Shown in pieces: positions 1 through 64,000 of a stretch of DNA of 64,000 nt. Position 1 is the first letter of the stretch, and every line of letters begins with the position of its first letter. The DNA lies in assembly GCF_001927245.1 (NCBI RefSeq), contig NZ_MJUX01000009.1, forward strand, positions 1 through 64,000, written 5' to 3'. Origin of the DNA: Acuticoccus yangtzensis (GTDB lineage: Bacteria; Pseudomonadota; Alphaproteobacteria; Rhizobiales; Amorphaceae). Under the pieces are notes generated by a model. That model did no database searches. It was not told the DNA's origin and saw nothing but the letters and a program-made list of their open reading frames with translations. A program made the translations under genes and the position numbers.

Positions 1-939
1 GCCCGCCCCGACCGCGGCTTCAAGCCCCGTTCCGACGACCGCGGCGCCCCCCGCCGCCCCTACGGCGACCGCGACGAAGGCGGCCGCCCCGACCGCGGCT
101 TCAAGCCCCGCTCCGACGACCGCGGCGCCCCCCGCCGCCCCTACGGCGACCGCGACGAAGGTGCCCGCTCCGACCGCGGCTTCAAGCCCCGCTCCGACGA
201 CCGCGGCGCCCCCCGCCGCGGCCGCCCCGACGGCGAGCGCGACTATGCATCGCGTGAGGGTGACGCACGGGCCGAGCGTGGTCCGCGCCAGGACGGAGGC
301 GACCGCGGCCATCACCGCGAGGACCGCCGCGAGCGTCCGGGCGGGGACGGGAGCTACCGCGGCGGAACCGGACGCCCGTCGGGCGACCGCGCCTTCGGTG
401 AGCGCGCATCGCGAGGCGACTCGTCCGGGCGGCCCCAGGGCGCGCGCGGCGGCTACAAGGGTGACGGACCCCGGGGCGGCTCGTTCAAGAACGAGGGCTT
501 CAGAGGCGGTGACCGTGACGGCGCGGCGAGGTTCGGCAAGCCCGGCGGCCGCACGCGGGACGGTGACGCCCCGCGCGGCGGACGCCCGCCCGCCCGCGCC
601 GGCGCACGCCCCGGCGGTGCCCGCGCTGGCGGCGATCGTCTAGGCGGTGATCGCCCAGGCCATGATCGGGGCAACGATCGCCCCCGCGGTGATCGCCCCC
701 GCGGTGACCGCCCTCGTGGTGATCGTCCTGGCGGCGACCGTCCTGGCGGCGACCGCACCAAGAGTTTCGGCCCACGCGGCGGCGGGGCCGGCAAAGGTGG
801 CGCAGCCCGCGGCCCCGGCGGCAAAGGTGGCGCACCGCGTCACCGGTCCGACGGCGGTGGCCGTGACGGTGCTGCCCGTCCGGGCCGATCCTCCTACCGC
901 CCGTCCGGCAGCGGCCCCAAAGGCCCGCGCCGCGGCTGA
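1..939 (+). CDS. RluB-like 23S rRNA pseudouridine synthase, Arg/Gly-rich C-terminal tail (5' partial)
   Basis: Frame 1 is open from the left edge to a TGA at 937-939, so only the last 312 residues are present. They form a low-complexity tail rich in Arg, Gly, Asp and Pro. The tail starts with a 26-residue repeat (RPDRGFKPRSDDRGAPRRPY followed by GDRDEG) present almost three times with a 78-bp DNA period. Later come GDRPGG/RGDRP-type RGG runs and a basic end (GPKGPRRG). No catalytic domain is visible. The assignment rests on the location directly before rsmD, a pairing common in alphaproteobacteria where RluB homologues carry such RG-rich tails, and on the tail type itself. An RNA helicase or another RNA-binding protein with an RGG tail is the alternative. 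Such tails usually bind RNA non-specifically. Confidence 0.55.
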   Translation, partial: ARPDRGFKPRSDDRGAPRRPYGDRDEGGRPDRGFKPRSDDRGAPRRPYGDRDEGARSDRGFKPRSDDRGAPRRGRPDGERDYASREGDARAERGPRQDGGDRGHHREDRRERPGGDGSYRGGTGRPSGDRAFGERASRGDSSGRPQGARGGYKGDGPRGGSFKNEGFRGGDRDGAARFGKPGGRTRDGDAPRGGRPPARAGARPGGARAGGDRLGGDRPGHDRGNDRPRGDRPRGDRPRGDRPGGDRPGGDRTKSFGPRGGGAGKGGAARGPGGKGGAPRHRSDGGGRDGAARPGRSSYRPSGSGPKGPRRG

Positions 940-987
940 TCTGCCCCATCGCGAGCCGGCGCCACCAGCGCCGGCCCGTTCTCTTCC

Positions 988-1017
988 AAAGCCGGGCTCC
1001 GACGAGCCCGGCTTTTT
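988..1017 (+). terminator. Rho-independent terminator after the RG-rich gene
   Basis: A perfect 12-bp stem, AAAGCCGGGCTC paired with GAGCCCGGCTTT, closes on a CGAC loop and runs into a T tract. It lies about 50 bp after the stop codon at 939. It should end the upstream transcript, so rsmD probably has its own promoter. Confidence 0.9.
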
Positions 1018-1171
1018 CGTTACCGTGCCGGACCGCCCGCGCAGCCGGCCGTAGCGGCTCCAGCCTCACCCGGACGCAGCGGCACAAGAATGCGTTCCGC
1101 GCGCTCCATTCACACGCTGCAACCCCAGTCCGGACCCGGCATCCGACAACCCGCATCCGGCCCCGGCATCC

Positions 1172-1553
1172 GGCAGCGGAACGCTGACACCTGGCACACG
1201 ACAGCGGACCAGCGGACCGGCAGCGGAACGCTGGCACCCGGCGCGCGACAGCGGACCAAGGGGACCGGCAGCGGAACGCTGGCCCCTGGCACGCGCCAAC
1301 GGACCGAGGGACCGGCAGCCGAACGCTGGCACCTGGCGCGACAGCGGACCGGGGCACCGGTAGCGGAGAGATGACATCTGGCACGCGGCAGTGGACCAGC
1401 GGACCGGCAACGGAACGCCGGCACCTGGCGCGCGACAGCGGACCCGCGGCACCCGGCAGCGGCACGTTGGCACCTGACGCGCGACAGCGGACCGGTGCCA
1501 CCCGGCAGCGGAACGATGGAACCTGAACCGCGACAGCGGACCGGTAGCGGACC
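1172..1553. repeat. Eight degenerate copies of a ~47-bp tandem repeat
   Basis: The block GGCAGCGGAACGCTGGCACC, then TGGCGCGCGACAGCGGACC and a short variable piece, recurs about eight times at a period of 45-54 bp. Copies begin near 1172, 1223, 1271, 1313, 1358, 1403, 1452 and 1504. Most copies hold the small dyad CAGCG-GAA-CGCTG. Mutations are scattered and include indels that are not multiples of three, and no frame has a coding look, so this is read as a non-coding minisatellite between the terminator at 988-1017 and rsmD. Confidence 0.75.
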
Positions 1554-1616
1554 ACGGACACCCGCACGCGTTAGCGGGCGGCCGGCGCCGAGCAGCGGGC
1601 GGCGCGTGACGCGTGG

Positions 1617-1672
1617 CGGGCGGCGGGCACCCAGCACCGGGCGGCGGGCGGCGGGCGGCGGGCGGCGGGCGA
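1617..1672. repeat. Short heptamer array CGGGCGG upstream of rsmD
   Basis: In a constant 7-bp register, 1617-1623 reads CGGGCGG, 1624-1637 are two diverged units, 1638-1665 are four perfect CGGGCGG units and 1666-1672 is CGGGCGA. The unit differs by one base from the CGGTCGG heptamer that makes the large array at 57951-58272. Confidence 0.75.
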
Positions 1673-1813
1673 GGCTTGACGGGACGCCAGCCCTCGGCAA
1701 AGCACCTCCGACGAACCCGCGCGGGGTCGGGCCTCCATGCGCCCGGCCACGCCGACGAGACCGCTGGGGGAGGGCCGAAGCCGGCCGGCCCGCAGGGCAG
1801 CGAAGGAAGTACG

Positions 1814-2395
1814 ATGCGCGTTGTGGGCGGCAAACATAAGGGCACCGGACTGGCAGCGCCCAAAGGGCAGGCTACGCGCCCGACCACGGACCGCCTGCGC
1901 GAAACGGTCTTCAACATCCTCGCCCATCGGTTCGGCGGTGCACTCGACGGTGCCCGCGTCCTCGACCTCTTCGCCGGAAGCGGTGCGCTCGGGGTGGAGG
2001 CCCTGTCGCGCGGCGCAAGCTTCGTCCTCTTCGTCGAGACGGGCGCCGAGGCACGCGGCGCCATCCGGCGCAACGTGGAGGCGGTCGGCGCCACCGGCAT
2101 CACACGCATCTGGCGGCGCGACGCCACCAGGCTCGGCCCGTGCCCTGTGGCCCCGTTCGACGTGGTGTTCGCCGATCCGCCTTATGGGCAAGGCCTCGGC
2201 GAGGCAGCCGCCGCGGCGCTCGCCGAGGGATGGCTGAAGCCCGGCGCACTCCTGGTTGTGGAAGAACGCGCCGATGCGATGCCGGCGACGCTCCCCGGCT
2301 TCGCCGCCCCCTTCGTCCGCGAGGCGGGCGAAAGCGCCGTCGCCTTTTTCGAGCGCATCAGCGACGCCGCGCCGCCGCCCGCCTCGCCCGACTGA
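1814..2395 (+). CDS. rsmD: 16S rRNA (guanine966-N2)-methyltransferase RsmD
   Basis: 193 residues. RsmD transfers a methyl group from S-adenosylmethionine to N2 of G966 of 16S rRNA during small-subunit assembly in the cytoplasm. The N-terminus MRVVGGKHKG is typical of the family. The SAM-binding motif VLDLFAGSGALGVEALSRGA is intact at about residues 49-68, and the catalytic N-methylase motif DPPYG is present (VVFADPPYGQG, about residues 117-127). The frame is open further upstream, but the ATG at 1814 is chosen because it begins the conserved N-terminus and has a GGAAG ribosome site a few bases before it. Length is normal for the family. The gene follows an RluB-like gene but is separated from it by a terminator and about 800 bp of repeats. 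Confidence 0.95.
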   Translation: MRVVGGKHKGTGLAAPKGQATRPTTDRLRETVFNILAHRFGGALDGARVLDLFAGSGALGVEALSRGASFVLFVETGAEARGAIRRNVEAVGATGITRIWRRDATRLGPCPVAPFDVVFADPPYGQGLGEAAAAALAEGWLKPGALLVVEERADAMPATLPGFAAPFVREAGESAVAFFERISDAAPPPASPD

Positions 2396-2958
2396 CGCCC
2401 TCGGGGCCCAGGCATTGCCGGATGGGCCAGTCGGACCACCACCATCGGCGCACCCATGGTCCCTCGCGCGTTTTCCGCCCCATCTGTGCACGTTGCCCGT
2501 CCCGCTCGTTCTCACCGGTTGGCCACGAGAAGAACCGTGCGGCCAAGCCGAAAACGACGCCGCCCGATCGAATCGACAGGCAAGCGCCTCACGCCCAGCG
2601 TCCCGCGCCCAGGGTCCCGCGCACAGGGTCCGAACGACGCGCCCCTCCAACGGCGCGCGCTGATCGTCTCCCGCAAGACGAGCCGAGCGACGGGGCGGGG
2701 TTAGGAACGTGACGCACTGTCATCCGCCAAGGCGAACGCGCTCGCCGAGTGATGTCACCGCGCTGCGCACGGCGATGGCACCGCCGCGTCTTACGCGAGG
2801 CGCGTCTGGAGGGGCGGCAGCGCCGAGCAAGCGCCATGGCGCCGGTGTCGACAACTGCCACAGCGTCATCACGGCGGCGCGCCACACAGCGGCGCGGCGG
2901 CGCCACGAGCGGGACGCGCCGCAGCGTCATCGCCGCCGCGCGGCGGCGCAGCCCCGCG
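2396..2958. other. Non-coding spacer between rsmD and the nitrile hydratase operon
   Basis: No frame here shows a recognisable protein. The reading frames on both strands are Arg/Pro/Ala-rich translations typical of non-coding GC-rich DNA. A perfect 18-bp GC palindrome (CGCCGCCGCGCGGCGGCG, 2931-2948) lies just beyond the 3' end of the minus-strand operon and could fold in its transcript, but it has no T tract. Confidence 0.6.
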
Positions 2959-3321
2959 TCAGCGTGGCGGCAGGTGGATCGGCTTGCCGTGAGGTGTGGC
3001 GGCGGCGGCCTGACGCCAGCGTTCGCGCTCGGCGGCGAAATCGTCGTCGGACGCCACCGGGGCGAGGGCCCGCTCCAGGGCCCGCACGAAGGCGACGAAA
3101 TCAGCCGTTCCGTCCTCCGGCGCCGCGTGCCCGGCCCGCAGCTCCTCGCCATAAAGTGCCGCGAAGCGCCCGGCGTCGATCAACCCGCGGGCGACGAGAT
3201 GCGCTTTCAGCGCAAAGGCCGACGCCTCCCAGGGCGCCGCGAATGCCGGACCGTCCCGCCGCACGAGCGCGGCGAGATCCTCCGCCCCCTCCGCCGCCGA
3301 AGGCCCCTCTGACGCGGCCAT
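2959..3321 (-). CDS. Nitrile hydratase accessory protein (activator / metallochaperone, P14K type)
   Basis: 120 residues. Activators of this type help insert the metal into nitrile hydratase, for cobalt enzymes by swapping in an already metallated alpha subunit. The protein is related to the N-terminal part of the beta subunit: PAFAAPWEASAFALKAHLVA matches the beta-subunit [16 protein letters not shown] region. It ends in RWRQAAAATPHGKPIHLPPR, typical of the accessory family. The ATG at 3321 shares one base with the TGA of the beta gene (TGATG), giving tight translational coupling. It is the last gene of the minus-strand operon. Fe-type activators are much larger with a GTPase-like domain, so the small size agrees with a cobalt enzyme. 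Confidence 0.85.
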   Translation of the reverse strand: MAASEGPSAAEGAEDLAALVRRDGPAFAAPWEASAFALKAHLVARGLIDAGRFAALYGEELRAGHAAPEDGTADFVAFVRALERALAPVASDDDFAAERERWRQAAAATPHGKPIHLPPR

Positions 3322-3947
3322 CACGCGGTGCCCCCGGCGGGCTCCAGATAAGGCTCCCAAAGGTCGGCGCTCACCGCGCTCGCGGTGGTGTCGGCGCCCC
3401 AGAGCTCGGCCCCTTCGAAGACCACCGTATAAAGCGGCTGCGGGTTCTCGCCGAGGCCGTGCGCGTTCGTATCGGGAAACACATGGGTGCCGCGAAAGGC
3501 CTCGATGGTGCCGACATGGCCGCGCACATAGGCCGGGGCGCGGGTGTGGGTCGCCGGGTTCATCGGCTTCACGCGCACCCGGTCACCTGCGGTGAAGCGC
3601 GGCGCGGGGCCGGGGCGATCCACCGGCCCGCCGCGCGCCAGAACGGGGCGCACCTGGTCCACAGTCAGCAGCCGGGGCGGCGGCTGGTCGAGGTCGATCT
3701 CCGCCACCAGCCGTTCCAGCGCGCCGAACCAGATGCCGTAATAGCCGGCGGTGTAGTAGGTCACGTGGGGCAGCGTCTCTCGCATGAACCGCGAATGGTC
3801 GAGCGTCCACTGGCCCGTCGTCCCCATCGCCAAGGTGAGGCCGAACACGGTCCTCTCCCACGGGGCATGAAACATCGGCTCGCCCGGCGCATCCGGCACC
3901 ACGGGACCGAACCCGTGCTTGCCGCCGAGGTCAGCGGGGCCGTTCAC
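3321..3947 (-). CDS. nthB: Nitrile hydratase beta subunit
   Basis: 208 residues, a usual length. With the alpha subunit it forms the enzyme that hydrates nitriles to amides in the cytoplasm; the beta subunit supplies conserved arginines that hydrogen-bond to the oxidised cysteines of the metal claw. The N-terminus [15 protein letters not shown], the HAPWER block and the SH3-like C-terminal domain ([20 protein letters not shown], then [26 protein letters not shown] and a [12 protein letters not shown] strand) are all characteristic. The start is taken as GTG at 3947 because the family N-terminus begins there; its GTGA overlaps the alpha stop by 4 bp. Confidence 0.93.
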
Positions 3948-4603
3948 GCCGCGGCCCCGTCGCCGGGAAGGGCCAGGCCGGTGCCGATCATCGAGTCGCG
4001 CGTCACCAGAGCGGCGAGCTGATCCTCGGTGAGGCCCTCCGTTCCCGCGGGGCGCAGCGGCACCACCATGTAGCGAAGCTCGGCGGTGGAATCCCAGACG
4101 CGGATCTTCGTCCCCTCCGGCAGGCTCACACCGAAATCGGCCAGCACTCCGGCCGGATCTGCCACCGCCTTGGCGCGGTAGGGGGCGGACTTGTACCACA
4201 CCGGAGGCGCGCCCAGCACAGGCCACGGGTAGCAGGAGCACAGCGTGCAGACGACCATGTTGTGCGTCTCGGCCGTGTTGGGGACGGCCACCATGTGCTC
4301 GCCTTGCCGGCCGGAAAAGCCGAGCTCGGCGATCGCCGCCGTGGCGTCCGCAAAGAGGCGCTGCGCATAGTCCGGATCGGTCCACGCGCGGGCGACCACC
4401 TTGGCCCCGTTCTTCGGCCCCACCTCGTTCTCGTAAACGGAGATCAGCTCGTTCACCGCGTCGGGGTCCACATGCCCCTTCTCCTCCAGCAACGATTGGA
4501 GCGCGCGCACGCGCACCTCCATCTCGGACAGGTGGCTGTGGTCGTGATCATGGTCGTGATCGTGATCGTGATCGTGATCGTGGGTGTGCGGATGGTCGGC
4601 CAT
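3944..4603 (-). CDS. nthA: Nitrile hydratase alpha subunit, cobalt type, with His-Asp-rich N-terminus
   Basis: 219 residues. It holds the non-corrin metal that hydrates nitriles to amides. The metal claw is C-T-L-C-S-C at residues 119-124 ([15 protein letters not shown]); Thr at its second position is the signature of cobalt enzymes, Ser that of iron enzymes. Residues 4-24 hold 11 His in an alternating pattern with seven Asp-His pairs, ending in HSHLSE, before the normal domain ([19 protein letters not shown]). This tail could bind Co2+, Ni2+ or Zn2+. The downstream [15 protein letters not shown] and [19 protein letters not shown] blocks are standard. The ATG at 4603 is 2 bp from the upstream stop codon, and its end overlaps the beta GTG start. 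Confidence 0.95.
4541..4583. repeat. Hexamer microsatellite coding the His-Asp tail of nthA
   Basis: The 6-bp unit CGTGAT (minus-strand reading ATCACG/GATCAC) is repeated about seven times, perfectly over roughly 4554-4583. As the unit is two codons, copy-number changes alter the length of the His-Asp tail without a frameshift. Confidence 0.85.
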
Positions 4604-4605
4604 GG

Positions 4606-5367
4606 TCAGGCGGCTTTCTGTGAACGGTCCGCCGTGCGGCCGCAGCACGCATCGACGAAGGCTTTGAAGATGGCGCGGGACGGCGGATCGGTCCGCACCC
4701 AATGTTCCGGGTGCCACTGAACGCCCAGCGCGAACGCGCTCGCCCGGTCGACGCTGATGGCCTCGACTGTCCCGTCGCCCGCGCGCGCTTCGACGGTGAG
4801 ACCGGGTGCCAGACGATCGATCCCCTGGTGATGCAGCGAGTTCACCTTCACCGGCCCCTCGCCCACGATGGCGGCCAGGCGCCCGCCCCGCGTCACCGTC
4901 ACGTCGTGCGCCAGGGCGAAGCGCACGTCGACATCCGGCCCGGCGGGGGAGCGGTGATCGTTCCGCCCCGGCAGCGCATGGACCGCGGTGTGCAAGGTGC
5001 CGCCCAGCGTCACGTTCAATTCTTGCAGCCCCCGGCAAATCGCAAGCAGTGGCAGCCCGCGTGACAAGGTTTCGCGGATCAAGGGCAGCGTGGTCCTGTC
5101 GCGCACCTGGTCGTAGGGCTCGGCGATCGCGCTGGCCTCGGCACCGTAGAGCGGCGGGTGGACGTTGGACCGCGACCCGGTGAAGAGGACGCCCGAGACC
5201 ACGTCCAAGAGCGGTGCGACGTCAAAGGCTTCGTCGACCGTCGGGAGTTGCACGGGCACAGCCCCCGACACCGCCACCGCGGTCAGATAGCTCGCCGGAG
5301 TGCCGGACCACACCATGTCGCGGTGGTCGATGGCGTCGGACGTGACGAGAACAAGGGGCGGCGACAT
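4606..5367 (-). CDS. Class I glutamine-amidotransferase-like gamma-glutamyl hydrolase (peptidase C26, PuuD-like)
   Basis: 253 residues. C26 enzymes hydrolyse gamma-glutamyl amides such as gamma-glutamyl-GABA. The triad is visible: the nucleophile elbow LAICRGLQE with Cys111, and QWHPEH with His219 and Glu221. The oxyanion-side motif [17 protein letters not shown] (about residues 59-75) is typical of PuuD-like proteins. The ATG at 5367 is preceded by a GGAG site in the minus-strand leader. It is the first gene of the operon and its stop is 2 bp from the start of nthA, so the two are almost certainly co-expressed. No amidase is present, so this hydrolase may act on an amide made by the hydratase or release its substrate. 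That role is inferred. Confidence 0.85.
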
Positions 5368-5542
5368 GCGGATACTCCGACCGAAAGCTCCGAGGGAAAT
5401 GTTAAAGTCTCGTCATCCAACGGACTTCGCAACTTCGCGATGAGGATATGGTCTTGTCTCACGCGCAAGAGTCAGACTACACCCAGCGCTCAAAATTCGC
5501 ACCGGCGTATCGTGGTCGCGCGCGAGAAGAGGGAGGAAAAAG
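5368..5542. promoter_or_regulatory. Divergent control region between the nitrile hydratase operon and the TRAP operon
   Basis: These 175 bp must hold promoters for both divergent operons. The part around 5396-5470 is less GC-rich than the surroundings. A strong ribosome site (GAGGGAGGAAAAAG) directly precedes the dctP ATG. I could not pick out a convincing -35/-10 pair on either strand. Confidence 0.5.
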
Positions 5543-6628
5543 ATGGATCGTCGTTCGTTTCTGATGGGCACCGGCGCCCTTGCTGCCGGCACCACCCTTG
5601 CCGCACCCGCGATTTCGCAGGGCCGGAAAGAGTGGAAGATGGTCACCACCTGGCCGAAGAACTTCCCCGGTCTCGGTACCGGCGCGCAACGCTGCGCCGA
5701 CCGCATCACCAAGCTGACCGATGGCCGCGTCACCGTCAAGCTGTTCGCCGCCGGTGAACTGGTCCCCGCTTTCGAGTCCTTCGACGCCGTCTCCAGCGGA
5801 ACCGCCGAACTCTACCACGCCCCTGATTATTACTTCCAGGGCAAGCACCCGGCCTTCCCGTTCTTCGCCTGCGTGCCGATGGGCCTCATCTACTCCGAGC
5901 AGAACGCCTGGCTGATGCACGGCGGCGGCATGGAGCTGTGGAACGAGCTGTCCAACCAGTTCAACATCAAGCCCTTCCCCTGCGGCAACACCGGCGTGCA
6001 GATGGGCGGCTGGTTCCGCAAGGACATCAACTCGCTCGACGATCTGCAGGGCCTCAAGTTCCGCATGCCCGGCCTCGGCGGCGAGGCGATGCGCAAGCTC
6101 GGCGTCAACGTCATCGCTCTGCCGGGCGGTGAGATCTTCCAGGCCCTGCAGACCGGCGCCATCGACGGCACCGAGTGGGTCGGCCCCTGGAACGACCTCG
6201 CCTTCGGTTTCTACCGCGTGGCGCAGAACTACTACTATCCGGGCTTCCACGAGCCGGCCCCGACCGTCGCCTGCGGCGTCAACATGACCGCCTTCAACGA
6301 GCTGTCCGATTCCGACAAGGCCGCCGTCGAGGCCGCCTGCCAGATGGAAAACAGCCTGATGTATTCGGAGTTCGTGGCCAAGAACGGCTCGGCGCTGAAC
6401 ACCCTCACCACCCAGCACGGCGTGCAGCTGAAGGAGTTCCCGCCCGAGGTGTTCGACGCCTTCGCCACCGCGTCGGAAGAAGTCATCGAGTCCGTGGGCG
6501 ACCACGACGACCTCGGCAAGCGCATCCTCGAGAGCTACAAGAAGGCTCGCAAGGACTACGGCGAGTGGACCGCCATCTCGATCCAGGCCTACACCAACGC
6601 CCGCGCACGGGCCGACGCCTCCAAGTAG
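5543..6628 (+). CDS. dctP: TRAP transporter solute-binding protein, DctP/TakP family
   Basis: 361 residues. It is the periplasmic receptor that delivers an organic acid to the DctQM membrane complex. The N-terminus MDRRSFLMGTGALAAGTTLA carries an RR pair followed by a hydrophobic stretch and Ala-rich cleavage region, a likely Tat-type signal. Family landmarks are the binding-site arginine segment GLKFRMPGLGGEAMRKLG and the block LPGGEIFQALQTGAIDGTEW followed by VGPWND. The latter is close to TakP-like receptors for 2-oxo acids, so a 2-oxo acid or related carboxylate is the best guess. The ribosome site is strong. dctQ and dctM follow, and the nitrile hydratase operon is divergent. Confidence 0.92.
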   Translation: MDRRSFLMGTGALAAGTTLAAPAISQGRKEWKMVTTWPKNFPGLGTGAQRCADRITKLTDGRVTVKLFAAGELVPAFESFDAVSSGTAELYHAPDYYFQGKHPAFPFFACVPMGLIYSEQNAWLMHGGGMELWNELSNQFNIKPFPCGNTGVQMGGWFRKDINSLDDLQGLKFRMPGLGGEAMRKLGVNVIALPGGEIFQALQTGAIDGTEWVGPWNDLAFGFYRVAQNYYYPGFHEPAPTVACGVNMTAFNELSDSDKAAVEAACQMENSLMYSEFVAKNGSALNTLTTQHGVQLKEFPPEVFDAFATASEEVIESVGDHDDLGKRILESYKKARKDYGEWTAISIQAYTNARARADASK

Positions 6629-6717
6629 GCGGCCCCTTCGCCGCGGCGGCCGCATCGGGCGGCGCGGCCACGGCCCCACACCGGCCCCGGCCTGAAGCCG
6701 CGGCCCCTTTCGTCAAC

Positions 6718-6746
6718 GCGGCGCAGCGGCCTTCGCCCTGCGCCGC
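6718..6746 (+). repeat. GC hairpin before dctQ (copy A of a two-copy palindrome)
   Basis: A perfect 9-bp stem (GCGGCGCAG with CTGCGCCGC) encloses CGGCCTTCGCC and ends 24 nt before the dctQ start. Nearly the same sequence, stem and loop included, recurs at 15106-15139, 19 nt before another operon start. Between dctP and dctQ it could protect the 3' end of the abundant receptor mRNA or modulate dctQ translation. Confidence 0.6.
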
Positions 6747-6770
6747 ATCTCTATTGGGCAGGGTGAAGAG

Positions 6771-7313
6771 ATGGAACTCCTCGCGACCGCCATCGACAAC
6801 ACCAACCGCGCGATCGGCAAGGTCGTCAGCTGGTTCGTGCTCTTGATGGTCCTGGTTCAGTTCGGCGTCGTCGTGGCGCGCTACGTCTTCGGCGTCGGAA
6901 ACCTGTGGGCGCAGGAATCCATCATCTACATGCACGGGTTCCTGTTCACCCTCGCCGCCGCCTACACCCTGTCCGAAGAAGGCCACGTGCGCGTCGACAT
7001 CTTCTACCGTGAAGCCTCGCTGCGCTACCGCGCCTGGGTGGACCTCCTCGGCGCGCTCTTCCTCCTCATCCCGGTCTCGATCATCATCGTCACCACGAGC
7101 TGGGGCTATGTCTCCACCTCCTGGCGCGTGTTCGAAAGCTCGCAGGAAGCGTCGGGCATCCCCGCCGTCTTCGCCCTCAAGACCGCGATCCCGGTGATGG
7201 GCATGCTGCTCGCCGCCCAAGGCGTCACGATGGTCATCCGCTCCGCCTTGCTGCTGTCGGGCCGCATGCCGACCACGCCCAAGCACGACGTCGAAACCCA
7301 CATGAGCGCCTGA
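6771..7313 (+). CDS. dctQ: TRAP transporter small membrane subunit DctQ
   Basis: 180 residues with about four hydrophobic segments (roughly 18-40, 55-70, 95-115 and 140-160). The landmark sequence NLWAQESIIYMHGFLFTLAAAY, with the conserved Trp-Ala-Gln-Glu patch, and the amphipathic VRVDIFYREA are typical of DctQ. It pairs with DctM in the inner membrane to drive sodium- or proton-coupled uptake of the ligand held by DctP. The ATG at 6771 has GAAG just upstream. The stop is 3 bp from the dctM start, so the two are translated together. Confidence 0.92.
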   Translation: MELLATAIDNTNRAIGKVVSWFVLLMVLVQFGVVVARYVFGVGNLWAQESIIYMHGFLFTLAAAYTLSEEGHVRVDIFYREASLRYRAWVDLLGALFLLIPVSIIIVTTSWGYVSTSWRVFESSQEASGIPAVFALKTAIPVMGMLLAAQGVTMVIRSALLLSGRMPTTPKHDVETHMSA

Positions 7314-7316
7314 CCC

Positions 7317-8933
7317 ATGGATTTCGGTAACTACCTCGACATCGCCATGTTCGGCGTGGCGGTCGTCCTTCTGCTGACCGGCTTCCCCGTCGCCTTCACC
7401 CTCGCCGGCACCGGCCTCATCTTCGCCGGCCTCGGCGTCCTCTACGGCGTCTTCGACTTCGCCTTCGTCCAGGCCCTCGCCCAGCGCATCTACGGCACCA
7501 TGACGAACGAGGTGCTGATCGCGGTGCCTCTCTTCGTCTTCATGGGCGTTCTTCTGGAGCGCAGCCGCGTCGCCGAGGAGCTGCTGGAGTCCATGGGCCA
7601 GCTCTTCGGCCCCATGCGCGGCGGCGTCGGCATCGCGGTGTGCATCGTCGGCGCGCTGCTGGCGGCGTCCACCGGCATCGTCGGCGCCACCGTCGTCACC
7701 ATGGGCCTCCTGTCGCTCCCCACCATGCTGCGCTACGGCTATTCGCCGGCGCTGGCGTCCGGCACCATCGCCGCGTCCGGCACGCTGGGGCAGATCATCC
7801 CGCCTTCCATCGTCCTCGTCATCCTGGGCGATCAGATCTCCAACGCCTACCAGGAAAGCCAGCGCATGCTCCAAGAGCAGGCGTGGGCCAACAACGACTG
7901 GTCCTTCGTGCCCGGTCCCCCCGTCTCGGTCGGCGACCTCTTCGCGGGCGCGCTGCTGCCGGGCCTCATCCTCGTCGGCTGCTACATGATCTACATGGTG
8001 GTCGTCGCCATCGTGTCGCCGAAGTCGGCCCCGCCGGTGCCGCGCGACCCGGAAAACCCGGTCACGCTGAAGAAGATCGCCCACGCCCTCATCCCGCCCA
8101 TCGCCCTCATCATCGCGGTGCTGGGCTCCATCCTCGCGGGCATCGCCACCCCCACCGAGGCGGCGGCCATGGGCGGCGTCGGCGCCATCCTGATGGCCGG
8201 CTACCGCCAGAACGAAGACAAGCCCTTCTTCATCTACGCCGCCACCTTCGCGCTCATCGCCCTCCTCGTCCTCGTCGCGACGATGGACCTGCGCGTCTCC
8301 CGCTCGGAAATCTCCGAGAACGACATGATGGGGATCTACGCCGCGGCGGTGCTGGTCGCGATCGTCTGCCTCGGCCTCCTCGTCTCGCTGTGGCGCATCG
8401 CCCGCGTCGGCGTCCTGAAGTCCGTCGTGCGCTCCACCGCCGAAATCACCTCGATGGTGTTCGTCATCCTCATCGGCGCGGCGCTGTTCAGCCTGGTCTT
8501 CCGCGGCCTCGGCGGTGACGATCTCGTCGAAGAGGCGCTGCGCGACATGCCCGGCGGCGCGCTGGGCGCGATGATCGCCGTCATGCTCATCATGTTCGTG
8601 CTCGGCTTCTTCCTCGACTTCCTGGAGATCGTCTTCGTCGTCGTGCCGCTGGTGGCCCCGGTCCTCCTGATGCTGGAGATGCCGGACGGCTCCACCATGA
8701 GCCCGGTGTGGCTCGGCGTGATGATGGCGGTGAACCTGCAGACCTCGTTCCTCACGCCGCCCTTCGGCTTCGCCCTCTTCTACCTGCGCGGGGTCGCCCC
8801 CAAGGAGGTGAAGACGGTGCAGATCTACAAGGGCATCATCCCCTTCGTGCTCATCCAGATCGCGATGCTGGTGGCGCTCTGGTACATGCCGACCATCGCC
8901 ACATGGCTGCCCGAGGTGATGTACGGTCCCTGA
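7317..8933 (+). CDS. dctM: TRAP transporter large membrane subunit DctM
   Basis: 538 residues, the transport channel of the TRAP system. Motifs include VLIAVPLFVFMGVLLERSRVAEELLESM, GIVGATVVTMGLLSLPTMLRYGY, the gate sequence SGTLGQIIPPSIVLVILGDQ and the C-terminal LQTSFLTPPFGFALFYLRGV. The protein is about 100 residues longer than a basic DctM (about 430). The extra length lies in a non-conserved loop after LGDQISNAYQESQRMLQEQ and in additional helices around residues 300-370, as in the larger DctM subgroup. It ends the operon before a good terminator. Confidence 0.93.
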   Translation: MDFGNYLDIAMFGVAVVLLLTGFPVAFTLAGTGLIFAGLGVLYGVFDFAFVQALAQRIYGTMTNEVLIAVPLFVFMGVLLERSRVAEELLESMGQLFGPMRGGVGIAVCIVGALLAASTGIVGATVVTMGLLSLPTMLRYGYSPALASGTIAASGTLGQIIPPSIVLVILGDQISNAYQESQRMLQEQAWANNDWSFVPGPPVSVGDLFAGALLPGLILVGCYMIYMVVVAIVSPKSAPPVPRDPENPVTLKKIAHALIPPIALIIAVLGSILAGIATPTEAAAMGGVGAILMAGYRQNEDKPFFIYAATFALIALLVLVATMDLRVSRSEISENDMMGIYAAAVLVAIVCLGLLVSLWRIARVGVLKSVVRSTAEITSMVFVILIGAALFSLVFRGLGGDDLVEEALRDMPGGALGAMIAVMLIMFVLGFFLDFLEIVFVVVPLVAPVLLMLEMPDGSTMSPVWLGVMMAVNLQTSFLTPPFGFALFYLRGVAPKEVKTVQIYKGIIPFVLIQIAMLVALWYMPTIATWLPEVMYGP

Positions 8934-8975
8934 CCGCCACCCGCCCCACCGCCGACCGTCCCACCGCCGACCATC

Positions 8976-9008
8976 AAGGCCGCGCCGAACCTCCGGCGCG
9001 GCCTTTTT
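8976..9008 (+). terminator. Rho-independent terminator of the dctPQM operon
   Basis: A perfect 12-bp stem, AAGGCCGCGCCG with CGGCGCGGCCTT, has a six-base loop and runs into a T tract. It lies about 40 bp after the dctM stop. Confidence 0.93.
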
Positions 9009-9196
9009 CTTGGCGCGGTCGGCGCCCGCCAAAATCAGACTGAGGGTTATGGAACTGGCCCGATGATGCCCGGCCCGTCCGGCGGGTGCCCTCCCCATTC
9101 CGCGCCCCCGGCCATAGACTTCCCCGCGATGGGCCGCCGCAGCAGCCCCAAAAGACGACGGCCGCAAAGGCCGGCACCACAGCGGAGGAAACACCA

Positions 9197-10327
9197 ATGG
9201 CGTTCAAGACACTGACCGCGTGCGCGACCATGGCGAGCGCGCTGATCCTGGCCGCGGCCGCCGCACAGGCCGCCCCCAAGACCGTCGACGGGCCGGGCTA
9301 CATGCCCGAATGCTTCGCCGCCTGGGACGACGATACCGCGCACTTCCAATGGGCCGCCAAGGACGGGCCCTACAAGGTCGCCGTGGTCAACGGCTTCGTC
9401 GGCAACATCTGGCGCATCCAGATGATCAAGACCGCGAAAGCCTTCGTCGAGCAGGAGGAGATCGCCCCGCTGGTCGAAGAGCTGAAGGTCGTCTCCGTCG
9501 GCACCGACGCGGCGGCGCAGATGGGCGCCATCGAGGACTTCATCAACCAGGGCTACGACGCGATCATCACCATCGCCAACTCGCCGACCGGGTTCGAGCG
9601 CGTCATTCGCCTCGCCAACCGCAACGACGTCGTGCTCGTGCCGTTCGACGGGCTGCTCGACTCCAAGGACGTCATGCAGGTGAACGAGGACCAGTATGCG
9701 ATGGGCGTCATGTCCGCCAACTGGCTGATCGAGCATGTCGGAAACTCGGGCAAGATCCTGGAAGTGCGCGGTGTTCCCGGCAACACCGTCGACCGCGACC
9801 GGCACGAGGGCTTCCGCTCCGTCATGGAGGCGGACGGCAACGACTTCGAGATCGTCGAGGTGGTCGGCAACTGGGCGCCGGGCGACTCGCAGCGCGTGAC
9901 CGCCGACGCCATCGCCGTCCACGGCCAGTTCGACGGTGTGTTCAGCCAGGGCGGCACCAACGGCACCGTGCAGGCGATGATGGCCGCCGGCCACCCCTTC
10001 GTGCCGATCGCCGGCGAGGCGGAGAACGGCTTCCGCAAGCAGATCGCCGAGCACGCCGACGAGGGCCTGAAGGGCCTCTCCTACGGCCAGTCGCCCGGCC
10101 TCGTCGCCATCTCCATCAAGGCCGCGCTCGAGGCGCTGCAGGGCAACGTCATGCCGCAGCTCATCTCGGTGCCGATCCCCGCGGTGGACTTCGAGACGGT
10201 GAAGGACGGCGAGAACTTCTGGTCCAACCTGCCGGACGACTTCTTCACGCCGAACGAGTTCCCGCCGTGCAACGTGAACATCACCGCGCCGGAGATCATG
10301 GCCGAGTCCGAAGCCGACACGCAGTAA
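9197..10327 (+). CDS. Sugar-type ABC transporter periplasmic binding protein (RbsB fold)
   Basis: 376 residues. The signal peptide (KTLTACATMASALILAAAAA, cleaved near AQA-AP) targets it to the periplasm. The body resembles type I periplasmic binding proteins of the ribose/autoinducer class: YKVAVVNGFVGNIWRIQMIK, IEDFINQGYDAIITIANSPT, VLEVRG-like ILEVRGVPGNTVDRDRHEGF, and FDGVFSQGGTNGTVQAM. The C-terminus is longer than in RbsB. The ATG at 9197 is chosen for its GGAGGA site and the signal peptide. It is the first gene of a four-gene importer operon. The ligand cannot be read from the sequence; a sugar, sugar alcohol or nucleoside is possible. Confidence 0.9.
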   Translation: MAFKTLTACATMASALILAAAAAQAAPKTVDGPGYMPECFAAWDDDTAHFQWAAKDGPYKVAVVNGFVGNIWRIQMIKTAKAFVEQEEIAPLVEELKVVSVGTDAAAQMGAIEDFINQGYDAIITIANSPTGFERVIRLANRNDVVLVPFDGLLDSKDVMQVNEDQYAMGVMSANWLIEHVGNSGKILEVRGVPGNTVDRDRHEGFRSVMEADGNDFEIVEVVGNWAPGDSQRVTADAIAVHGQFDGVFSQGGTNGTVQAMMAAGHPFVPIAGEAENGFRKQIAEHADEGLKGLSYGQSPGLVAISIKAALEALQGNVMPQLISVPIPAVDFETVKDGENFWSNLPDDFFTPNEFPPCNVNITAPEIMAESEADTQ

Positions 10328-10331
10328 CAGC

Positions 10332-11861
10332 GTGAGCCTCACCCCCGCACCGCTCTTGGAGATGCGCGGCATCTCCAAGTCCTACGGCGGCGTCAAAGCC
10401 CTCACGGACGTGGATTTCGTCGCCCGGCGCGGCGAGATCCACGCCGTGTTGGGCGAGAACGGCGCCGGCAAGTCCACCCTCATCAAGATCGCCGCCGGGG
10501 TCGTCACACCCGACACCGGCACCCTTGCCGTCGACGGCGCGCCCCGCGCCTTCGCCTCGCCGCAGGAGGCGACGGGGGCCGGCATCGTGTGCATGTTCCA
10601 GGAGCTGTCGCTGCTGCCGGACCTTTCGGTGGCCGACAACATCTTCATCACCTCGCCGCCGCGCACCCGGCTCGGCCTGATCGACCGGCGCGCCCAGCGC
10701 CGCCGCGCCGAGGAGCTTCTCGCCCGCGTCGGCTGCGAGGACATCGACCCCGCCACCCGCATCCGCGACCTTCCCTTGTCGCGCCGGCAGATGGTGGAGA
10801 TCGCCAAGGCCGTGGGGCGCGATCCCGCCCTCCTCATCCTCGACGAGGCGACCTCAGCGCTCACCGCCGCCGACGTGGAGAAGGTCTACACGATCCTCCA
10901 CAAGCTGCGCGCGGACGGCCTCGCCCTCCTCTACATCTCCCACCGCATGCACGAGATCGAGGCGCTGGCCGACACCCTCTCGGTGTTCCGCAACGGCCGC
11001 CGGGTCGACACCTTCGCCAAGGGCGCCCATTCGGACGACGCGATCGTGCAGATGATGATCGGCCGCGAGTTCGCCAACGTCTATCCCGCCAAACCCAAGC
11101 GCGCCGCCCCGCCGCCGCCGGTCCTTCAGGCCGACCGGCTGACCTTCTCCCCCGGCCTCAACGGCGTGTCGCTGACGGTCGGCAAGGGCGAGATCGTCGG
11201 CATCGGCGGGCTCGACGGGCAGGGCCAGCGCGAGCTTCTGCTGGCGCTCTTCGGCGTCCTAGCCGGTGTCGGCGGCACGGTGAAGATCGACGGCACCGCG
11301 CGCCGGATCGGCTCCCCGGCCGACGCCAAGCGGCCGGAAATCGGCATGGCCCTCATCCCCGAGGACCGCAAGACCGAGGGGCTGATGCTGCCCATGAGCG
11401 TCGCCGAGAACATCACCGCCGCCTCGCTCGGCGCCGTCACCAAGGGCGTCGTCATCGACCGCGCCGGGGAGGCGGACAACGTCGGCCGCATGGTGAAGGA
11501 GATGCAGATCAAGGTGGGCGATCTCGCCGCCCCCGTCGCCACCCTGTCGGGCGGCAACCAGCAGAAGGTCGTCATCGCCAAGTGGCTCTTGACGAAGCCG
11601 AAGATCATCCTCCTCAACGACCCCACCCGCGGCATCGACGTCGGCACCAAAGAGGAGATCTACGCCCTCCTGCGCCGCCTTGCCGACGAGGGCGCCGCCG
11701 TCGTCCTCTACACCACCGACTATGCCGAGCTGATCGGCTGCTGCGACCGCGTCCTCGTCATGTACGAAGGCCGCGTGACCGCGGAGCTGACGGGCGAGGC
11801 CATCACCGAGACGAACATCGTGTCCGCCGCCCTCAACCTCGCCGCCGAGACCGCCGCATGA
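10332..11861 (+). CDS. Sugar-type ABC transporter ATPase with two nucleotide-binding domains (RbsA-like)
   Basis: 509 residues, the usual length for a double ATPase that powers the two permeases encoded next. The first domain has Walker A GENGAGKS (residues 41-48), an LSRRQMVEIAKA signature and Walker B LLILDEATSAL. The second has a degenerate P-loop (GGLDGQGQRELLLALFG), the strong signature LSGGNQQKVVIAKWL and DPTRGIDVGTKEEIY. A degenerate second P-loop is normal in this family. The start is GTG at 10332, 4 bp after the preceding stop; the end overlaps the next ATG (ATGA). Confidence 0.93.
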   Translation: MSLTPAPLLEMRGISKSYGGVKALTDVDFVARRGEIHAVLGENGAGKSTLIKIAAGVVTPDTGTLAVDGAPRAFASPQEATGAGIVCMFQELSLLPDLSVADNIFITSPPRTRLGLIDRRAQRRRAEELLARVGCEDIDPATRIRDLPLSRRQMVEIAKAVGRDPALLILDEATSALTAADVEKVYTILHKLRADGLALLYISHRMHEIEALADTLSVFRNGRRVDTFAKGAHSDDAIVQMMIGREFANVYPAKPKRAAPPPPVLQADRLTFSPGLNGVSLTVGKGEIVGIGGLDGQGQRELLLALFGVLAGVGGTVKIDGTARRIGSPADAKRPEIGMALIPEDRKTEGLMLPMSVAENITAASLGAVTKGVVIDRAGEADNVGRMVKEMQIKVGDLAAPVATLSGGNQQKVVIAKWLLTKPKIILLNDPTRGIDVGTKEEIYALLRRLADEGAAVVLYTTDYAELIGCCDRVLVMYEGRVTAELTGEAITETNIVSAALNLAAETAA

Positions 11862-12904
11862 GCGCCGCCGCGCGCTTCGTGCGCTACAATGCCGGGCTGA
11901 TCCTCGCCATCGCCCTCTTCGCCGTCATCTACGGCACCTACGCGGTCCTGCACCCCAACTGGGGGCTGAACGTGGTCCTGCAGAACGCCAACGAGTCGCT
12001 GGCGCTGATCTTCGTCGGCATGGCGCAGACGATGGCCGTTCTCGTCGGCGGCCTCGACCTCTCGGTCGGCCCGTTGATGACGCTGACCAACTGCTTCGGC
12101 TCCATCGTCATGGCGGGCAGCGGCGGCTCGGTGCTGGCCGGGGTCGTCGGCGCGCTGGCGCTGGGCGCCGCGGCGGGGTTCATGAACGGCTGCGTCATCG
12201 TCTACGGGCGCATCCAGCCGATCATCGCGACGCTCGCCACCGGCGCGATCTATCTCGGCTGCGCGCTGATCCTGCGGCCGACGCCCGGCGGCGCAGTCAA
12301 CGGCGACATCGCCTGGGCCTTCACCAACGACCTCAACGAGCTCGGCCTCACCTTCGGCTGGTGGGAGGATCTCGGCCCCATCGGCCTCCTCCCCATGCAG
12401 GCGCTGTTCCTCGCCGCGGTCATCGGCCTCGTCTGGTTCCCCTTCCGCGCCACGGTGCTCGGCCGCGGCTGCTACGCGGTCGGCTCCAACGAGCAGGCGG
12501 CCTACATGTCCGGCCTCAACGTCAACCGCTCGAAGATCGCCGCCTTCACCCTCGGCGGCTTCTTCGCCGGTTGCGCGGGCGTCTATCTCACCCTGCAGAT
12601 GGGCTCCGGCAACGCGGACGCGCCGCAGGCCGCCGAATACACGCTGCGCTCCATCGCGGCCGTCGTCATCGGCGGAACGTCGCTGTTCGGCGGCACGGGC
12701 GGTGTCGTCGGCACAATCTTCGGCGCGCTGGTGCTGCGGTCGATCACGTTCATCTTCCGCGTCATCCCGGCGGGGGCGGCGCTCAGCTTCGTCGCCGACC
12801 CGCTGCTGCAGCCGCTGTTCGAGGGGCTCATCCTCCTCCTCGCGGTCAGCCTCGGCGCCGCGCGGGTGCTGCGCGTCAAAAACCGCCTGTCGCTGTTCAC
12901 ATGA
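11858..12904 (+). CDS. Sugar-type ABC transporter permease 1 (RbsC-like)
   Basis: 348 residues with about 8-10 membrane helices. Family motifs are AMAVLVGGLDLSVGPLMTLT-like (TMAVLVGGLDLSVGPLMTLT), the cytoplasmic loop GRGCYAVGSNEQAAYMSGLN that contacts the ATPase, and SIAAVVIGGTSLFGGTGGVV near the C-terminus. The ATG at 11858 overlaps the ATPase stop, and its own stop overlaps the next ATG at 12901. It probably forms a heterodimeric channel with the next gene product rather than the homodimer usual in Rbs systems. Confidence 0.92.
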   Translation: MSAAARFVRYNAGLILAIALFAVIYGTYAVLHPNWGLNVVLQNANESLALIFVGMAQTMAVLVGGLDLSVGPLMTLTNCFGSIVMAGSGGSVLAGVVGALALGAAAGFMNGCVIVYGRIQPIIATLATGAIYLGCALILRPTPGGAVNGDIAWAFTNDLNELGLTFGWWEDLGPIGLLPMQALFLAAVIGLVWFPFRATVLGRGCYAVGSNEQAAYMSGLNVNRSKIAAFTLGGFFAGCAGVYLTLQMGSGNADAPQAAEYTLRSIAAVVIGGTSLFGGTGGVVGTIFGALVLRSITFIFRVIPAGAALSFVADPLLQPLFEGLILLLAVSLGAARVLRVKNRLSLFT

Positions 12905-13887
12905 CGGACCGTAGAATGACGTCCTCCGCCACCGCCGCCCGCAAGCCGCGCTTCACCGTCGATTTGCCCATCGTCATCGGCGTGGTGTTCATCGCGCTGA
13001 TCCTCGCGGTCGGCACGCTCTACACGTTGAAGACGCAAGGCACGGCCACCTTCCTGTCGCCCAACTACCTCGTCCTTCAGCTCCATTCGGGCGCCTTCCT
13101 CGGCATCACAGCGGCGGGGATGATGATGGTCATCCTGCTCGGCCACATCGACCTGTCGGTGCCGTGGACGATGACCTCGGGAGCGATGATCGCCACCGCC
13201 ATCGGCGGCACGACGGGCGACCTCGCGGGGCTTGGCCTCGGTCTTGCCGTCGGCCTCGTCAACGGCTTCGGCGTCGCCTTCCTGCGCGTTCCGTCGATGA
13301 TCTTCACGCTCGGCATGAACACCGTCCTCCTCGGCCTCATGGTGATGCTGACCGGCGGACACGCCCCGCAAAGCGCGGCGACGGACATGATGACCTTCCT
13401 CGGCGCCGAGCGCACCTTGGGCGTCCCCCACTCGGTCGTCCTGTGGGTGCTCGTCTCGGCGGCGCTGGTCTTCGTCCTCACCCGCACAGCGCTGGGGCGG
13501 TACATGTACGCCATCGGCAACCAGGAGGCTGCGGCCTACCTGTCGGGCGTCAAGACCCGCCTCGTCATCATGGCGGCGTTCCTCATGTGCTCGCTCTGCG
13601 CGGTCATCGCGGGGATGTCGCTGGCCGGCTACTCGGCCCGCGCCTTCCAGGCGATGGGCGACCAGTACCTTCTCCCCTCCATCGCCGCCGTGGTGCTGGG
13701 CGGCACCACCATCCTGGGCGGCCAGGGGCGCTATTCGGGCACGGTGATCGGCGTCATCCTCATCGTCCTTCTGCAGAGCGTCCTCAACGTGATGCAGATG
13801 GAGGAGGCCTACCGGCAGATCATCTACGGCGTCGTCATCATCGCGATGCTCTTGATCTACGGCCGGCAACGCACCGCCCACCGCTGA
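12901..13887 (+). CDS. Sugar-type ABC transporter permease 2 (RbsC-like)
   Basis: 328 residues. A short charged N-terminus is followed by the first helix (IVIGVVFIALILAVGTLYTL), then MMVILLGHIDLSVPWTMTSG, the ATPase-contact loop LGRYMYAIGNQEAAAYLSGV and SIAAVVLGGTTILGGQGRYS. It is clearly homologous to but not a close copy of permease 1, so the two genes are an old duplication. ATG at 12901 overlaps the preceding TGA. It ends the operon just before a hairpin at 13902-13921. Confidence 0.92.
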   Translation: MTDRRMTSSATAARKPRFTVDLPIVIGVVFIALILAVGTLYTLKTQGTATFLSPNYLVLQLHSGAFLGITAAGMMMVILLGHIDLSVPWTMTSGAMIATAIGGTTGDLAGLGLGLAVGLVNGFGVAFLRVPSMIFTLGMNTVLLGLMVMLTGGHAPQSAATDMMTFLGAERTLGVPHSVVLWVLVSAALVFVLTRTALGRYMYAIGNQEAAAYLSGVKTRLVIMAAFLMCSLCAVIAGMSLAGYSARAFQAMGDQYLLPSIAAVVLGGTTILGGQGRYSGTVIGVILIVLLQSVLNVMQMEEAYRQIIYGVVIIAMLLIYGRQRTAHR

Positions 13888-13901
13888 GGCACCGCGCACC
13901 G

Positions 13902-13921
13902 GGGAGGCACGGACGCCTCCC
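13902..13921. terminator. Hairpin between the convergent permease and lysR genes
   Basis: GGGAGGC and GCCTCCC (7 bp, six-base loop ACGGAC) sit in the 42-bp gap between two convergent genes. There is no clear T tract, so this is only a candidate bidirectional terminator. Confidence 0.45.
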
Positions 13922-13929
13922 TTCCGGCG

Positions 13930-14952
13930 CTACAATGCGCCGGGAAGCTCGATCGTCGACATGAAGTGCTTGGCGTGCTCGTAGAATGCGGCCGGGGCGT
14001 AGCGCAGCTCGCCGCCGGAACTCACCACCAGAGCGAAGCGGTTCGCCGGGAGGCCGGGATCCTCCAGTCGCCGGAAGGTCAGCGACCCCGAGGCGATCTC
14101 CCCTTGGGCACCGATGGGCGTCATCACCGAGGCATAACGCCCTGACCGCGCCAGCTCCACCAGCATGCGGATCGAATCGGCCTCCACCATCGGCGGCTGC
14201 ACCATCATCGCCCGCGCCATGAAAGGCTCGATCACCGAACGGATCGAAATCTCCGGCTTGGCCACCGCCAGCGGGTGGGACAGGCAGTCCGCGATCGTCA
14301 GGTTCGGCACGGCCGCCAGCGGATGATCCGGCACCATCAGAACGCCTATGCGCACGTCCCGCCGCAGCGCGACCTCGATCCGCGGCGGCGGCGCGGCGGC
14401 GATGAAGCTGAACCCCACATCCACCTCGCCCGCCACGAGGCGCGAGAGAACGTCCGCCGCGGGCAGCACCGCGACATCCATGTGAATGCGCGGGTGGCGG
14501 CTCCCGAACTCGGCGATCAGGTCGGGCAGGAAGGAGAGGCCCACACTCTCGATCGTGGCGATCCGCACCTGGCCGGTCCGCAGGCCGCGCAGCATGTCGA
14601 GCTCGGCCATCGCCGATTCCAGCGGCGTGGTGATCCGCCGCGTGTGGCGGAAGAGAATTTCCCCCGCCGGCGACAATTTCAGGCGCCGAACCTCCCTTTC
14701 GAACAGGGAAAGGCCGAGTGCGTCCTCCATTTGCCCGATTTGACGGGATACGGCCGAGGATGAGACATTCAGTCGCCGCGATGCTTCGCGGATGGACAAA
14801 CATTCAGCGACCGCGTTGAAATAGATTAATGAAGGCTGGTGAAAGACCCGGGCAAGAAGGGCCGGTGACAGAGCCGACTTCCGCGGCCGCGTATCGTCAG
14901 AATCGTGAGCCTGCGCCGGGCCCCCTTCGCTGAGGGCGTCGGATCGGGGCAT
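13930..14952 (-). CDS. LysR-family transcriptional regulator divergent from the molybdenum hydroxylase operon
   Basis: 340 residues from the ATG at 14952, which follows a GGAGCGG site; the frame is open further upstream. The winged helix-turn-helix lies near residues 40-95 (AECLSIREASRRLNVSSSAV, then SRQIGQMEDALGLSLFER). The effector domain follows, with TGQVRIATIESVGLSFLPDL. The 35 residues before the HTH are longer than usual, so a later start is possible. A T-N11-A dyad at 14970-14982 is suitably placed for autoregulation and for control of the divergent operon starting at 15159. The effector is probably the substrate or product of that operon, which is inferred from gene order. Confidence 0.9.
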   Translation of the reverse strand: MPRSDALSEGGPAQAHDSDDTRPRKSALSPALLARVFHQPSLIYFNAVAECLSIREASRRLNVSSSAVSRQIGQMEDALGLSLFEREVRRLKLSPAGEILFRHTRRITTPLESAMAELDMLRGLRTGQVRIATIESVGLSFLPDLIAEFGSRHPRIHMDVAVLPAADVLSRLVAGEVDVGFSFIAAAPPPRIEVALRRDVRIGVLMVPDHPLAAVPNLTIADCLSHPLAVAKPEISIRSVIEPFMARAMMVQPPMVEADSIRMLVELARSGRYASVMTPIGAQGEIASGSLTFRRLEDPGLPANRFALVVSSGGELRYAPAAFYEHAKHFMSTIELPGAL

Positions 14953-14969
14953 ACTGCCGCTCCATGTGT

Positions 14970-14982
14970 TGCCGTATTGGCA
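14970..14982. promoter_or_regulatory. LysR-type T-N11-A box
   Basis: TGCCGTATTGGCA has TGCC/GGCA arms around a five-base centre and fits the LysR T-N11-A rule exactly. It lies 18 bp upstream of the regulator start and about 180 bp before the hydroxylase operon, in the less GC-rich part of the divergent region. Confidence 0.6.
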
Positions 14983-15046
14983 GCATAGCGCTCTCTTATT
15001 GATTATTTCAACATCATGCCAATCGCGTAGGCTGTGTTTGCGGACT

Positions 15047-15072
15047 GCCGGCACGTCTCAAAGCGTGCCGGC
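15047..15072 (+). promoter_or_regulatory. Leader hairpin 1 of the hydroxylase operon
   Basis: A perfect 9-bp stem, GCCGGCACG with CGTGCCGGC, closes an eight-base loop (TCTCAAAG) about 90 bp before the first start codon. There is no T tract. It could be a 5' leader structure or an operator dyad. Confidence 0.4.
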
Positions 15073-15105
15073 GGCGCCGCAGCCGATTATCCCAACGATG
15101 GATGA

Positions 15106-15139
15106 GCCGGCGCAGCGGCCCTTTCGCCACTGCGCCGGC
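15106..15139 (+). repeat. Leader hairpin 2 (copy B of the two-copy palindrome)
   Basis: A perfect 10-bp stem, GCCGGCGCAG with CTGCGCCGGC, surrounds CGGCCCTTTCGCCA and ends 19 nt before the start at 15159. Stem and loop nearly match the hairpin at 6718-6746. The position over the leader suggests an effect on translation or mRNA stability. Confidence 0.6.
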
Positions 15140-15158
15140 CCAATAAAGGCGTAGGCGG

Positions 15159-16004
15159 ATGGATCTGAACACTGTGGAGGAACTGGACCGGCCAAAAGGC
15201 GGCGCGGCGGTGGCAGCCCGCGCAGGCCGGTTGAACGACAGTGAAGCGTGGCTGGCAGGCGGAACCTGGCTCTTTTCCGAACCGCAGCCCAGGGTGTCCA
15301 AACTGGTCGACATCACCGGCGCGGGCTGGGCGCCGCTGACCATCAACACGTGCGGCCTCGAAATCGCCGCCACCTGCACCGTCGCCGAACTCGACGCGCT
15401 GCGCACCCCCGAGGATTGGCGCGCCGCTCACCTCATCGGCGCCTGCAGCCGCGCCTTCCTCGCCTCCTTCAAAATCTGGAACGTCGCCACAGTCGGCGGC
15501 AACCTGTGCATGGGCCTTCCGGCGGGGCCAATGATCTCCCTCACCGCCTCGCTCGACGGCGCCTGCCGGATCTTCGGCCGCGACGGGTCCGAGTGGGAGG
15601 TCCCCGCCCTCGACTTCGTGGTCGGCCCGCAGCAAACCGTTTTGCGGCCGGGTGAGCTGTTGCGGTCGATCCGCATCCCGGTCGACAGGCTGCGCCGGCC
15701 GGCGGCCTTCCGGCGTATCGCCCTGTCGCCGATGGGCCGCACCGGGGCGCTCGTCATCGGCACACTCGCCCCCTCGGGCGGCATCGACATCACGATCACC
15801 GGCGCCACGCCGCGCCCGGTGCGGATCGCCTTCCACACGGTGCCCGACGCCACATCCGCCGCCCGTGCCGTGGACGCGGCCATCCCGGTGGGCGGATGGT
15901 ACGACGACGTCCACGGCAGCCCCGAGTGGCGGCGCGCCATGGTGAAGGAGTTCGCCGGGGAAATCAGCGAGGAGCTGGGCGCTGCGGCCAGGATGCGGCA
16001 ATGA
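15159..16004 (+). CDS. Molybdenum hydroxylase FAD-binding subunit (CoxM/XdhB-like)
   Basis: 281 residues. It carries FAD and passes electrons from the iron-sulphur centres of its partner to an acceptor. The FAD pyrophosphate loop AWLAGGTWLF (about residues 29-38) and the second motif IWNVATVGGNLCMGLPAGPM (about 107-126) are typical of the PCMH-type FAD domain of xanthine dehydrogenase and CO dehydrogenase families. The C-terminal domain is short. The ATG at 15159 follows TAGGCGG. Its TGA overlaps the next ATG (ATGA at 16001), so the two enzyme parts are translationally coupled. Confidence 0.9.
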   Translation: MDLNTVEELDRPKGGAAVAARAGRLNDSEAWLAGGTWLFSEPQPRVSKLVDITGAGWAPLTINTCGLEIAATCTVAELDALRTPEDWRAAHLIGACSRAFLASFKIWNVATVGGNLCMGLPAGPMISLTASLDGACRIFGRDGSEWEVPALDFVVGPQQTVLRPGELLRSIRIPVDRLRRPAAFRRIALSPMGRTGALVIGTLAPSGGIDITITGATPRPVRIAFHTVPDATSAARAVDAAIPVGGWYDDVHGSPEWRRAMVKEFAGEISEELGAAARMRQ

Positions 16005-18766
16005 CTTTCACCGTCAACGGCCAAGAGACGGACGCAGAACCCCGCCCCGGCCAATGCCTGCGCACATTTCTGCGCGATCAAGGGTGGTTCGGGGTCAAAA
16101 AGGGGTGCGATACCGGCGACTGCGGCGCCTGCACCGTCCACGTCGACGGTAAACCCGTCCACTCCTGTCTGATGCCCGCCGTCCGCGCCGAGGGCCGCGC
16201 GGTCACCACCATCGAAGGCCTCGCCGAGGGCCACGTCCTCCACCCCGCCCAGCAGCACTTCCTCGACGCCCAGGGCTTCCAGTGCGGCTTCTGCACCGCC
16301 GGCATGGTGATGACCACCGCCGCACTCGACCAAGGCCAGCGCACCGACCCGGACCGCCTCTTCAAAGGCAACCTCTGCCGCTGCACCGGCTACCGCCCCA
16401 TCCGTGAAGCGGTCCGCGGCCAGCCCGTCCCGCCCGGCCCTCGCGATGCTCCCGCCCCCGCCGGCCTCGCCGTCGTCACCGGCCGCGCCCGCTTCACGAT
16501 GGATGTCGCCCCCGCCGGCATCCTGCATCTCAAGATCCTGCAAAGCCCCCACGCCTCGGCCCGCATCCTCGCGATCGACACCACCGCCGCCATGGCCGTC
16601 CCCGGTGTCGTCGCCGTCCTCACCCATGCCGATGCGCCGGCCCGCTGCTTCTCCACCGCCCGTCACGAGAACCCGCTCGACGATGTCGACGACACCCGCG
16701 TGCTCGACGACGTCGTGCGCTTTGCCGGGCAGCGCGTCGCCGCCGTCGTCGCCGAAACGGAAGCCGCGGCGGAGAAGGCACGCGATCTCATCGCCGTGGA
16801 CTACGAGCTTCTGCCCGCCGTGCTCGATCCCGTCGAGGCGCTCTTGCCGGGGGCGCACATCGTCCACGACAAGCCGCTCTCGTCCCGCATCGCGAACCCG
16901 GCGCGCAACATCGTCGCCGAGCTCTCCGGCGGCACGGGTGACGTCGAGGCCGGTTTCGCCGCCGCCGACGCGGTGCACGAGGCGACCTACGAGACGCAGC
17001 GCGTCCACCACGCCCAGCTCGAAACCCACGGCGCCATCGGCTGGCTCGACGCGGAAGACCGCCTCACCGTCCGCACCTCCAGCCAGACGCCGTTCCTGAC
17101 GCGCGACGCCCTCGCCACCCTCTACGGCCTGCCGCGCGGCAAGGTGCGCGTGTTCTGCGAACGGATCGGCGGCGGCTTCGGCGGCAAGCAGGAGATGTTG
17201 ACCGAGGACATCGTCGCCCTCGCCGTGTTGAAGACGCGCCGCCCGGTGAAGCTGGAACTCACCCGCGCCGAGCAGTTCACCATGACGACCACGCGCCACC
17301 CGATGCGCATCACCGTGAAGGTCGGCGCGCGCAAGGACGGCACGCTGACCGCCATGCAGATGCACATGCTGTCCAACACCGGCGCCTACGGCAACCACGG
17401 GCCGGGCGTGCTGTTCCACGGCTCGGGCGAGTCGATCGCACTCTATCGCTGCCCCAACAAGAAGGTGGACGGGGTCGCGGTCTACACCAATCAGATGCCG
17501 TCCGGCGCCTTCCGCGGCTACGGCCTCAGCCAGACCAACTTCGCCGTCGAAAGCGCCATGAACGCGCTCGCCGCCCGCCTCGGCATCGACCCTTATGCGT
17601 TCCGCCGCAAGAACATGGTGATGCCCGGCGACCCGATGGTGTCGCTGGACGCAGGTCCGCACGACGTCGAATATGGCAGCTACGGGCTCGACCAGTGCCT
17701 CGACCTCGTGGAACGGGCGATGAGCGAGACACCACCCGCCTATGCGGAGACGAGCGCTGCGGCCACCGGCACCGGCGCGCGTGACGAGATGGGCGACCCG
17801 GCCGACTGGCTGATCGGCCGCGGCATGGCGGCCGGCATGATCGACACGATCCCGCCCCGCGGCCATATCGCCGAATGCTGGATCCGCGTGTCCGAGAGGG
17901 GCTACGAGCTCGGCACGGGCACCGCCGAGTTCGGCAACGGCACCAGCACCGTGCACGCCCAGATGGCGGCGGACGCCCTCGGCACCACCCCCTCCCGCAT
18001 CCGCCTGAAGCAGTCCGACACGGACGTCAGCGGCCACGATTCGGGCGCCTTCGGGTCCACGGGCACCGTCGTCGCCGGGGCCGCCACCTTGATCGCCGCC
18101 GAGAAGCTCGCCGGCCTCATCCGCCAGGCCGCCGCCGACCGCCTCGGCATCGCGGTGGACGCCGTCACCCTCGGCCCGGACGGCGCCACGGGAGCAGGAC
18201 GCACCCTTCCGCTCAGCACCTTCGCAGGGCTGTCGGCGGACGGGCGAACCCGCGGCACACCCCGATCGGTCGCCTTCAACGTCCAGGCCTTCGAGGTCGC
18301 GGTGCACCGGCGCTACGGCACCATCCGCATCCTGCGCAGCGTCCACGCCGCGGACGCCGGAACCGTGATCAACCCACGCCAGTGCCGCGGTCAGATCGAG
18401 GGCGGCGTGGCCCAGGCGCTCGGCGCCGCGCTCTGGGAACGGGTGATGATCGACGGCGAAGGCCGCGTGACCAACGCCGCCTTCCGCGGCTACCACATCC
18501 CCGCCATGGGTGACCTCCCGGTCACCGAGGTGCACTTCGCCGACACCTATGACAGCATCGGCCCGCTCGGCGCCAAGTCGATGTCGGAAAGCCCCTACAA
18601 CCCGGTCGCCGCGGCCCTCGCCGCCGCCATCCACGACGCGACCGGCGTCCACCTCACCGCGACCCCCTTCCTTGCCGACCAGCTCCACGGACGGCTCGGT
18701 GCCGCCCGGAGCGCCGCCGCCATTTCCCCGACCGAGGAGACTTTCCGTGACGTCATCGCCGTATGA
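16001..18766 (+). CDS. Molybdenum hydroxylase: fused 2Fe-2S and molybdopterin-binding subunits
   Basis: 921 residues combining two subunits that are separate in most relatives. Residues 1-150 are the iron-sulphur part: plant-type 2Fe-2S with Cys36, 41, 44 and 56 and a second cluster with Cys95, 98, 126 and 128 (CGFC, CRC). The rest is the molybdopterin part, with VTGRARFTMDV at its start, GGGFGGKQEM at about 385-395, FRGYGLSQTNFAVE, and the C-terminal KSMSESPYNPVAAALAAAI that supplies the active-site Glu. The family hydroxylates aldehydes or N-heterocycles with water as oxygen donor. The adjacent nucleobase-type permease favours a purine or similar heterocycle; the motifs alone do not decide the substrate. 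Confidence 0.9.
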   Translation: MTFTVNGQETDAEPRPGQCLRTFLRDQGWFGVKKGCDTGDCGACTVHVDGKPVHSCLMPAVRAEGRAVTTIEGLAEGHVLHPAQQHFLDAQGFQCGFCTAGMVMTTAALDQGQRTDPDRLFKGNLCRCTGYRPIREAVRGQPVPPGPRDAPAPAGLAVVTGRARFTMDVAPAGILHLKILQSPHASARILAIDTTAAMAVPGVVAVLTHADAPARCFSTARHENPLDDVDDTRVLDDVVRFAGQRVAAVVAETEAAAEKARDLIAVDYELLPAVLDPVEALLPGAHIVHDKPLSSRIANPARNIVAELSGGTGDVEAGFAAADAVHEATYETQRVHHAQLETHGAIGWLDAEDRLTVRTSSQTPFLTRDALATLYGLPRGKVRVFCERIGGGFGGKQEMLTEDIVALAVLKTRRPVKLELTRAEQFTMTTTRHPMRITVKVGARKDGTLTAMQMHMLSNTGAYGNHGPGVLFHGSGESIALYRCPNKKVDGVAVYTNQMPSGAFRGYGLSQTNFAVESAMNALAARLGIDPYAFRRKNMVMPGDPMVSLDAGPHDVEYGSYGLDQCLDLVERAMSETPPAYAETSAAATGTGARDEMGDPADWLIGRGMAAGMIDTIPPRGHIAECWIRVSERGYELGTGTAEFGNGTSTVHAQMAADALGTTPSRIRLKQSDTDVSGHDSGAFGSTGTVVAGAATLIAAEKLAGLIRQAAADRLGIAVDAVTLGPDGATGAGRTLPLSTFAGLSADGRTRGTPRSVAFNVQAFEVAVHRRYGTIRILRSVHAADAGTVINPRQCRGQIEGGVAQALGAALWERVMIDGEGRVTNAAFRGYHIPAMGDLPVTEVHFADTYDSIGPLGAKSMSESPYNPVAAALAAAIHDATGVHLTATPFLADQLHGRLGAARSAAAISPTEETFRDVIAV

Positions 18767-20333
18767 ATACAAGCTCTTCAACAAAAGCGACTACAGCGCC
18801 TTCTGGGCACTCTTTACGGACAATTTGATCAATCTCCTGGTGCTGTCGGGCATCTGCCGCTTCGTCTTCGGCATGCCCACGGAGATCGTCTTCGGGCGCA
18901 TCCTGCCGGGCGCGGCCATCGCCATCATGTTCGGCGTCGCCGTCTACGCTTATCTCGCCAAGCGCGCCGCCGCCAAGGCCGGGCGCGACGTCACCGCGCT
19001 CCCCTACGGCATCTCGACGCCGGTGATGTTCGTCTACCTGTTCGGTGTCATCGGGCCGATCTATTGGGCCACCAACGACCCGATGCTGGCCTGGCAGGTG
19101 GGCATCGGCGCCGGCTTCATCGGCGGCATCGTGGCCGCCCTCGGTGCCATCGTCGGCCCGATGCTGAAGGCCGTCACCCCGCGCGCGGGCATGCTCGGCA
19201 CCCTGTGCGGCATCGCGCTCGTCTTCATCGGCTCCGTGCCGCTGGCCGAGATCTTCGAGAAGCCGCTGATCGGCTTCGCCTCGCTCGCCATCATCCTGTG
19301 GGGTCTGGTCGGCCGCTTCAAGCTGCCGTTCAACGCGCCCGCGGGCCTCGCCGCGCTGGTGGTCGGCGTCGTCATCGCCATCATCCTGGGCGAATCCACC
19401 CTCAGCGTCGACGGGCTCGGCTTCTACCCGCCGCTCCCCTATTTCGGCGACCTGGTGCTCGGCATTCAGCACCTGTGGGCCAATCCCGAGCTCTTCCTCG
19501 TGCTCATCCCGGTGCAGATCTACAACTTCATCGAAACGATGAACAACGTGGAGAGCGCCGAGGCCGCGGGCGATCACTATCCCGTCGCCGTCTGCCAGGT
19601 GACGGACGGTGCGGGCACCATGGTCGGCGCGCTGTTCGGCTCGCCCTTCCCGACCACCGCCTATATCGGCCACCCGGCCTACAAGAAGATGGGCGCCCAC
19701 GCGGGCTACGTGATCGCCGTCGGCACGGTCATCCCGCTGGCGGCCTTCTTCGGCCTGCTCGCCTTCCTCGGCGACCTGATGCCGGTGGCCGCCGCCGCGC
19801 CCGTCCTCGTCTTCGTCGCCCTGTCGCTGGTCACCAACACGGCGGGCTCGGTGCGGCCGGAGCACATGGCCGCCGTCGCCTTCGCCATCCTGCCCCACGT
19901 GTCGGACTTCCTCATCGTCAAATGGGGCTCGCTGATGGGGGCGCTCAGCGCCGCCGGTGTCGAGGGTCTGCCGCAGCTCGGCGACCCGGCCCTCACCGCC
20001 GCCATGCTGCAGCAGGGCGCGCACTATACCGGCCACCTGGCGCTGTCCCAGGGCGCGATCCTCACCGGCCTCATCTGGGGCGCCATCGTCGCCTCGCTGA
20101 TCGACGGTGAGTTCAAGGTCGCGGGCGGCTTCACCCTGGCGGGCGCGGCGATGGCCTCGGTCGGCATCATCCACGGCGCCAGCCTGCACATGCCGACGCT
20201 GGCCGGGCCGACCGGCGGCTATCTCCTCGCCGCCGCCTTCTTCCTCATCTACCCGCTCGTCCTGGGCGACAAGGCCGCCGACCGTGTCGAGGCGGGGCCG
20301 GACGGCATCGCCCCGCCCGCCCCGGCGGAATAA
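18747..20333 (+). CDS. NCS2/xanthine-uracil-type permease
   Basis: 528 residues with about 12-14 membrane helices. Characteristic segments are RDVTALPYGISTPVMFVYLF (helix 3 region), PVQIYNFIETMNNVESAEAA with the conserved Glu, and the discontinuous GSPFPTTAYIGHPAYKKMGA. These resemble the NCS2 superfamily that imports purines, pyrimidines or similar rings by proton symport, in a divergent branch. The start is GTG at 18747, 7 bp after GAGGAG, and overlaps the last 20 bp of the hydroxylase gene in another frame. Coupling with the hydroxylase suggests that it imports the enzyme substrate. Confidence 0.85.
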   Translation: MTSSPYEYKLFNKSDYSAFWALFTDNLINLLVLSGICRFVFGMPTEIVFGRILPGAAIAIMFGVAVYAYLAKRAAAKAGRDVTALPYGISTPVMFVYLFGVIGPIYWATNDPMLAWQVGIGAGFIGGIVAALGAIVGPMLKAVTPRAGMLGTLCGIALVFIGSVPLAEIFEKPLIGFASLAIILWGLVGRFKLPFNAPAGLAALVVGVVIAIILGESTLSVDGLGFYPPLPYFGDLVLGIQHLWANPELFLVLIPVQIYNFIETMNNVESAEAAGDHYPVAVCQVTDGAGTMVGALFGSPFPTTAYIGHPAYKKMGAHAGYVIAVGTVIPLAAFFGLLAFLGDLMPVAAAAPVLVFVALSLVTNTAGSVRPEHMAAVAFAILPHVSDFLIVKWGSLMGALSAAGVEGLPQLGDPALTAAMLQQGAHYTGHLALSQGAILTGLIWGAIVASLIDGEFKVAGGFTLAGAAMASVGIIHGASLHMPTLAGPTGGYLLAAAFFLIYPLVLGDKAADRVEAGPDGIAPPAPAE

Positions 20334-20341
20334 GAAGCGCA

Positions 20342-20363
20342 CCCGCCGGACCCGTCCGGCGGG
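20342..20363. terminator. Hairpin between the convergent permease and HAD genes
   Basis: CCCGCCGGAC and GTCCGGCGGG form a 10-bp stem with a very small loop. A second long stem, GCCGCGGAC (20374-20382) with GTCCGCGGC (20401-20409), follows. Together they could stop transcripts from both sides, but T tracts are poor. Confidence 0.5.
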
Positions 20364-20418
20364 CCGCCTCGGCGCCGCGGACGCCCTCGTCGCGCGGGGT
20401 GTCCGCGGCGTCGTCGTT

Positions 20419-21147
20419 TCAGGCGGCGGGCATCTCCATCGCGGGGGCCGCCACTGCGGCAACCGTCACGCCCAGCAGCGCCGCCAGTTCATCCGCCGAG
20501 GTCGCGACCGCCACCGCCCCCGCCTCGCGCAGGATGGCGACGCGGTTCGGGCGCGGATCGCCCGGCGTCACGAAGCCGATCGGCGTCACCCCCGCCCCCA
20601 AGGCCGCTGCGATGCCGGGCGGGTTGTCGTCGATCATCACCGCGTCCGCCGCGTCCGCGCCGAGCCGCTCCAGGCACAGCGCCACGAGGTCCGGCGCAGG
20701 CTTCGGCCGCGCCACCATCTGCGCCGAATAGACGTGCGCCCCGAACGGCTCGCGCACCGGAAGCCGCCCGAGCGAATTGTTCAGCCGGTCCACCTCGCTG
20801 TTGGAGGCGACGCACATCGGCCTGCCCGACGCGCCCACCGCCCGAACCAGCGCCTCGATCCCCTCGATCGCCGTCAGCTCCCGCGCGAAAGCCTCCAGAA
20901 TGCGCGGCCGCGTCCCGTCCAGAATCGCCAGCGGATCGGCGATGCCGTCCTCAGCGCGCATCAGCTCCACCATCGTCGTCTTGGCGAGGCCGGTGAAGCG
21001 CAAGTGCACCGTCTCGCCGGTCATCGGATGGCCCGCCTCGGTCAGCGCCTCGGCCAGGATCCGCGCCGACATCATCTCGCTGTCGATCAGAACCCCGTCA
21101 CAGTCGAAGATCACCGCGCCCTGCGGCAAGGACGCCGCGCCGGTCAT
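20419..21147 (-). CDS. HAD-superfamily phosphatase (phosphoglycolate phosphatase / beta-phosphoglucomutase-like)
   Basis: 242 residues. Motif I is VIFDCDGVLIDSE (nucleophile Asp and acid Asp, about residues 13-25), motif II is CVASNS, motif III is the Lys of ARPKPAPDL and motif IV is VMIDDNPPG. A cap of the subclass I type lies between motifs I and II. Such enzymes dephosphorylate small phosphate esters. Its ATG overlaps the stop of the glycerophosphodiesterase gene by 4 bp, and it is the last gene of the Dpp-type operon. A role in removing phosphate from the released phosphomonoester fits but is inferred. Confidence 0.88.
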   Translation of the reverse strand: MTGAASLPQGAVIFDCDGVLIDSEMMSARILAEALTEAGHPMTGETVHLRFTGLAKTTMVELMRAEDGIADPLAILDGTRPRILEAFARELTAIEGIEALVRAVGASGRPMCVASNSEVDRLNNSLGRLPVREPFGAHVYSAQMVARPKPAPDLVALCLERLGADAADAVMIDDNPPGIAAALGAGVTPIGFVTPGDPRPNRVAILREAGAVAVATSADELAALLGVTVAAVAAPAMEMPAA

Positions 21148-21911
21148 GCATAATCCCGGTAGCGGCTCTCGCCGAACGCGCCGTCCCGGCAGGTCAGCGC
21201 CAGGTCCGGCCGGTCTGTCGTCATGTTGCCGACGCCGCGCGCCAGAAATTCACGCATCGTCGCCTCGTCGTTCACGGTCCACACGCACACTCGCTCCACG
21301 TCCCAGGACGCCGCCACGGCATCCCACTCGGGTTCGAGGAAATCGTGGCGCAGCGCCATCACGTCGGCAAGGCCGTGAACGCGGCCGATGAACGCGGCCA
21401 GCCCGCCCTGCCGCGTGATCCACGCCTCGTCCGCCGACACCAGGCGGCGGATCCCTGGCGCAGCGTCACGGCACGCCTCCAGCACGTCGACCGAGAAGGA
21501 CGTTAGATGGCAGCGCGGCCCCAGCCCGCGCGCCGTAACCGCCTCGGCCACCTTCGCGGCCAGGCCCTCATAAGGCCGCCCATCCACGCCGAGCTTCAGC
21601 TCAACATGCAGCCCCAGCCCCTCGGCGGGGGCGAGGATGTCCAAGACGTCACCCAAGGCCGGCAACCCGTCCTCGCTATCGGTCAACCGCACCGCACGCC
21701 GCGCGTCCGGCGTCAGCGCCGCGACCGGTCCGGCGGCGTCGGTGGTGCGGTCCAGAGTGGCATCGTGGATCACCACGACCTCACCCGCGTCCGTCAGGTG
21801 AACGTCGAACTCGATCGCGTCGCACGCCAGCGCCACGGCGTTGCGGAAGCCGGTGGCGGAATTCTCGGCCCACAGATTGCGGGCACCGCGATGGCCGATG
21901 ATGGCGGTCAT
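21144..21911 (-). CDS. Glycerophosphodiester phosphodiesterase (UgpQ-like)
   Basis: 255 residues, without a signal peptide, so cytoplasmic like UgpQ. It hydrolyses glycerophosphodiesters to glycerol-3-phosphate and an alcohol. The GDPD motifs are in order: IIGHRGARNLWAENSATGFR (catalytic His), AIEFDVHLTDAGEVVVIHDA (metal ligands Glu and Asp, second catalytic His), the LHVELK strand with its Glu, and the C-terminal VCVWTVNDEATMREFLARGV with the family Trp. It lies 12 bp after a permease gene and overlaps the HAD gene. That placement suggests that the importer brings in its substrate. Confidence 0.92.
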   Translation of the reverse strand: MTAIIGHRGARNLWAENSATGFRNAVALACDAIEFDVHLTDAGEVVVIHDATLDRTTDAAGPVAALTPDARRAVRLTDSEDGLPALGDVLDILAPAEGLGLHVELKLGVDGRPYEGLAAKVAEAVTARGLGPRCHLTSFSVDVLEACRDAAPGIRRLVSADEAWITRQGGLAAFIGRVHGLADVMALRHDFLEPEWDAVAASWDVERVCVWTVNDEATMREFLARGVGNMTTDRPDLALTCRDGAFGESRYRDYA

Positions 21912-21923
21912 GAAACGTCTCCG

Positions 21924-22799
21924 TCAGCGGATGGTGGGGTCGAGCTTGTCGCGCAGCCAGTCGCCGACCAGCGAAATGGACAGCGTGGTCAACGAGATGA
22001 CCACAGCGGGCGCCAGCATGATCCACGGCGCCGTGGTGAGATACTCGCGCCCGAAGCCGATCATGTTGCCCAGCGACGTCTCCGGCGGCTGCACGCCGAG
22101 GCCGAGAAACGAGAGCCCCGATTCCATCAGGATGATTTCGGGAAAGGTCAGCGTCATCGACACGATCAGCGTCGACGCCACGTTGGGCAGGATGTGCTTC
22201 AGGTACACCCGCGCCGGTGTGCCGCCGAGCTGCACCACCGCCGCGGCATAGCCCTGCGCCCCGGCCGAGATGGCGAGGCCGCGGGCGATGCGCGCATAGC
22301 GCTCCCACCCGTAAAACCCCATCAGCGCCACCAGCAGCACCATGGAGGAGCCGAAGAAGGCCAGCACCGCCAATGACATGATGAGGAAGGGCAGCGCCGC
22401 CTGAAAGTCCGCCAGCATGATGACGATGTGTTCCGCCAGCCCCCGGAACCGCGCCGCCAAAAAGCCGAGCGTCGTGCCGAACACGGCCGACAGGATCGTC
22501 GCCCCGAAGGCGATGACGAACGACACCTGCACCGACTGGATGAGCCGCGAAAGCACGTCGCGCCCCAACTCGTCGGTGCCGAGGAGGTGCCCCGGCGTCA
22601 GCGGCGGAACGAGGCGCGCCATCAGGTCCATCTGCGTGATCGAATAGGGCCGCAGCCAATCGGCGAAGACGGCGACGAAAAGCGTCGCGCCCAGCCAGAC
22701 CATGCCGAAGGCGACGCTCCACGGAACCAGACGGCGCAGGCGCGTCGTCAGTCCGGGGCGGCGCACGGCGGGGGCGGCGGCGATGTCGGTGAGGGCCAT
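21924..22799 (-). CDS. Dpp/Opp-type ABC transporter permease C
   Basis: 291 residues. It has an N-terminal membrane anchor, the family sequence GHLLGTDELGRDVLSRLIQS near residues 69-88, and the ATPase-contact loop region (YAAAVVQLGGTPARVYLKHI followed by LPNVASTLIVS). It ends in the usual MGF-like segment before DWLRDKLDPTIR. It forms the inner-membrane channel with the DppB-like protein. Spacing is 12 bp from the permease B gene and 12 bp to the phosphodiesterase gene. Members import peptides but also other polar solutes, and here the neighbours point to a phosphorylated compound. Confidence 0.9.
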   Translation of the reverse strand: MALTDIAAAPAVRRPGLTTRLRRLVPWSVAFGMVWLGATLFVAVFADWLRPYSITQMDLMARLVPPLTPGHLLGTDELGRDVLSRLIQSVQVSFVIAFGATILSAVFGTTLGFLAARFRGLAEHIVIMLADFQAALPFLIMSLAVLAFFGSSMVLLVALMGFYGWERYARIARGLAISAGAQGYAAAVVQLGGTPARVYLKHILPNVASTLIVSMTLTFPEIILMESGLSFLGLGVQPPETSLGNMIGFGREYLTTAPWIMLAPAVVISLTTLSISLVGDWLRDKLDPTIR

Positions 22800-22811
22800 G
22801 GTTGCCTCCGC

Positions 22812-23738
22812 TCAGTGGGCCGCGTGGCCGCGCAAACGCGGGTCCAGCCAGCCGTACAAAAGGTCGACGACGAGGTTCGACACCACCATCACCGCCGCCA
22901 CGAGGAGAAGGATGCACTGCACCACCGCCAGGTCGCGGTTGGTGACCGAGACGATGAGCAGGCGGCCGATGCCGGGCCAGCTGAAGATCGTCTCCACCAC
23001 CACCGCGCCCGCCAGCAGCGAGCCCACCATGAAACCGACGATGGTCACGATCGGCACCGCCGCGTTGGGCAGCGCATGGCCGCGCACCACGCTGCCCCAG
23101 GTCACCCCCTTGGCCGACGCGGTGCGGATATAAGGCTGCCCCATCACCTCGATCATCGCCGAGCGCGAAAAGCGGGCGAGGATGCCGATGCCGCCGACGC
23201 TCATCGCGATGACGGGGAGGATGGCGTGCTGCCAAGTCGCATCGCCGCCCGACGGCAACCATCCCAGCGTGACCGCGAAGACCAGCACCAGCACCAGCCC
23301 CATGACGAAGGACGGGATGGTGAAGCCCATCACCGCGCCGAGGATCACCCCGCGGTCGATGGCGCTATCGCGGTGCAGCGCGGCATAGATCCCGGCCGGA
23401 ATGCCGATGGCGAGTTGCAGCAGCAGCGCCGGAAGCGTCAGCTCCAACGTCGCCGGGATGCGCTCGACGACGAGGTCCAGCGCAGGCGACTGGCCGCGCA
23501 TGGAGACCCCGAAATCGCCGGTGAAGATCGCCTGGATGTAGGCGACATATTGCACCCACACCGGCTGATCGAGGCCCCATGCGGCGCGGAAGGCGTTGAC
23601 CGCCTCGATCGGCGCATCCGGCCCCATGATGACGGCGGCCGGGTCGCCGGACAGGCGCAGCACAACGAAGGCGAAGGTCATCACCGCGATGATGGTGACG
23701 AAGGCGCGGCCGAAACGGATCAGGACGAAACGGAACAT
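22812..23738 (-). CDS. Dpp/Opp-type ABC transporter permease B
   Basis: 308 residues with six helices. The N-terminal MFRFVLIRFGRAFVTIIAVM helix, the long periplasmic loop with GLDQPVWVQYVAYIQAIFTG and DFGVSMRGQSP, the conserved loop YIRTASAKGVTWGSVVRGHA that meets the ATPases, and the ending RDLAVVQCILLLVAAVMVVS are all typical of DppB. It is placed 32 bp after the ATPase F gene. Confidence 0.92.
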   Translation of the reverse strand: MFRFVLIRFGRAFVTIIAVMTFAFVVLRLSGDPAAVIMGPDAPIEAVNAFRAAWGLDQPVWVQYVAYIQAIFTGDFGVSMRGQSPALDLVVERIPATLELTLPALLLQLAIGIPAGIYAALHRDSAIDRGVILGAVMGFTIPSFVMGLVLVLVFAVTLGWLPSGGDATWQHAILPVIAMSVGGIGILARFSRSAMIEVMGQPYIRTASAKGVTWGSVVRGHALPNAAVPIVTIVGFMVGSLLAGAVVVETIFSWPGIGRLLIVSVTNRDLAVVQCILLLVAAVMVVSNLVVDLLYGWLDPRLRGHAAH

Positions 23739-23770
23739 GACGGACTCTCAGGCGGGCGGGCGGACGGGCG

Positions 23771-24799
23771 TCAGGCGGCGAGGCGATCTGCGCCGCCGAC
23801 GAGGTGACACGCGGCGCGGCGACCGGCGGCGGTGGGAACGAGCGCCGGCGCCTCGGCGCGGCAGGAGGCGACGGCGTGCGGGCAGCGCGGGTGGAAGGCG
23901 CATCCGGCCGGGCGCGCCGCGGGGTTGGGCGGCTCGCCCTTCAGGATCATCCGCCCGTCCAGCCGCTTTCCGGGCGCCGGAACGGACGACACCAGCGCCT
24001 GCGTATAAGGGTGCTGCGGCGCGGCGAAGACGGCCTCCACCGGCCCCTCCTCGACGATCTCGCCGAGGTACATCACCGCCACCCTGTCGGCGAGATTGCG
24101 CACCACCTTCAGGTCGTGGCTGATGAACACCATGGCGAGGCCGTTCGCCGCCTGCATGTCGGCCAGAAGGTTCACCACCTGCGCCTGAATGGAGACGTCG
24201 AGCGCGGACACCGGCTCGTCGCACACCAGAAGCGACGGGCCGCAGGCGAGCGCGCGGGCGATGACGACACGCTGACGCTGCCCGCCGGACAGTTCGTGCG
24301 GATAGCGCCCCGCCTGGTCCGGCCGCAGCCCCACCGCCTGCATCAGCTCGGCGACGCGGGCGCGCCGCTCGGCCCGGTTGCCGCGGGCGTGGATGTCCAG
24401 CGGCTCGCGGATCTGGTCGGCGATGGTCAGGCGCTTGTCGAGCGCGGCGAGCGGGTCCTGATGCACCATCTGCATGTGCGCCCTCAGCGCGCGCCATGCC
24501 GGTGTGCCGGCGGCGGGCAGCGGCGCGCCCGCGAAGCGAACCACACCCTCCTGCGACGGGTCGACGCCGAGCAGCATCCGCCCCAACGTGGACTTGCCGG
24601 ACCCGCTCTCGCCGACGATGCCGAGCGTCTCCCCCTGCGCCACCTTCAGGCTGACGCCGTTGACCGCACGCACCGGAACCGGCTGCCCGAACAAGCCCTT
24701 GCGCGTCTCGTAAATGCGAACGAGGCCGTCCGCCTCCAGCAGCGGCGCCGCCTTTCGTGGCGTGTCTCGGGTTACGTCCGGCATCACATCCAGCGTCAC
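23771..24799 (-). CDS. Dpp/Opp-type ABC transporter ATPase F
   Basis: 342 residues. The ATP-binding site comprises Walker [10 protein letters not shown]-loop VHQDPLAALDKRLT, signature [15 protein letters not shown] and Walker B LLVCDEPVSALD. The C-terminal oligopeptide-type extension with a Cys cluster (GCAFHPRCPHAVASCRAEAP) is present; it binds a 4Fe-4S cluster in some relatives. The ATG at 24799 overlaps the end of the DppD-like gene by 4 bp. Confidence 0.93.
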   Translation of the reverse strand: MTLDVMPDVTRDTPRKAAPLLEADGLVRIYETRKGLFGQPVPVRAVNGVSLKVAQGETLGIVGESGSGKSTLGRMLLGVDPSQEGVVRFAGAPLPAAGTPAWRALRAHMQMVHQDPLAALDKRLTIADQIREPLDIHARGNRAERRARVAELMQAVGLRPDQAGRYPHELSGGQRQRVVIARALACGPSLLVCDEPVSALDVSIQAQVVNLLADMQAANGLAMVFISHDLKVVRNLADRVAVMYLGEIVEEGPVEAVFAAPQHPYTQALVSSVPAPGKRLDGRMILKGEPPNPAARPAGCAFHPRCPHAVASCRAEAPALVPTAAGRRAACHLVGGADRLAA

Positions 24800-25914
24800 T
24801 GCGCGGCCTCCTGCCAGCGGCCGCGGTCCGGCCCGGAACCGGCCGGCCCCGCCCCGTGCGGCCCCGGCATGAAGGGCGGCGCCGCCTCATCCACCGCACG
24901 CACCGCCGCCGAGGCTCGCGCCGCCGGGTGCTGCGCCTCCGCAGGGGTGCGCGCGTCGGCCGGAACGGGGTCGAAACAGGCGAGCGCACGCCCGTCCGCA
25001 TCCGGCTCGAGCCGCGGGCGCTGCAGGCTGCAAACGGCCACCGCACGCGCGCACCGCGGCGCGAAGGCACAGCCCTGCGGCAGCGCACGCGGGTCCGGCA
25101 CCGTGCCGGGGATCGGCGAAAGGCGCGTCCGCGGCCCGGTCAGCGACGGCAACGCATCGAACAGGCCGCGCGTATAGGGATGGCGCGGCGCGTCGAACAC
25201 CCGCCCCACCGGCCCGGATTCCACGATGCGCCCCGCATACATCACGCAGATGCGCTCGCACACCTGCGCCACCGCGCCGAGGTCGTGGCTGATGAACACC
25301 ACCGCCATGCCCATCTCCTCGCGCAACGTCGCGAGTAGATCGAGGATCTGCGCCTGGATCGTCGCGTCCAGCGCCGTGGTCGGCTCGTCGGCCACCAAAA
25401 GGTCCGGCTCGCCCGCCAGCGCCATGGCGATCATCAGCCGCTGACACTGCCCGCCGGAGAATTCGTGCGGGTAGAGGTCGAAACGGCGCGCCGGATCGGG
25501 GATGCCGACGAGCTCCATCAGCCGCACCGCCTCGCGCCGCGCCGCCTTGCCCTTCAGGCCGCGGTGGATCCCCAGCGCCTCGGTGATCTGCCGCCCGGCG
25601 CGGATCACAGGGTTCAGCGCGCTCGACGGGTCCTGGAAGATCATCGCCACCTTGGCGCCGCGCACCCCCTCCAGCGTCGCGCGCTGCGCGCCGACGAGAT
25701 CCACCGCGCCGAGCCGCACCTGACCCGACACGCGCGCCTTCGCCGGCAAGAGGCCCAGCGCCGCCAGCCACGTCACCGACTTTCCGCAGCCGGATTCGCC
25801 GACGAGGCCCACCGCCTCGCCCGGCGCCACGTCGAGGTCGATCCCGTGCAGCACCGGCACGCCGTCGAAGGCGACCGAAAGATCGCGGATTTGAACCAGA
25901 TGGGAACGAGACAT
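24796..25914 (-). CDS. Dpp/Opp-type ABC transporter ATPase D
   Basis: 372 residues from the ATG at 25914, which begins MSRSHLVQIRDLSVAFDGVP. Walker A is GESGCGKS, the signature FSGGQCQRLMIAMAL and Walker [13 protein letters not shown]. The Cys-containing end (GCAFAPRCARAVAVCSLQRP) is intact, followed by a variable Ala/Pro-rich tail of about 60 residues. It forms a heterodimer with the DppF-like ATPase. A hairpin terminator separates it from the upstream receptor gene. Confidence 0.92.
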   Translation of the reverse strand: MSRSHLVQIRDLSVAFDGVPVLHGIDLDVAPGEAVGLVGESGCGKSVTWLAALGLLPAKARVSGQVRLGAVDLVGAQRATLEGVRGAKVAMIFQDPSSALNPVIRAGRQITEALGIHRGLKGKAARREAVRLMELVGIPDPARRFDLYPHEFSGGQCQRLMIAMALAGEPDLLVADEPTTALDATIQAQILDLLATLREEMGMAVVFISHDLGAVAQVCERICVMYAGRIVESGPVGRVFDAPRHPYTRGLFDALPSLTGPRTRLSPIPGTVPDPRALPQGCAFAPRCARAVAVCSLQRPRLEPDADGRALACFDPVPADARTPAEAQHPAARASAAVRAVDEAAPPFMPGPHGAGPAGSGPDRGRWQEAAQ

Positions 25915-25956
25915 CAGCGGCCCCCCGTTGGGTTTCGTGCCGGCAATCCGGCAAAC

Positions 25957-25990
25957 GCAAAACCCCGGCGGCACGAGGCCGCCGGGGTGA
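25957..25990 (-). terminator. Intercistronic terminator/attenuator after the receptor gene
   Basis: Read on the minus strand, ACCCCGGCGGC pairs with GCCGCCGGGGT around a five-base loop and is followed by TTTTGCGTTT. It lies 20 bp after the binding-protein stop and before the ATPase D start. It should let only part of the transcription continue, giving excess receptor over transporter. Confidence 0.8.
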
Positions 25991-26009
25991 AACGACGCGG
26001 TGAAGGCGC

Positions 26010-27644
26010 TCAGTCGGCCCAGTTGCCGGCGCGGAAGTCCATGGCGAAGGCCGGAGCCGCACGCCAGTTGAGGTCGGAGCGCATGCCGGTGAACACCGCG
26101 TTCTGGTGCAGCACCTGGTAGGCCGGGTCCTCACGCTCGCAGATTTCCAGCATCCGCTTGGCCGCGGCCTTGCGCTTGTCGTGATCCGTGGAGGTCTCCA
26201 TCAGCACGCAAAGCTGGTTCATCTCGTCGTTCGACCAGTCGCGCATCTGCTGGATCTGGCTGTTCGGGCCGAACTGGACGACGATCGGCGTGATCGGGTC
26301 GTTGATGTTGTTCGACGCCGACCAGTCGCGCACACCCTTCACGCCTTCGTGGGCGTGGATCTGGCCCCAGTTCTCCACCATCTGGATCTCGACGTTGAGA
26401 CCGACCTGGCGCCACATCTCCACCATGATCTGCCCATTGGGCGTCTGGTTGATGTAGTAGTTGTTGAGGAGGCGATAGGGGATCGCGTCGCCCTTGTAGT
26501 TCGCCTGGCGCAAGAGGTCGCGGGCGAGCTCCGGGTTATATTCCGGCACCGTCCAACCTTCGATGAACATGTCCGACGCGCGGAAGCTCTCGAACTGCAG
26601 GCCGGCCGGTATCACCGTCATGCCGCCCCACAGGGAGTCGACGATGGCGCGGCGGTCGATCGAGTGCGTCATCGCGCGGCGCACCAGCGGATCGGCCAGG
26701 ATCTCGTTCTCGGTGTTGAAGGTCGAGATGCGGTGGTTCCAGATGGTGGAGGACTGCACCTCGAACCCGGCCGCGTTCTGCACGCTGGCGATCTGGTCCG
26801 GCGGCAGGTCGCAGGCGAAGTCGTATTCGCCCGACAAAAGCCCGTTCACGCGGCTCGCAACCTCCGGCACCTCGACGAAGGTGATGCGCTCCAGCGGCGG
26901 ACGGCCGCCCCAATAATCGTCGAACGCGACCAAGGTCAGCGACACGTCCGGGCGGTACTCTTCGACCATGTAGGGGCCGGTGGTGACGGGCTTCTTGGCC
27001 CAGTCGGCGTAGGTTGCCGCCTCGTCCCAGCCGCGGCGGCTCAGGATCTGGCTGCCATAGGCGTAAAGGCGGCCCTCCAGCGTCACGTCCGGCGTCGCGT
27101 TGTGCAGGCGCACCGTGTACTTGTCGACGACCTCGATGCCGGCCAGCGCAGGCCACAGGCGGCGGCCGATGCCCGGCACCGCGGCCGGCAGATCCTTACC
27201 GGTCTGCGGGCGGTAGTCCTCGGCGTAGATCGTCTTGCCGCCCGCGGGCTCGGTGTCGGCGAACACGCGCTCGGGCGAGAAGGAGAAGGCCACGTCCTCG
27301 GCCGTCATCTCGTCGCCGTTGTGGAAGCGCACGCCCTCGCGCAGCTTCAGCTCGATGGTCTGATCGTCGAGCCGCGTCCACTCGGTGGCGAGGCCGGGGA
27401 CCGGACCCTGGTTGCCCATCCAGTCACGCAGGATGAGGCCTTCCCACAGGTTCGGGAAGAAGACGCGCTCACCGACGTTCGACTGCTCGTGATACGGGTC
27501 CAACGTGTTGTTGTTGGAGATCTTCTGCACCGCGATGGTGAGCGACGGGCGCGCACCCTGGGCGCGCAGATAACCCGGCAGCGCCAGCGTGCCGGCGGCC
27601 GCGCCCATGAGGCCGAGCGCATGGCGGCGATTGAGGATGAGCAT
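26010..27644 (-). CDS. Dpp/Opp-type ABC transporter substrate-binding protein
   Basis: 544 residues, normal for the SBP_bac_5 family. The N-terminus has a twin-Arg-like start (LNRRHALGLMGAAAGTLALP) and then a cleavage region near RAQG, so export by Tat or Sec to the periplasm is likely. Family motifs include LATEWTRLDDQTIELKLREG, VRFHNGDEMTAEDVAFSFSP and RRAMTHSIDRRAIVDSLWGG. It is the first gene of the minus-strand operon with two ATPases, two permeases, a glycerophosphodiesterase and a HAD phosphatase. A phosphodiester ligand is suggested by context only. Confidence 0.9.
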   Translation of the reverse strand: MLILNRRHALGLMGAAAGTLALPGYLRAQGARPSLTIAVQKISNNNTLDPYHEQSNVGERVFFPNLWEGLILRDWMGNQGPVPGLATEWTRLDDQTIELKLREGVRFHNGDEMTAEDVAFSFSPERVFADTEPAGGKTIYAEDYRPQTGKDLPAAVPGIGRRLWPALAGIEVVDKYTVRLHNATPDVTLEGRLYAYGSQILSRRGWDEAATYADWAKKPVTTGPYMVEEYRPDVSLTLVAFDDYWGGRPPLERITFVEVPEVASRVNGLLSGEYDFACDLPPDQIASVQNAAGFEVQSSTIWNHRISTFNTENEILADPLVRRAMTHSIDRRAIVDSLWGGMTVIPAGLQFESFRASDMFIEGWTVPEYNPELARDLLRQANYKGDAIPYRLLNNYYINQTPNGQIMVEMWRQVGLNVEIQMVENWGQIHAHEGVKGVRDWSASNNINDPITPIVVQFGPNSQIQQMRDWSNDEMNQLCVLMETSTDHDKRKAAAKRMLEICEREDPAYQVLHQNAVFTGMRSDLNWRAAPAFAMDFRAGNWAD

Positions 27645-27753
27645 GTGTCACTCCAGTCGTCTGGCGCAGCGGCGCCGGGGACAAGGGCGGCCGCGACGAT
27701 GCGGCCCGATCCCCGCCGCCTACCGAGCGCGCTTGACGCTCTGACGACACTTT

Positions 27754-27766
27754 CAAAACGCTTTTG
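27754..27766. promoter_or_regulatory. Candidate operator dyad in the divergent region
   Basis: CAAAACGCTTTTG is an inverted repeat (CAAAA/TTTTG around CGC) in the AT-rich part of the 258-bp gap between the divergent receptor gene and the isomerase gene. A central CG flanked by A and T runs resembles LacI/GalR-type operators. No matching regulator gene is nearby. Confidence 0.4.
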
Positions 27767-27902
27767 TTACAGCCGCATGGCGGATTGCCGCGCCGCCGCG
27801 CGCAAGGGGCTTCGTCATCGGACCGTCACGCCAGCGTCGTCGCAGCGTCATCGGCCGGGCCTAGCCGGGGGCGTGACCTCTCCCCCGATTGGATGCCTCC
27901 CC

Positions 27903-28721
27903 ATGACCGACCTGCCCCTCCTCGGCGCGGCAATGCCGCTCGATGTGCTCGAAACCCTGCGCGACTTCATCGTCGACGAGGGGCGCGACCTGGAGCTTCA
28001 GGACTTCATCTTCGCCGAGGTGCTGGACGGTGATTGGCAGCCCAAGGTGGACCGCGCGCGAAAGCTGCTGGACGGTTATGCCGGGCGGCTCGGTATCCAC
28101 GGGCCCTTCTGGGGGCTGACGATCGCGAGCCACGATCCCGAGATCCGCGCGGTGGTGACGAAGCGCATGCGCCAAGGCCTCGCCGTCTGCGAGGCGCTCG
28201 GCGCGACGCAGATGGTGATCCACAGCCCCGTCACCACCTGGGACGCCAACAACCTCGACAATCTGCCCGGCCAGCGCGAGGCGCTCGCCGAACGCGTCCA
28301 CCTGACGCTGGACCCGGTGATTTCCCAGGCCGAGGCCGCAGGGGTGACGATGGTGCTGGAAAATATCGAAGACAAAGACCCCGCCGCGCGCTGCGTTCTG
28401 GCGGACAGCTTCGCCAGCCCCGCCGTCGCCGTCTCCATCGACACCGGCCACGCCCACTATGCGCACGGTTCCACTGGCGCGCCGCCGGTCGACTACTATG
28501 TGCGCGCGGCCGGCGACCGGCTGCAGCACATCCACCTGCAGGACGCCGACGGTTATGCCGACCGCCATTGGCGCATCGGCAACGGCACGGTGAACTGGCC
28601 GGCCGTCTTCGCCGCGCTCGGAACGTTGTCGTCGCGCCCGCGCCTCATCATGGAGCTGCGCGACAAGTCCGGCATCCTGCCCTCCGCGGCGTGGCTGAAC
28701 GCCGCCGGTCTGGCACGCTGA
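27903..28721 (+). CDS. Sugar phosphate isomerase/epimerase-like TIM-barrel protein
   Basis: 272 residues of the AP-endonuclease-2/xylose-isomerase-like TIM barrel. The metal ligands are visible in order: Glu in MVLENIED, Asp and His in SIDTGHAHYAH, His in HIHLQDADG, and Glu in LIMELR near the C-terminus. Family members isomerise or epimerise sugars and inositol derivatives (IolE, IolI) or cleave DNA; no substrate can be read here. The ATG at 27903 is chosen because homology starts there. Four bp separate it from the next gene, so both are co-transcribed, divergent from the importer operon. Confidence 0.85.
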   Translation: MTDLPLLGAAMPLDVLETLRDFIVDEGRDLELQDFIFAEVLDGDWQPKVDRARKLLDGYAGRLGIHGPFWGLTIASHDPEIRAVVTKRMRQGLAVCEALGATQMVIHSPVTTWDANNLDNLPGQREALAERVHLTLDPVISQAEAAGVTMVLENIEDKDPAARCVLADSFASPAVAVSIDTGHAHYAHGSTGAPPVDYYVRAAGDRLQHIHLQDADGYADRHWRIGNGTVNWPAVFAALGTLSSRPRLIMELRDKSGILPSAAWLNAAGLAR

Positions 28722-28725
28722 AGCG

Positions 28726-30141
28726 ATGAAACCGGGCAGCACCCTCCTCGTCACCTTCGACGGCCTGCGCCGCGACCGGGCGACCGCCGATCTGATGCCG
28801 AACCTCGCCGCCTTCATGGCCGCGGGGACGGACTTCATCAACGCGCGCAGCATGTTCCCCAGCGAAACGCGGGTGTGCGTGACGAGCACCTTCACCGGCT
28901 GCGCGCCGGCCGACCACGGCCTCGTCGCCAACACCTTCCACCACCCGGCGCTGGCGGGGCGCCCGGTCAACACCGGTCAGGTGGACGACCTGATGCACGT
29001 CACCGCCGCGGGGCCGCTGCTGCACGCCGTGCCGCTCGGTGACCGGCTGGCGGCGGCGGGCAAGTCGATGGTGGTGGTCAGCACCGCGTCGACCGGGTCC
29101 ACGCATCTGATGAACCCCCACGCCGCCGCCAACGGCCACGAGGTCTTCTCCTGCCACCAGACCAACGACCGTGACGCCGCCATCGACCGCGACGCACGCG
29201 CCCTCCTCGGCCCCGTCCCGCCGATGACGACGCCGAACGACGCGCGCATCACCCACGCCGGGCGCGTCGTCACCGAGATCGTCTGGCCGAGCCGCGACCC
29301 CGACCTGTGCGTCCTGTGGCTGAACGACCCGGACCTGACCGAGCACGCCTTCGGGGTGACGGCGCCCGAGACCGAGGCGGCGCAGCGGCACACCGACGCC
29401 GTGTTCGGCGACATCCTCGCCTGGTGGCGCCGCGGGAAGGGGCCGGAAAATCTCATCGTGATGTCGGACCACGGCCAGATCACCGGGTCCGCTCTCGCCT
29501 CGCCCGCGGCCGACCTCGCCGGCGGATGGGAAGGCCGCCTGTCGCCCGGCGTCTTCAACGGCCTGTGGCTGGACGATCCTTCCCCCGCCGCCGTCGCACG
29601 CATGGTGGACCGGCTGACCGAAATGCCCTGGTGCGGCCTCGTCTTCACCGGGCGCGGGGCCGATGCCGCCGTGGGTACGCTGCCCATGGGCCTCACCGCG
29701 CAAGGCCACGCCCTGGCGCCGGACATCGCCTTCACGCTGCGCTCCACCGGGCCCGACCACGGGCGCGACGCGGCCGAGCAGAGCCGCTACTTCGCCGACT
29801 ACATCGCGGTCGGCGGCGGCATCCACGGCGGGCTGAACCGGGGCGAGCTCTCCACCGTGCTCGCCGGGGCCGGACCGCGCTTCCAGGCCGCCACCGTCAG
29901 CGACACGCCCTGCTGGCTGCCCGACATCGCCCCCACGATCCTGCACCTTCTCGGCCTTCCCGCCCACGGCATGCGCGGCCGGGCGCTGACCGAGGCGTTC
30001 GGCGAAGCGCCCCCCACCGTCACACACACTGTGCACACGGTGGAGCATCGCGGCTTCGTGCAGCATCTGGCGCGGTGGGAGGTCGGCGGCCGCGGCATCG
30101 TCGACGAGGGATGGACCGAGGGCACCGGCGCCTGGGGCTGA
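28726..30141 (+). CDS. Alkaline-phosphatase-superfamily phosphodiesterase (NPP-like)
   Basis: 471 residues. The superfamily metal site is recognisable: Asp in LVTFDGLRRDR, the nucleophile Thr/Ser region MFPSETRVCVTSTFTGCAPA, the Asp-x3-His of NDPDLTEHAFG, DHG in VMSDHGQITG, and a late His in GGGIHGGLNRGE. Such enzymes hydrolyse phosphodiesters, phosphomonoesters or phosphonates. No signal peptide is seen, so it should act in the cytoplasm, like the glycerophosphodiesterase encoded nearby. It is paired with the TIM-barrel isomerase gene 4 bp upstream. The substrate is unknown. Confidence 0.85.
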   Translation: MKPGSTLLVTFDGLRRDRATADLMPNLAAFMAAGTDFINARSMFPSETRVCVTSTFTGCAPADHGLVANTFHHPALAGRPVNTGQVDDLMHVTAAGPLLHAVPLGDRLAAAGKSMVVVSTASTGSTHLMNPHAAANGHEVFSCHQTNDRDAAIDRDARALLGPVPPMTTPNDARITHAGRVVTEIVWPSRDPDLCVLWLNDPDLTEHAFGVTAPETEAAQRHTDAVFGDILAWWRRGKGPENLIVMSDHGQITGSALASPAADLAGGWEGRLSPGVFNGLWLDDPSPAAVARMVDRLTEMPWCGLVFTGRGADAAVGTLPMGLTAQGHALAPDIAFTLRSTGPDHGRDAAEQSRYFADYIAVGGGIHGGLNRGELSTVLAGAGPRFQAATVSDTPCWLPDIAPTILHLLGLPAHGMRGRALTEAFGEAPPTVTHTVHTVEHRGFVQHLARWEVGGRGIVDEGWTEGTGAWG

Positions 30142-30247
30142 TCCGCAGCGCAACAGCCCCGGCGGCGACCCCGTACGAAGAACCGCCGCCACATGCCCCG
30201 GCCGCGCGCACGTCACCGCGGCGGGCCGGGCGCATCGCGGCGGACGC

Positions 30248-30853
30248 TCACCCGTCGATGAGCGCCCTCAGCTTGGTGAGGCGCGCCTCGGCCGTTTCCC
30301 CGTAGGCGATCGTCCCTGCGAAATCGCCCTGCGCATCCATCAGATAGACGGCGGCGGAGTGGTTCATCGTGTAGCCGCCGCCCTCCAGCGGCACCTTTTC
30401 CCAAAACACGCGGTAGTCGCGCCGCAGGGCCTCGAGGTCCTCGTCATCGCCGATCAGGCCGACGATGCGCGGATCGAACACACCGAGATAGTCTGACAGA
30501 AACGCCGCCGTATCCCGCTCCGGGTCCACGGTGACGAACAGCACCTTCAGCCGGTCCCCGTCCGCGCCGAGTTCGCCGAGCGCCGTCGACATCTCCCACA
30601 GCGTGGTCGGGCAGATCTCCGGACAATGGGTGAAGCCGAAGAAGACCGCGAAGGGCGTCCCCTTCAGATCCGTGTCGGACAACGTTCCGCCGGTGTGCGT
30701 GGCGAGCGTGAAGGGCCCGCCGACCCCGCCTTTCACCGTCGACGCGGCGGGCGCGCCGTCGGCCTGCTGCGCGACGAAGCCGATCAGCAGCGACCCGGCC
30801 ACGGCCAGCACCACGGCCACCGCGGCGGCGAGGACGAGGATGCGGCGGATCAT
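30248..30853 (-). CDS. SCO1/SenC family copper chaperone
   Basis: 201 residues, anchored by an N-terminal helix (about residues 4-28) with the thioredoxin-like domain in the periplasm. The copper site is complete: Cys77 and Cys81 in FTHCPEICP and His165 in TMNHSAAVYL. SCO proteins deliver copper to haem-copper oxidases or act as thiol reductases. The start is the ATG at 30853. It follows an MHS transporter gene on the same strand (28 bp gap) and is divergent from cyoABCD, so a role in maturing that oxidase is likely. Confidence 0.93.
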   Translation of the reverse strand: MIRRILVLAAAVAVVLAVAGSLLIGFVAQQADGAPAASTVKGGVGGPFTLATHTGGTLSDTDLKGTPFAVFFGFTHCPEICPTTLWEMSTALGELGADGDRLKVLFVTVDPERDTAAFLSDYLGVFDPRIVGLIGDDEDLEALRRDYRVFWEKVPLEGGGYTMNHSAAVYLMDAQGDFAGTIAYGETAEARLTKLRALIDG

Positions 30854-30881
30854 GCCCGCCACCCGCAAGCAGCCCCGCCGG

Positions 30882-32264
30882 TCATGCCTTCGTCGCGCTC
30901 TTGTCCGCGACGGTGGCCGCAGGATCGGCTTCGGCCGCATCCGTGTCGGCGGAGGACGGGATGATCTCCCACCGGTAGGTCAGCCGCAGCGCCAGCAGCG
31001 TGCACAGCGCGCCCGACAGCAGATAGGCGCCCGCTGCGATGAGGCCGATCTCCGCCGACAGGAACAGCGCCACCAGCGGCGCGAACCCCGCCCCGAACAG
31101 CCACGCGAGGTCCGACGTGATCGCCGAGCCGGTATAGCGGAAGCGCTGCGTGAACCCCTCCGCCACCACGCCCGAAGACTGGCCGAAGGAGACGCCGAGC
31201 AGCGCGAAGCCCGACACCATGAACCACACCTCACCGATGATGCCGGCGCTCAGAAGGTGCGGCGCGAAACCGCTGAACGCCGCGGTCAAAAGCGCGCAGG
31301 TCCACAACACGCGGCGCCGTCCATAGCGGTCGGACAACAGACCCGACACGACGATGGCGATCATGAACACCACCGCGCCGATCGCCTCGATGGTGAGGAA
31401 GCGCCACGTCGCCTCGTCCGTGTAGAGGAAGATCCACGACAGCGGGAACACCGTCACCATGTGGAAGAGGGCGAAGGTCGCGAGCGGTGCGAAGGCGCCC
31501 AGAACGATCGTGCGCCCCTCGTGGCGCAGCGTGCGCAGGATGGGCTCGGGGCGCAGCTCGCGCGCGTCGAACAGGCGGGTATATTCCGGCGTCACCACGA
31601 TGCGCAGCCGCGCGAACAGCGCCACCACGTTGATCGCGAAGGCGACGAAGAACGGGTAGCGCCAACCCCAATCGTAGAAGTCCGTCGGCGCCAGGATGGC
31701 GACGAAATAGGCGAAGAGCACCGTGGCGACCAGCAGCCCGACGGCGGCGCCGAACTGCGGGATCATCGCGTAGAAGCCGCGCTTGTGGGCCGGAGCGTTC
31801 AGCGCCAGAAGCGAGGCGAGACCGTCCCACGAGCCGCCCAGCGCCAGCCCCTGCATGATGCGCAGGATGATCAGCACCACCGCCGCCCAATGGCCGATCG
31901 AATCGTAGGTCGGCAGGAATCCGAGCGCCACCGTCGCCGTGCCCAGCATGAACAGCGCGATCGTCAGCTTCATCGCCTTGCCGTAGGCGCGGTCGATCGC
32001 GGTGAAGAGCACGGTGCCGAGCGGCCTGGCGACGAAGGCCAGGCTGAAGATCGCGAAACAGTAGAGCGTCGCCGTCAGCGGATCCGCGTAGGAGAAGACC
32101 CGCGTCGGAAACACGATCACGCAGGCGATCGCGAACACGAAGAAGTCGAAGAACTCCGACGCGCGGCCGATGATCACCCCCACGGCGATGTCGTTGGGAT
32201 TCACGTCGGCGTGGCGGGTGTTGACGATGCGGGCGTCGCGTTCAGCCGTGGTTTCGGCAGTCAT
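30882..32264 (-). CDS. MFS transporter, metabolite:proton symporter (MHS) family
   Basis: 460 residues with 12 predicted helices. The MHS signature around the first helices (GRASEFFDFFVFAIACVIVF) and the loop between helices 2 and 3 with RPLGTVLFTAIDRAYGK are clear, and a second inter-domain motif is SDRYGRRRVL. Relatives import organic acids, betaines or osmolytes such as proline and shikimate. The start is the ATG at 32264, after an AGGACG site. MHS genes are often found beside cyo operons; whether the solute matters to respiration is unknown. Confidence 0.9.
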   Translation of the reverse strand: MTAETTAERDARIVNTRHADVNPNDIAVGVIIGRASEFFDFFVFAIACVIVFPTRVFSYADPLTATLYCFAIFSLAFVARPLGTVLFTAIDRAYGKAMKLTIALFMLGTATVALGFLPTYDSIGHWAAVVLIILRIMQGLALGGSWDGLASLLALNAPAHKRGFYAMIPQFGAAVGLLVATVLFAYFVAILAPTDFYDWGWRYPFFVAFAINVVALFARLRIVVTPEYTRLFDARELRPEPILRTLRHEGRTIVLGAFAPLATFALFHMVTVFPLSWIFLYTDEATWRFLTIEAIGAVVFMIAIVVSGLLSDRYGRRRVLWTCALLTAAFSGFAPHLLSAGIIGEVWFMVSGFALLGVSFGQSSGVVAEGFTQRFRYTGSAITSDLAWLFGAGFAPLVALFLSAEIGLIAAGAYLLSGALCTLLALRLTYRWEIIPSSADTDAAEADPAATVADKSATKA

Positions 32265-32356
32265 CAATGGTCGTCCTGCGGGTGGGCGTCGAAGGGCTGC
32301 GCGGCAAAGCGCGGGGTGAGACCGGCACACGCGCCAGCCTCATCGCGCCTTTTGCC

Positions 32357-32370
32357 TTGATCTGCGGCAA
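32357..32370. promoter_or_regulatory. FNR/FixK-like box upstream of cyoA
   Basis: TTGATCTGCGGCAA matches the TTGA-N6-TCAA consensus of alphaproteobacterial FNR/FixK regulators at seven of eight positions. It lies about 90 bp before cyoA in the divergent region, a place suited to oxygen control of the oxidase. Confidence 0.5.
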
Positions 32371-32376
32371 AGGAGG

Positions 32377-32397
32377 GATTGGGCAAATTGTCCAATC
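32377..32397. promoter_or_regulatory. Second dyad upstream of cyoA
   Basis: GATTGG and CCAATC are perfect 6-bp arms separated by nine bases (GCAAATTGT), placed 6 bp after the FNR-like box. It could bind another dimeric regulator or belong to the core promoter region. Confidence 0.4.
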
Positions 32398-32461
32398 GCT
32401 GCCGCGGCGGCGATCGGGCAAGTCAGCATCATTCTCAGACCCTCCCTGCCCCAGTAGGCCC

Positions 32462-33658
32462 ATGCCGAAGTTACGCTTGCTCCCCCTTCTCCTGGTCACC
32501 GGCCTGCTCGGCGGCTGCAACATGGTCGTGATGAACCCCTCCGGCGACGTGGCCGCGCAGCAGCGCGACCTCATCCTCATCGCCACCGGCCTCATGCTCG
32601 TCGTCATCATCCCGGTGATGGTGATGACGGTGCTCTTCGCCTTCCGCTACCGCGCCAGCAACACCGAGGCGCCCTACGACCCCGAGTGGGACCATTCGAC
32701 TCAGATCGAGCTTGCCGTCTGGGCGGTGCCTCTCCTCATCATCATCGCGCTAGGCGCCTTCACCTGGGCCGGCACTCACCTCCTCGACCCCTACCGCCCG
32801 CTCGGCCGCATCGACCACCAAACGCCGATCGCCGAAGAGCACGAGCCGCTCGAGGTCCAGGTCGTCGCGCTCGACTGGAAGTGGCTGTTCATTCTGCCTG
32901 AATACGGCGTCGCCTCGGTCAACGAGCTCGCCGCCCCGGTGGACCGGCCGATCACCTTCAAGCTCACCTCCACCTCGGTGATGAACGCCTTCTACATCCC
33001 GGCGATGGCGGGCATGATCTACACCATGCCCGGTATGGAGACGACGCTGCACGGGGTGATCAACAAGCCCGGCGAATACGAGGGATTCTCCGCCAACTAT
33101 TCGGGCGCCGGCTTCTCCAAGATGCGTTTCGCCTTCCACGGCACCGACGAGGCGGGCTTCGACGCATGGATCGAGAAGGCCCGCTCCAGCGAGGCCGTTC
33201 TCGACCGCGAGACCTACCTCGCTTTGGAGCGTCCCAGCGAGGGCAACCCGGTGCAGCTCTACAGCCAGGCCGACGCCGACCTCTTCCCGCTCATCGTCAA
33301 CATGTGCGTCCAACCGGGGATGATGTGCATGAGCGAGATGGCCGCGATCGACCGCCAGGGCGGGCTGGGCCTCGCCGGCATCCACAACACGCTGCCGCTG
33401 ACCGCCGCGCTCTCGGACCGCAAGGCGCAGCCGGTGTTCGGCGCGGCGCCCAGCTATGTCGCCGCCATCTGCACCGAGGACGAGGCGATCGCCGGCTACG
33501 ACGCGGCGAACGATGCCGAGCTGCGCGACCGCTTCGCCTCGCTCTCCGGCTTCGGTCTTCTCGCCGCCGCCCAGCCGCCGGAGATCACGCCCGCGACGGC
33601 GCCCAACATGACACCCCTGCCGAGCCGCGCCGCCGCCGCTCCGCATGACAACCTCTGA
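32462..33658 (+). CDS. cyoA: Cytochrome bo-type ubiquinol oxidase subunit II
   Basis: 398 residues. The lipobox LLGGC places the lipidated Cys at residue 19, as in E. coli CyoA. Two membrane helices follow (about 38-62 and 82-105). The periplasmic cupredoxin domain has [20 protein letters not shown] and [19 protein letters not shown]. It lacks the Cys pair and other ligands of a CuA centre, which marks a quinol oxidase rather than a cytochrome c oxidase. The C-terminal tail is somewhat long. The ATG at 32462 starts the signal peptide. First gene of cyoABCD-surf1-regBA. Confidence 0.95.
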
Positions 33659-33672
33659 ACCGCATTGAACCG

Positions 33673-35697
33673 ATGGCCGTAACAACCCCTGTTCCCGTCA
33701 GCCCGATCTTCGGGCGCCTGACGCTCGAGGCGCTGCCGATCCATGAGCCGATCCTCGTCGTGACCTTCGCGGTCGTGGCGCTCGGCGCGGCCGCGCTCCT
33801 CGGCGCCCTCACCTATTTCCGCCTCTGGGGCTACCTCTGGCGGGAATGGTTCACCAGCGTCGACCACAAGAAGATCGGCATCATGTACATGGTGCTCGGC
33901 ATCGTCATGCTGCTGCGCGGCTTTGCCGATGCGGTGATGATGCGCTTGCAGCAGGCCATCGCCTTCGGCGGGTCCGAGGGCTACCTGCCCGCGCACCACT
34001 ACGACCAGATCTTCACCGCCCACGGCGTCATCATGATCTTCTTCGTGGCGATGCCGGTTGTCACGGGCCTGATGAACTACCTGGTGCCGCTGCAGATCGG
34101 CGCGCGGGACGTCTCCTTCCCCTTCCTGAACAACTTCTCGTTCTGGATGACGACGGGCGGCGCGGTCATCGTCATGGCCTCGCTCTTCGTCGGCGAGTTC
34201 GCGCAGACCGGCTGGCTCGCCTTCCCGCCGCTCTCGGGGCTCGATGCCAGTCCCTATGTCGGCGTCGACTATTATATCTGGGGCCTTCAGGTCGCCGGTG
34301 TCGGCACCACGCTGTCGGGCATCAACCTCCTGGTGACGATCATCAAGATGCGTGCGCCCGGCATGTCGCTGATGAAGATGCCCGTCTTCACCTGGACGGC
34401 GCTGTGCACCAACGTGCTCATCGTCGCCTCCTTCCCGGTGCTGACGGCGGTGCTCGTGCTCCTGTCGCTCGACCGGTACGTCGGCATGAACTTCTTCACG
34501 AACGACTTCGGCGGCAACGCCATGATGTACGTGAACCTCATCTGGATCTGGGGCCACCCCGAGGTCTACATCCTCATCCTGCCGATGTTCGGTGTGTTCT
34601 CCGAGGTCGTGTCCACCTTCTCCGGCAAGCGCCTCTTCGGCTACACGTCGATGGTCTACGCCACCGTCTGCATCACCATCCTGTCCTACCTCGTGTGGCT
34701 GCACCACTTCTTCACGATGGGGTCGGGCGCCAGCGTGAACTCCTTCTTCGGCATCACGACGATGATCATCTCGATCCCGACCGGGGCGAAGATCTTCAAC
34801 TGGCTGTTCACGATGTACCGCGGCCGGATCCACTTCGAGCTGCCGATGATGTGGACCGTCGCCTTCATGCTGACCTTCGTCATCGGCGGTATGACGGGCG
34901 TGCTCCTCGCCGTTCCGCCGGCCGACTTCGTGCTCCACAACTCGCTCTTCCTGGTGGCGCACTTCCACAACGTCATCATCGGCGGCGTGCTGTTCGGCAT
35001 GTTCGCGGCGATCAATTATTGGTGGCCCAAAGCGTTCGGCTTCAAGCTGAACCACTCCTGGGGTCTCGTCTCCTTCTGGTGCTGGGTGGTCGGCTTCTGG
35101 GTCGCGTTCGCGCCGGTCTATATTCTCGGCCTCATGGGCGTCACCCGCCGCATGCGCGTGTTCGACGATCCGGACCTGCAGATCTGGTTCATCATCGCCG
35201 GCTTCGGCGCGGCGCTGATCGCCACCGGCATCGCCACCTTCCTCATTCAGATCGGCGTGTCGATCTGGAAGCGGAAGGAGTATGCGGAGACCACCGGCGA
35301 CCCGTGGAACGGGCGGACCCTCGAATGGGCCACGTCCTCGCCGCCGCCGGCCTACAACTTCGCCTTCACCCCGCTGGTCCACGCCACCGATGCGTGGGCC
35401 GACATGAAGGCGCGTAATTATCAGCGCCCGCTGAAGGGCTTCGCGGCGATCCACATGCCGTCCAGCACCGGGGCGGGCGTGATCCTCGCCGGCCTCTCCA
35501 CGGTGATCGCCCTGGCGCTCATCTGGTACATCTGGTGGCTCGCGATCGTCGGCTTCGTCGGCCTGATCGGCTACGCGATCTTCCACACCTTCGACTATCA
35601 CCGCGACTATCACATCCCCGCTGATGTGGTGACGCGCACCGAGGACGCGCGCACGGCCCAGATCTCCGCGCGCCTCGCACCCGGAGCCGCCGAATGA
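33673..35697 (+). CDS. cyoB: Cytochrome bo-type ubiquinol oxidase subunit I
   Basis: 674 residues, about 15 helices. This subunit holds the low-spin haem, the haem-copper centre and proton channels, reducing oxygen to water. Motifs are intact: [20 protein letters not shown] (haem ligand His), [20 protein letters not shown] (CuB His and the His-Tyr cross-link), the WLHHFFTMG CuB pair and [15 protein letters not shown] (haem ligands). It starts 14 bp after cyoA, and its end overlaps cyoC by 4 bp. Confidence 0.97.
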
Positions 35698-36326
35698 GCG
35701 CCGCATCGACACCCGCCGCAGCCGCCGGCGAGGTCCGCTTCCATCCGGAGACGGAGCCGCATCACCCGGAGGGCTCCTCCACGATGCTGGGCTTCTGGAT
35801 CTACCTGATGAGCGATTGTCTCATCTTCGCGATCCTGTTCGCCTCGTTCGGCGTTCTGGGCGGCAACTACGCCGCCGGGCCCGGCCCTAAGGACCTGTTC
35901 GAGCTGGAGCTCGTTGCCGTCAACACGGCGATGCTGCTCCTCTCCTCCATCACCTACGGCTTCGCCATGCTGGAGATGGTGAAGGGCCGCAAGACGACGA
36001 CGCTCGTCTGGCTCGGCGTCACCGGCCTCTTCGGCCTCGCCTTCCTCTGCATCGAGATCTACGAGTTCCAGCACCTCATCCACATCGGTGCCGGACCGCA
36101 GCGCTCGGCCTTCCTGTCGGCCTTCTTCACGCTCGTCGGCACGCACGGCCTGCACGTCACCTTCGGCCTCGTCTGGCTCGTCACGCTGATGGTGCAGGTG
36201 CACCGCTTCGGCCTCATCGAAGCCAACCAGCGGCGGCTGATGTGCCTCTCGCTGTTCTGGCACTTCCTCGACGTCATCTGGATCGGCGTCTTCACCTTCG
36301 TCTACCTGCTCGGGATGCTGCAATGA
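35694..36326 (+). CDS. cyoC: Cytochrome bo-type ubiquinol oxidase subunit III
   Basis: 210 residues with five helices. Typical segments are [40 protein letters not shown] and the C-terminal [20 protein letters not shown]. It stabilises the oxidase complex in the inner membrane. ATG at 35694 overlaps the cyoB stop, and its own stop overlaps the cyoD start. Confidence 0.96.
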
Positions 36327-36742
36327 GCATTGCCCACCACGACCGCTACGGCCGCCCCCACGTCGTCGAACACGAGGGCGAGGAGCACGGCCACCACGAC
36401 GGGCACGGCCACGGCGGTGCCGCCCACGGCACCCTCGCCGGCTACCTGACCGGGTTCATCCTGTCGGTGATCCTCACGGCGATCCCCTTCTGGCTCGTCA
36501 TGGACATGCCTCTGCCGGACGCGCAGACCACCGGCTTCATCGTCGTCGGCCTGGCGGTGGTGCAGATCGTCGTCCACATGGTCTTCTTCCTGCACATGGA
36601 CCCGCGGTCCGAGGGCGGGTGGATCATGACCGCGCTGGTGTTCACGCTGATCCTCGTGGTCATCGCCATCAGCGGCACGCTGTGGGTCATGTACCACCTC
36701 AACGCCAACATGATGCCCGCCCACGACATGGGCGTTCTATAA
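36323..36742 (+). CDS. cyoD: Cytochrome bo-type ubiquinol oxidase subunit IV, with His-rich N-terminus
   Basis: 139 residues with three helices (about 40-62, 70-92, 100-122) and the family sequence QIVVHMVFFLHMDPRSEGGW. CyoD assists assembly of the copper site. Its first 36 residues hold ten His (EEHGHHDGHGHGGAAHG and others), more than in most homologues, which could bind copper during assembly; that is an inference. ATG at 36323 overlaps cyoC. Confidence 0.94.
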   Translation: MSIAHHDRYGRPHVVEHEGEEHGHHDGHGHGGAAHGTLAGYLTGFILSVILTAIPFWLVMDMPLPDAQTTGFIVVGLAVVQIVVHMVFFLHMDPRSEGGWIMTALVFTLILVVIAISGTLWVMYHLNANMMPAHDMGVL

Positions 36743-36746
36743 GACC

Positions 36747-37562
36747 GTGACCGCCACCACCGGACGAGGCCCGTCGCGACGGGCGCGCATCGCCGCCATC
36801 GTCCTCATCCTGATCGCGGGGGCGGGTTTCACCGCCCTCGGCGTGTGGCAGGTCGAGCGCCGGGCCTGGAAGCTCGACCTGATCGACCGGGTGGAAGCCC
36901 GCCTCGCCGCTGCCCCCACCCCCGCGCCCGGTCCCGCCGAATGGGCCGGCGCCGGCACCCCCGGATGGGACCGCGCCTACGAATATCGCCCGGTCACCCT
37001 CACCGGCCGGTTCGACGGGCCGGGCGTGCCGGTCAAGGCCGTCACCGCGCTCGGCTCCGGCTTCTGGCTCGTCGCGCCGTTCACCGACACGCGCGGCTTC
37101 ACCGTCCTCGTCAATCGCGGCTTCGTCACCGATCCCGCCACCCCGAATGCGGCGCCCGCGCCCGATGCGCCCGCGCCCGGTGCAACCGGCGGGGACGACG
37201 CCGCGCCGGTGCCGGTGGGCGAGACCGTGGTCGGTCTCCTGCGCCTCAGCGAGCCCGGCGGCGGCTTCCTGCGCTCCAACCAGCCGGGCGCCGGGCGCTG
37301 GTTCTCGCGCGATGTGGCGGCGATCTCCGAAACCCTCGACCTCGCCGACGCCGCACCCTACTTCGTCGACGCCGCCGCAACTCCGGACGCTCCGGACGGC
37401 GCTCCCGTCGGCGGGCTCACCGTCCTCACCTTTCGCAACAGCCACCTCGTCTACGCGCTGACGTGGTTCACGCTCGCCGCGCTGTCGCTCGTCGCCCTCG
37501 TCCTCGTCCTCCGACGCGGCCGCAGCACCGCGCGCCGCCCGGCCCCCTCGCCGCGCCCATGA
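36747..37562 (+). CDS. SURF1 family oxidase assembly protein
   Basis: 271 residues. The topology is that of SURF1: a helix near residues 13-33 (IAAIVLILIAGAGFTALGVW, followed by QVERR), a large periplasmic domain with the conserved YEYRPVTLTGRFDG and GFWLVAPFTDTRGFTVLVNR stretches, and a second helix near 232-252. SURF1 helps haem insertion into subunit I. The start is GTG at 36747, 4 bp after cyoD, and the end overlaps regB by 4 bp. An Ala/Pro-rich insertion (NAAPAPDAPAPGATGG) is lineage-specific. Confidence 0.92.
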   Translation: MTATTGRGPSRRARIAAIVLILIAGAGFTALGVWQVERRAWKLDLIDRVEARLAAAPTPAPGPAEWAGAGTPGWDRAYEYRPVTLTGRFDGPGVPVKAVTALGSGFWLVAPFTDTRGFTVLVNRGFVTDPATPNAAPAPDAPAPGATGGDDAAPVPVGETVVGLLRLSEPGGGFLRSNQPGAGRWFSRDVAAISETLDLADAAPYFVDAAATPDAPDGAPVGGLTVLTFRNSHLVYALTWFTLAALSLVALVLVLRRGRSTARRPAPSPRP

Positions 37563-38917
37563 TCCGCCCGACCCTCGCGGCCGGAAGCACGGCCGCCGGC
37601 AGCACGCGCCGCGGCGCCGACACGGCCGGCACCCCCATCGGCGAATCGGCCAACCGGCAGAACCTCACCCTCCTCACGCAACTGAGATGGGTGGCCGCCA
37701 TCGGCCAGGTCATGACGATCTTCCTCGTCACCTCGCTGCTGGGCATCGCCTTGCCTCTGGTGCCGCTCGCGGTGGTGATCGCGCTCCTCCTCGGCCTCAA
37801 CCTCGCCACCTTGTGGCGCCTCGGCCGCCCGCGCCCGGTCACCAACCGCGAACTCTTCTACCAGCTCTTCCTCGATGTCGGCCTGCTCACCGCTCAGCTC
37901 TATCTCAGCGGCGGCGCGCAGAACCCGTTCATCATGCTCTACCTGCTGCAGATCATCCTCTCCGCGGTGCTCTTGGAAGCGTGGTCCGCCTGGGCCCTCG
38001 CGGGGATCGCCAGCGCCTGCTTCATGGTGCTCATCGGCGTCTCCATGCCGCTTGAGCTGCCGCACGGGTCGCTGCACCAGCTCGATTCGCTCAAGCTGCT
38101 CGGCGGCCTCGTCTGCTTCGTACTCACCGCGGGGCTGCTCGTCTTCTTCATCGAAAAGATCAACACGAACCTGCGCCTGCGCGATCAGCGCCTGGCCGAC
38201 CTCAAGCGCCAGGCCGTGGAGGAAGAGCACATCGTGCGCATGGGCCTCCTCGCCTCCGGCGCCGCCCACGAACTCGGCACCCCGCTCGCCACCGTCTCCG
38301 TCATCCTGGGGGACTGGCGCCACATGCCCGAACTCGCCGCGAATCCCGCCATGATGCAGGACATGGACGACATGCAGACCCAGCTCGACCGCTGCAAAGC
38401 CATCGTCTCGGGGATCCTCATGTCGTCCGGCGAGGCGCGCGGGGAAAGGGTCGTCGCCACCACCGTCGTCCAATTCCTGCGCGAAGTGGTGGAGGAATGG
38501 CAGGCCGTGCGCTCCCCGTCCCACGTGCAGTTCGACAACGATTTCGTCCCCGACGAGCCGATCCTCTCCGATCCCGCCTTGAAGCAGGTCATCGCCAGCC
38601 TGTTCGACAACGCGCTGGAAGCATCGCCGGGCTGGATCGGCATCGCCTCGGCCCGCAAGGACGGGGCCCTCGTCGTCACCGTCACCGACCGCGGGCCCGG
38701 TTTCGACCCCGCGATCCTCGCCGACTTCGGCACCCCCTACCGCTCCAGCAAGGGGCGCCCCGGCGGCGGCCTCGGCCTTTATCTCGTCGTGAACGTCGTG
38801 CGGAAGCTTGGCGGACGCGTGTCGGCGCACAATTTGAAGGAAGGGGGCGCGTCGGTGTCCCTCTCCCTGCCGCTCGATCGGCTGTCCGCACCGGAGCCCG
38901 CAACGGATGGACGCTAA
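37559..38917 (+). CDS. regB: RegB/PrrB-type redox sensor histidine kinase
   Basis: 452 residues. Six helices lie between about residues 40 and 200. Redox hallmarks of RegB are present: the quinone-binding GGxxNPF motif (GGAQNPF, residues 118-124) and the redox-active Cys279 in the dimerisation region (QLDRCKAIV). The H-box LLASGAAHELGTPLATVSV has the phospho-accepting His237, and the ATPase has the N-box DNALEASPG and glycine boxes GPGFDPA and GGGLGLYLV. In this family the kinase responds to the quinone pool and respiratory flux. It overlaps surf1 by 4 bp and regA by 11 bp, so it is part of the cyo transcription unit. Confidence 0.95.
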   Translation: MIRPTLAAGSTAAGSTRRGADTAGTPIGESANRQNLTLLTQLRWVAAIGQVMTIFLVTSLLGIALPLVPLAVVIALLLGLNLATLWRLGRPRPVTNRELFYQLFLDVGLLTAQLYLSGGAQNPFIMLYLLQIILSAVLLEAWSAWALAGIASACFMVLIGVSMPLELPHGSLHQLDSLKLLGGLVCFVLTAGLLVFFIEKINTNLRLRDQRLADLKRQAVEEEHIVRMGLLASGAAHELGTPLATVSVILGDWRHMPELAANPAMMQDMDDMQTQLDRCKAIVSGILMSSGEARGERVVATTVVQFLREVVEEWQAVRSPSHVQFDNDFVPDEPILSDPALKQVIASLFDNALEASPGWIGIASARKDGALVVTVTDRGPGFDPAILADFGTPYRSSKGRPGGGLGLYLVVNVVRKLGGRVSAHNLKEGGASVSLSLPLDRLSAPEPATDGR

Positions 38918-39440
38918 CCCGACCCTCCTCATCATCGAGGATGACGCCGTATTCTCCCGCACCCTGCGCAAGTCGTTCGAGCGCCGGCACTACAACGTCT
39001 CCGTCGCCTCGGGTGTCGCCGAGATGCAAGGGGCGCTGCAGACCGAAACGCCGGACTACGCGGTGGTGGACCTGAAGCTGGCCGACGGCTCCGGCCTCGA
39101 ATGCATCAAGGCGCTGCACCAGCACGACCGCGACATGAAGATCGTCGTCCTCACCGGCTATGCCAGCATCGCCACCGCCGTGGAGGCGATCAAGCTCGGC
39201 GCCTGCCACTACCTCACCAAGCCGTCCAACACCGACGATATCGAGGCCGCATTCGCCCGCGCGGAGGGCGACACGGCGATCCCCCTCACCTCCCGGTCCA
39301 CCTCCATCAAGACGCTGGAGTGGGAGCGCATCCACGAGGTGCTGGCCGAGGTGGACTTCAACATCTCCGAAGCCGCGCGGCGGCTCGGCATGCACCGCCG
39401 AACCCTGGCCCGCAAGCTCGGCAAGAGCCGCGTCACCTGA
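38907..39440 (+). CDS. regA: RegA/PrrA/ActR-type response regulator
   Basis: 177 residues. The receiver domain has the acidic pair EDD (residues 11-13), phospho-acceptor Asp55 (VVDLKLADG) and Lys of the LTKPS loop. The Fis-type helix-turn-helix NISEAARRLGMHRRTLARKL is nearly identical to that of RegA/PrrA, global redox regulators of respiration, carbon and nitrogen fixation. The usual proline-rich linker between the domains is replaced by AIPLTSRSTSIKTLEWERIH. Its start is 11 bp inside regB, and its last 8 bp overlap a convergent minus-strand gene. Confidence 0.95.
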   Translation: MDANPTLLIIEDDAVFSRTLRKSFERRHYNVSVASGVAEMQGALQTETPDYAVVDLKLADGSGLECIKALHQHDRDMKIVVLTGYASIATAVEAIKLGACHYLTKPSNTDDIEAAFARAEGDTAIPLTSRSTSIKTLEWERIHEVLAEVDFNISEAARRLGMHRRTLARKLGKSRVT

Positions 39441-39663
39441 GCCGCCGCGCCCGCTTCGTTCGCTGCGCATAGGCCACGGCGAACACCACCGGCACCGCAA
39501 GAGCCCCCGCCGTGAGCACCGCCATCGCCGCGATGTGGGGCGGCGCCGTCATCGCCGCGAGCGCACCGGCGACGGCCACCAGCGCAAGGATGGCCACCGC
39601 CATCGCCGCATCGGCCACGAACATGCCGACGAGTTCGGCCAACACCGTGCGCAACAGGCTCAC
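39433..39663 (-). CDS. Small two-helix membrane protein
   Basis: 76 residues from a GTG at 39663 that overlaps the stop of the upstream membrane-protein gene by 4 bp (GTGA). Two hydrophobic segments (about residues 8-36 and 42-64, rich in Ala, Val, Met) are followed by a very basic end, QRTKRARRLR, so the C-terminus should be cytoplasmic. I do not recognise the family. The tight overlap indicates translation with, and perhaps a complex with, the upstream protein. Confidence 0.65.
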   Translation of the reverse strand: MSLLRTVLAELVGMFVADAAMAVAILALVAVAGALAAMTAPPHIAAMAVLTAGALAVPVVFAVAYAQRTKRARRLR

Positions 39664-40475
39664 CGCGCCACCTCCGCGGGGGCGCCCGAGGCGACCTGCC
39701 GCGCGAGCCCCGCCGCCAGCAGCCCCGCCGCGAGGAACAAGCCGGCCAGAAGGAAGAGGACGAGGTCGCCCCCCGGCCATTCGAGGCCGATCCCCTCGCC
39801 GGTCCAGAACACGCCGAACGCGCACAGCATGACGCCGACGCCGAACTTCAGCGTATTCTCCGGCACCCGCGCCAGCGGCTTGCGCACGGCCGCTCCCACC
39901 GCCAGAACCGCCGCGCAGGCGCCGAGCGCACCCAGGCTCGCCGGCAGCAAAAGCCCCCGTCCCGCCCCCACGGCGATGACGATGAACACCACCTCCAGCC
40001 CCTCGAGCAGCACGGCCTTGAAGGCGGCGATCCCGGCGATCCAATCCTGCGACGCCGTGCTCCGCGCCGCCGCGTCGGAACGCGCGCCCGTCGCCGATGG
40101 GTCCGCCCCCGCTGCGGTGTGCCCCTCGGCCGACAGGGCCGCCGATTCGCGTGCGAAAATCGCCACCTCGTCGTGCAGCGGGATCAGCCCGGCCGCCCGC
40201 AGCGCCGCCTTGCGCAGCCAGCCCATGCCGAACAGCAGCAACAGGACGCCGATGACGAGCTGCAGCACATGAAGCGGCACCCGCCCCATCAGCGGCCCCA
40301 ACGTCAGCACCAGGGCGCCCAGCACCGCCAGTGCGGCGAACGTGCCGGCAAGGGCCGGGCGCCAGCCGCGCAAGGTCGCCACCGCCAGGATGATGGTGAA
40401 CGCCTCCACCACCTCCACCAGCGAGGCGAGAAAAGCCGAGCCGATGGCCGGCGTCGCCGTGCTCCACTCGATCAT
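39660..40475 (-). CDS. Predicted multi-helix membrane protein (COG4280-like, FTR1-reminiscent)
   Basis: 271 residues with about seven helices. Two similar segments carry acidic residues inside helices: ASLVEVVEAFTIILAVATLR near the N-terminus and AVLLEGLEVVFIVIAVGAGR in the middle, giving an E-x-x-E pattern in both halves. That layout resembles iron permeases of the FTR1 type and other duplicated cation transporters, but the protein is not a standard FTR1. I place it with the uncharacterised COG4280 group from memory. The start is the ATG at 40475. A 40-residue Ala/Gly/Ser-rich loop separates the halves. Function unknown; cation transport is a guess. Confidence 0.7.
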   Translation of the reverse strand: MIEWSTATPAIGSAFLASLVEVVEAFTIILAVATLRGWRPALAGTFAALAVLGALVLTLGPLMGRVPLHVLQLVIGVLLLLFGMGWLRKAALRAAGLIPLHDEVAIFARESAALSAEGHTAAGADPSATGARSDAAARSTASQDWIAGIAAFKAVLLEGLEVVFIVIAVGAGRGLLLPASLGALGACAAVLAVGAAVRKPLARVPENTLKFGVGVMLCAFGVFWTGEGIGLEWPGGDLVLFLLAGLFLAAGLLAAGLARQVASGAPAEVAR

Positions 40476-40675
40476 TCGCCACCTGCCTTTGCCGAACGCG
40501 CGCCTATCGCCGTCCCGCCGCTCTACGCCGCCCGACAAATCTAGCGCCGCCCCGCACCGTTGTCGGCCTACAAATCGTTAACCCGTGCGCCCGCCGTGCC
40601 AATTGGCCATCCACCGGCCTCCGCAGGCCCGGCGTTGCGACCGGCAACCATGCGGAAGGGACCCGCGAGGCGCCG

Positions 40676-41308
40676 CTATGCCGGCGGCGTGGGCGGAACG
40701 GGCGGCTGCCGCGGGTCTGCGCCGCTCTGGTGGATGCGGAAGTTCCACGCGATCACCGCATTCAGCACGACCGCGCCGAAGAACGACGCGACGATCGCCT
40801 CCAACGGCAGAACGAACACCGCCGCGAAGAACACCAGAGCGTCGAACGCCATCTGGAACCAGCCGGTCTTGAAGCCGGTCTTCTGCTCGACGATCAGGGC
40901 CAGGATGCCCAGCCCGCCCGCAGACGCATTGTGCCGAAAGAGCGCGATGAGCCCGATCCCCGACGACGCGCCGGCAAGAAGCGCCGCGAGGAAGGGCGGC
41001 AGCGCCTCGAACCTCATCCACGCGCTCAGCAGCGGCACCAGGACCGAGATGCCGACCACCGCCACCACCGTGCGAAGGGTGAAGGCTCGCCCCCGCTTCA
41101 CCCACGAGAGCCAGAAAAAGGGCAAGCTCACCAGGAGGAAGACGACGCCGAAGTCGAGCCCGACCATGTAGGACAGCAGCAGCGCCGCCCCCGCCGTCTG
41201 CCCGGTGAAGAGCCCGGCCGCCTTCAAGAAGGTGACGCCGAGGCTGGTCATCAGAATGCCGAACACGATCCCCTGCACGTCGTAGAAGGAGATGGGGGAC
41301 TTCGTCAT
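40676..41308 (-). CDS. YitT/DUF161 family membrane protein
   Basis: 210 residues with five to six helices. The segments IVFGILMTSLGVTFLKAAGL, FTGQTAGAALLLSYM and GIGLIALFRHNASAGGLGIL match the YitT pattern of a small integral membrane protein of unknown role. A short Pro-rich tail follows the last helix. It is divergent from an RraA-like gene 375 bp away and 200 bp upstream of the COG4280-like gene on the same strand. Confidence 0.85.
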   Translation of the reverse strand: MTKSPISFYDVQGIVFGILMTSLGVTFLKAAGLFTGQTAGAALLLSYMVGLDFGVVFLLVSLPFFWLSWVKRGRAFTLRTVVAVVGISVLVPLLSAWMRFEALPPFLAALLAGASSGIGLIALFRHNASAGGLGILALIVEQKTGFKTGWFQMAFDALVFFAAVFVLPLEAIVASFFGAVVLNAVIAWNFRIHQSGADPRQPPVPPTPPA

Positions 41309-41683
41309 GGGGCCTCCTGCGCACCGTCGATCCTCACCGCATCATGCAGGCTTCCCGCCACAGGTGAAACGCGCGGTGACGCGAGGCCGCCGCGAGCCGG
41401 GGGCGGCCTGCGCACACTAGGAAGGGACGGAAAACCGCCCGCGCCCGATCTCAACCTAGCGTTTCGCACGCGAAACACTCGCCTGTGCGCTGCTGTTGCG
41501 CATGCCTTCCGCGTCGGCCGGCGGGCGGCCATAAATTCAGCGCCGGCCGCATGGGTCCGGCAGACCGAACCGCTCGCCGCAGTGCCGCAGGTCGCGCGGG
41601 GGGCGACGGACCGAAAGACACGGCACACCGCCGCCGGACCCAAACCGGCGGCCGCGCGCTCAACAAAAAGCAAGAGGACTCGC
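41309..41683. other. Divergent intergenic region between the YitT-like and RraA-like genes
   Basis: No coding sequence is convincing here. It holds a strong palindrome at 41461-41476, described separately, and several short GC stems. An AAGAGG ribosome site lies just before the ATG at 41684. Confidence 0.6.
41461..41476. promoter_or_regulatory. Palindromic operator GTTTCGC-AC-GCGAAAC
   Basis: Perfect 7-bp arms with a two-base centre stand about 208 bp upstream of the RraA-like gene and 153 bp upstream of the divergent YitT-like gene. The TTTCGC/GCGAAA arms recall operators of IclR-family regulators. No such regulator is encoded in the window. Confidence 0.55.
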
Positions 41684-42364
41684 ATGGGTATCGGATTCAG
41701 AGTGCTGCAACGCCAGCGCGCGGTCTCCTCCGACATCGTCGCCGCATTCGCCGACCTGCCGGTCGCCAACGCCAGCGACTCGATGTGGCGCATGACGGCG
41801 GGGGGCGCCCGCCTCACCGCGCGCCACCGCAAAGGCGTGCGCATGGCCGGCCCCGCGCTGACCGTGAAGACGCGGCCCGGCGACAACCTCCTCGTCCACA
41901 AGGCGATCGAGATGGCGGTGCCGGGCGACGTCATCGTCGTGGACGCGGGGGGCGACCTCACCAACGCCCTCATCGGCGACCTGATGACGACGCTCGCCCT
42001 CACCCGGTCCATCAACGGCTTCGTCATCAACGGCGCGATCCGCGACGCGGACGAGATCCACGACAGCGGTATGGCGGTCTACGCTGCGGGGGTGTCCCAT
42101 CGCGGCCCCTACAAGGACGGGCCGGGCGAGATCAACGTCCCCGTCGCCATCGACGGCATGGTGATCGAGCCGGGCGACCTCGTCATCGGCGACGGAGACG
42201 GGTTCCTGTGCGTTCCGTTCGACGTCGCCGCGGAGGTGCTGGAGGCGACCCGCGCGAAGAAGGCCACGGAGGACGCCGAAATGGTGCGGATCCGCTCCGG
42301 CCGTGCCGACCGCGCGTGGGTGGACGATGCGCTGAAGGCCCGCGGCTGCGTGATGGAGGCCTGA
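41684..42364 (+). CDS. RraA-like protein / possible 4-hydroxy-4-methyl-2-oxoglutarate aldolase
   Basis: 226 residues of the RraA-like fold. Two branches exist: RNase E regulators and class II aldolases that cleave 4-carboxy-4-hydroxy-2-oxoadipate-type substrates. Seen here are the substrate loop VDAGGDLTNALIGDLMTTLA, the Arg-Asp of INGAIRDADEIHDSG, and the late IEPGDLVIGDGDGFLCVPFD. The Arg-Asp pair and Gly-rich loop are also kept in the aldolases, and many annotated RraA proteins in alphaproteobacteria are such enzymes. The ATG at 41684 follows AAGAGG. The C-terminus is longer than in E. coli RraA. No partner genes of a 4-oxalocitramalate pathway lie nearby. Confidence 0.8.
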   Translation: MGIGFRVLQRQRAVSSDIVAAFADLPVANASDSMWRMTAGGARLTARHRKGVRMAGPALTVKTRPGDNLLVHKAIEMAVPGDVIVVDAGGDLTNALIGDLMTTLALTRSINGFVINGAIRDADEIHDSGMAVYAAGVSHRGPYKDGPGEINVPVAIDGMVIEPGDLVIGDGDGFLCVPFDVAAEVLEATRAKKATEDAEMVRIRSGRADRAWVDDALKARGCVMEA

Positions 42365-42475
42365 CACCGGCGGCAGACGCTGCGTCCTGCTGCGCGCCCA
42401 CACCCTCTCCGCGAACGGCGGACCGGCCGCTTCCGCAGTCCGCGCCATCTCGAGTGCATTTTCTGTCGTTTCTTG

Positions 42476-42492
42476 TTATTTCCCCGAAATAA
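42476..42492. promoter_or_regulatory. Palindrome TTATTTC-CCC-GAAATAA upstream of the ModA-like gene
   Basis: Perfect 7-bp arms with a CCC centre sit in an AT-rich patch 43 bp before the ATG at 42536. It looks like an operator for a dimeric repressor overlapping the promoter. It does not match the ModE consensus. Confidence 0.55.
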
Positions 42493-42535
42493 TCAGCGAG
42501 CGCCACGCTCCGCAGGCTTTGGGGGACGGACCGAG

Positions 42536-43480
42536 ATGGGATGGAGATGCAGCGGATGGACGGGTGCTGAGACCGATGGAGGCCAAGCGTTGCGCCGAGC
42601 CGCCGCGACACTCACGGCAGGCGCGCGCGCCGTGGTGACGCTGGCCGCGGTGACGCTGACAGCCGGGACGCTGGCGACCGGAACCGCCGCGGCCCAGACG
42701 TCGAGCGCGGCGCCCACCGCGCTGGAGCCGGCGGACCTCGTGCGCCTCCACGCCGCCGGGAGCCTCAAGGCCGCGATGACCGAGATCGCGGACGCCTTCG
42801 AGGCCACCCGTCCCCTCACCGTCGCGCGGACCTTCGGCCCCTCCGGCCTGCTGCGCGAGCGCATCGAGGGCGGAGAGGCCGCCGAGGTGTTCGCCTCCGC
42901 CAACATGACCCACCCCGCCGCCCTCGCCGCCGCCGACAAATCCACCCCCGTGGTGCTGTTCGCCCGCAACCGTCTCTGCGCCCTCGCTCAGCCGCGCGTT
43001 GCCGTCGACAGCGCCTCGCTGCTCGCCGTGCTCTTGGACGAGGACGTGCGCGTCGGCACCTCCACGCCAGGCGCCGATCCGTCCGGCGACTACGCCTTCG
43101 AGGTCTTCGCCAAGGCCGAGGCGCTCCAGGCCGGCGCCGCGGAAACCCTCCGCACCAAGGCGCTGCAATTGACCGGCGGGCCGGACAGCGCCGCGCCGCC
43201 CGAGGGCCGCAACCCCTATGGCTGGGTGATGAGCAAGGACCGCGCCGACGTCTTCCTCACCTACTGCACCAACGCCGTGCTCGCCGCGCGCGACACGCCG
43301 GGGCTGAAGATCGTGGCGCTGCCGGAGCCGCTCGCCGTCGGCGCCGACTATGGGTTGACGGTGATGAACGGTGCGCCCGAGGCGGCCTGGCATCTCGCCG
43401 CCTTCATCCTGTCGCCGGAGGGGCAGGCGCGCCTCGCCTCCTACGGGTTCGCCGCGCCCGGCCTTCCGGCGACGGACTAG
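42536..43480 (+). CDS. ModA-like ABC transporter substrate-binding protein (orphan)
   Basis: 314 residues. A long Ala/Thr-rich signal region ends near GTAAAQT. The mature part starts with LVRLHAAGSLKAAMTEIADA and has FGPSGLLRERIEGGEAAEVF, PEGRNPYGWVMSKDRADVFL and the C-terminal HLAAFILSPEGQARLASYGF, all of which resemble molybdate-binding ModA proteins. Oxyanion ligands of ModA include the Ser of AAGSL and the Ser of GPSG, both present. No permease or ATPase gene adjoins it, so it either serves a distant ModBC or has another role. ATG at 42536 follows GGGGGACGG; a TTG at 42473 is in frame but lies before the palindrome. Family clear, ligand uncertain. Confidence 0.8.
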   Translation: MGWRCSGWTGAETDGGQALRRAAATLTAGARAVVTLAAVTLTAGTLATGTAAAQTSSAAPTALEPADLVRLHAAGSLKAAMTEIADAFEATRPLTVARTFGPSGLLRERIEGGEAAEVFASANMTHPAALAAADKSTPVVLFARNRLCALAQPRVAVDSASLLAVLLDEDVRVGTSTPGADPSGDYAFEVFAKAEALQAGAAETLRTKALQLTGGPDSAAPPEGRNPYGWVMSKDRADVFLTYCTNAVLAARDTPGLKIVALPEPLAVGADYGLTVMNGAPEAAWHLAAFILSPEGQARLASYGFAAPGLPATD

Positions 43481-43761
43481 CGCGGCCACGTCCACCGGCG
43501 CCTGGTGCCGCCTCGCCCCATCGGTCACATCCCTCACGCTGGCCGCGCGCGGTGCGGCCGCGTGGTTCCCTCGTCGCTCTCCTCTGGACGCCGGTGTTGC
43601 CGACGTCCAGCATCCATGATGCGCGACTGCGCAACAGCGCAGGCGACGCTCGCCGGATGCGCCGAGGCAGGGTCGGACCGGAAAGGTCGAGGGGAAGGCG
43701 TGCCGGTTTCACGCAGGCCCAGCCACGTCTCGCAGCGCTTAGGCCGTGCGGGGCCGTGGCC

Positions 43762-44913
43762 TCAGGCGCCCCGTTCGGCAAGGCGGGCGTAGAGGGCGGA
43801 GCCGTAAGGAATGGCGTCGTCGTTGAACATGTAGTTCGGGTTGTGCAGGGCGGCGCTGTCGCCGTTGCCGACAAGCATGTAGGCGCCGGGCACCTTCTCC
43901 ATCATGAACGAAAAGTCCTCCGAGCCCATCGAGGCGGGGTGGCCGCGCACGATGTTGGCGGTGGCGGCGAGGTCGTTCATCGCCGCGAAGGCCGCGTCGG
44001 TGGCGTCCTTGTCGTTCACCGTGGGGGCGAAGATCAGCCGCCAGTCGATCGCAGCCGTGCAGCCGAGACCGGCCGCCACACCGCCGATCACGCGCCGCAC
44101 CGCGTCCTCGATGAGGTCGCCCACCTCGCGCCGGAAGAAGCGGGCGGTGCCGCCGAAGGTCGCCGTCTCGGGGATGACGTTGTAGGCGTCGCCCCCGGAA
44201 AGGCGGGTGATCGACAGCACCGAGGGGTCGGCCGGGTGGACGTTGCGCGCCACCACCGTCTGCAGCGCGGTGACGATCTGGCACGCGGCGGCCACGGGGT
44301 CGATACCGGACTGGGGCTGCGCGCCGTGCGCCCCGCGGCCGGTCACCGTCACATCGAAGAAGGCGCCGCCGGCCATGGCGGGACCGTCGGAGATGGCGTA
44401 ATCGCCGATCGGCATGCCGGGGCGGTTGTGCATGCCGTAGATGGCGTCGCACGGGAAGCGGCCGAACAGGTCGTCCTCCAGCATGGCGAGGGCGCCGCCG
44501 CAGCCCTCCTCGCCGGGCTGGAAGATGAAGTGCACCGTGCCGTCGAAATTCCTGGTGGCGGCGAGGTAGCGGGCGGCGCCGAGGAGCATGGTGGTGTGCC
44601 CGTCGTGGCCGCAGGCGTGCATGGTGCCGGGGACGGTGCTGCGGTAGGGCGCGTCGCCGATCTCGTGGATGGGGAGCGCGTCCATGTCGGCGCGCAGGCC
44701 GATGGCGCGGTTGCCGTCCCGCCCGCGCAGCACGCCGACGACGCCCGTCTTGCCGACGCCGCGGTGCACTTCGATGCCCCACGATTCCAGCGTTTTGGCG
44801 ACGATCTCGGCGGTGCGGTGCTCCTGAAGGCCGAGTTCGGGGTGGGCGTGCAGGTCGCGCCGGATCGCAATGAGGTCGTCGTGATAGGTGCGGATGGTGT
44901 CGATGATGGACAT
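43762..44913 (-). CDS. M20 family metallo-amidohydrolase (hippurate hydrolase-like)
   Basis: 383 residues, cytoplasmic. The dinuclear metal site of the M20D subgroup is visible: the Cys/His ligand block MHACGHDGHTTMLLGAARYL, the catalytic base in FQPGEEGCGGA, His in MHNRPGMPIG, and GSEDFSFMMEKVPGAYMLVG near the end. These enzymes cleave N-acyl amino acids or small amides. The ATG at 44913 begins the family N-terminus (IRRDLHAHPELGLQEHRTAE is at residues 18-37). It is divergent from a metal-dependent amidohydrolase gene and close to peptide transport genes. Confidence 0.92.
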   Translation of the reverse strand: MSIIDTIRTYHDDLIAIRRDLHAHPELGLQEHRTAEIVAKTLESWGIEVHRGVGKTGVVGVLRGRDGNRAIGLRADMDALPIHEIGDAPYRSTVPGTMHACGHDGHTTMLLGAARYLAATRNFDGTVHFIFQPGEEGCGGALAMLEDDLFGRFPCDAIYGMHNRPGMPIGDYAISDGPAMAGGAFFDVTVTGRGAHGAQPQSGIDPVAAACQIVTALQTVVARNVHPADPSVLSITRLSGGDAYNVIPETATFGGTARFFRREVGDLIEDAVRRVIGGVAAGLGCTAAIDWRLIFAPTVNDKDATDAAFAAMNDLAATANIVRGHPASMGSEDFSFMMEKVPGAYMLVGNGDSAALHNPNYMFNDDAIPYGSALYARLAERGA

Positions 44914-45288
44914 GGGTCCTCTGGCGCTGGCGTGGCGGGCGCGCCGGCGGTCCGGCGCACTGCCCCTTGTGCCGGTGCGGCGCCGGTTGGTCCAGCCGCG
45001 CCCGCTCGGCGCGCGGCGACGGGAGGTGACCCCGCCGGATGCCGGGTCGGTGCCGGATGCACCGGCCGGGGAGCGGAAGACCGCGCGGAAGGCCACGCGC
45101 AAGGCCGGGCGAGGCGGCGGCGTTTGGGACGGCGCGGGGCCGCCGTTCAGCGCATCCGCCGAAGAAGCATCGGCGCAGCGATAGCTTTCAGATATCGACG
45201 CTTCCGTTAATGATATTGGACCGAATGCTGCGGCGGGCCCATCGTCATGCCGCGGCTTCCCCCGCACGTGGACGACAGGACTGCCGGT
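44914..45288. promoter_or_regulatory. Divergent region between the M20 and amidohydrolase genes
   Basis: The 375 bp hold no convincing gene. The stretch 45183-45235 is distinctly AT-rich (AGATATCGACGCTTCC, then GTTAATGATATTGG) and is the most likely promoter region for one or both genes. The remainder is Arg/Ala-translating GC-rich spacer. Confidence 0.5.
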
Positions 45289-46554
45289 GTGAGCACGACC
45301 ATCTTCAAGAATGCGGCCGTGCTCGACACCGAGACGTGCCGCCTGACCCGCGGGCAGACGGTGGTCGTGCGCGGCGGCCGCATCGCGCGCATCGGCAGTG
45401 ACGGGCCGGACGATGACGGTCCCGGCGGCGCCCCTTCGGACGGTGACGGCGAAGCGGCGGTGATCGATTGCGGCGGCCGCACGCTGATGCCGGGCCTGAT
45501 CGATGCCCACGTCCACATCAACACGACCGAATATACGACGCTGGAAAATGTGGTGCTGCCCAACTCGCTGGTGGCCGCCCGCGCCGTCGGCACCATGAAC
45601 GCCATGCTGATGCGCGGCTTCACCACCGTGCGCGACATGGGCGGCGCCGACACCGGCTATATCCGCGCCGTCGACGAGGGCACCATCGTCGGCCCGGACC
45701 TGATGATCTGCGGCAAGATGCTGTGCCAGACCGGCGGCCACCAGGACGTTCGCCTGAAGTGGGACTGGCAGGACCCCGCGTTCCTGCGCGGCCGCCTGGG
45801 CGCCAAGGCCCGCCTGTGCGACGGCGTACCGGAAGTGCGCCACGCCGCCCGCGAGGAGCTGCGCGCGGGTGCCCAATTCATCAAGATCATCGCCAATGGC
45901 GGGCTTGCCGCGCACGGAACGCCGCTCTCCCACCTCGCCTTCTCGGAGGAGGAGATCGCCGCCATCGTCGAAGAGGCGGGCGACGCGGACACCTATGTCG
46001 CCGCCCACGCCTATACCGACAAGGCGGTGGAGCGCTGCGTGCGCCTCGGCGTCAAATCGATCGAGCATTGCTTCTTCGTTTCGCCGAGGACGGCGGACAT
46101 GATGGCGGAGAAGGGCGTGACCGCTGTGCCGACGCTCGCCGTCGTGGAGCTGCGGCGCAACCGGCCCGGCGCCACGCCCGAGGAGGCGGACAAGGCGGCG
46201 CGCCTGCTGGACGAGATCGACAGGGGCCTCGCCGTGCTGAAGGCGGCGGGGGTCGCCATGGCCTACGGCACCGACCTCACCCACGCCAGCGTCCACGCCC
46301 ATCAGTCGCGCGAGTTCCTCTACCGCCTGCGCGGTGAAAGCTCGGCCGACGTGCTGCGCTCGGCCACCATCGTCGGCGCGAAGCTGGTGAAGCGCGCCCA
46401 CGAGATCGGCAACGTGTTCGAGGGCGCGCGGGCGAACCTCCTCGTCGTCGACGGCAATCCGGCCGAGGACGTGGCGCTTCTGGCCGATCCGGGCCGCATC
46501 GGCGTGATCGTGAAGGCGGGCGCGGTCGTGAAGAACATGCTGCCGGTGGGCTGA
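45289..46554 (+). CDS. Metal-dependent amidohydrolase (imidazolonepropionase/prolidase-like branch)
   Basis: 421 residues from a GTG at 45289 that has AGGA upstream; an in-frame ATG at 45247 would add 14 residues but has no visible ribosome site. The metal centre reads GLIDAHVHI (His-x-His), the Lys of FIKIIANGG, His in YVAAHAYTD, His in SIEHCFF, and Asp in AYGTDLTHAS. The subgroup with TTVRDMGGAD and a bridging Lys hydrolyses Xaa-Pro or N-acyl dipeptides and cyclic amides. A role in peptide catabolism fits the neighbours. Confidence 0.9.
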   Translation: MSTTIFKNAAVLDTETCRLTRGQTVVVRGGRIARIGSDGPDDDGPGGAPSDGDGEAAVIDCGGRTLMPGLIDAHVHINTTEYTTLENVVLPNSLVAARAVGTMNAMLMRGFTTVRDMGGADTGYIRAVDEGTIVGPDLMICGKMLCQTGGHQDVRLKWDWQDPAFLRGRLGAKARLCDGVPEVRHAAREELRAGAQFIKIIANGGLAAHGTPLSHLAFSEEEIAAIVEEAGDADTYVAAHAYTDKAVERCVRLGVKSIEHCFFVSPRTADMMAEKGVTAVPTLAVVELRRNRPGATPEEADKAARLLDEIDRGLAVLKAAGVAMAYGTDLTHASVHAHQSREFLYRLRGESSADVLRSATIVGAKLVKRAHEIGNVFEGARANLLVVDGNPAEDVALLADPGRIGVIVKAGAVVKNMLPVG

Positions 46555-46670
46555 CCGTCCGTTCCTCTGACCGGCGGCGGCCGGAATTTGCGTGAACCAG
46601 TCTTTGAGTGACCCCGCTTTTGCGTGACCCGTGTGCCTGAGATGGCAACAACCCCGAGGGCCAGACGAAC

Positions 46671-47579
46671 ATGGTCGAGCTGCGGCAGATGCGTCAATTC
46701 GTGGCCGTGGCCGAGGCGGCGAGCTTCCGCAAGGCGGCGCAGCACCTTCACATGTCGCAGCCGCCGCTGAGCACCGCCATCAAACGCCTCGAGGACCAGC
46801 TGGGCGCCCGCCTTCTGGATCGCACGAGCCGGCACGTGCGTCTGACGTCGGCGGGCGAGGTTTTCCTGCGCGAGGCCCGCCGCACCATCGCCCAGGCCGA
46901 ACACGCGGTGCGCCTCGCCGGGCAGAGCGACGGCGCGTTGCTCGGCAGCCTGCGCCTCTCCTTCGTCGCCAGCGCCGCGCTGGGCGAGCTTCCGGCGCTC
47001 ATGCGGCTCTTCCGCCAGCGCCATCCCCATGTGGTCATGCACTATGACAGCGACAGCACCGGGCGCCAGCTCGAGGCGCTGCGCCAAGGCCGCTCGGACC
47101 TTGCACTGGTGGTCCCGCCCCTCTCAGACCGCAGCGGGCTGGATCTGCAACCCTTCCTGACCGAGACGATGCACCTGGTGCTCCCCGCCTCTCACCCCCT
47201 CGCCAAGCGCACGGTGGTGCAGATCGAGGAGCTGGCCGACGAGGACTTCATCACCTTCCCCTTCGCCGCGGGGCCGGGGTTCGAAAGCGTCTTCCGCGCC
47301 GCCTGCGGCCGGGCCGGCTTCTCGCCCCGCATCACCCACGAAGTCTCGCAGATGATGACGAAGATCATGCTCGCGGCGATGGGTGCGGGCGTGGCGCTGG
47401 TTCCCGAATCGTTCACCGCAGTGCCGATGAAGAACGTCGTCTATCGCCCTCTGCGCGAGGGCGACGAAGGGCTGACCTTCACCAGCGCCTTCGCGGTGCC
47501 GCTGGCCGGGGACAACCCGCTGACCTCGCGCTTTCTGGCGTGCGCCTACGAGTTTGCGGCGGCCCGCACCGGGTCGTAG
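46671..47579 (+). CDS. LysR-family transcriptional regulator
   Basis: 302 residues. The HTH is at the N-terminus (SFRKAAQHLHMSQPPLSTAI, KRLEDQLGARLLDR), followed by the linker and effector domain (LLGSLRLSFVASAALGELPA). It resembles the BenM/CbbR-like group with a strong MSQPPLS recognition helix. It lies 116 bp after the amidohydrolase gene and convergent with the transporter operon, so regulation of the hydrolases is possible but not shown. Confidence 0.93.
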   Translation: MVELRQMRQFVAVAEAASFRKAAQHLHMSQPPLSTAIKRLEDQLGARLLDRTSRHVRLTSAGEVFLREARRTIAQAEHAVRLAGQSDGALLGSLRLSFVASAALGELPALMRLFRQRHPHVVMHYDSDSTGRQLEALRQGRSDLALVVPPLSDRSGLDLQPFLTETMHLVLPASHPLAKRTVVQIEELADEDFITFPFAAGPGFESVFRAACGRAGFSPRITHEVSQMMTKIMLAAMGAGVALVPESFTAVPMKNVVYRPLREGDEGLTFTSAFAVPLAGDNPLTSRFLACAYEFAAARTGS

Positions 47580-47708
47580 AACCGGAGGCACCATCGCGTG
47601 GGTGCGAGGCCGAGGCCTCCCGCGGGCTCGGACCTCACCAGCGATCAGGCAGCGCGGACCCGAAGTGCGTGAGTGCCTTGCGGGTGGTGGCGGAGCAGCG
47701 AGGCTGCG

Positions 47709-49520
47709 TCAGTGCGTCTCCATCACGAGATGGCCGGCGGCGGCCTCGCGGTAGTGGCGGGGCGGCGGGGTGAAGCCGCGCGGGCGCACGGGGCTCTTCA
47801 GCTCCTCCGGGGCGACGGTGAGGCGGTGGTGGCGGCGCGCGGGGTCGGGCACCGGCACCGCCTCCAGAAGGCGCTTCGTGTAAGGGTGCTGCGGCGCACC
47901 GAAGACGGCGGCGCGCGGGCCGATCTCGACGATTTCGCCAAGATACATGACGGCGACGCGGTGGCTGATGCGCTCCACCACGGCCATGTCGTGGCTGATG
48001 AACAGGAAGGCGATCTTCCGCTCCTCCTGCAGGTCCATCAGAAGGTTCACCACCTGCGCCTTGATCGACACGTCGAGCGCGGAGACCGACTCGTCGGCGA
48101 CGATCACCTTCGGGTTCAGCCCCAGCACCCGCGCGATGGCGACGCGCTGGCGCTGCCCGCCGGAGAACTCGTGCGGGTAGCGGTCCAGCATCGCCGGGCT
48201 GAGGCCGACGCGCTCCAGCAGCGCCGCCGCCCGCCGCCGCGCCTCGCCCCGCCCGGCCAGGCGGTGGCGGATCATCGGCTCGGCCACCGTCTGGCCCACC
48301 GTCATGCGCGGGTTGAGGCTCGAATAGGGGTCCTGGAAGATCATCTGCGCCGTGCGCCGCATGCGCATCAGGTCGCCGGGGCCGAGAGCGCGCACGTCGA
48401 ACCCGTCGAGCTGGATGTCGCCGCTCGTCGCCTCGATCAGCCGCAGGATGGACCGGCCGGTGGTGGACTTGCCGCAGCCCGATTCGCCGACGAGGCTGAG
48501 AGTCTCGCCCTGGTGGAGGTCGAACGAGACGTTCTCCACCGCGTGCACCGCGCCGGTGGAGCGGCCGAAGAGATCGGACCCGACGTTGAAGCGGGTGACG
48601 AGGTTCTTCACCGACAGCACCGGCGTTGCGCTACGGTCGACGGTGTCCGCCACCGGCCCCTGCGGCTCGATGCTGCCGGTGGCGGTGTCCACCCGGTCGA
48701 ACCGCAGCGGCCAGGCCTCGCCCGCCATGGAGCCGATGCGCGGCATCGCCGCCAGGAGCGCGCGCGTGTAGGGATGGTCGCCGCGGGAGAAGATCTTCCG
48801 GGTGGTGCCGGTCTCCACGCAGTCGCCGCGGTACATCACCACCGTGCGGTCGGCGATCTCGGCGACGACGCCCATGTCGTGGGTGATGAAGAGCATGCCC
48901 ATGCCGCTCTCCTCCTGAAGCTCCTTCAGAAGCTCCAGGATCTCGCCCTGGATGGTGACGTCGAGCGCGGTGGTCGGTTCGTCGGCGATGAGGAGCTTGG
49001 GCCGCGCCGCCAGCGCCATGGCGATCATCACCCGCTGGCGCATGCCGCCGGAGAACTGGTGCGGATAATCGTCCAGCCGCGCGGCCGCGTTGGGGATGCG
49101 CACGCGCTCCATCAGGGCGGCGGTGGCGGCGCGCGCCTCGGCCCGGCCGGCGCCGTCGTGGTGGCGCAGCACCTCGCCGATCTGCCGGCCGACCGTGTAG
49201 GCCGGGTTCAGCGAGGTCATCGGCTCCTGGAAGATCATCGCGATATCCTTGCCGCGGATATGGCGCATGTCCTCCTCGGGCAGCGAAAGGAGGTCGCGGC
49301 CTTCCAGGGTGACCGCGCCGCCAATGCGCGCGTTCACCGGGTCCAGCAGGCGCATGATGGACATCGACGTGACGCTCTTGCCGGAGCCGCTCTCGCCGAC
49401 GATGGCGACGGTTTCGCCGGGCGCGACGTTAAACGAGACGCCCTTCACGACCTCGCGCCAGCCTTCCGGGGTGCGGAAAGCGGTGGTGAGATCGCGCACC
49501 GAGAGGAGCGGCGCCGTCAT
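47709..49520 (-). CDS. Fused Dpp/Gsi-type ABC transporter ATPase (two nucleotide-binding domains)
   Basis: 603 residues joining DppD- and DppF-like ATPases as in E. coli GsiA. Domain 1 has [23 protein letters not shown] and [12 protein letters not shown]; domain 2 has [23 protein letters not shown] and [12 protein letters not shown]. The unusual VIVADES, with Ser in place of the common Pro after Glu, does not touch the catalytic Glu. It energises the DppBC-like permeases encoded upstream. The start is the ATG at 49520, one base after the gamma-glutamyltransferase stop. It is the last gene of the gntR-led operon. Confidence 0.93.
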
Positions 49521-49521
49521 G

Positions 49522-51330
49522 TCACCGTCCGGCCGCATAGGCCTGCATCAGCCGCGGCGTGGCGGCGGCGCGCAACAGGCCGTCCGCATCGCGCCGCGCC
49601 GCGGTGAGGCGGCCGATGTCCCAATCACCCGCGACGGTGACGTCGTGGCCGCGGCGGCGGAGCTCCTTCACGACGTCCGCGCCGATGCGCGCCTCGATCG
49701 TCATCGCCCCCGGCTGGCTGGTGCGCGGGTAGAAGGAGCCGGGGAAATGGGTGGTGTGGAACAGCGGCATGTCGATCGCCGCCTGGAGGTTCAGCCCAGC
49801 CTGGTGGACGTAGCGCAGGAAGAAGGAAAGCTGCCACTGGTCCTGCTGGTCGCCGCCGGGGGTGCCGAAGGCGAGCGTCGGCCGTCCTTCGTAGAGCGCC
49901 AGCGAGGGGGTCAAGGTGGTGCGCGGGCGCTTGCCGGGGGCGAGCGAGGACGGCAGCCCTTCGGTGAGCCAGAACATCTGCGCGCGCGTGTTGAGGCCGA
50001 AGCCCAGCGACGGGATGATCGGCGAATCCTGCAGCCAGCCGCCGGAGGGGGTGATGGACACGATGTTGCCCCAGCGGTCGATCACGTCGATGTGGCAGGT
50101 GTCGCCCTCCGCCTTCTGGGCGAGACCGGCGGGCGGCGTGGCAAGGTGGGCCATGGTCGGCTCATAGACCGCGCCCTTGCCGAGGCCGGCGAGAAGCGCC
50201 ATCCCGCGCGCCACCTGGTCCTCGAAGCCGGGCACGATGCCGGGCGTCAGCTCGCGCGAGGCGGTGGGGCCGACGAGGGCGCGGCGGGCGGCGTTGTAGG
50301 GCTCGGACAGGAGGTGGCCGAGCGGGACGTCCACGAAGGCCGGGTCGCCGTAGTAGGCCTCGCGGTCGGCGTAAGCGAGCTTCATCGCCTCCACGACCGT
50401 GTGCACGAAGTCGGCCCCGCCGGGGTCCATCTCGGCGACCGGCAGGCCCTCCAGGATCTTCAGCGATTGGAGGAGCACGGGGCCCTGTCCCCATGGGCCG
50501 GTCTTGGCGACGGTCCAGCCATGATAATCGGCGGTGGTCGGGGCCTCGATGGTGGCGGTCCAGCCGGCCATGTCCTCGCCCGTGAGGACGCCCTTGTGGC
50601 GGTTGCCCGAGCCGTCCATCAGCTCGGCGGTGCGCATGTAGGCGTCGATCTCCTCGGCGACGAAGCCTTGGTAGAAGGCGCGCCGCGCGGCCTCCACGCC
50701 CGCCTCACGGCCCGGGACGGCCTCCGATTCCTTGACGATCCGCTTCCACGTTTCGGCAAGCACCGGGTTGCGGAAGAGGGCGCCCGCCTTGGGGCGCTGC
50801 CCGCCCGGTAGCCACGTGGCGTGCGAGTCCGGCCACTCGGCGGCGAAGAAGTCGTCCATCCCGGCGATGGCGTCGGCGACGCGGGCCAGCATCGGGTGGC
50901 CGTGCTCGGCATAGTAGATCGCCGGCTCCATCACGGTCCCGACCGGCAGGGAGCCGTAGTCGCGCAGCATCGTCATCCAGCCGCCGAAGGAGCCGGGGAT
51001 GACGGTGGCGAGCAGGCCGTTGCCGGGGATGAGGTCGAGCCCTTCGGCCCGGTAATGGGGGATGGTGGCGCCCGCCGGAACCGTCCCCTGGGCGCAGAGG
51101 ACCTCGACCTCATCCTTGGCGGCACAGTAGAGGATCGCCGGCATGTCGCCGCCCGGCCCGTTCAGATGCGGCTCCACCACCTGCAGCACGAGGCCCGTCG
51201 CCACCGCCGCATCGAACGCGTTGCCGCCGGCCTCCAGCATCTTCATGCCAGCCGCGGTGGCGATCCAGTGGGTGGAGGTGACGACGCCGAAGGTGCCGAG
51301 GAGTTCGGGGCGGGTGGTGAATGGTGTCAT
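49522..51330 (-). CDS. Gamma-glutamyltransferase family protein
   Basis: 602 residues. GGT proenzymes cleave themselves before a Thr that becomes the nucleophile, and then transfer or hydrolyse gamma-glutamyl groups of glutathione and related compounds. The cleavage site is in AEGDTCHIDVIDRWGNIVSI with Thr411; the common motif is TTH, here DTCH. Other landmarks are GGNAFDAAVATGLVLQVVEP, HLNGPGGDMP and the late GFGLNTRAQMF. No signal peptide is visible, so it probably works in the cytoplasm on imported substrate. It sits between permease and ATPase genes of one operon (25 bp and 1 bp gaps). Confidence 0.92.
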   Translation of the reverse strand: MTPFTTRPELLGTFGVVTSTHWIATAAGMKMLEAGGNAFDAAVATGLVLQVVEPHLNGPGGDMPAILYCAAKDEVEVLCAQGTVPAGATIPHYRAEGLDLIPGNGLLATVIPGSFGGWMTMLRDYGSLPVGTVMEPAIYYAEHGHPMLARVADAIAGMDDFFAAEWPDSHATWLPGGQRPKAGALFRNPVLAETWKRIVKESEAVPGREAGVEAARRAFYQGFVAEEIDAYMRTAELMDGSGNRHKGVLTGEDMAGWTATIEAPTTADYHGWTVAKTGPWGQGPVLLQSLKILEGLPVAEMDPGGADFVHTVVEAMKLAYADREAYYGDPAFVDVPLGHLLSEPYNAARRALVGPTASRELTPGIVPGFEDQVARGMALLAGLGKGAVYEPTMAHLATPPAGLAQKAEGDTCHIDVIDRWGNIVSITPSGGWLQDSPIIPSLGFGLNTRAQMFWLTEGLPSSLAPGKRPRTTLTPSLALYEGRPTLAFGTPGGDQQDQWQLSFFLRYVHQAGLNLQAAIDMPLFHTTHFPGSFYPRTSQPGAMTIEARIGADVVKELRRRGHDVTVAGDWDIGRLTAARRDADGLLRAAATPRLMQAYAAGR

Positions 51331-51355
51331 GGTCGGTGTCCGGAAGAAGGTCGGG

Positions 51356-52219
51356 TCAGTGTTCGCGGGGGTCGAGCGCGTCGCGCAGGCCGTCGCCGAG
51401 GATGTTGAAGCCCATCACCACGAAGAAGATGGCAAGGCCCGGCCACAATGCCATCCAAGGCGCCTGCGACAGGAAGTTTTTCGCCACGTTGAGCATGGAG
51501 CCCCAGCTCGGCGCGGGCGCCTGCTGGCCGAGGCCGAGGAAGGACAGGCTCGCCTCGGCGATGATGGAGGTCGCCACCGTCAGCGTCGCCTGGACGATGA
51601 GCGGCGGGACGATGTTGGGCAGCACATAGCGCGTCATGATGGCGACGTGGCCGAGGCCGATCGCGCGGGCGCCTTCGATATAGTCTTCCTTCTTCACCGC
51701 CATCACCTGGCCGCGGGTGAGGCGGATGAAGATCGGCATGGCGGAGAGGCCGATGGCGATCATCGCGTTCATCAGGCTGGGGCCGAGGAAGGCGGCGAGC
51801 GCGATGGCGGTGATGAGGAAGGGCATGGCGAGAAGCGCGTCGGTGAAGCGCGAGATGGCCATGTCGGTGAAGCCGCCGAAGTAGCCGGCGAGGAGGCCGA
51901 TGGGAACGCCCGTGGCGAGAGCGATGGCGACGGAGACGACGCCCGCCGCCAGCGAGGCGCGCGCGCCCCACACCATGCGCGAGAGGATGTCGCGGCCGAG
52001 CTCGTCGGTGCCGAGCCAGTGGGCCGCCGAGGGCGCCTGGCGGATGGCGGTCCAGCTCGTCGCCAGCGGGTCGGCGATGGGAAGGAGGGGCGCCGCGAGC
52101 GCGAGGAGGCCGAAGAAGCCGACGATGGCGAGGCCCACCAACGCGGCGGGCGAGCGGCGGAATTTGCCCCAGGCGCGGCTCCTGGCGCGCGGGGCGAGAC
52201 CCTCTGCGGCGACGCTCAA
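51356..52219 (-). CDS. Dpp/Gsi-type ABC transporter permease C
   Basis: 287 residues. The start is taken as TTG at 52219, which overlaps the TGA of the permease B gene (TTTGA); no ATG or GTG stands between this point and the first helix. The body has AAHWLGTDELGRDILSRMVW, the ATPase-contact loop KKEDYIEGARAIGLGHVAIM and the C-terminal MGFNILGDGLRDALDP. It pairs with permease B. Confidence 0.88.
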   Translation of the reverse strand: MSVAAEGLAPRARSRAWGKFRRSPAALVGLAIVGFFGLLALAAPLLPIADPLATSWTAIRQAPSAAHWLGTDELGRDILSRMVWGARASLAAGVVSVAIALATGVPIGLLAGYFGGFTDMAISRFTDALLAMPFLITAIALAAFLGPSLMNAMIAIGLSAMPIFIRLTRGQVMAVKKEDYIEGARAIGLGHVAIMTRYVLPNIVPPLIVQATLTVATSIIAEASLSFLGLGQQAPAPSWGSMLNVAKNFLSQAPWMALWPGLAIFFVVMGFNILGDGLRDALDPREH

Positions 52220-53163
52220 AGCTCGGTCCTCAGGCGCGGGTTGAAGACGGCGTAGAGGATGTCGGCGATGAGGTTCATGACGAGAAAGCCCGCGGCGATG
52301 CACAGGACGATGCCTTGCACCACGGCATAGTCGCGGTTGAACACGGCGTCGACGGTGAGCTTGCCGAAGCCCGGAATGGTGAAGATCTGCTCCGTCAGCA
52401 CCGCCCCGCCGATGAGTTCGCCGAACAGGAGCGCACTCAGCGTGATGACCGGCAGCACGGCGTTGCGGAAGGCGTGGCCGAGGACGACGACGCGGCCGGG
52501 CAGCCCCTTCGCCCGCGCGGTGCGGATATAGTCGGACGACAGAACGCCAAGCATGGCGGACCGGGTGTGGCGCATCAGCGTGGCGGCGAGTGCGGTGCCG
52601 AGGACGAAGGACGGCATCAGCATCGTCTGCAACGAGCGCACGGGGTCGACGAAGAAGGATTCGTAGCCCGACGCAGGGAGCCAGCCGAGGTTCACCGAGA
52701 CGAGCAGGATGAGCATGATGCCGAGCCAGAAGTTCGGGATCGACAGGCCGGAGAGGGCGACGACGTTGCAGATCCAGTCGATCCACGAGTTCTTGCGCGT
52801 GGCGGCGAGGATGCCGGCGGGGATGCCGATCACCATGGCGAAGATCATCGACATGGTGGCGAGTTGCAGTGTGACCGGGAGCTTTTCCGCGATCAGCACC
52901 AGAACCGGCTGGTTGGTGCGCAGCGACATGCCGAGGTCGCCTTTCAGGACGTCGCCCAGCCAGTGGAGATATTGCATCCAGATCGGGTCGTTGAGGCGGT
53001 AGAGCTCGCGCAGGCGGGCCAGCGTTTCGGGATCGCGCTCCTCGCCGGCGAGCGCCAGCACCGGGTCGCCCGGAAGCAGCTTTTGCAGCCCGAAGACGAG
53101 GATCGAGACGATCAGCAGCGTCGGCAGGGCGATGAGGATGCGTTTCAGCACGAAACGGAGCAT
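52216..53163 (-). CDS. Dpp/Gsi-type ABC transporter permease B
   Basis: 315 residues from the ATG at 53163 (GGAG just before it), with six helices. Motifs include MLRFVLKRILIALPTLLIVS, LNDPIWMQYLHWLGDVLKGD, LGMSLRTNQPV, and the ATPase-contact loop DYIRTARAKGLPGRVVVLGH. It lies 62 bp after the binding-protein gene. Confidence 0.93.
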   Translation of the reverse strand: MLRFVLKRILIALPTLLIVSILVFGLQKLLPGDPVLALAGEERDPETLARLRELYRLNDPIWMQYLHWLGDVLKGDLGMSLRTNQPVLVLIAEKLPVTLQLATMSMIFAMVIGIPAGILAATRKNSWIDWICNVVALSGLSIPNFWLGIMLILLVSVNLGWLPASGYESFFVDPVRSLQTMLMPSFVLGTALAATLMRHTRSAMLGVLSSDYIRTARAKGLPGRVVVLGHAFRNAVLPVITLSALLFGELIGGAVLTEQIFTIPGFGKLTVDAVFNRDYAVVQGIVLCIAAGFLVMNLIADILYAVFNPRLRTEL

Positions 53164-53225
53164 GGGCTCTCCGACAAGGACGGAAGGGGGCGGCGGCACC
53201 GTGGCCGCCGCCCGGATCGGTTACG

Positions 53226-54743
53226 TCAGTCGGCGTCGGTGACGTTTTCCAGGCGGATCATGCCGTCCGGATAGGGCACGAAGCCGGTGACGCCCGCGTC
53301 GTGGGCGGTGATGTAGGACTCGTGGACGAGGTAGATGACCGGCAGCTCGTCGATCAGGATGGCCGTCGCCTGGTCGTAGAGCTCCTTGCGCTTGGCGGGG
53401 TTGCCGAGGGTGCGCGCGGCGTTGAGGAGATTATCCACCTCCTCGTTGCAATAGCCGGTGTCGTTGATGCCGCCTTCGCAGGTGACGAACTGATGGATGG
53501 AGCCGTCGGGATCGGCGCGGCCGGACCAGTTGGTGCGGCTGACCTCGTAGTTGCCGGCGGACTGCTCGGCGAGCTGGGTGGCGAACTCCAGCGCCTGGAG
53601 GCGGACGTCGAACCCGGCTTCGGCGACCATCGCCTGAACCACCTGCATCATCTGCGACATGATGGGTGTGTTGGGGTGCTGAAGCTGCACCTCCAGGCGG
53701 TCGATGCCGGCTTCGGCGAGCAGCGCCTTGGCGCCCTCGACGTCGCGCTCCTCGACGGGGAAGTTCTTGTTGTACCAGGGGCTGTTGGGCGGGAAGGCCT
53801 GGTTGCCGGGGCTCGCCGTGCCTTCGTAGATGATCTGGCTCAGCGCGGCACGGTCGATCGCCTTCGAGAAGGCCTGGCGCACGCGCTTGTCCTGGCCGAT
53901 CGGCGTCTCCGAGCGCGGCCCGTTCGCGACGTTCATGTAGAGCGCGCCGTAGCCGAGGCCGGTAACGACGTGCTCTGTGAGGTCGGCGTCCGCGCGGATC
54001 GCCGGAATGTCGGTCGGGGCGAGGCGCGAGGCGAGGTCCAACTCGCCCGACTGCAGGTTGGCGAGGCGCACGGTGGAGTCGGGGATCGGCAGGTAGACGA
54101 CGCGGTCGATCTTGATGGCGTCGGCGTTCCAGTAGTCGGCGAACTTCTCGACGACGATGCGGTCCTGCTGGATGCGTTCCACGAAGGTGAAGGGGCCGGA
54201 GCAGACGAGGTTGTTGCCGAGATCGGCGCCCGCTTCTTCCGCGGCGGCGGGGGAGACCATCATGCCCGCGCGGTCGGCGAACTGGGCGAGCAGCGAGGCA
54301 TCGGGCGATTTCAGCGCGATGGTGACCTGATAGGGGCCGGTCGCCGTCACGGTGTCGACGGAGGCGAGCTCGGACTTGCGGCGCGACTCCGGCAGCGTCA
54401 GCGAGCGGTTGATGTTGTAGATCACCGCCTCGGCGTTGAAGGGGGTGCCGTCGTGGAAGACGACGTCATCGCGCAGGTTGAGGACGAGCGACGTGGCGTC
54501 GTCGGAATATTCCCAATCGGTGGCGAGCTGCGGGATGATCTCGACGTCGGGGGAGAGGTCGACCAGCTTGTCGCAGACGGCGGTGTAGACGATGCGCCCC
54601 GCGAAGGTGCGCGACTGGTCGGGGTCCAGCACGTCGGGGTCGTCTTGAAGGCCGATCCTCAATTCGTTGGCCATGGCCGGAAGGCCCGTTGCGACCAGAA
54701 GCAGCGCGGTGAGCGCCACGCGGGACGAAGGGAAGCGCTTCAT
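53226..54743 (-). CDS. Dpp/Gsi-type ABC transporter substrate-binding protein
   Basis: 505 residues. The signal peptide (RVALTALLLVATGLPAMANE) is of the Sec type, cleaved near AMA-NE. SBP_bac_5 landmarks are LATDWEYSDDATSLVLNLRD, VVFHDGTPFNAEAVIYNINR and RVRQAFSKAIDRAALSQIIY. The link to a GGT and a GsiA-like double ATPase suggests glutathione or gamma-glutamyl peptides as ligand; this is inferred. Its ATG overlaps the stop of the gntR gene (ATGA), which is unusual for a receptor gene expected to be highly expressed. Confidence 0.9.
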   Translation of the reverse strand: MKRFPSSRVALTALLLVATGLPAMANELRIGLQDDPDVLDPDQSRTFAGRIVYTAVCDKLVDLSPDVEIIPQLATDWEYSDDATSLVLNLRDDVVFHDGTPFNAEAVIYNINRSLTLPESRRKSELASVDTVTATGPYQVTIALKSPDASLLAQFADRAGMMVSPAAAEEAGADLGNNLVCSGPFTFVERIQQDRIVVEKFADYWNADAIKIDRVVYLPIPDSTVRLANLQSGELDLASRLAPTDIPAIRADADLTEHVVTGLGYGALYMNVANGPRSETPIGQDKRVRQAFSKAIDRAALSQIIYEGTASPGNQAFPPNSPWYNKNFPVEERDVEGAKALLAEAGIDRLEVQLQHPNTPIMSQMMQVVQAMVAEAGFDVRLQALEFATQLAEQSAGNYEVSRTNWSGRADPDGSIHQFVTCEGGINDTGYCNEEVDNLLNAARTLGNPAKRKELYDQATAILIDELPVIYLVHESYITAHDAGVTGFVPYPDGMIRLENVTDAD

Positions 54744-55555
54744 CGTTGGTTGTCTCCATGTGGGTCGGGATCGCGGTTGATCGACGGTGCCATAGGCGCG
54801 AGCGGGGGGTTTTGGCCCATGGCGTGGGACGTCTGGCGCAGCAGGAGATCCTGCAGCATGAGGAGATGGCGGCGCATCGCAGCGCCCGCGGCCGCGGCGT
54901 CCTTGCGGGCGATGCAGTCGATGATTTCGTCGTGATGGCGGCAGGACTGCATCTGCGCGTCGGTGTTGGCGCGGGCGCGCTCGCGGATGTCCTGCCAGCA
55001 CCCGTCCTGGCGGATGCGGTTGACGGTGTCGAACAGGGTGAGGAAGAGCGAGTTGCCGGCGGCCATGGCGATGAGCCGGTGGAGCATGCCGTCCCACAAT
55101 TCGCGCGCGTCGGCATCGCGAGAGGTGCGGATGCGTTCGCTGAGGAGGCGCATGCGCTCGATGTCCGCGGGGCGGGCGCGCTGGGCGGCGAGGTGGGCGA
55201 GCGGTGGTTCGATCCTGAGGCGGACCTCCATGATCTCGGCGAAATCGGTCCGCTCGATGATGGCGGCGTGGGGGTCGGCCGGACCTTCGGGCGTGGTGAG
55301 GAAGGTTCCGGCGCCCTGCTTGCGCCAGACGACGCCTTCGGCCTCCAGCGCCTCCAGCGCGCGGCGCACGGCGCGGCGCCCGACGCCGAACATGGCGGAG
55401 AATTGGCGCTCCGTCGGCAGGCGGCTGCCTTCTTTCAACGCCTCGCGGGTGATGTACTGGCGAATACGGTCGAGCGTAAAGGCGGAGTTGCCGCCTGGGA
55501 GGGCGGGCTGATCGTCGGGCAAGGAGAGCGTGCAAGCTGCATCGCTTTCGGACAT
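54740..55555 (-). CDS. GntR-family regulator, FadR/FCD subgroup
   Basis: 271 residues from the ATG at 55555 (a second ATG five codons upstream is possible). The winged HTH is at about residues 30-90 (LKEGSRLPTERQFSAMFGVG, RRAVRRALEALEAEGVVWRK). The all-helical FCD effector domain follows, with the metal-binding pattern Asp-x3-His...His...His in DGMLHRLIAMAAGNSLFL, CRHHDEIIDCIARKD and AMRRHLLMLQDLL. As the first gene of the transporter operon it probably autoregulates and senses the imported compound or a product of the GGT. Confidence 0.92.
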   Translation of the reverse strand: MSESDAACTLSLPDDQPALPGGNSAFTLDRIRQYITREALKEGSRLPTERQFSAMFGVGRRAVRRALEALEAEGVVWRKQGAGTFLTTPEGPADPHAAIIERTDFAEIMEVRLRIEPPLAHLAAQRARPADIERMRLLSERIRTSRDADARELWDGMLHRLIAMAAGNSLFLTLFDTVNRIRQDGCWQDIRERARANTDAQMQSCRHHDEIIDCIARKDAAAAGAAMRRHLLMLQDLLLRQTSHAMGQNPPLAPMAPSINRDPDPHGDNQR

Positions 55556-55861
55556 AGGACAACCCAGCAAGACTGCGAATTACTTAGCATTGCCTGATTG
55601 GTTCGCAAATGGTCCGCTGGACGGGCCGTAAAGATTTCCGTCTGATTGTCGAATATTTGGCGCGCAAATCCAATCCTTGGGCAAGAGATGTCGTGGTTTC
55701 GGGCAGATTTCCCCGGTGTCTGCCCGAGAGGGGCCTTGGCCGAGTTGCTGGCGGCAGCGGGATCGCCCATGCTCCCGGCGACACTTTCGACCAATGACGC
55801 GGATGGATGACGTGAACGGACGACACTCTCAGGAGACGATCGCGGGCAAGCGAGGCCGGCC
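55556..55861. promoter_or_regulatory. Divergent region between gntR and the SDR gene
   Basis: 306 bp without a gene. The first 120 bp are AT-rich for this genome (ATTACTTAGCATTGCCTGAT, GTCGAATATTTGGCG) and probably hold the gntR operon promoter. GTCC-GCT-GGAC at 55612-55622 is a small dyad 57 bp before the gntR start and could be an operator; evidence is weak. Confidence 0.5.
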
Positions 55862-56620
55862 ATGACGCGGGCGCTGATCGTCGGCGGCGGCACGGGGCTG
55901 GGCCTCGGCAGCGCGGTGGCCCTCGCGGCGGCCGGGGGCCGGGTATTCCTCACCGGGCGGCGCGCCGGCCCGCTGGACGAGGCCGCGGCGACCTTGGGCT
56001 CCGCCTGCGCCGGCACGATGACGGGCGACGCCACCAACGAGGAGGACGTCGCCAAGGTGGTGGACGCGGCGGCGGCGGCCTTGGGCGGGATCGACACGCT
56101 GGTGGTGTCGTCCGGCATCACGGCGGTCGGCTCGGTGGTGGACGCCAAGCTGGCCGATGTGCGCCGCGTGCTGGACACGAACATCCTGCCGTCGTTCCTG
56201 TTCACGCGCGCGGTGGTGCCGCACATGACGGACGGCGGGGCGGTCATTCTGGTGGCGTCGATCGCCGGGACGGTGCCGCATGCGGAGCGGGTCGCCTATG
56301 GCTCGTCCAAGGCGGCGGTGATCGGCATGGCCAAGCAGATGGCGCTGGACCTTGCGCCGCGGCGCATCCGGGTCAACGCGGTGAGTCCGAGCCTGGTGCT
56401 GACGGACATGTCACGCGGGGCGATCGCAGCGAGCGCCGATCCTGAGCGCACGCTCACCGAGCGCGAAGGGCGTCATCCGATCGGGCGGCTGGGCACGGCC
56501 GAGGACGTGGGTGCGATGGTGGCCTATCTGGCCGGTCCGAACGGCGGCTGGATCACCGGCCAGGATCTCCAGCTCGACGGCGGCCTGTCCCTGCGCGCCG
56601 CCGCCTCCCCGCCGGGCTGA
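55862..56620 (+). CDS. SDR-family oxidoreductase
   Basis: 252 residues of the classical short-chain dehydrogenase/reductase fold. The cofactor motif is GGGTGLGLGSAVAL (TGxxxGxG pattern) with a basic GRRAG at the end of strand 2, which suggests NADP(H). The catalytic set is Asn in LDTNILPSF, Ser in VASIAGTV, and Tyr and Lys in YGSSKAAV. The ending GWITGQDLQLDGGLSLR is also standard. The substrate cannot be told. It starts 8 bp after a GAGGCC site and stands alone. Confidence 0.92.
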   Translation: MTRALIVGGGTGLGLGSAVALAAAGGRVFLTGRRAGPLDEAAATLGSACAGTMTGDATNEEDVAKVVDAAAAALGGIDTLVVSSGITAVGSVVDAKLADVRRVLDTNILPSFLFTRAVVPHMTDGGAVILVASIAGTVPHAERVAYGSSKAAVIGMAKQMALDLAPRRIRVNAVSPSLVLTDMSRGAIAASADPERTLTEREGRHPIGRLGTAEDVGAMVAYLAGPNGGWITGQDLQLDGGLSLRAAASPPG

Positions 56621-57210
56621 CGGGCGCTCCCGCGCCGCTGGCGCCGCGCGAGCACAGACGCCGGCCGCGCCGACGCCCGGCCGCGCCGACGCCCGGCCCC
56701 GTCGGACGCCTCGGCGCCGGTCCTTAGCATAGTGTTGCGGGGCTGGCCCCTTAGCTTGCGCTCGACGCTCGGCCTGACCGGCCCGGTCCGCGGCTTGGCC
56801 GGCGCGGCAGGCGGCGTGGCCGGCACGGCGGATGGCTTGGCCGGCACGGCGGGCGGCTTGCCCGGTGCGGCGGGCGGCTTGCCCGGCGCGGTGGGCGGCT
56901 CGGCCGGGACGGCGGCGGCTTGCCCGGCGCGGTGGGCGGCTCGGCCGGGACGGCGGCGGCTTGGCCGGCACGGCGGGCGGATCGTCCGACTCGGCTGGCG
57001 GCTTGTCCAGCTCAGCTCGCGGCTTGTCCGGCGCGGCAGGCAGCTCGTCCGGCGCGGCGGGCAGCTCGTCCGGCGCGGCGGCGGCTTGACCGGCCCCATC
57101 GGTGGCATTCAGCGTGTCTGCGAGAAGCTTGGCCGGGTCTGCGTACGGCGGGGCAGGGTTGGGGAGGTTTAACGGTTGCGGTGTCGCCAGGTCCCCGGCC
57201 GGGCGGATCG
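56621..57210. other. Repeat-rich non-coding spacer
   Basis: The 590 bp contain open frames on both strands, but they translate to Gly/Ala/Leu/Arg or Pro/Ala/Arg repeats with no domain. The sequence is built of slippage-prone blocks: GGCGGCTTGCCCGGYGCGG-like units, a 41-bp perfect tandem duplication (56882-56963) and GCGCGGCGGGCAGCTCGTCCG units near 57036-57080. I see no gene. Confidence 0.65.
56882..56963. repeat. 41-bp perfect tandem duplication
   Basis: The 41-bp unit starting CCCGGCGCGGTGGGCGGCTC and ending GGGACGGCGGCGGCTTG is present twice back to back with no mismatch (56882-56922 and 56923-56963), suggesting a recent slippage event. Confidence 0.85.
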
Positions 57211-57681
57211 TCAGAAGCCGGAGCGGACCTTCATGTGGGTGTGCGGGCGGCTCTCGTCGGCGTGCACGTGCGGGGCGTCTCCCTCGGCCACAGGCACCAG
57301 GGCGAGCGCGCCATGGGTGGTTCCCCGCTCCACGAAGAGCGCCTCGGCATAGCCCGACACATCGCCGACCGGCCCGCGCAGAACGGCCACCTCCAGCGAG
57401 GTGGAGTGGTCGATCGGCACGGACAGGGCCGCCACGGTCTGGTCGTGCCTGTCGAGCCGGCTCTGCGGCACACGCGCGGCGAGACCGCGCACCGACAGAT
57501 CCACCGCGCAACTGACGACGCCGAGGCACGCGGCCTCCGCGGGCGCCACCGCGCTTGCGGCCAGCCCCCTACGGAGCAGGTCGCGCACCGCCTCCGAGCG
57601 GTTCTGCCCGCCTTGGGCGCCGCGAAATGCGTCCACCATCGCAGCGAGGTCGGGGTCGAGGGTGATCGTCACGCGCTGCAT
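57211..57681 (-). CDS. NikR-like ribbon-helix-helix regulator lacking the canonical nickel ligands
   Basis: 156 residues from the ATG at 57681, chosen for a GGAGG site 5 bp before it. The N-terminal ribbon-helix-helix (MQRVTITLDPDLAAMVDAFR, QNRSEAVRDLLRRGLA) keeps Arg3, Thr5 and Thr7, which contact DNA in E. coli NikR. The ACT-like C-terminal domain is colinear with E. coli NikR without gaps around the metal site (SVPIDHSTSLEVAVLRGPVG and GTTHGALALVP). However, the nickel ligands His76, His87, His89 and Cys95 are replaced by Leu76, Ser87, Pro89 and Ser95. A His-containing tail (HVHADESRPHTH, residues 138-149) extends past the usual end. It is divergent from nikKMLQO, whose promoter carries a perfect NikR operator. 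Comparison is with the E. coli sequence from memory. Confidence 0.88.
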   Translation of the reverse strand: MQRVTITLDPDLAAMVDAFRGAQGGQNRSEAVRDLLRRGLAASAVAPAEAACLGVVSCAVDLSVRGLAARVPQSRLDRHDQTVAALSVPIDHSTSLEVAVLRGPVGDVSGYAEALFVERGTTHGALALVPVAEGDAPHVHADESRPHTHMKVRSGF

Positions 57682-57950
57682 GGAGGCCTCCGCTTTCATG
57701 CCGCCATCCTAACCCGGCCCGGCGCGTGAGGCATCAGCTTGGCACGGCCCATCGGCCTCCCGCTCCGCCGGTTGAGAGGGTGCACGGCCGGCGACTGCAC
57801 CGGCCTTCGGTGAGCTGGCCGTGGGGGCGGCCGGCCACGGGCGCGGCGGCCACGGACTGTGGTGGGCGGGCGCAGAATAGTCGCGACGGGGACCGACCGC
57901 GGGGCGGGCCGGCCACGCCATGACCGTTCGAGGGTGCGGTCGGCGGCAGG

Positions 57951-58272
57951 CGGTCGGCGGTCGGCGGTCGGCGGTCGGCGGTCGGCGGTCGGCGGTCGGC
58001 GGTCGGCGGTCGGCGGTCGGCGGTCGGCGGTCGGCGGTCGGCGGTCGGCGGTCGGCGGTCGGCGGTCGGCGGTCGGCGGTCGGCGGTCGGCGGTCGGCGG
58101 TCGGCGGTCGGCGGTCGGCGGTCGGCGGTCGGCGGTCGGCGGTCGGCGGTCGGCGGTCGGCGGTCGGCGGTCGGCGGTCGGCGGTCGGCGGTCGGCGGTC
58201 GGCGGTCGGCGGTCGGCGGTCGGCGGTCGGCGGTCGGCGGTCGGCGGTCGGCGGTCGGCGGTCGGCGGTCGG
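57951..58272. repeat. Heptanucleotide array, 46 perfect copies of CGGTCGG
   Basis: The 322 bp from 57951 to 58272 are 46 uninterrupted, identical copies of CGGTCGG. Variant units flank it: CGGTCGG at 57937, CGGCAGG at 57944 and CGGCAGA at 58273. Because seven is not a multiple of three, every frame reads the same heptapeptide cycle (RRSAVGG on plus, PPTADRR on minus) without stops, so long frames here are artefacts. It lies between the nikR start and the nikK operator. Confidence 0.97.
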
Positions 58273-58312
58273 CGGCAGAAAACCCGGCGCGGGGCATTGC
58301 GCAACGGGGTCA

Positions 58313-58340
58313 GTATGATAATTCAAACAAAATATCATAC
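58313..58340. promoter_or_regulatory. NikR operator before nikK
   Basis: GTATGA-N16-TCATAC, the exact NikR consensus of enterobacteria. The symmetry extends to 8-bp arms, GTATGATA and TATCATAC, around 12 AT-rich bases (ATTCAAACAAAA). It ends 16 bp before the nikK ATG and begins 40 bp after the heptamer array. Bound NikR here would block the nikKMLQO promoter. Confidence 0.92.
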
Positions 58341-58356
58341 CTTCCTGGACGGCCCG

Positions 58357-59124
58357 ATGATCGCCCCCCGCTGCCTCGCCCTCCTTCTTGCGAGCCCGTT
58401 CGCCGCGCTCCCCGCCGCAGCGCATTTCCAGGAGATCATCCCCAGCGCGGACGTCCTCACCGAAGGCGGCGAGGTAACGCTCGACCTCGTCTTCACGCAC
58501 CCGGTCGAAGGTGGGCCGGTGATGACGATGGAGCGGCCCGCGGCGGTCGGCGTCCTCGCGGGCGGGGTCGACACCGACCTCTCCGGTGCGCTGGAGGAGG
58601 CCCCGCGGGACGGCGCCGCCGCCTGGCGCATCACCCACACGCTGGAGGAGCCAGGCGCGGCCGTCTTCCACGTCACCCCGCAGCCTTATTGGGAGCCGGC
58701 CGAGGGCAAGTTCATCGTCCACTACGCCAAGGTAATCGTCGATGCCTACGCGTCCGGCGAGGGGTGGGACGAACTCGTGGGCCTGCCGGTCGAGATCATG
58801 CCGCTGACCCGGCCGACCGGCGTGTGGGCGGGCAACGTCTTCACCGGAATTGTGACGAAGAACGGCGCGCCGGTGCCCTTCGCCGAGGTGGAGGTGGAAT
58901 TCGTCAACGACGGCGCCGTCACCCCGCCCAACGACGCCTTCATCACCCAGGTCATCAAGGCCGACGCGAACGGCACATTCACCTACGCCATGCCCTTCCC
59001 CGCCTGGTGGGGCTTCGCCGCACTTGTGGAGGCCGACGCGCCGATGACTTCGCCGGAGGGCGACAGCGTCCCGGTGGAAGAGGGCGGCCTCATCTGGGTG
59101 AAGGCGACGGCGGCCGGCGGATAA
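58357..59124 (+). CDS. nikK: NikK-like periplasmic component of the nickel/cobalt ECF importer (DUF4198)
   Basis: 255 residues from the ATG at 58357; an earlier in-frame ATG at 58315 lies inside the operator and is unlikely. The signal peptide (CLALLLASPFAALPAAAHF) would leave His near the mature N-terminus (HFQEIIPSADVL), a feature of NikK proteins. Other family blocks are VFTHPVEGGPVMTMERP, NVFTGIVTKNGAPVPFAEVE and the aromatic YAMPFPAWWGFAAL. It probably binds or hands over the metal outside the membrane. First gene of nikKMLQO. Confidence 0.9.
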   Translation: MIAPRCLALLLASPFAALPAAAHFQEIIPSADVLTEGGEVTLDLVFTHPVEGGPVMTMERPAAVGVLAGGVDTDLSGALEEAPRDGAAAWRITHTLEEPGAAVFHVTPQPYWEPAEGKFIVHYAKVIVDAYASGEGWDELVGLPVEIMPLTRPTGVWAGNVFTGIVTKNGAPVPFAEVEVEFVNDGAVTPPNDAFITQVIKADANGTFTYAMPFPAWWGFAALVEADAPMTSPEGDSVPVEEGGLIWVKATAAGG

Positions 59125-59126
59125 TC

Positions 59127-59735
59127 ATGCACATCCCGGACGGTATCCTTTCGGCCCCGGTGCTTGTGGGCGGCGCAGTGGCCGCGGCGGCCGGGGTCGG
59201 CCTGGCGCTGAGGCGGATCGACGAGCGCGCCATTCCGCGCGTCGCCATCCTCGCCGCGGTATTCTTCGCCGGATCGTTGATCGCCGTGCCGGTGGGGCCG
59301 TCCAGCGTGCATCTCGTCTTCGGCGGGCTGATGGGGGTGATGCTGGGGCTCGGCATCTTCCCGGCGGTGCTGGTGGCACTGGTGCTGCAGGCGGTGCTCT
59401 TCGGCTTCGGCGGGCTGACGACGCTGGGCGTGAACACGTTCAACATCGCGCTGCCCGGCGCGCTGCTGGGCGGCCTGCTGGGGCCGATGATCAGGCGCGC
59501 CTCCCCGCCCGGCGCCGCCGCCCTCGCGGCCGTCGCCGGGGCGGGATCCGTCGTCGGCAACGGCGTCCTCGTGGCGCTGACGCTGCGGCTCTCCTCGCCC
59601 GACTATGCGCCGGTCGCCAGCGTCGTCGTCGCCACCTATCTGCCGCTCGTGCTGGTCGAGGGCGCGATCACCGCCTTCGCCGCCGGGTTTCTGGCGCGGG
59701 TGAAGCCGGACGCGCTGAGCCCGCAACTGACATGA
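59127..59735 (+). CDS. nikM: Nickel/cobalt ECF transporter S component (NikM/CbiM)
   Basis: 202 residues with six or seven helices. The N-terminus MHIPDGILSAPVLVGG is the hallmark: the free amine of Met1 and His2 enter the membrane and chelate the metal in CbiM/NikM structures. VGPSSVHLVFGGLMGVMLG supplies the His-containing helix. The ATG is 2 bp after the nikK stop, and the end overlaps nikL by 4 bp. Confidence 0.94.
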   Translation: MHIPDGILSAPVLVGGAVAAAAGVGLALRRIDERAIPRVAILAAVFFAGSLIAVPVGPSSVHLVFGGLMGVMLGLGIFPAVLVALVLQAVLFGFGGLTTLGVNTFNIALPGALLGGLLGPMIRRASPPGAAALAAVAGAGSVVGNGVLVALTLRLSSPDYAPVASVVVATYLPLVLVEGAITAFAAGFLARVKPDALSPQLT

Positions 59736-60367
59736 TCCGCGCGCTCGTTCTCCTCGCGGGCCTCCTCGCCGGGACCGCCGCCGCCGAGGCGCATGCGCTG
59801 CGCGTCTTCGCCAGGGTCGAGGGGGCGACGGTGTCGGGATACGGCTTCTTCATCGGCGGCGGGCGCCCGCATGGCGCGGCGTGGACGGCGACGATGGAGG
59901 GCACGCCCCTGGCGAGCGGCGAGACCGATGCGGACGGCCGCTTCGCCTTCGCCGCACCGGCCGAGGTCACGGGTGCCGTGGCGGTGACGATCGACACCCG
60001 CGAGGGGCACCGCGCCACCTCCACCCTGGCGCCGCAGCGCTTCGCCGCCGCCGCACCCGCCGCGGCACGGGGCGACGGGGCGGGTGCGGCGTCCTCACCG
60101 GCGGCAGCGCCGACAACGGACGCAGCGTCGGACGAAGCGCCCATGGAGCCATCGCCAGCACCCGCCGGCCTCTCACCGGAGGCCGGCCCGTCGCCGGAGG
60201 CTCTCGCGGGCATGGTGGAGCGGGCCGTGGCGCATGCCGTCGCCCCGCTGGAAGAGCGCATCGTGGCGCTCGACGCGCGGCTGAAGTTCACCGACATCCT
60301 GTCCGGCCTCTTTCTCATCCTCGGCCTCGCCGGAATGGGGCTGTGGGCGCTCGGCCGCCGCCGATGA
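59732..60367 (+). CDS. nikL: NikL-like accessory membrane component
   Basis: 211 residues. An N-terminal signal/anchor ends at AEAHALRVFARVEGATVSGY, with a His close to the mature N-terminus as in NikL. A beta-type periplasmic domain (GRPHGAAWTATMEGTPLASG, ETDADGRFAFAAP) is followed by an Ala/Pro/Ser-rich linker, a short amphipathic helix and a single C-terminal membrane helix (DILSGLFLILGLAGMGLWAL) with a basic end. It is thought to assist NikM in metal loading. It overlaps nikM and nikQ by 4 bp each. Confidence 0.85.
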   Translation: MIRALVLLAGLLAGTAAAEAHALRVFARVEGATVSGYGFFIGGGRPHGAAWTATMEGTPLASGETDADGRFAFAAPAEVTGAVAVTIDTREGHRATSTLAPQRFAAAAPAAARGDGAGAASSPAAAPTTDAASDEAPMEPSPAPAGLSPEAGPSPEALAGMVERAVAHAVAPLEERIVALDARLKFTDILSGLFLILGLAGMGLWALGRRR

Positions 60368-61086
60368 CGCCGTCGATGATGCTGCCGCAGGATCCGCGCC
60401 TGCGCCTCCTCACCGCCTTCGGCGCGGTGCTGCTCGTGTCGCAGATCGGCGGGCTCGTGACGGCGCTGTCGGCGCTCGCCGCCGCCGCCGCTTTGACGCT
60501 CGCCCAGCCGCAGCGGCCGGGCTGGCGCCGCCTCGTCCATCTGGAAGGCTTCCTCATCCTCCTCTTCGTGTCGCTGCCCTTCACCGTGCCGGGCGCGCCG
60601 GTCGCCTCGCTGGGCCCCCTCACCGTGTCCGCCGAGGGGCTGCTGCTGGCGGCCACGCTCGGCGCCAAGGTGTCGGCCTCGGTGCTCGTCCTCACGCTGC
60701 TTCTGGGCGGGCTGGAACCGGCCCGGCTCGGCGCCGCCCTCGCCGCGCTGCGCGTGCCCGAAACGCTGGTGCGCCTGTTCGTCGCCACTGCGCGCTACCG
60801 CGTCCTCATCGGCGACGAGGCGCGGCGCCTGGGCGAGGCGATGCACGCCCGCGGCTTCACCCCGCGCACCGATCGGCACACCCTGCGCACCTACGGCTGG
60901 CTGATCGGCATGCTGCTGGTGCGCGCGCTGGAACGGGCCGAGCGCGTGGAAGAGGCGATGCGCTGCCGCGGCTATACCGGCCGCATCCCGCGCCTCGCCG
61001 CGCCGCGCCCGGCCGCGCGCGAGATCGCCGCCGCCGGGCTCATCGTCGCCTCCGCGGCGGCGCTGCTGATGGTCGACCGGCTGTGA
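60364..61086 (+). CDS. nikQ: ECF transporter transmembrane coupling protein (NikQ/CbiQ)
   Basis: 240 residues with about five helices. The C-terminal half has the two coupling helices with Ala-Arg-Gly-type motifs: RLGEAMHARGFTPRT and RVEEAMRCRGYTGRIPRL, which transmit ATPase movement to the S component. The ATG at 60364 overlaps nikL, and its stop overlaps the GTG of nikO. Confidence 0.92.
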   Translation: MTPSMMLPQDPRLRLLTAFGAVLLVSQIGGLVTALSALAAAAALTLAQPQRPGWRRLVHLEGFLILLFVSLPFTVPGAPVASLGPLTVSAEGLLLAATLGAKVSASVLVLTLLLGGLEPARLGAALAALRVPETLVRLFVATARYRVLIGDEARRLGEAMHARGFTPRTDRHTLRTYGWLIGMLLVRALERAERVEEAMRCRGYTGRIPRLAAPRPAAREIAAAGLIVASAAALLMVDRL

Positions 61087-61877
61087 GCGCGCTCCTGCGG
61101 CTCGACGAGGTGACGGTCGCGCGTGACGGGCGCACCGTGCTGGAAGGGGCGAGCCTCGTCCTGGACCCGGGTGAGCGGGTCGCCATCGTCGGCCCCAACG
61201 GCGCGGGCAAGACGACGCTGATGCGCACCATCGTCGGGCTCACCCCCGCCACGTCCGGGCGGGTGACGCTGTTCGGCACGGTGTGCCGCGAGGAGCGCGA
61301 CTTCCGGCCGCTTCGCCCGCGCATCGGCGTCCTGTTCCAGGACAGCGACGACCAGCTCTTCTGCCCCAGCGTGGTGGAGGACGTCGCCTTCGGTCCGCTG
61401 AACGCAGGCGCCAGTCCGGCCGCTGCCGAAGCCGCCGCGCGCGCAACTCTCGGCCATCTCGGCATCGCCCATCTCGGTGAGCGGCTGACGCACCGCCTGT
61501 CCGGCGGCGAGAAGCGCCTCGTTTGCCTCGCCGGACTTCTGGCGATGACGCCCGACGTCCTGCTTCTCGACGAGCCGACCAACGGTGTCGACACCGCCAA
61601 CGGCGCCCGGCTGCGGGCGGCGCTGGCCGCCTTTCCGGGGGCGATGCTGATCGTTTCGCACGACGCGGCGTTCGTGGCGGGCCTTGCGACACGCGCCCTG
61701 GCGCTGGAGCACGGCCGGTTGCGGCCGGCGACGATCCACACCCACGCCCACCCGCATGCGCACGTGCATCCGGGCGATGCGAGCCACGCCCACCAGGCGG
61801 CAGGCGCGGCGGACGGACAAACCGCCTCCGAAGCCGCAAGGAACGCGGGCGGGTCGCCGACCGATCGCCGCGCCTGA
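61083..61877 (+). CDS. nikO: ECF transporter ATPase (NikO/CbiO) with His-rich C-terminus
   Basis: 264 residues from a GTG at 61083. Walker A is GPNGAGKT, the Q-loop region VLFQDSDDQLFCPSVVEDVA is typical of metal ECF ATPases, the signature is LSGGEKRLVCLAGLL and Walker B VLLLDEPTNGVD. After the catalytic domain comes a tail with nine His between about residues 217 and 239 (IHTHAHPHAHVHPGDASHAH), which may bind the incoming cation inside the cell. Last gene of the operon. Confidence 0.94.
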   Translation: MSALLRLDEVTVARDGRTVLEGASLVLDPGERVAIVGPNGAGKTTLMRTIVGLTPATSGRVTLFGTVCREERDFRPLRPRIGVLFQDSDDQLFCPSVVEDVAFGPLNAGASPAAAEAAARATLGHLGIAHLGERLTHRLSGGEKRLVCLAGLLAMTPDVLLLDEPTNGVDTANGARLRAALAAFPGAMLIVSHDAAFVAGLATRALALEHGRLRPATIHTHAHPHAHVHPGDASHAHQAAGAADGQTASEAARNAGGSPTDRRA

Positions 61878-61890
61878 GGTTGCCGCACCG

Positions 61891-61917
61891 TCAGGAGAGG
61901 GCGGCGCCCTCCCCTGA
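61891..61917. terminator. Hairpin between nikO and the convergent copper gene
   Basis: TCAGGAGAGGGC pairs with GCCCTCCCCTGA (11 of 12 bp, loop GGC) in the 53-bp gap between two convergent genes. It is a good candidate for a shared terminator, though no T run follows. Confidence 0.6.
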
Positions 61918-61930
61918 CGCATGGCGCCGT

Positions 61931-63010
61931 CTACTGCGCGGCGCCGTGGCCGTGGCCACCGCCATGTGAGCCCGCCCCTCCGGCGCCGTGCCCATGCGCG
62001 TGGGCGGGCGCCGCACCGGCGCCGATCGGCGCCACCGCCAGCGGCACCGTCAGCGTGCCGGCGTGCTCGAACGTCAACGTCACGTCCAAGGTGTCACCGG
62101 CCGCGGGTGAACGGGCGAGATCCATGAACATGATGTGATAGCCGCCCGGCGCCAGGGTGACCGAGCCGCCGGCGGGGATTTCCAGCCCGCCTTCGATCGG
62201 CTGCATCATCATCATCCCGTTGGTGACGGCCATCTGATGCACCTCGGCCCGGCCGGCGAAGTCGGCGCTGACGGCGACGAGCCTGTCGGGCTCGGAACCG
62301 GTGTTCGTCAGCGTCATGTAGCCGCCGCCGACCGACGCGCCGGGGGGCGGCTGGCGCATCCAAGCCGTGTCGACCGCCATGGTCGAGGCGGCCGCTTGCG
62401 GGGCCGGTTCGTGCGACGTGCCGTGGTGCGCAGCGTCGGCCGCCTGCGCCACCTGCGACGCATCGACGACGGTCAGCACCGGTGCAGGGTGGGCAAGGTC
62501 ATGCGGATCCTGCCCGGGCGCGGCGACATCGGACCACGAGATGGCGCCGTCCGCACAGGTCTGCACCACCTTGAACGGCAGCACGGTGCCCGGTTCCACC
62601 CCGGTCACGTGTCCCTGAAAGGCGAACTCGTCGGACGAAGCGTCCGGCAGATTGCCGCCGCTCCAGCGGATTTCGGTCACGCCGGAGGCGACGCTCTCGC
62701 CGCGCGACGCATCAGGCGCGGCGTCGTCCGCAGTCGAGACGTCCAGCGTCCAGCCTGGCTTGGGCATCGGCTTCACGGCGGCGAAGCCCTCCGGCACCGT
62801 CACGGCGACGGCGGTGGTGGGCTGGCCGTCGCAGCCATGGGGCACGCGCAGGACGGCCTTGAAGGTGGCACCGGCGGGCGCCTGCGCGACCACGAAAGAG
62901 ACGTGCGCGCTGGCGCCCGTTGCGCCGACGAGCGCCGTGCCGGCGACGAATAGAGGAAGGGTGAGCGCGAGCGCCGTCGCGCCGCGCAACGCGCGGGTCA
63001 TATGAGGCAT
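61931..63010 (-). CDS. YcnI-like (DUF1775) and PCu(A)C copper chaperone fusion
   Basis: 359 residues, periplasmic (signal ending near ASA-HV). Residues about 35-190 are a YcnI/DUF1775 domain that starts with the copper-binding His right after the signal (AHVSFVVAQAPAGATFKAVL, RVPHGCDGQPTTAVAVTVPE). A His/Ala-rich linker follows. Residues about 215-335 are PCu(A)C, with the H-x-M...M...H-x-M copper site in EVHQMAVTNGMMMMQPIEGG and PGGYHIMFMDL. The end is His/Gly-rich (HAHGHGAGGAGSHGGGHGHG). Both domains bind copper and PCu(A)C supplies oxidases; the fusion puts them in one chain. ATG at 63010 has AGGA upstream. It follows the DUF2946-like gene by 57 bp. Confidence 0.93.
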   Translation of the reverse strand: MPHMTRALRGATALALTLPLFVAGTALVGATGASAHVSFVVAQAPAGATFKAVLRVPHGCDGQPTTAVAVTVPEGFAAVKPMPKPGWTLDVSTADDAAPDASRGESVASGVTEIRWSGGNLPDASSDEFAFQGHVTGVEPGTVLPFKVVQTCADGAISWSDVAAPGQDPHDLAHPAPVLTVVDASQVAQAADAAHHGTSHEPAPQAAASTMAVDTAWMRQPPPGASVGGGYMTLTNTGSEPDRLVAVSADFAGRAEVHQMAVTNGMMMMQPIEGGLEIPAGGSVTLAPGGYHIMFMDLARSPAAGDTLDVTLTFEHAGTLTVPLAVAPIGAGAAPAHAHGHGAGGAGSHGGGHGHGAAQ

Positions 63011-63067
63011 CGATCTGTCCTGAATGTCGGTTGAGGGCCGCCCGGTAAAGGCGGATGCGGTTCCGTT

Positions 63068-63451
63068 TCAGGACAGCGGCGGGGCTCTGATGCGCGGGCG
63101 CCCGGCCCAGTCATGGCCGGCGATGCGGACGGTGAGCCCCGGCAGACGCGCGGCCAGAGGCTGCTCGTCCGGAGGGGCGACATCGGGCAGCTCCGGCGCG
63201 ATGGCCACCGCATAACAGAGGCAGCAGGAGGCCGCGTCGATCGCGGTGCGGGCCTTGTCGTCCGGCGCGGGAGCGGGTGCGGCGCCCCAGCAGATGACGC
63301 CTTGATCGGCCTCGGCCATCGCCATGGAGGGGACGAAGAGGTTGAACAGCGCGAGGACGATCCCCAGCGCCGCCAGCGGCCCCCTCAACGCGCGCAGGAC
63401 GGCGAGCCCGCCTCGCCCTTCGGGGCGGCGGACCGTGACCTCACGCGGCAA
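63068..63451 (-). CDS. DUF2946-like membrane-anchored protein, possibly copper related
   Basis: 127 residues if the TTG at 63451 is the start. The frame is open much further (ATGs at 63631 and 63736), but the part before 63451 has many A-ending codons unlike this genome, and the translation looks non-coding. An N-terminal hydrophobic segment (LRGPLAALGIVLALFNLFVP) is followed by SMAMAEADQGVICWGAAPAP and a SCCLCYAV cysteine cluster, then a Pro-rich end. Such small proteins often occur with YcnI/PCu(A)C and copper uptake genes. The protein presumably faces the periplasm. The start is uncertain and the function unproved. Confidence 0.65.
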   Translation of the reverse strand: MPREVTVRRPEGRGGLAVLRALRGPLAALGIVLALFNLFVPSMAMAEADQGVICWGAAPAPAPDDKARTAIDAASCCLCYAVAIAPELPDVAPPDEQPLAARLPGLTVRIAGHDWAGRPRIRAPPLS

Positions 63452-63782
63452 GGGTGGCTGCGTTCCGATGATGACCCTCGATCGGCTGACAAGGCCCGCG
63501 CCTGCACCGCCCGCCTCGGCGACGCGCGCTGCTGGATGTGTTCGTCTTATTGCGGCTGGGAGGCGCCCTGTCCACCCGCCTGCCGCCTGCGTGATGCCGG
63601 TGCAACGGCGCAGGGTGTGGCCGCGTCGCATCACGCATTTCGTGTGGATGGGCGATCGCCGTGGGGTCCCCCCAAGGTAAACTTTTGTTTTCCTTTTCAG
63701 CGTCAACGTGTTCCATCGGCCCACGGATCCGGGCACGGCGTGACGGGCCTGCAGTGGGCGCGCTATTCAGGGATGATCGACG
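63452..63782. promoter_or_regulatory. Divergent region before the DUF2946-like and DUF2934 genes
   Basis: Within these 331 bp, 63675-63715 is clearly AT-rich (GGTAAACTTTTGTTTTCC, then TTTTCAGCGTCAACG) and is the best candidate promoter region. The rest shows no gene. If the DUF2946-like gene starts at 63631 or 63736 instead, part of this region would be coding. Confidence 0.45.
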
Positions 63783-64000
63783 ATGATCGAGAGCATTGAC
63801 CATGCGCGCATCAGCGAGCGCGCCTACGCGATTTGGGAACAATCCGGCTGCCCCGGCGGGGATGCACTGGAGCATTGGTACCGGGCCGAGAGCGAGCTTC
63901 GGACCGAGTATCTGATCACGCTGGCCGCCGCCCCGGCCGCCGAAGCGGCGCCCGCCCGCACGCGCGCGGCCCCGAAAGCGGCCCCGAAAGCGGCCAAGTC
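63783..64000 (+). CDS. DUF2934 domain protein (3' partial)
   Basis: The frame is open from ATG 63783 to the window edge (72 codons). The start MIESIDHARISERAYAIWEQ followed by SGCPGGDALEHWYRAESELR is the short DUF2934 motif (RAYEIWE...GxPxG...HWxxAExEL) found in small alphaproteobacterial proteins of unknown function. After it begins an Ala/Pro/Lys-rich tail (TRAAPKAAPKAAK), typical of members with a basic disordered end. The end is not in the window. Confidence 0.8.
   Translation, partial: MIESIDHARISERAYAIWEQSGCPGGDALEHWYRAESELRTEYLITLAAAPAAEAAPARTRAAPKAAPKAAK

Follow-up and report, generated by a model that had tools for sequence, protein, structure and literature searches.

A NikR homolog of Acuticoccus yangtzensis without the His3Cys nickel site and with a candidate all-histidine sensor site

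The window, by which we mean the entire stretch of 64,000 nucleotides of A. yangtzensis DNA analyzed here, encodes a NikR-like protein that lacks all four canonical nickel ligands and is divergently arranged to a nickel importer operon. On balance, we favor the reading that this protein is a working NikR-type repressor of nikKMLQO in which nickel sensing would have moved to an all-histidine tail and/or to a site built from H79, H92 and H123. Prospects seem about even for the more specific proposal that the metal sensor migrated, i.e., that the His3Cys site was abandoned and its role passed to a clamp of histidines only in the C-terminal tail, whereas metal, operator and target genes stayed unchanged. 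The protein is most likely still a repressor of nickel uptake, a role that we infer from its sequence and genomic setting.

Results

A NikR-Type Protein with Four Replaced Ligands

The nikR-like gene (Table 1) is preceded by a GGAGG motif located 5 bases upstream of its start at position 57681. Its product possesses the layout of the NikR family, a ribbon-helix-helix domain (RHH_1, PF01402; 30.7 bits, cut-off 20.5) followed by a NikR_C domain (PF08753; 51.2-52.3 bits, cut-off 22). It passed the NCBIfam NikR equivalog model NF002815 (118.2 bits; cut-off 83) and failed the equivalog model TIGR02793 (nikR; 123.8 bits, cut-off 175.45).

Table 1. Features of the nikR-nikKMLQO region; positions are those of the window.
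Feature	Position	Strand	Basis or remark
nikR-like gene, 156 amino acids, without His3Cys nickel site	57211..57681	-	ORF, Pfam/NCBIfam profiles, alignment
Ribbon-helix-helix DNA-binding domain, residues 3-40, with R3, T5, T7, E30, D34	57562..57675	-	RHH_1
NikR_C domain, residues 54-128	57298..57522	-	PF08753
Codon 76: Leu; His in E. coli NikR	57454..57456	-	alignment
Codon 79: His, invariant in clade A	57445..57447	-	clade alignment
Codon 87: Ser; His in E. coli NikR; Ser in 49/49 clade A loci	57421..57423	-	alignment
Codon 89: Pro; His in E. coli NikR; Pro in 49/49 clade A loci	57415..57417	-	alignment
Codon 92: His, invariant in clade A	57406..57408	-	clade alignment
Codon 95: Ser; Cys in E. 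coli NikR	57397..57399	-	alignment
Codon 123: His, invariant in clade A	57313..57315	-	clade alignment
C-terminal HxH...HxH tail, residues 138-149	57235..57270	-	H138/H140/H147/H149 in 48/48 distinct clade A proteins
Exact palindromic NikR-type operator GTATGA-N16-TCATAC, 28 bases	58313..58340		pattern match
nikK-like gene (DUF4198), first of importer operon	58357..59124	+	PF10670, 187 bits
nikM/cbiM-like gene (start approximate)	59124..59735	+	PF01891; NF004903
nikL-like gene	59732..60367	+	NF058648 (NikL), 150.9 bits, cut-off 100
nikQ/cbiQ-like gene (start approximate)	60361..61086	+	PF02361; TIGR02454
nikO/cbiO-like ATPase gene	61083..61877	+	PF00005; TIGR01166 below its cut-off

A phmmer alignment pairs residues 1-130 of the protein with residues 1-130 of Escherichia coli NikR (PDB 1q5v) without a single gap. 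At the four positions of the His3Cys nickel site by which the family is recognized, H76 is exchanged for Leu, H87 for Ser, H89 for Pro and C95 for Ser. R3, T5 and T7, the DNA-contact residues, are identical in both proteins. These data bear out the initial annotation, which had described the gap-free alignment of the C-terminal domain, the four replacements and the unchanged residues Arg3, Thr5 and Thr7. The outcome that it had named as its own refutation, true ligands that are shifted elsewhere and conserved, was looked for and is ruled out by the gap-free alignment. According to a review (PMC7055735), the square-planar site of E. coli NikR is formed by His87, His89 and Cys95 together with His76 of the neighboring subunit, and E30 and D34 belong to a second metal site. 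Both E30 and D34 are kept in the window protein and in all 49 loci of the group described below.

The Ligand Replacements Are Fixed in a Large Clade

To place the protein among its relatives, we compared 141 NikR loci. When 397 genomes of the order were searched at the protein level, 115 gave matches, and all listed places were read with the exception of two weak ones (G386 and G297). A scan of a genome collection added 23 further loci, ranked by NCBI as 12 Hyphomicrobiales (Ancylobacter, Breoghania, Ahrensia and others) and 11 Rhodobacterales (Maritimibacter, Gemmobacter, Marivivens, Paenirhodobacter/Sinirhodobacter, Rhodovulum and others), and one more clade A locus came from a plasmid of Roseomonas marmotae. 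A 55-amino-acid entry (L143) and two duplicates (L010 and L144) were dropped. The 141 loci comprise 49 members of clade A, to which the window protein belongs, 74 canonical loci with all four ligands, seven members of clade B, six of clade C and five of group D.

Clade A is defined by the residues x-S-P-[ASTM] at positions 76/87/89/95, and its 49 loci, which come from Hyphomicrobiales, Rhodobacterales and the one Roseomonas plasmid, encode 48 distinct proteins; the identical proteins L011 and L045 possibly represent one species counted twice. S87 and P89 are invariant and C95 is always replaced (49/49), and H76 remains in 10 of the 49 loci. Hence, the replacement at positions 87, 89 and 95 is the step shared by the clade, and position 76 is variable. 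The alignment of homologs that had been proposed as a check on the initial annotation thus finds three of the four ligands replaced throughout the clade. Because the changes are fixed in such a large clade, chance or sequencing error can be ruled out as their cause.

In two phylogenetic trees (132 and 138 rows), which were calculated from 123 columns after exclusion of the trait columns and merging of identical rows, the clade A proteins (44 distinct rows) are set apart from all other rows by a branch with 100/100 support. The 138-row tree did not include clade C, L135, L168, L169 and the fragment L170. Since the columns are few and the deep forks are weak, the sister group of clade A cannot be read from these trees. 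To look for clade A outside its order, a class-wide draw of 385 genomes was searched; matches were obtained in 18, of which only the window's own genome has a clade A member; despite this null result, the collection scan had recovered the 11 members from the Rhodobacterales. Closer to home, seven congeners and two further family members were searched and found to be without nikR and without nikK; the cassette was therefore either gained in A. yangtzensis or lost in its relatives.

Among 39 close pairs of clade A genes, 30 gave a usable dS, and the dN/dS values of these pairs, which overlap in their members, have a median of 0.086 and a maximum of 0.216. As judged from these substitution patterns, clade A is under purifying selection. 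The low dN/dS values of the clade and the conservation of the proteins over their full length rule out that the gene is a pseudogene.

A NikR-Type Operator and a NikKMLQO Importer Operon

The NikR family is also recognized by a palindromic operator next to nickel uptake genes, and such a site is present in the window at positions 58313-58340, where it ends 16 bases before the start of nikK. Its sequence, GTATGA-N16-TCATAC, corresponds to the NikR operator consensus. The perfect operator reported by the initial annotation is thus real, and it is the sole exact copy in the 5.04-Mb, 96% complete genome, where allowing one mismatch revealed no additional site and allowing two revealed eight; a reversed control pattern had 11 matches at up to two mismatches.

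Exact operators accompany 36 of the 49 clade A loci (39 when one mismatch is allowed), 18 of the 74 canonical loci and one of the six clade C loci; none was found at the seven clade B and five group D loci. These counts are lower bounds because the flanks that were read measure between a few hundred bases and 8 kb, and in 13 clade A loci no exact operator was found within them. All 36 exact clade A operators lie within approximately 650 bases of the nikR start. The site in the window is positioned 631 bases upstream of nikR, compared with 65-222 bases in the other clade A loci that have an exact upstream site. A scan of positions 57600-58500 for promoters and terminators found none. The region between nikR and the operator (57936-58275) carries an array in which the 7-base unit GCGGTCG is repeated in tandem about 49 times with 98% matches, and a 21-base piece of this array has no other occurrence in the genome.

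Divergently from nikR, an importer operon occupies positions 58357-61877 in the order DUF4198-CbiM-NikL-CbiQ-CbiO, which equals the K-M-L-Q-O order. NikK relatives are encoded near nikR in 33 of the 49 clade A, 14 of the 74 canonical and four of the five group D loci. The nickel operon is followed by copper-type genes (61931-63736), among them a fusion of DUF1775 with PCu(A)C and a DUF2946 match below its cut-off.

Seven Invariant Histidines and a Conserved Tail

The initial annotation had pointed to His79, His92, His123 and a His-rich tail at residues 138-149 as possible elements of a different metal site, and had offered the sensing of another metal and metal-independent repression as further readings. 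The named histidines are present in the window protein. None of the 48 distinct clade A proteins lacks any of H79, H92, H123, H138, H140, H147 and H149, which are encoded by a mixture of both His codons, and R3, T5, E30 and D34 are likewise invariant. The combination of replaced residues 87, 89 and 95 in 49/49 loci with seven invariant histidines leads us to favor the reading of a different site over the other two.

A strict tail pattern, HxH-(3-8)-HxH-x-[KRHEQ]-[VI]-xxx-[FL], which was written after clade A had been seen, matches 48 of the 49 clade A loci and none of the 74 canonical, seven clade B, five group D and six clade C loci; the one exception in clade A (L054) carries a long insertion. 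His-rich tails as such are common: the loose form HxH...HxH is found in 49/49 clade A, 25/74 canonical, 5/5 group D, 0/7 clade B and 0/6 clade C loci. In five canonical loci, including L036, all four ligands occur together with H79, H92, H123 and the loose tail; the elements of the proposed site can therefore coexist with the old one. In five other NikR homologs (L008, L127, L128, L132 and L134), position 87 is occupied by Gln or Arg and the His-rich tail is very long, the proteins having 261-267 amino acids; four of the five are encoded near a NikK relative.

Ligand Loss Without a Visible New Site

Clade B provides the main reason to consider that the window protein might not need a metal at all. 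Its seven members (L009, L102, L104, L113, L114, L115 and L130), all from genomes of a single family, have R/Q/L at position 76, Q/A at 87, P at 89 and V/R/F at 95; they possess neither H79 nor H92 nor a His tail, and H123 is present in four of them. Genes for CbiO-, CbiQ- or NikL-like components of nickel/cobalt ECF importers are found in five of the seven loci. Similarly, the NikR homolog L167 (L167:1501-1905) carries R, Q, P and Y at the ligand positions and none of the seven histidines, and an exact operator (L167:1935-1962) precedes a gene for a HupE/UreJ protein (169 bits; cut-off 23). Ligand loss need therefore not be accompanied by a visible new site. By analogy, S87 and P89 together with residue 76 might fix the core of the clade A protein in a shape that resembles the nickel-bound form; expression of the importer would then be set by the protein level or by autoregulation, and the His tail might store nickel or have another role. 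P89, which is carried by clades A and B, L132 and L167, requires four changes on the tree, a pattern that fits such a function. An AU test did not reject a joint clade of A and B (p 0.108), even though the tree separates them, so that P89 in both clades may have a single origin; we do not claim that clades A and B are independent. Metal-independent repression is further opposed by the invariance of seven histidines, four of them in a short tail, in 48 distinct proteins, and a repressor blind to nickel shortage would presumably control an importer poorly. We regard it as unlikely, but the findings on clade B keep it the main rival of a relocated nickel site.

Nickel might also be bound close to its old place, at a shifted core site built from H79, H92 and H123, to which the tail would be accessory. 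H79 and H92 occur in 49/49 clade A loci, compared with 63 and 28, respectively, of 75 canonical proteins (E. coli NikR included), and position 79 should lie about one helical turn from position 76. H123 is present in 35 of these 75 proteins, and the three histidines could have a structural role, since they are found in canonical NikR as well. The histidines of the tail show the same invariance as the three in the core, and a site confined to the latter seems to us a decidedly doubtful proposition.

Nickel as the Probable Metal and NikR Mostly as a Single Copy

The sensing of a different metal such as cobalt, zinc or copper would fit with the chemistry of an all-histidine site, which differs from that of His3Cys, and with the CbiM, CbiQ and CbiO models, which are common to cobalt systems. 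The neighborhood of the clade A genes speaks against this reading of the initial annotation and renders it very improbable. A comparative study (PMC2667541) assigned the NikKMLQO set to nickel and counts NikK and NikL among the nickel components. Genes for SBP_bac_5 proteins are located beside the operator in the clade A loci L018, L026, L032 and L062 (in L062 as a frame of only 169 amino acids), and the two tested proteins (L018 and L062) are NikA-like, with scores that fall short of the cut-off of the NikA model. The clade A gene of R. marmotae (L063) adjoins nikKMLQO, and genes for a urea transporter and urease are found a few kilobases away. The A. yangtzensis genome contains a match to the urease alpha subunit (E 1.9e-56) and no match to a NiFe hydrogenase. 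Of 25 further clade A genomes, 24 have a strong urease match and one (G192) a weak one. Urease matches also occur in the seven congeners without nikR, and the presence of urease is therefore non-discriminating.

A second, canonical NikR is encoded on another R. marmotae plasmid beside nikABC (L064); the ligand-less and the canonical protein of this bacterium carry identical annotations. This pair could suggest that the ligand-less proteins are partner subunits or degenerate paralogs of canonical NikR, an idea to which we give hardly any credence in view of the low dN/dS values, the single NikR_C match in each of 23/23 clade A genomes, the single full-length NikR in each of the 25 further genomes (at most nine candidates scored per genome; an extra match in G084 is a 55-residue fragment), and the window genome (5.04 Mb, 96% complete), where this gene is the only NikR_C match and a partnership with a canonical NikR is rejected.

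Discussion

The window protein resembles E. coli NikR (PDB 1q5v, 2hzv) in its ribbon-helix-helix and NikR_C domains, in an ungapped stretch of 130 residues, in R3/T5/T7 and E30/D34, and in the half-sites of its operator. It differs from the E. coli protein by the absence of H76, H87, H89 and C95, by the conserved HxH...HxH tail and by its location next to an ECF importer. With Helicobacter pylori NikR, it shares the domain layout but not the square-planar sites formed by His88, His99, His101 and Cys107 in that protein. Canonical alphaproteobacterial NikR proteins such as L036 and L064 have the same domains but keep all four ligands; L064 is accompanied by exactly the same operator half-sites as in the window, and L036 combines H79, H92 and H123 with a loosely similar tail. 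The five-gene set of the window, K-M-L-Q-O, is that of the Brucella ure2 locus, where NikKMLQO was reported to support urease activity (PMC2868824); nikR does not occur in the main text of that paper. His3Cys square-planar sites have been described as conserved among NikR homologs. A full-text search, outside of which most subscription papers lie, gave no paper on a ligand-less NikR clade among the matches listed, as judged from titles and the beginnings of abstracts.

A relocated nickel site would account for these features in the following way. The His3Cys site in the metal-binding domain would have been dismantled, and the DNA-reading parts, the operator and the nickel-related targets would have been retained. 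Nickel would be sensed at an all-histidine site formed by the C-terminal HxH-turn-HxH tail, which perhaps closes on H79, H92 and H123. Loading with nickel would favor the form of the protein that grips GTATGA-N16-TCATAC and would thus switch nikKMLQO off, and nickel shortage would release the repressor from its operator.

Automatic annotation calls proteins of this type nickel-responsive NikR from homology alone, as seen in R. marmotae. NikR serves as a model for the switching of a repressor by metal ions, and clade A, in which target genes and operator are kept and the site is missing, offers a case for asking how a sensor might exchange its metal site and still perform its function.
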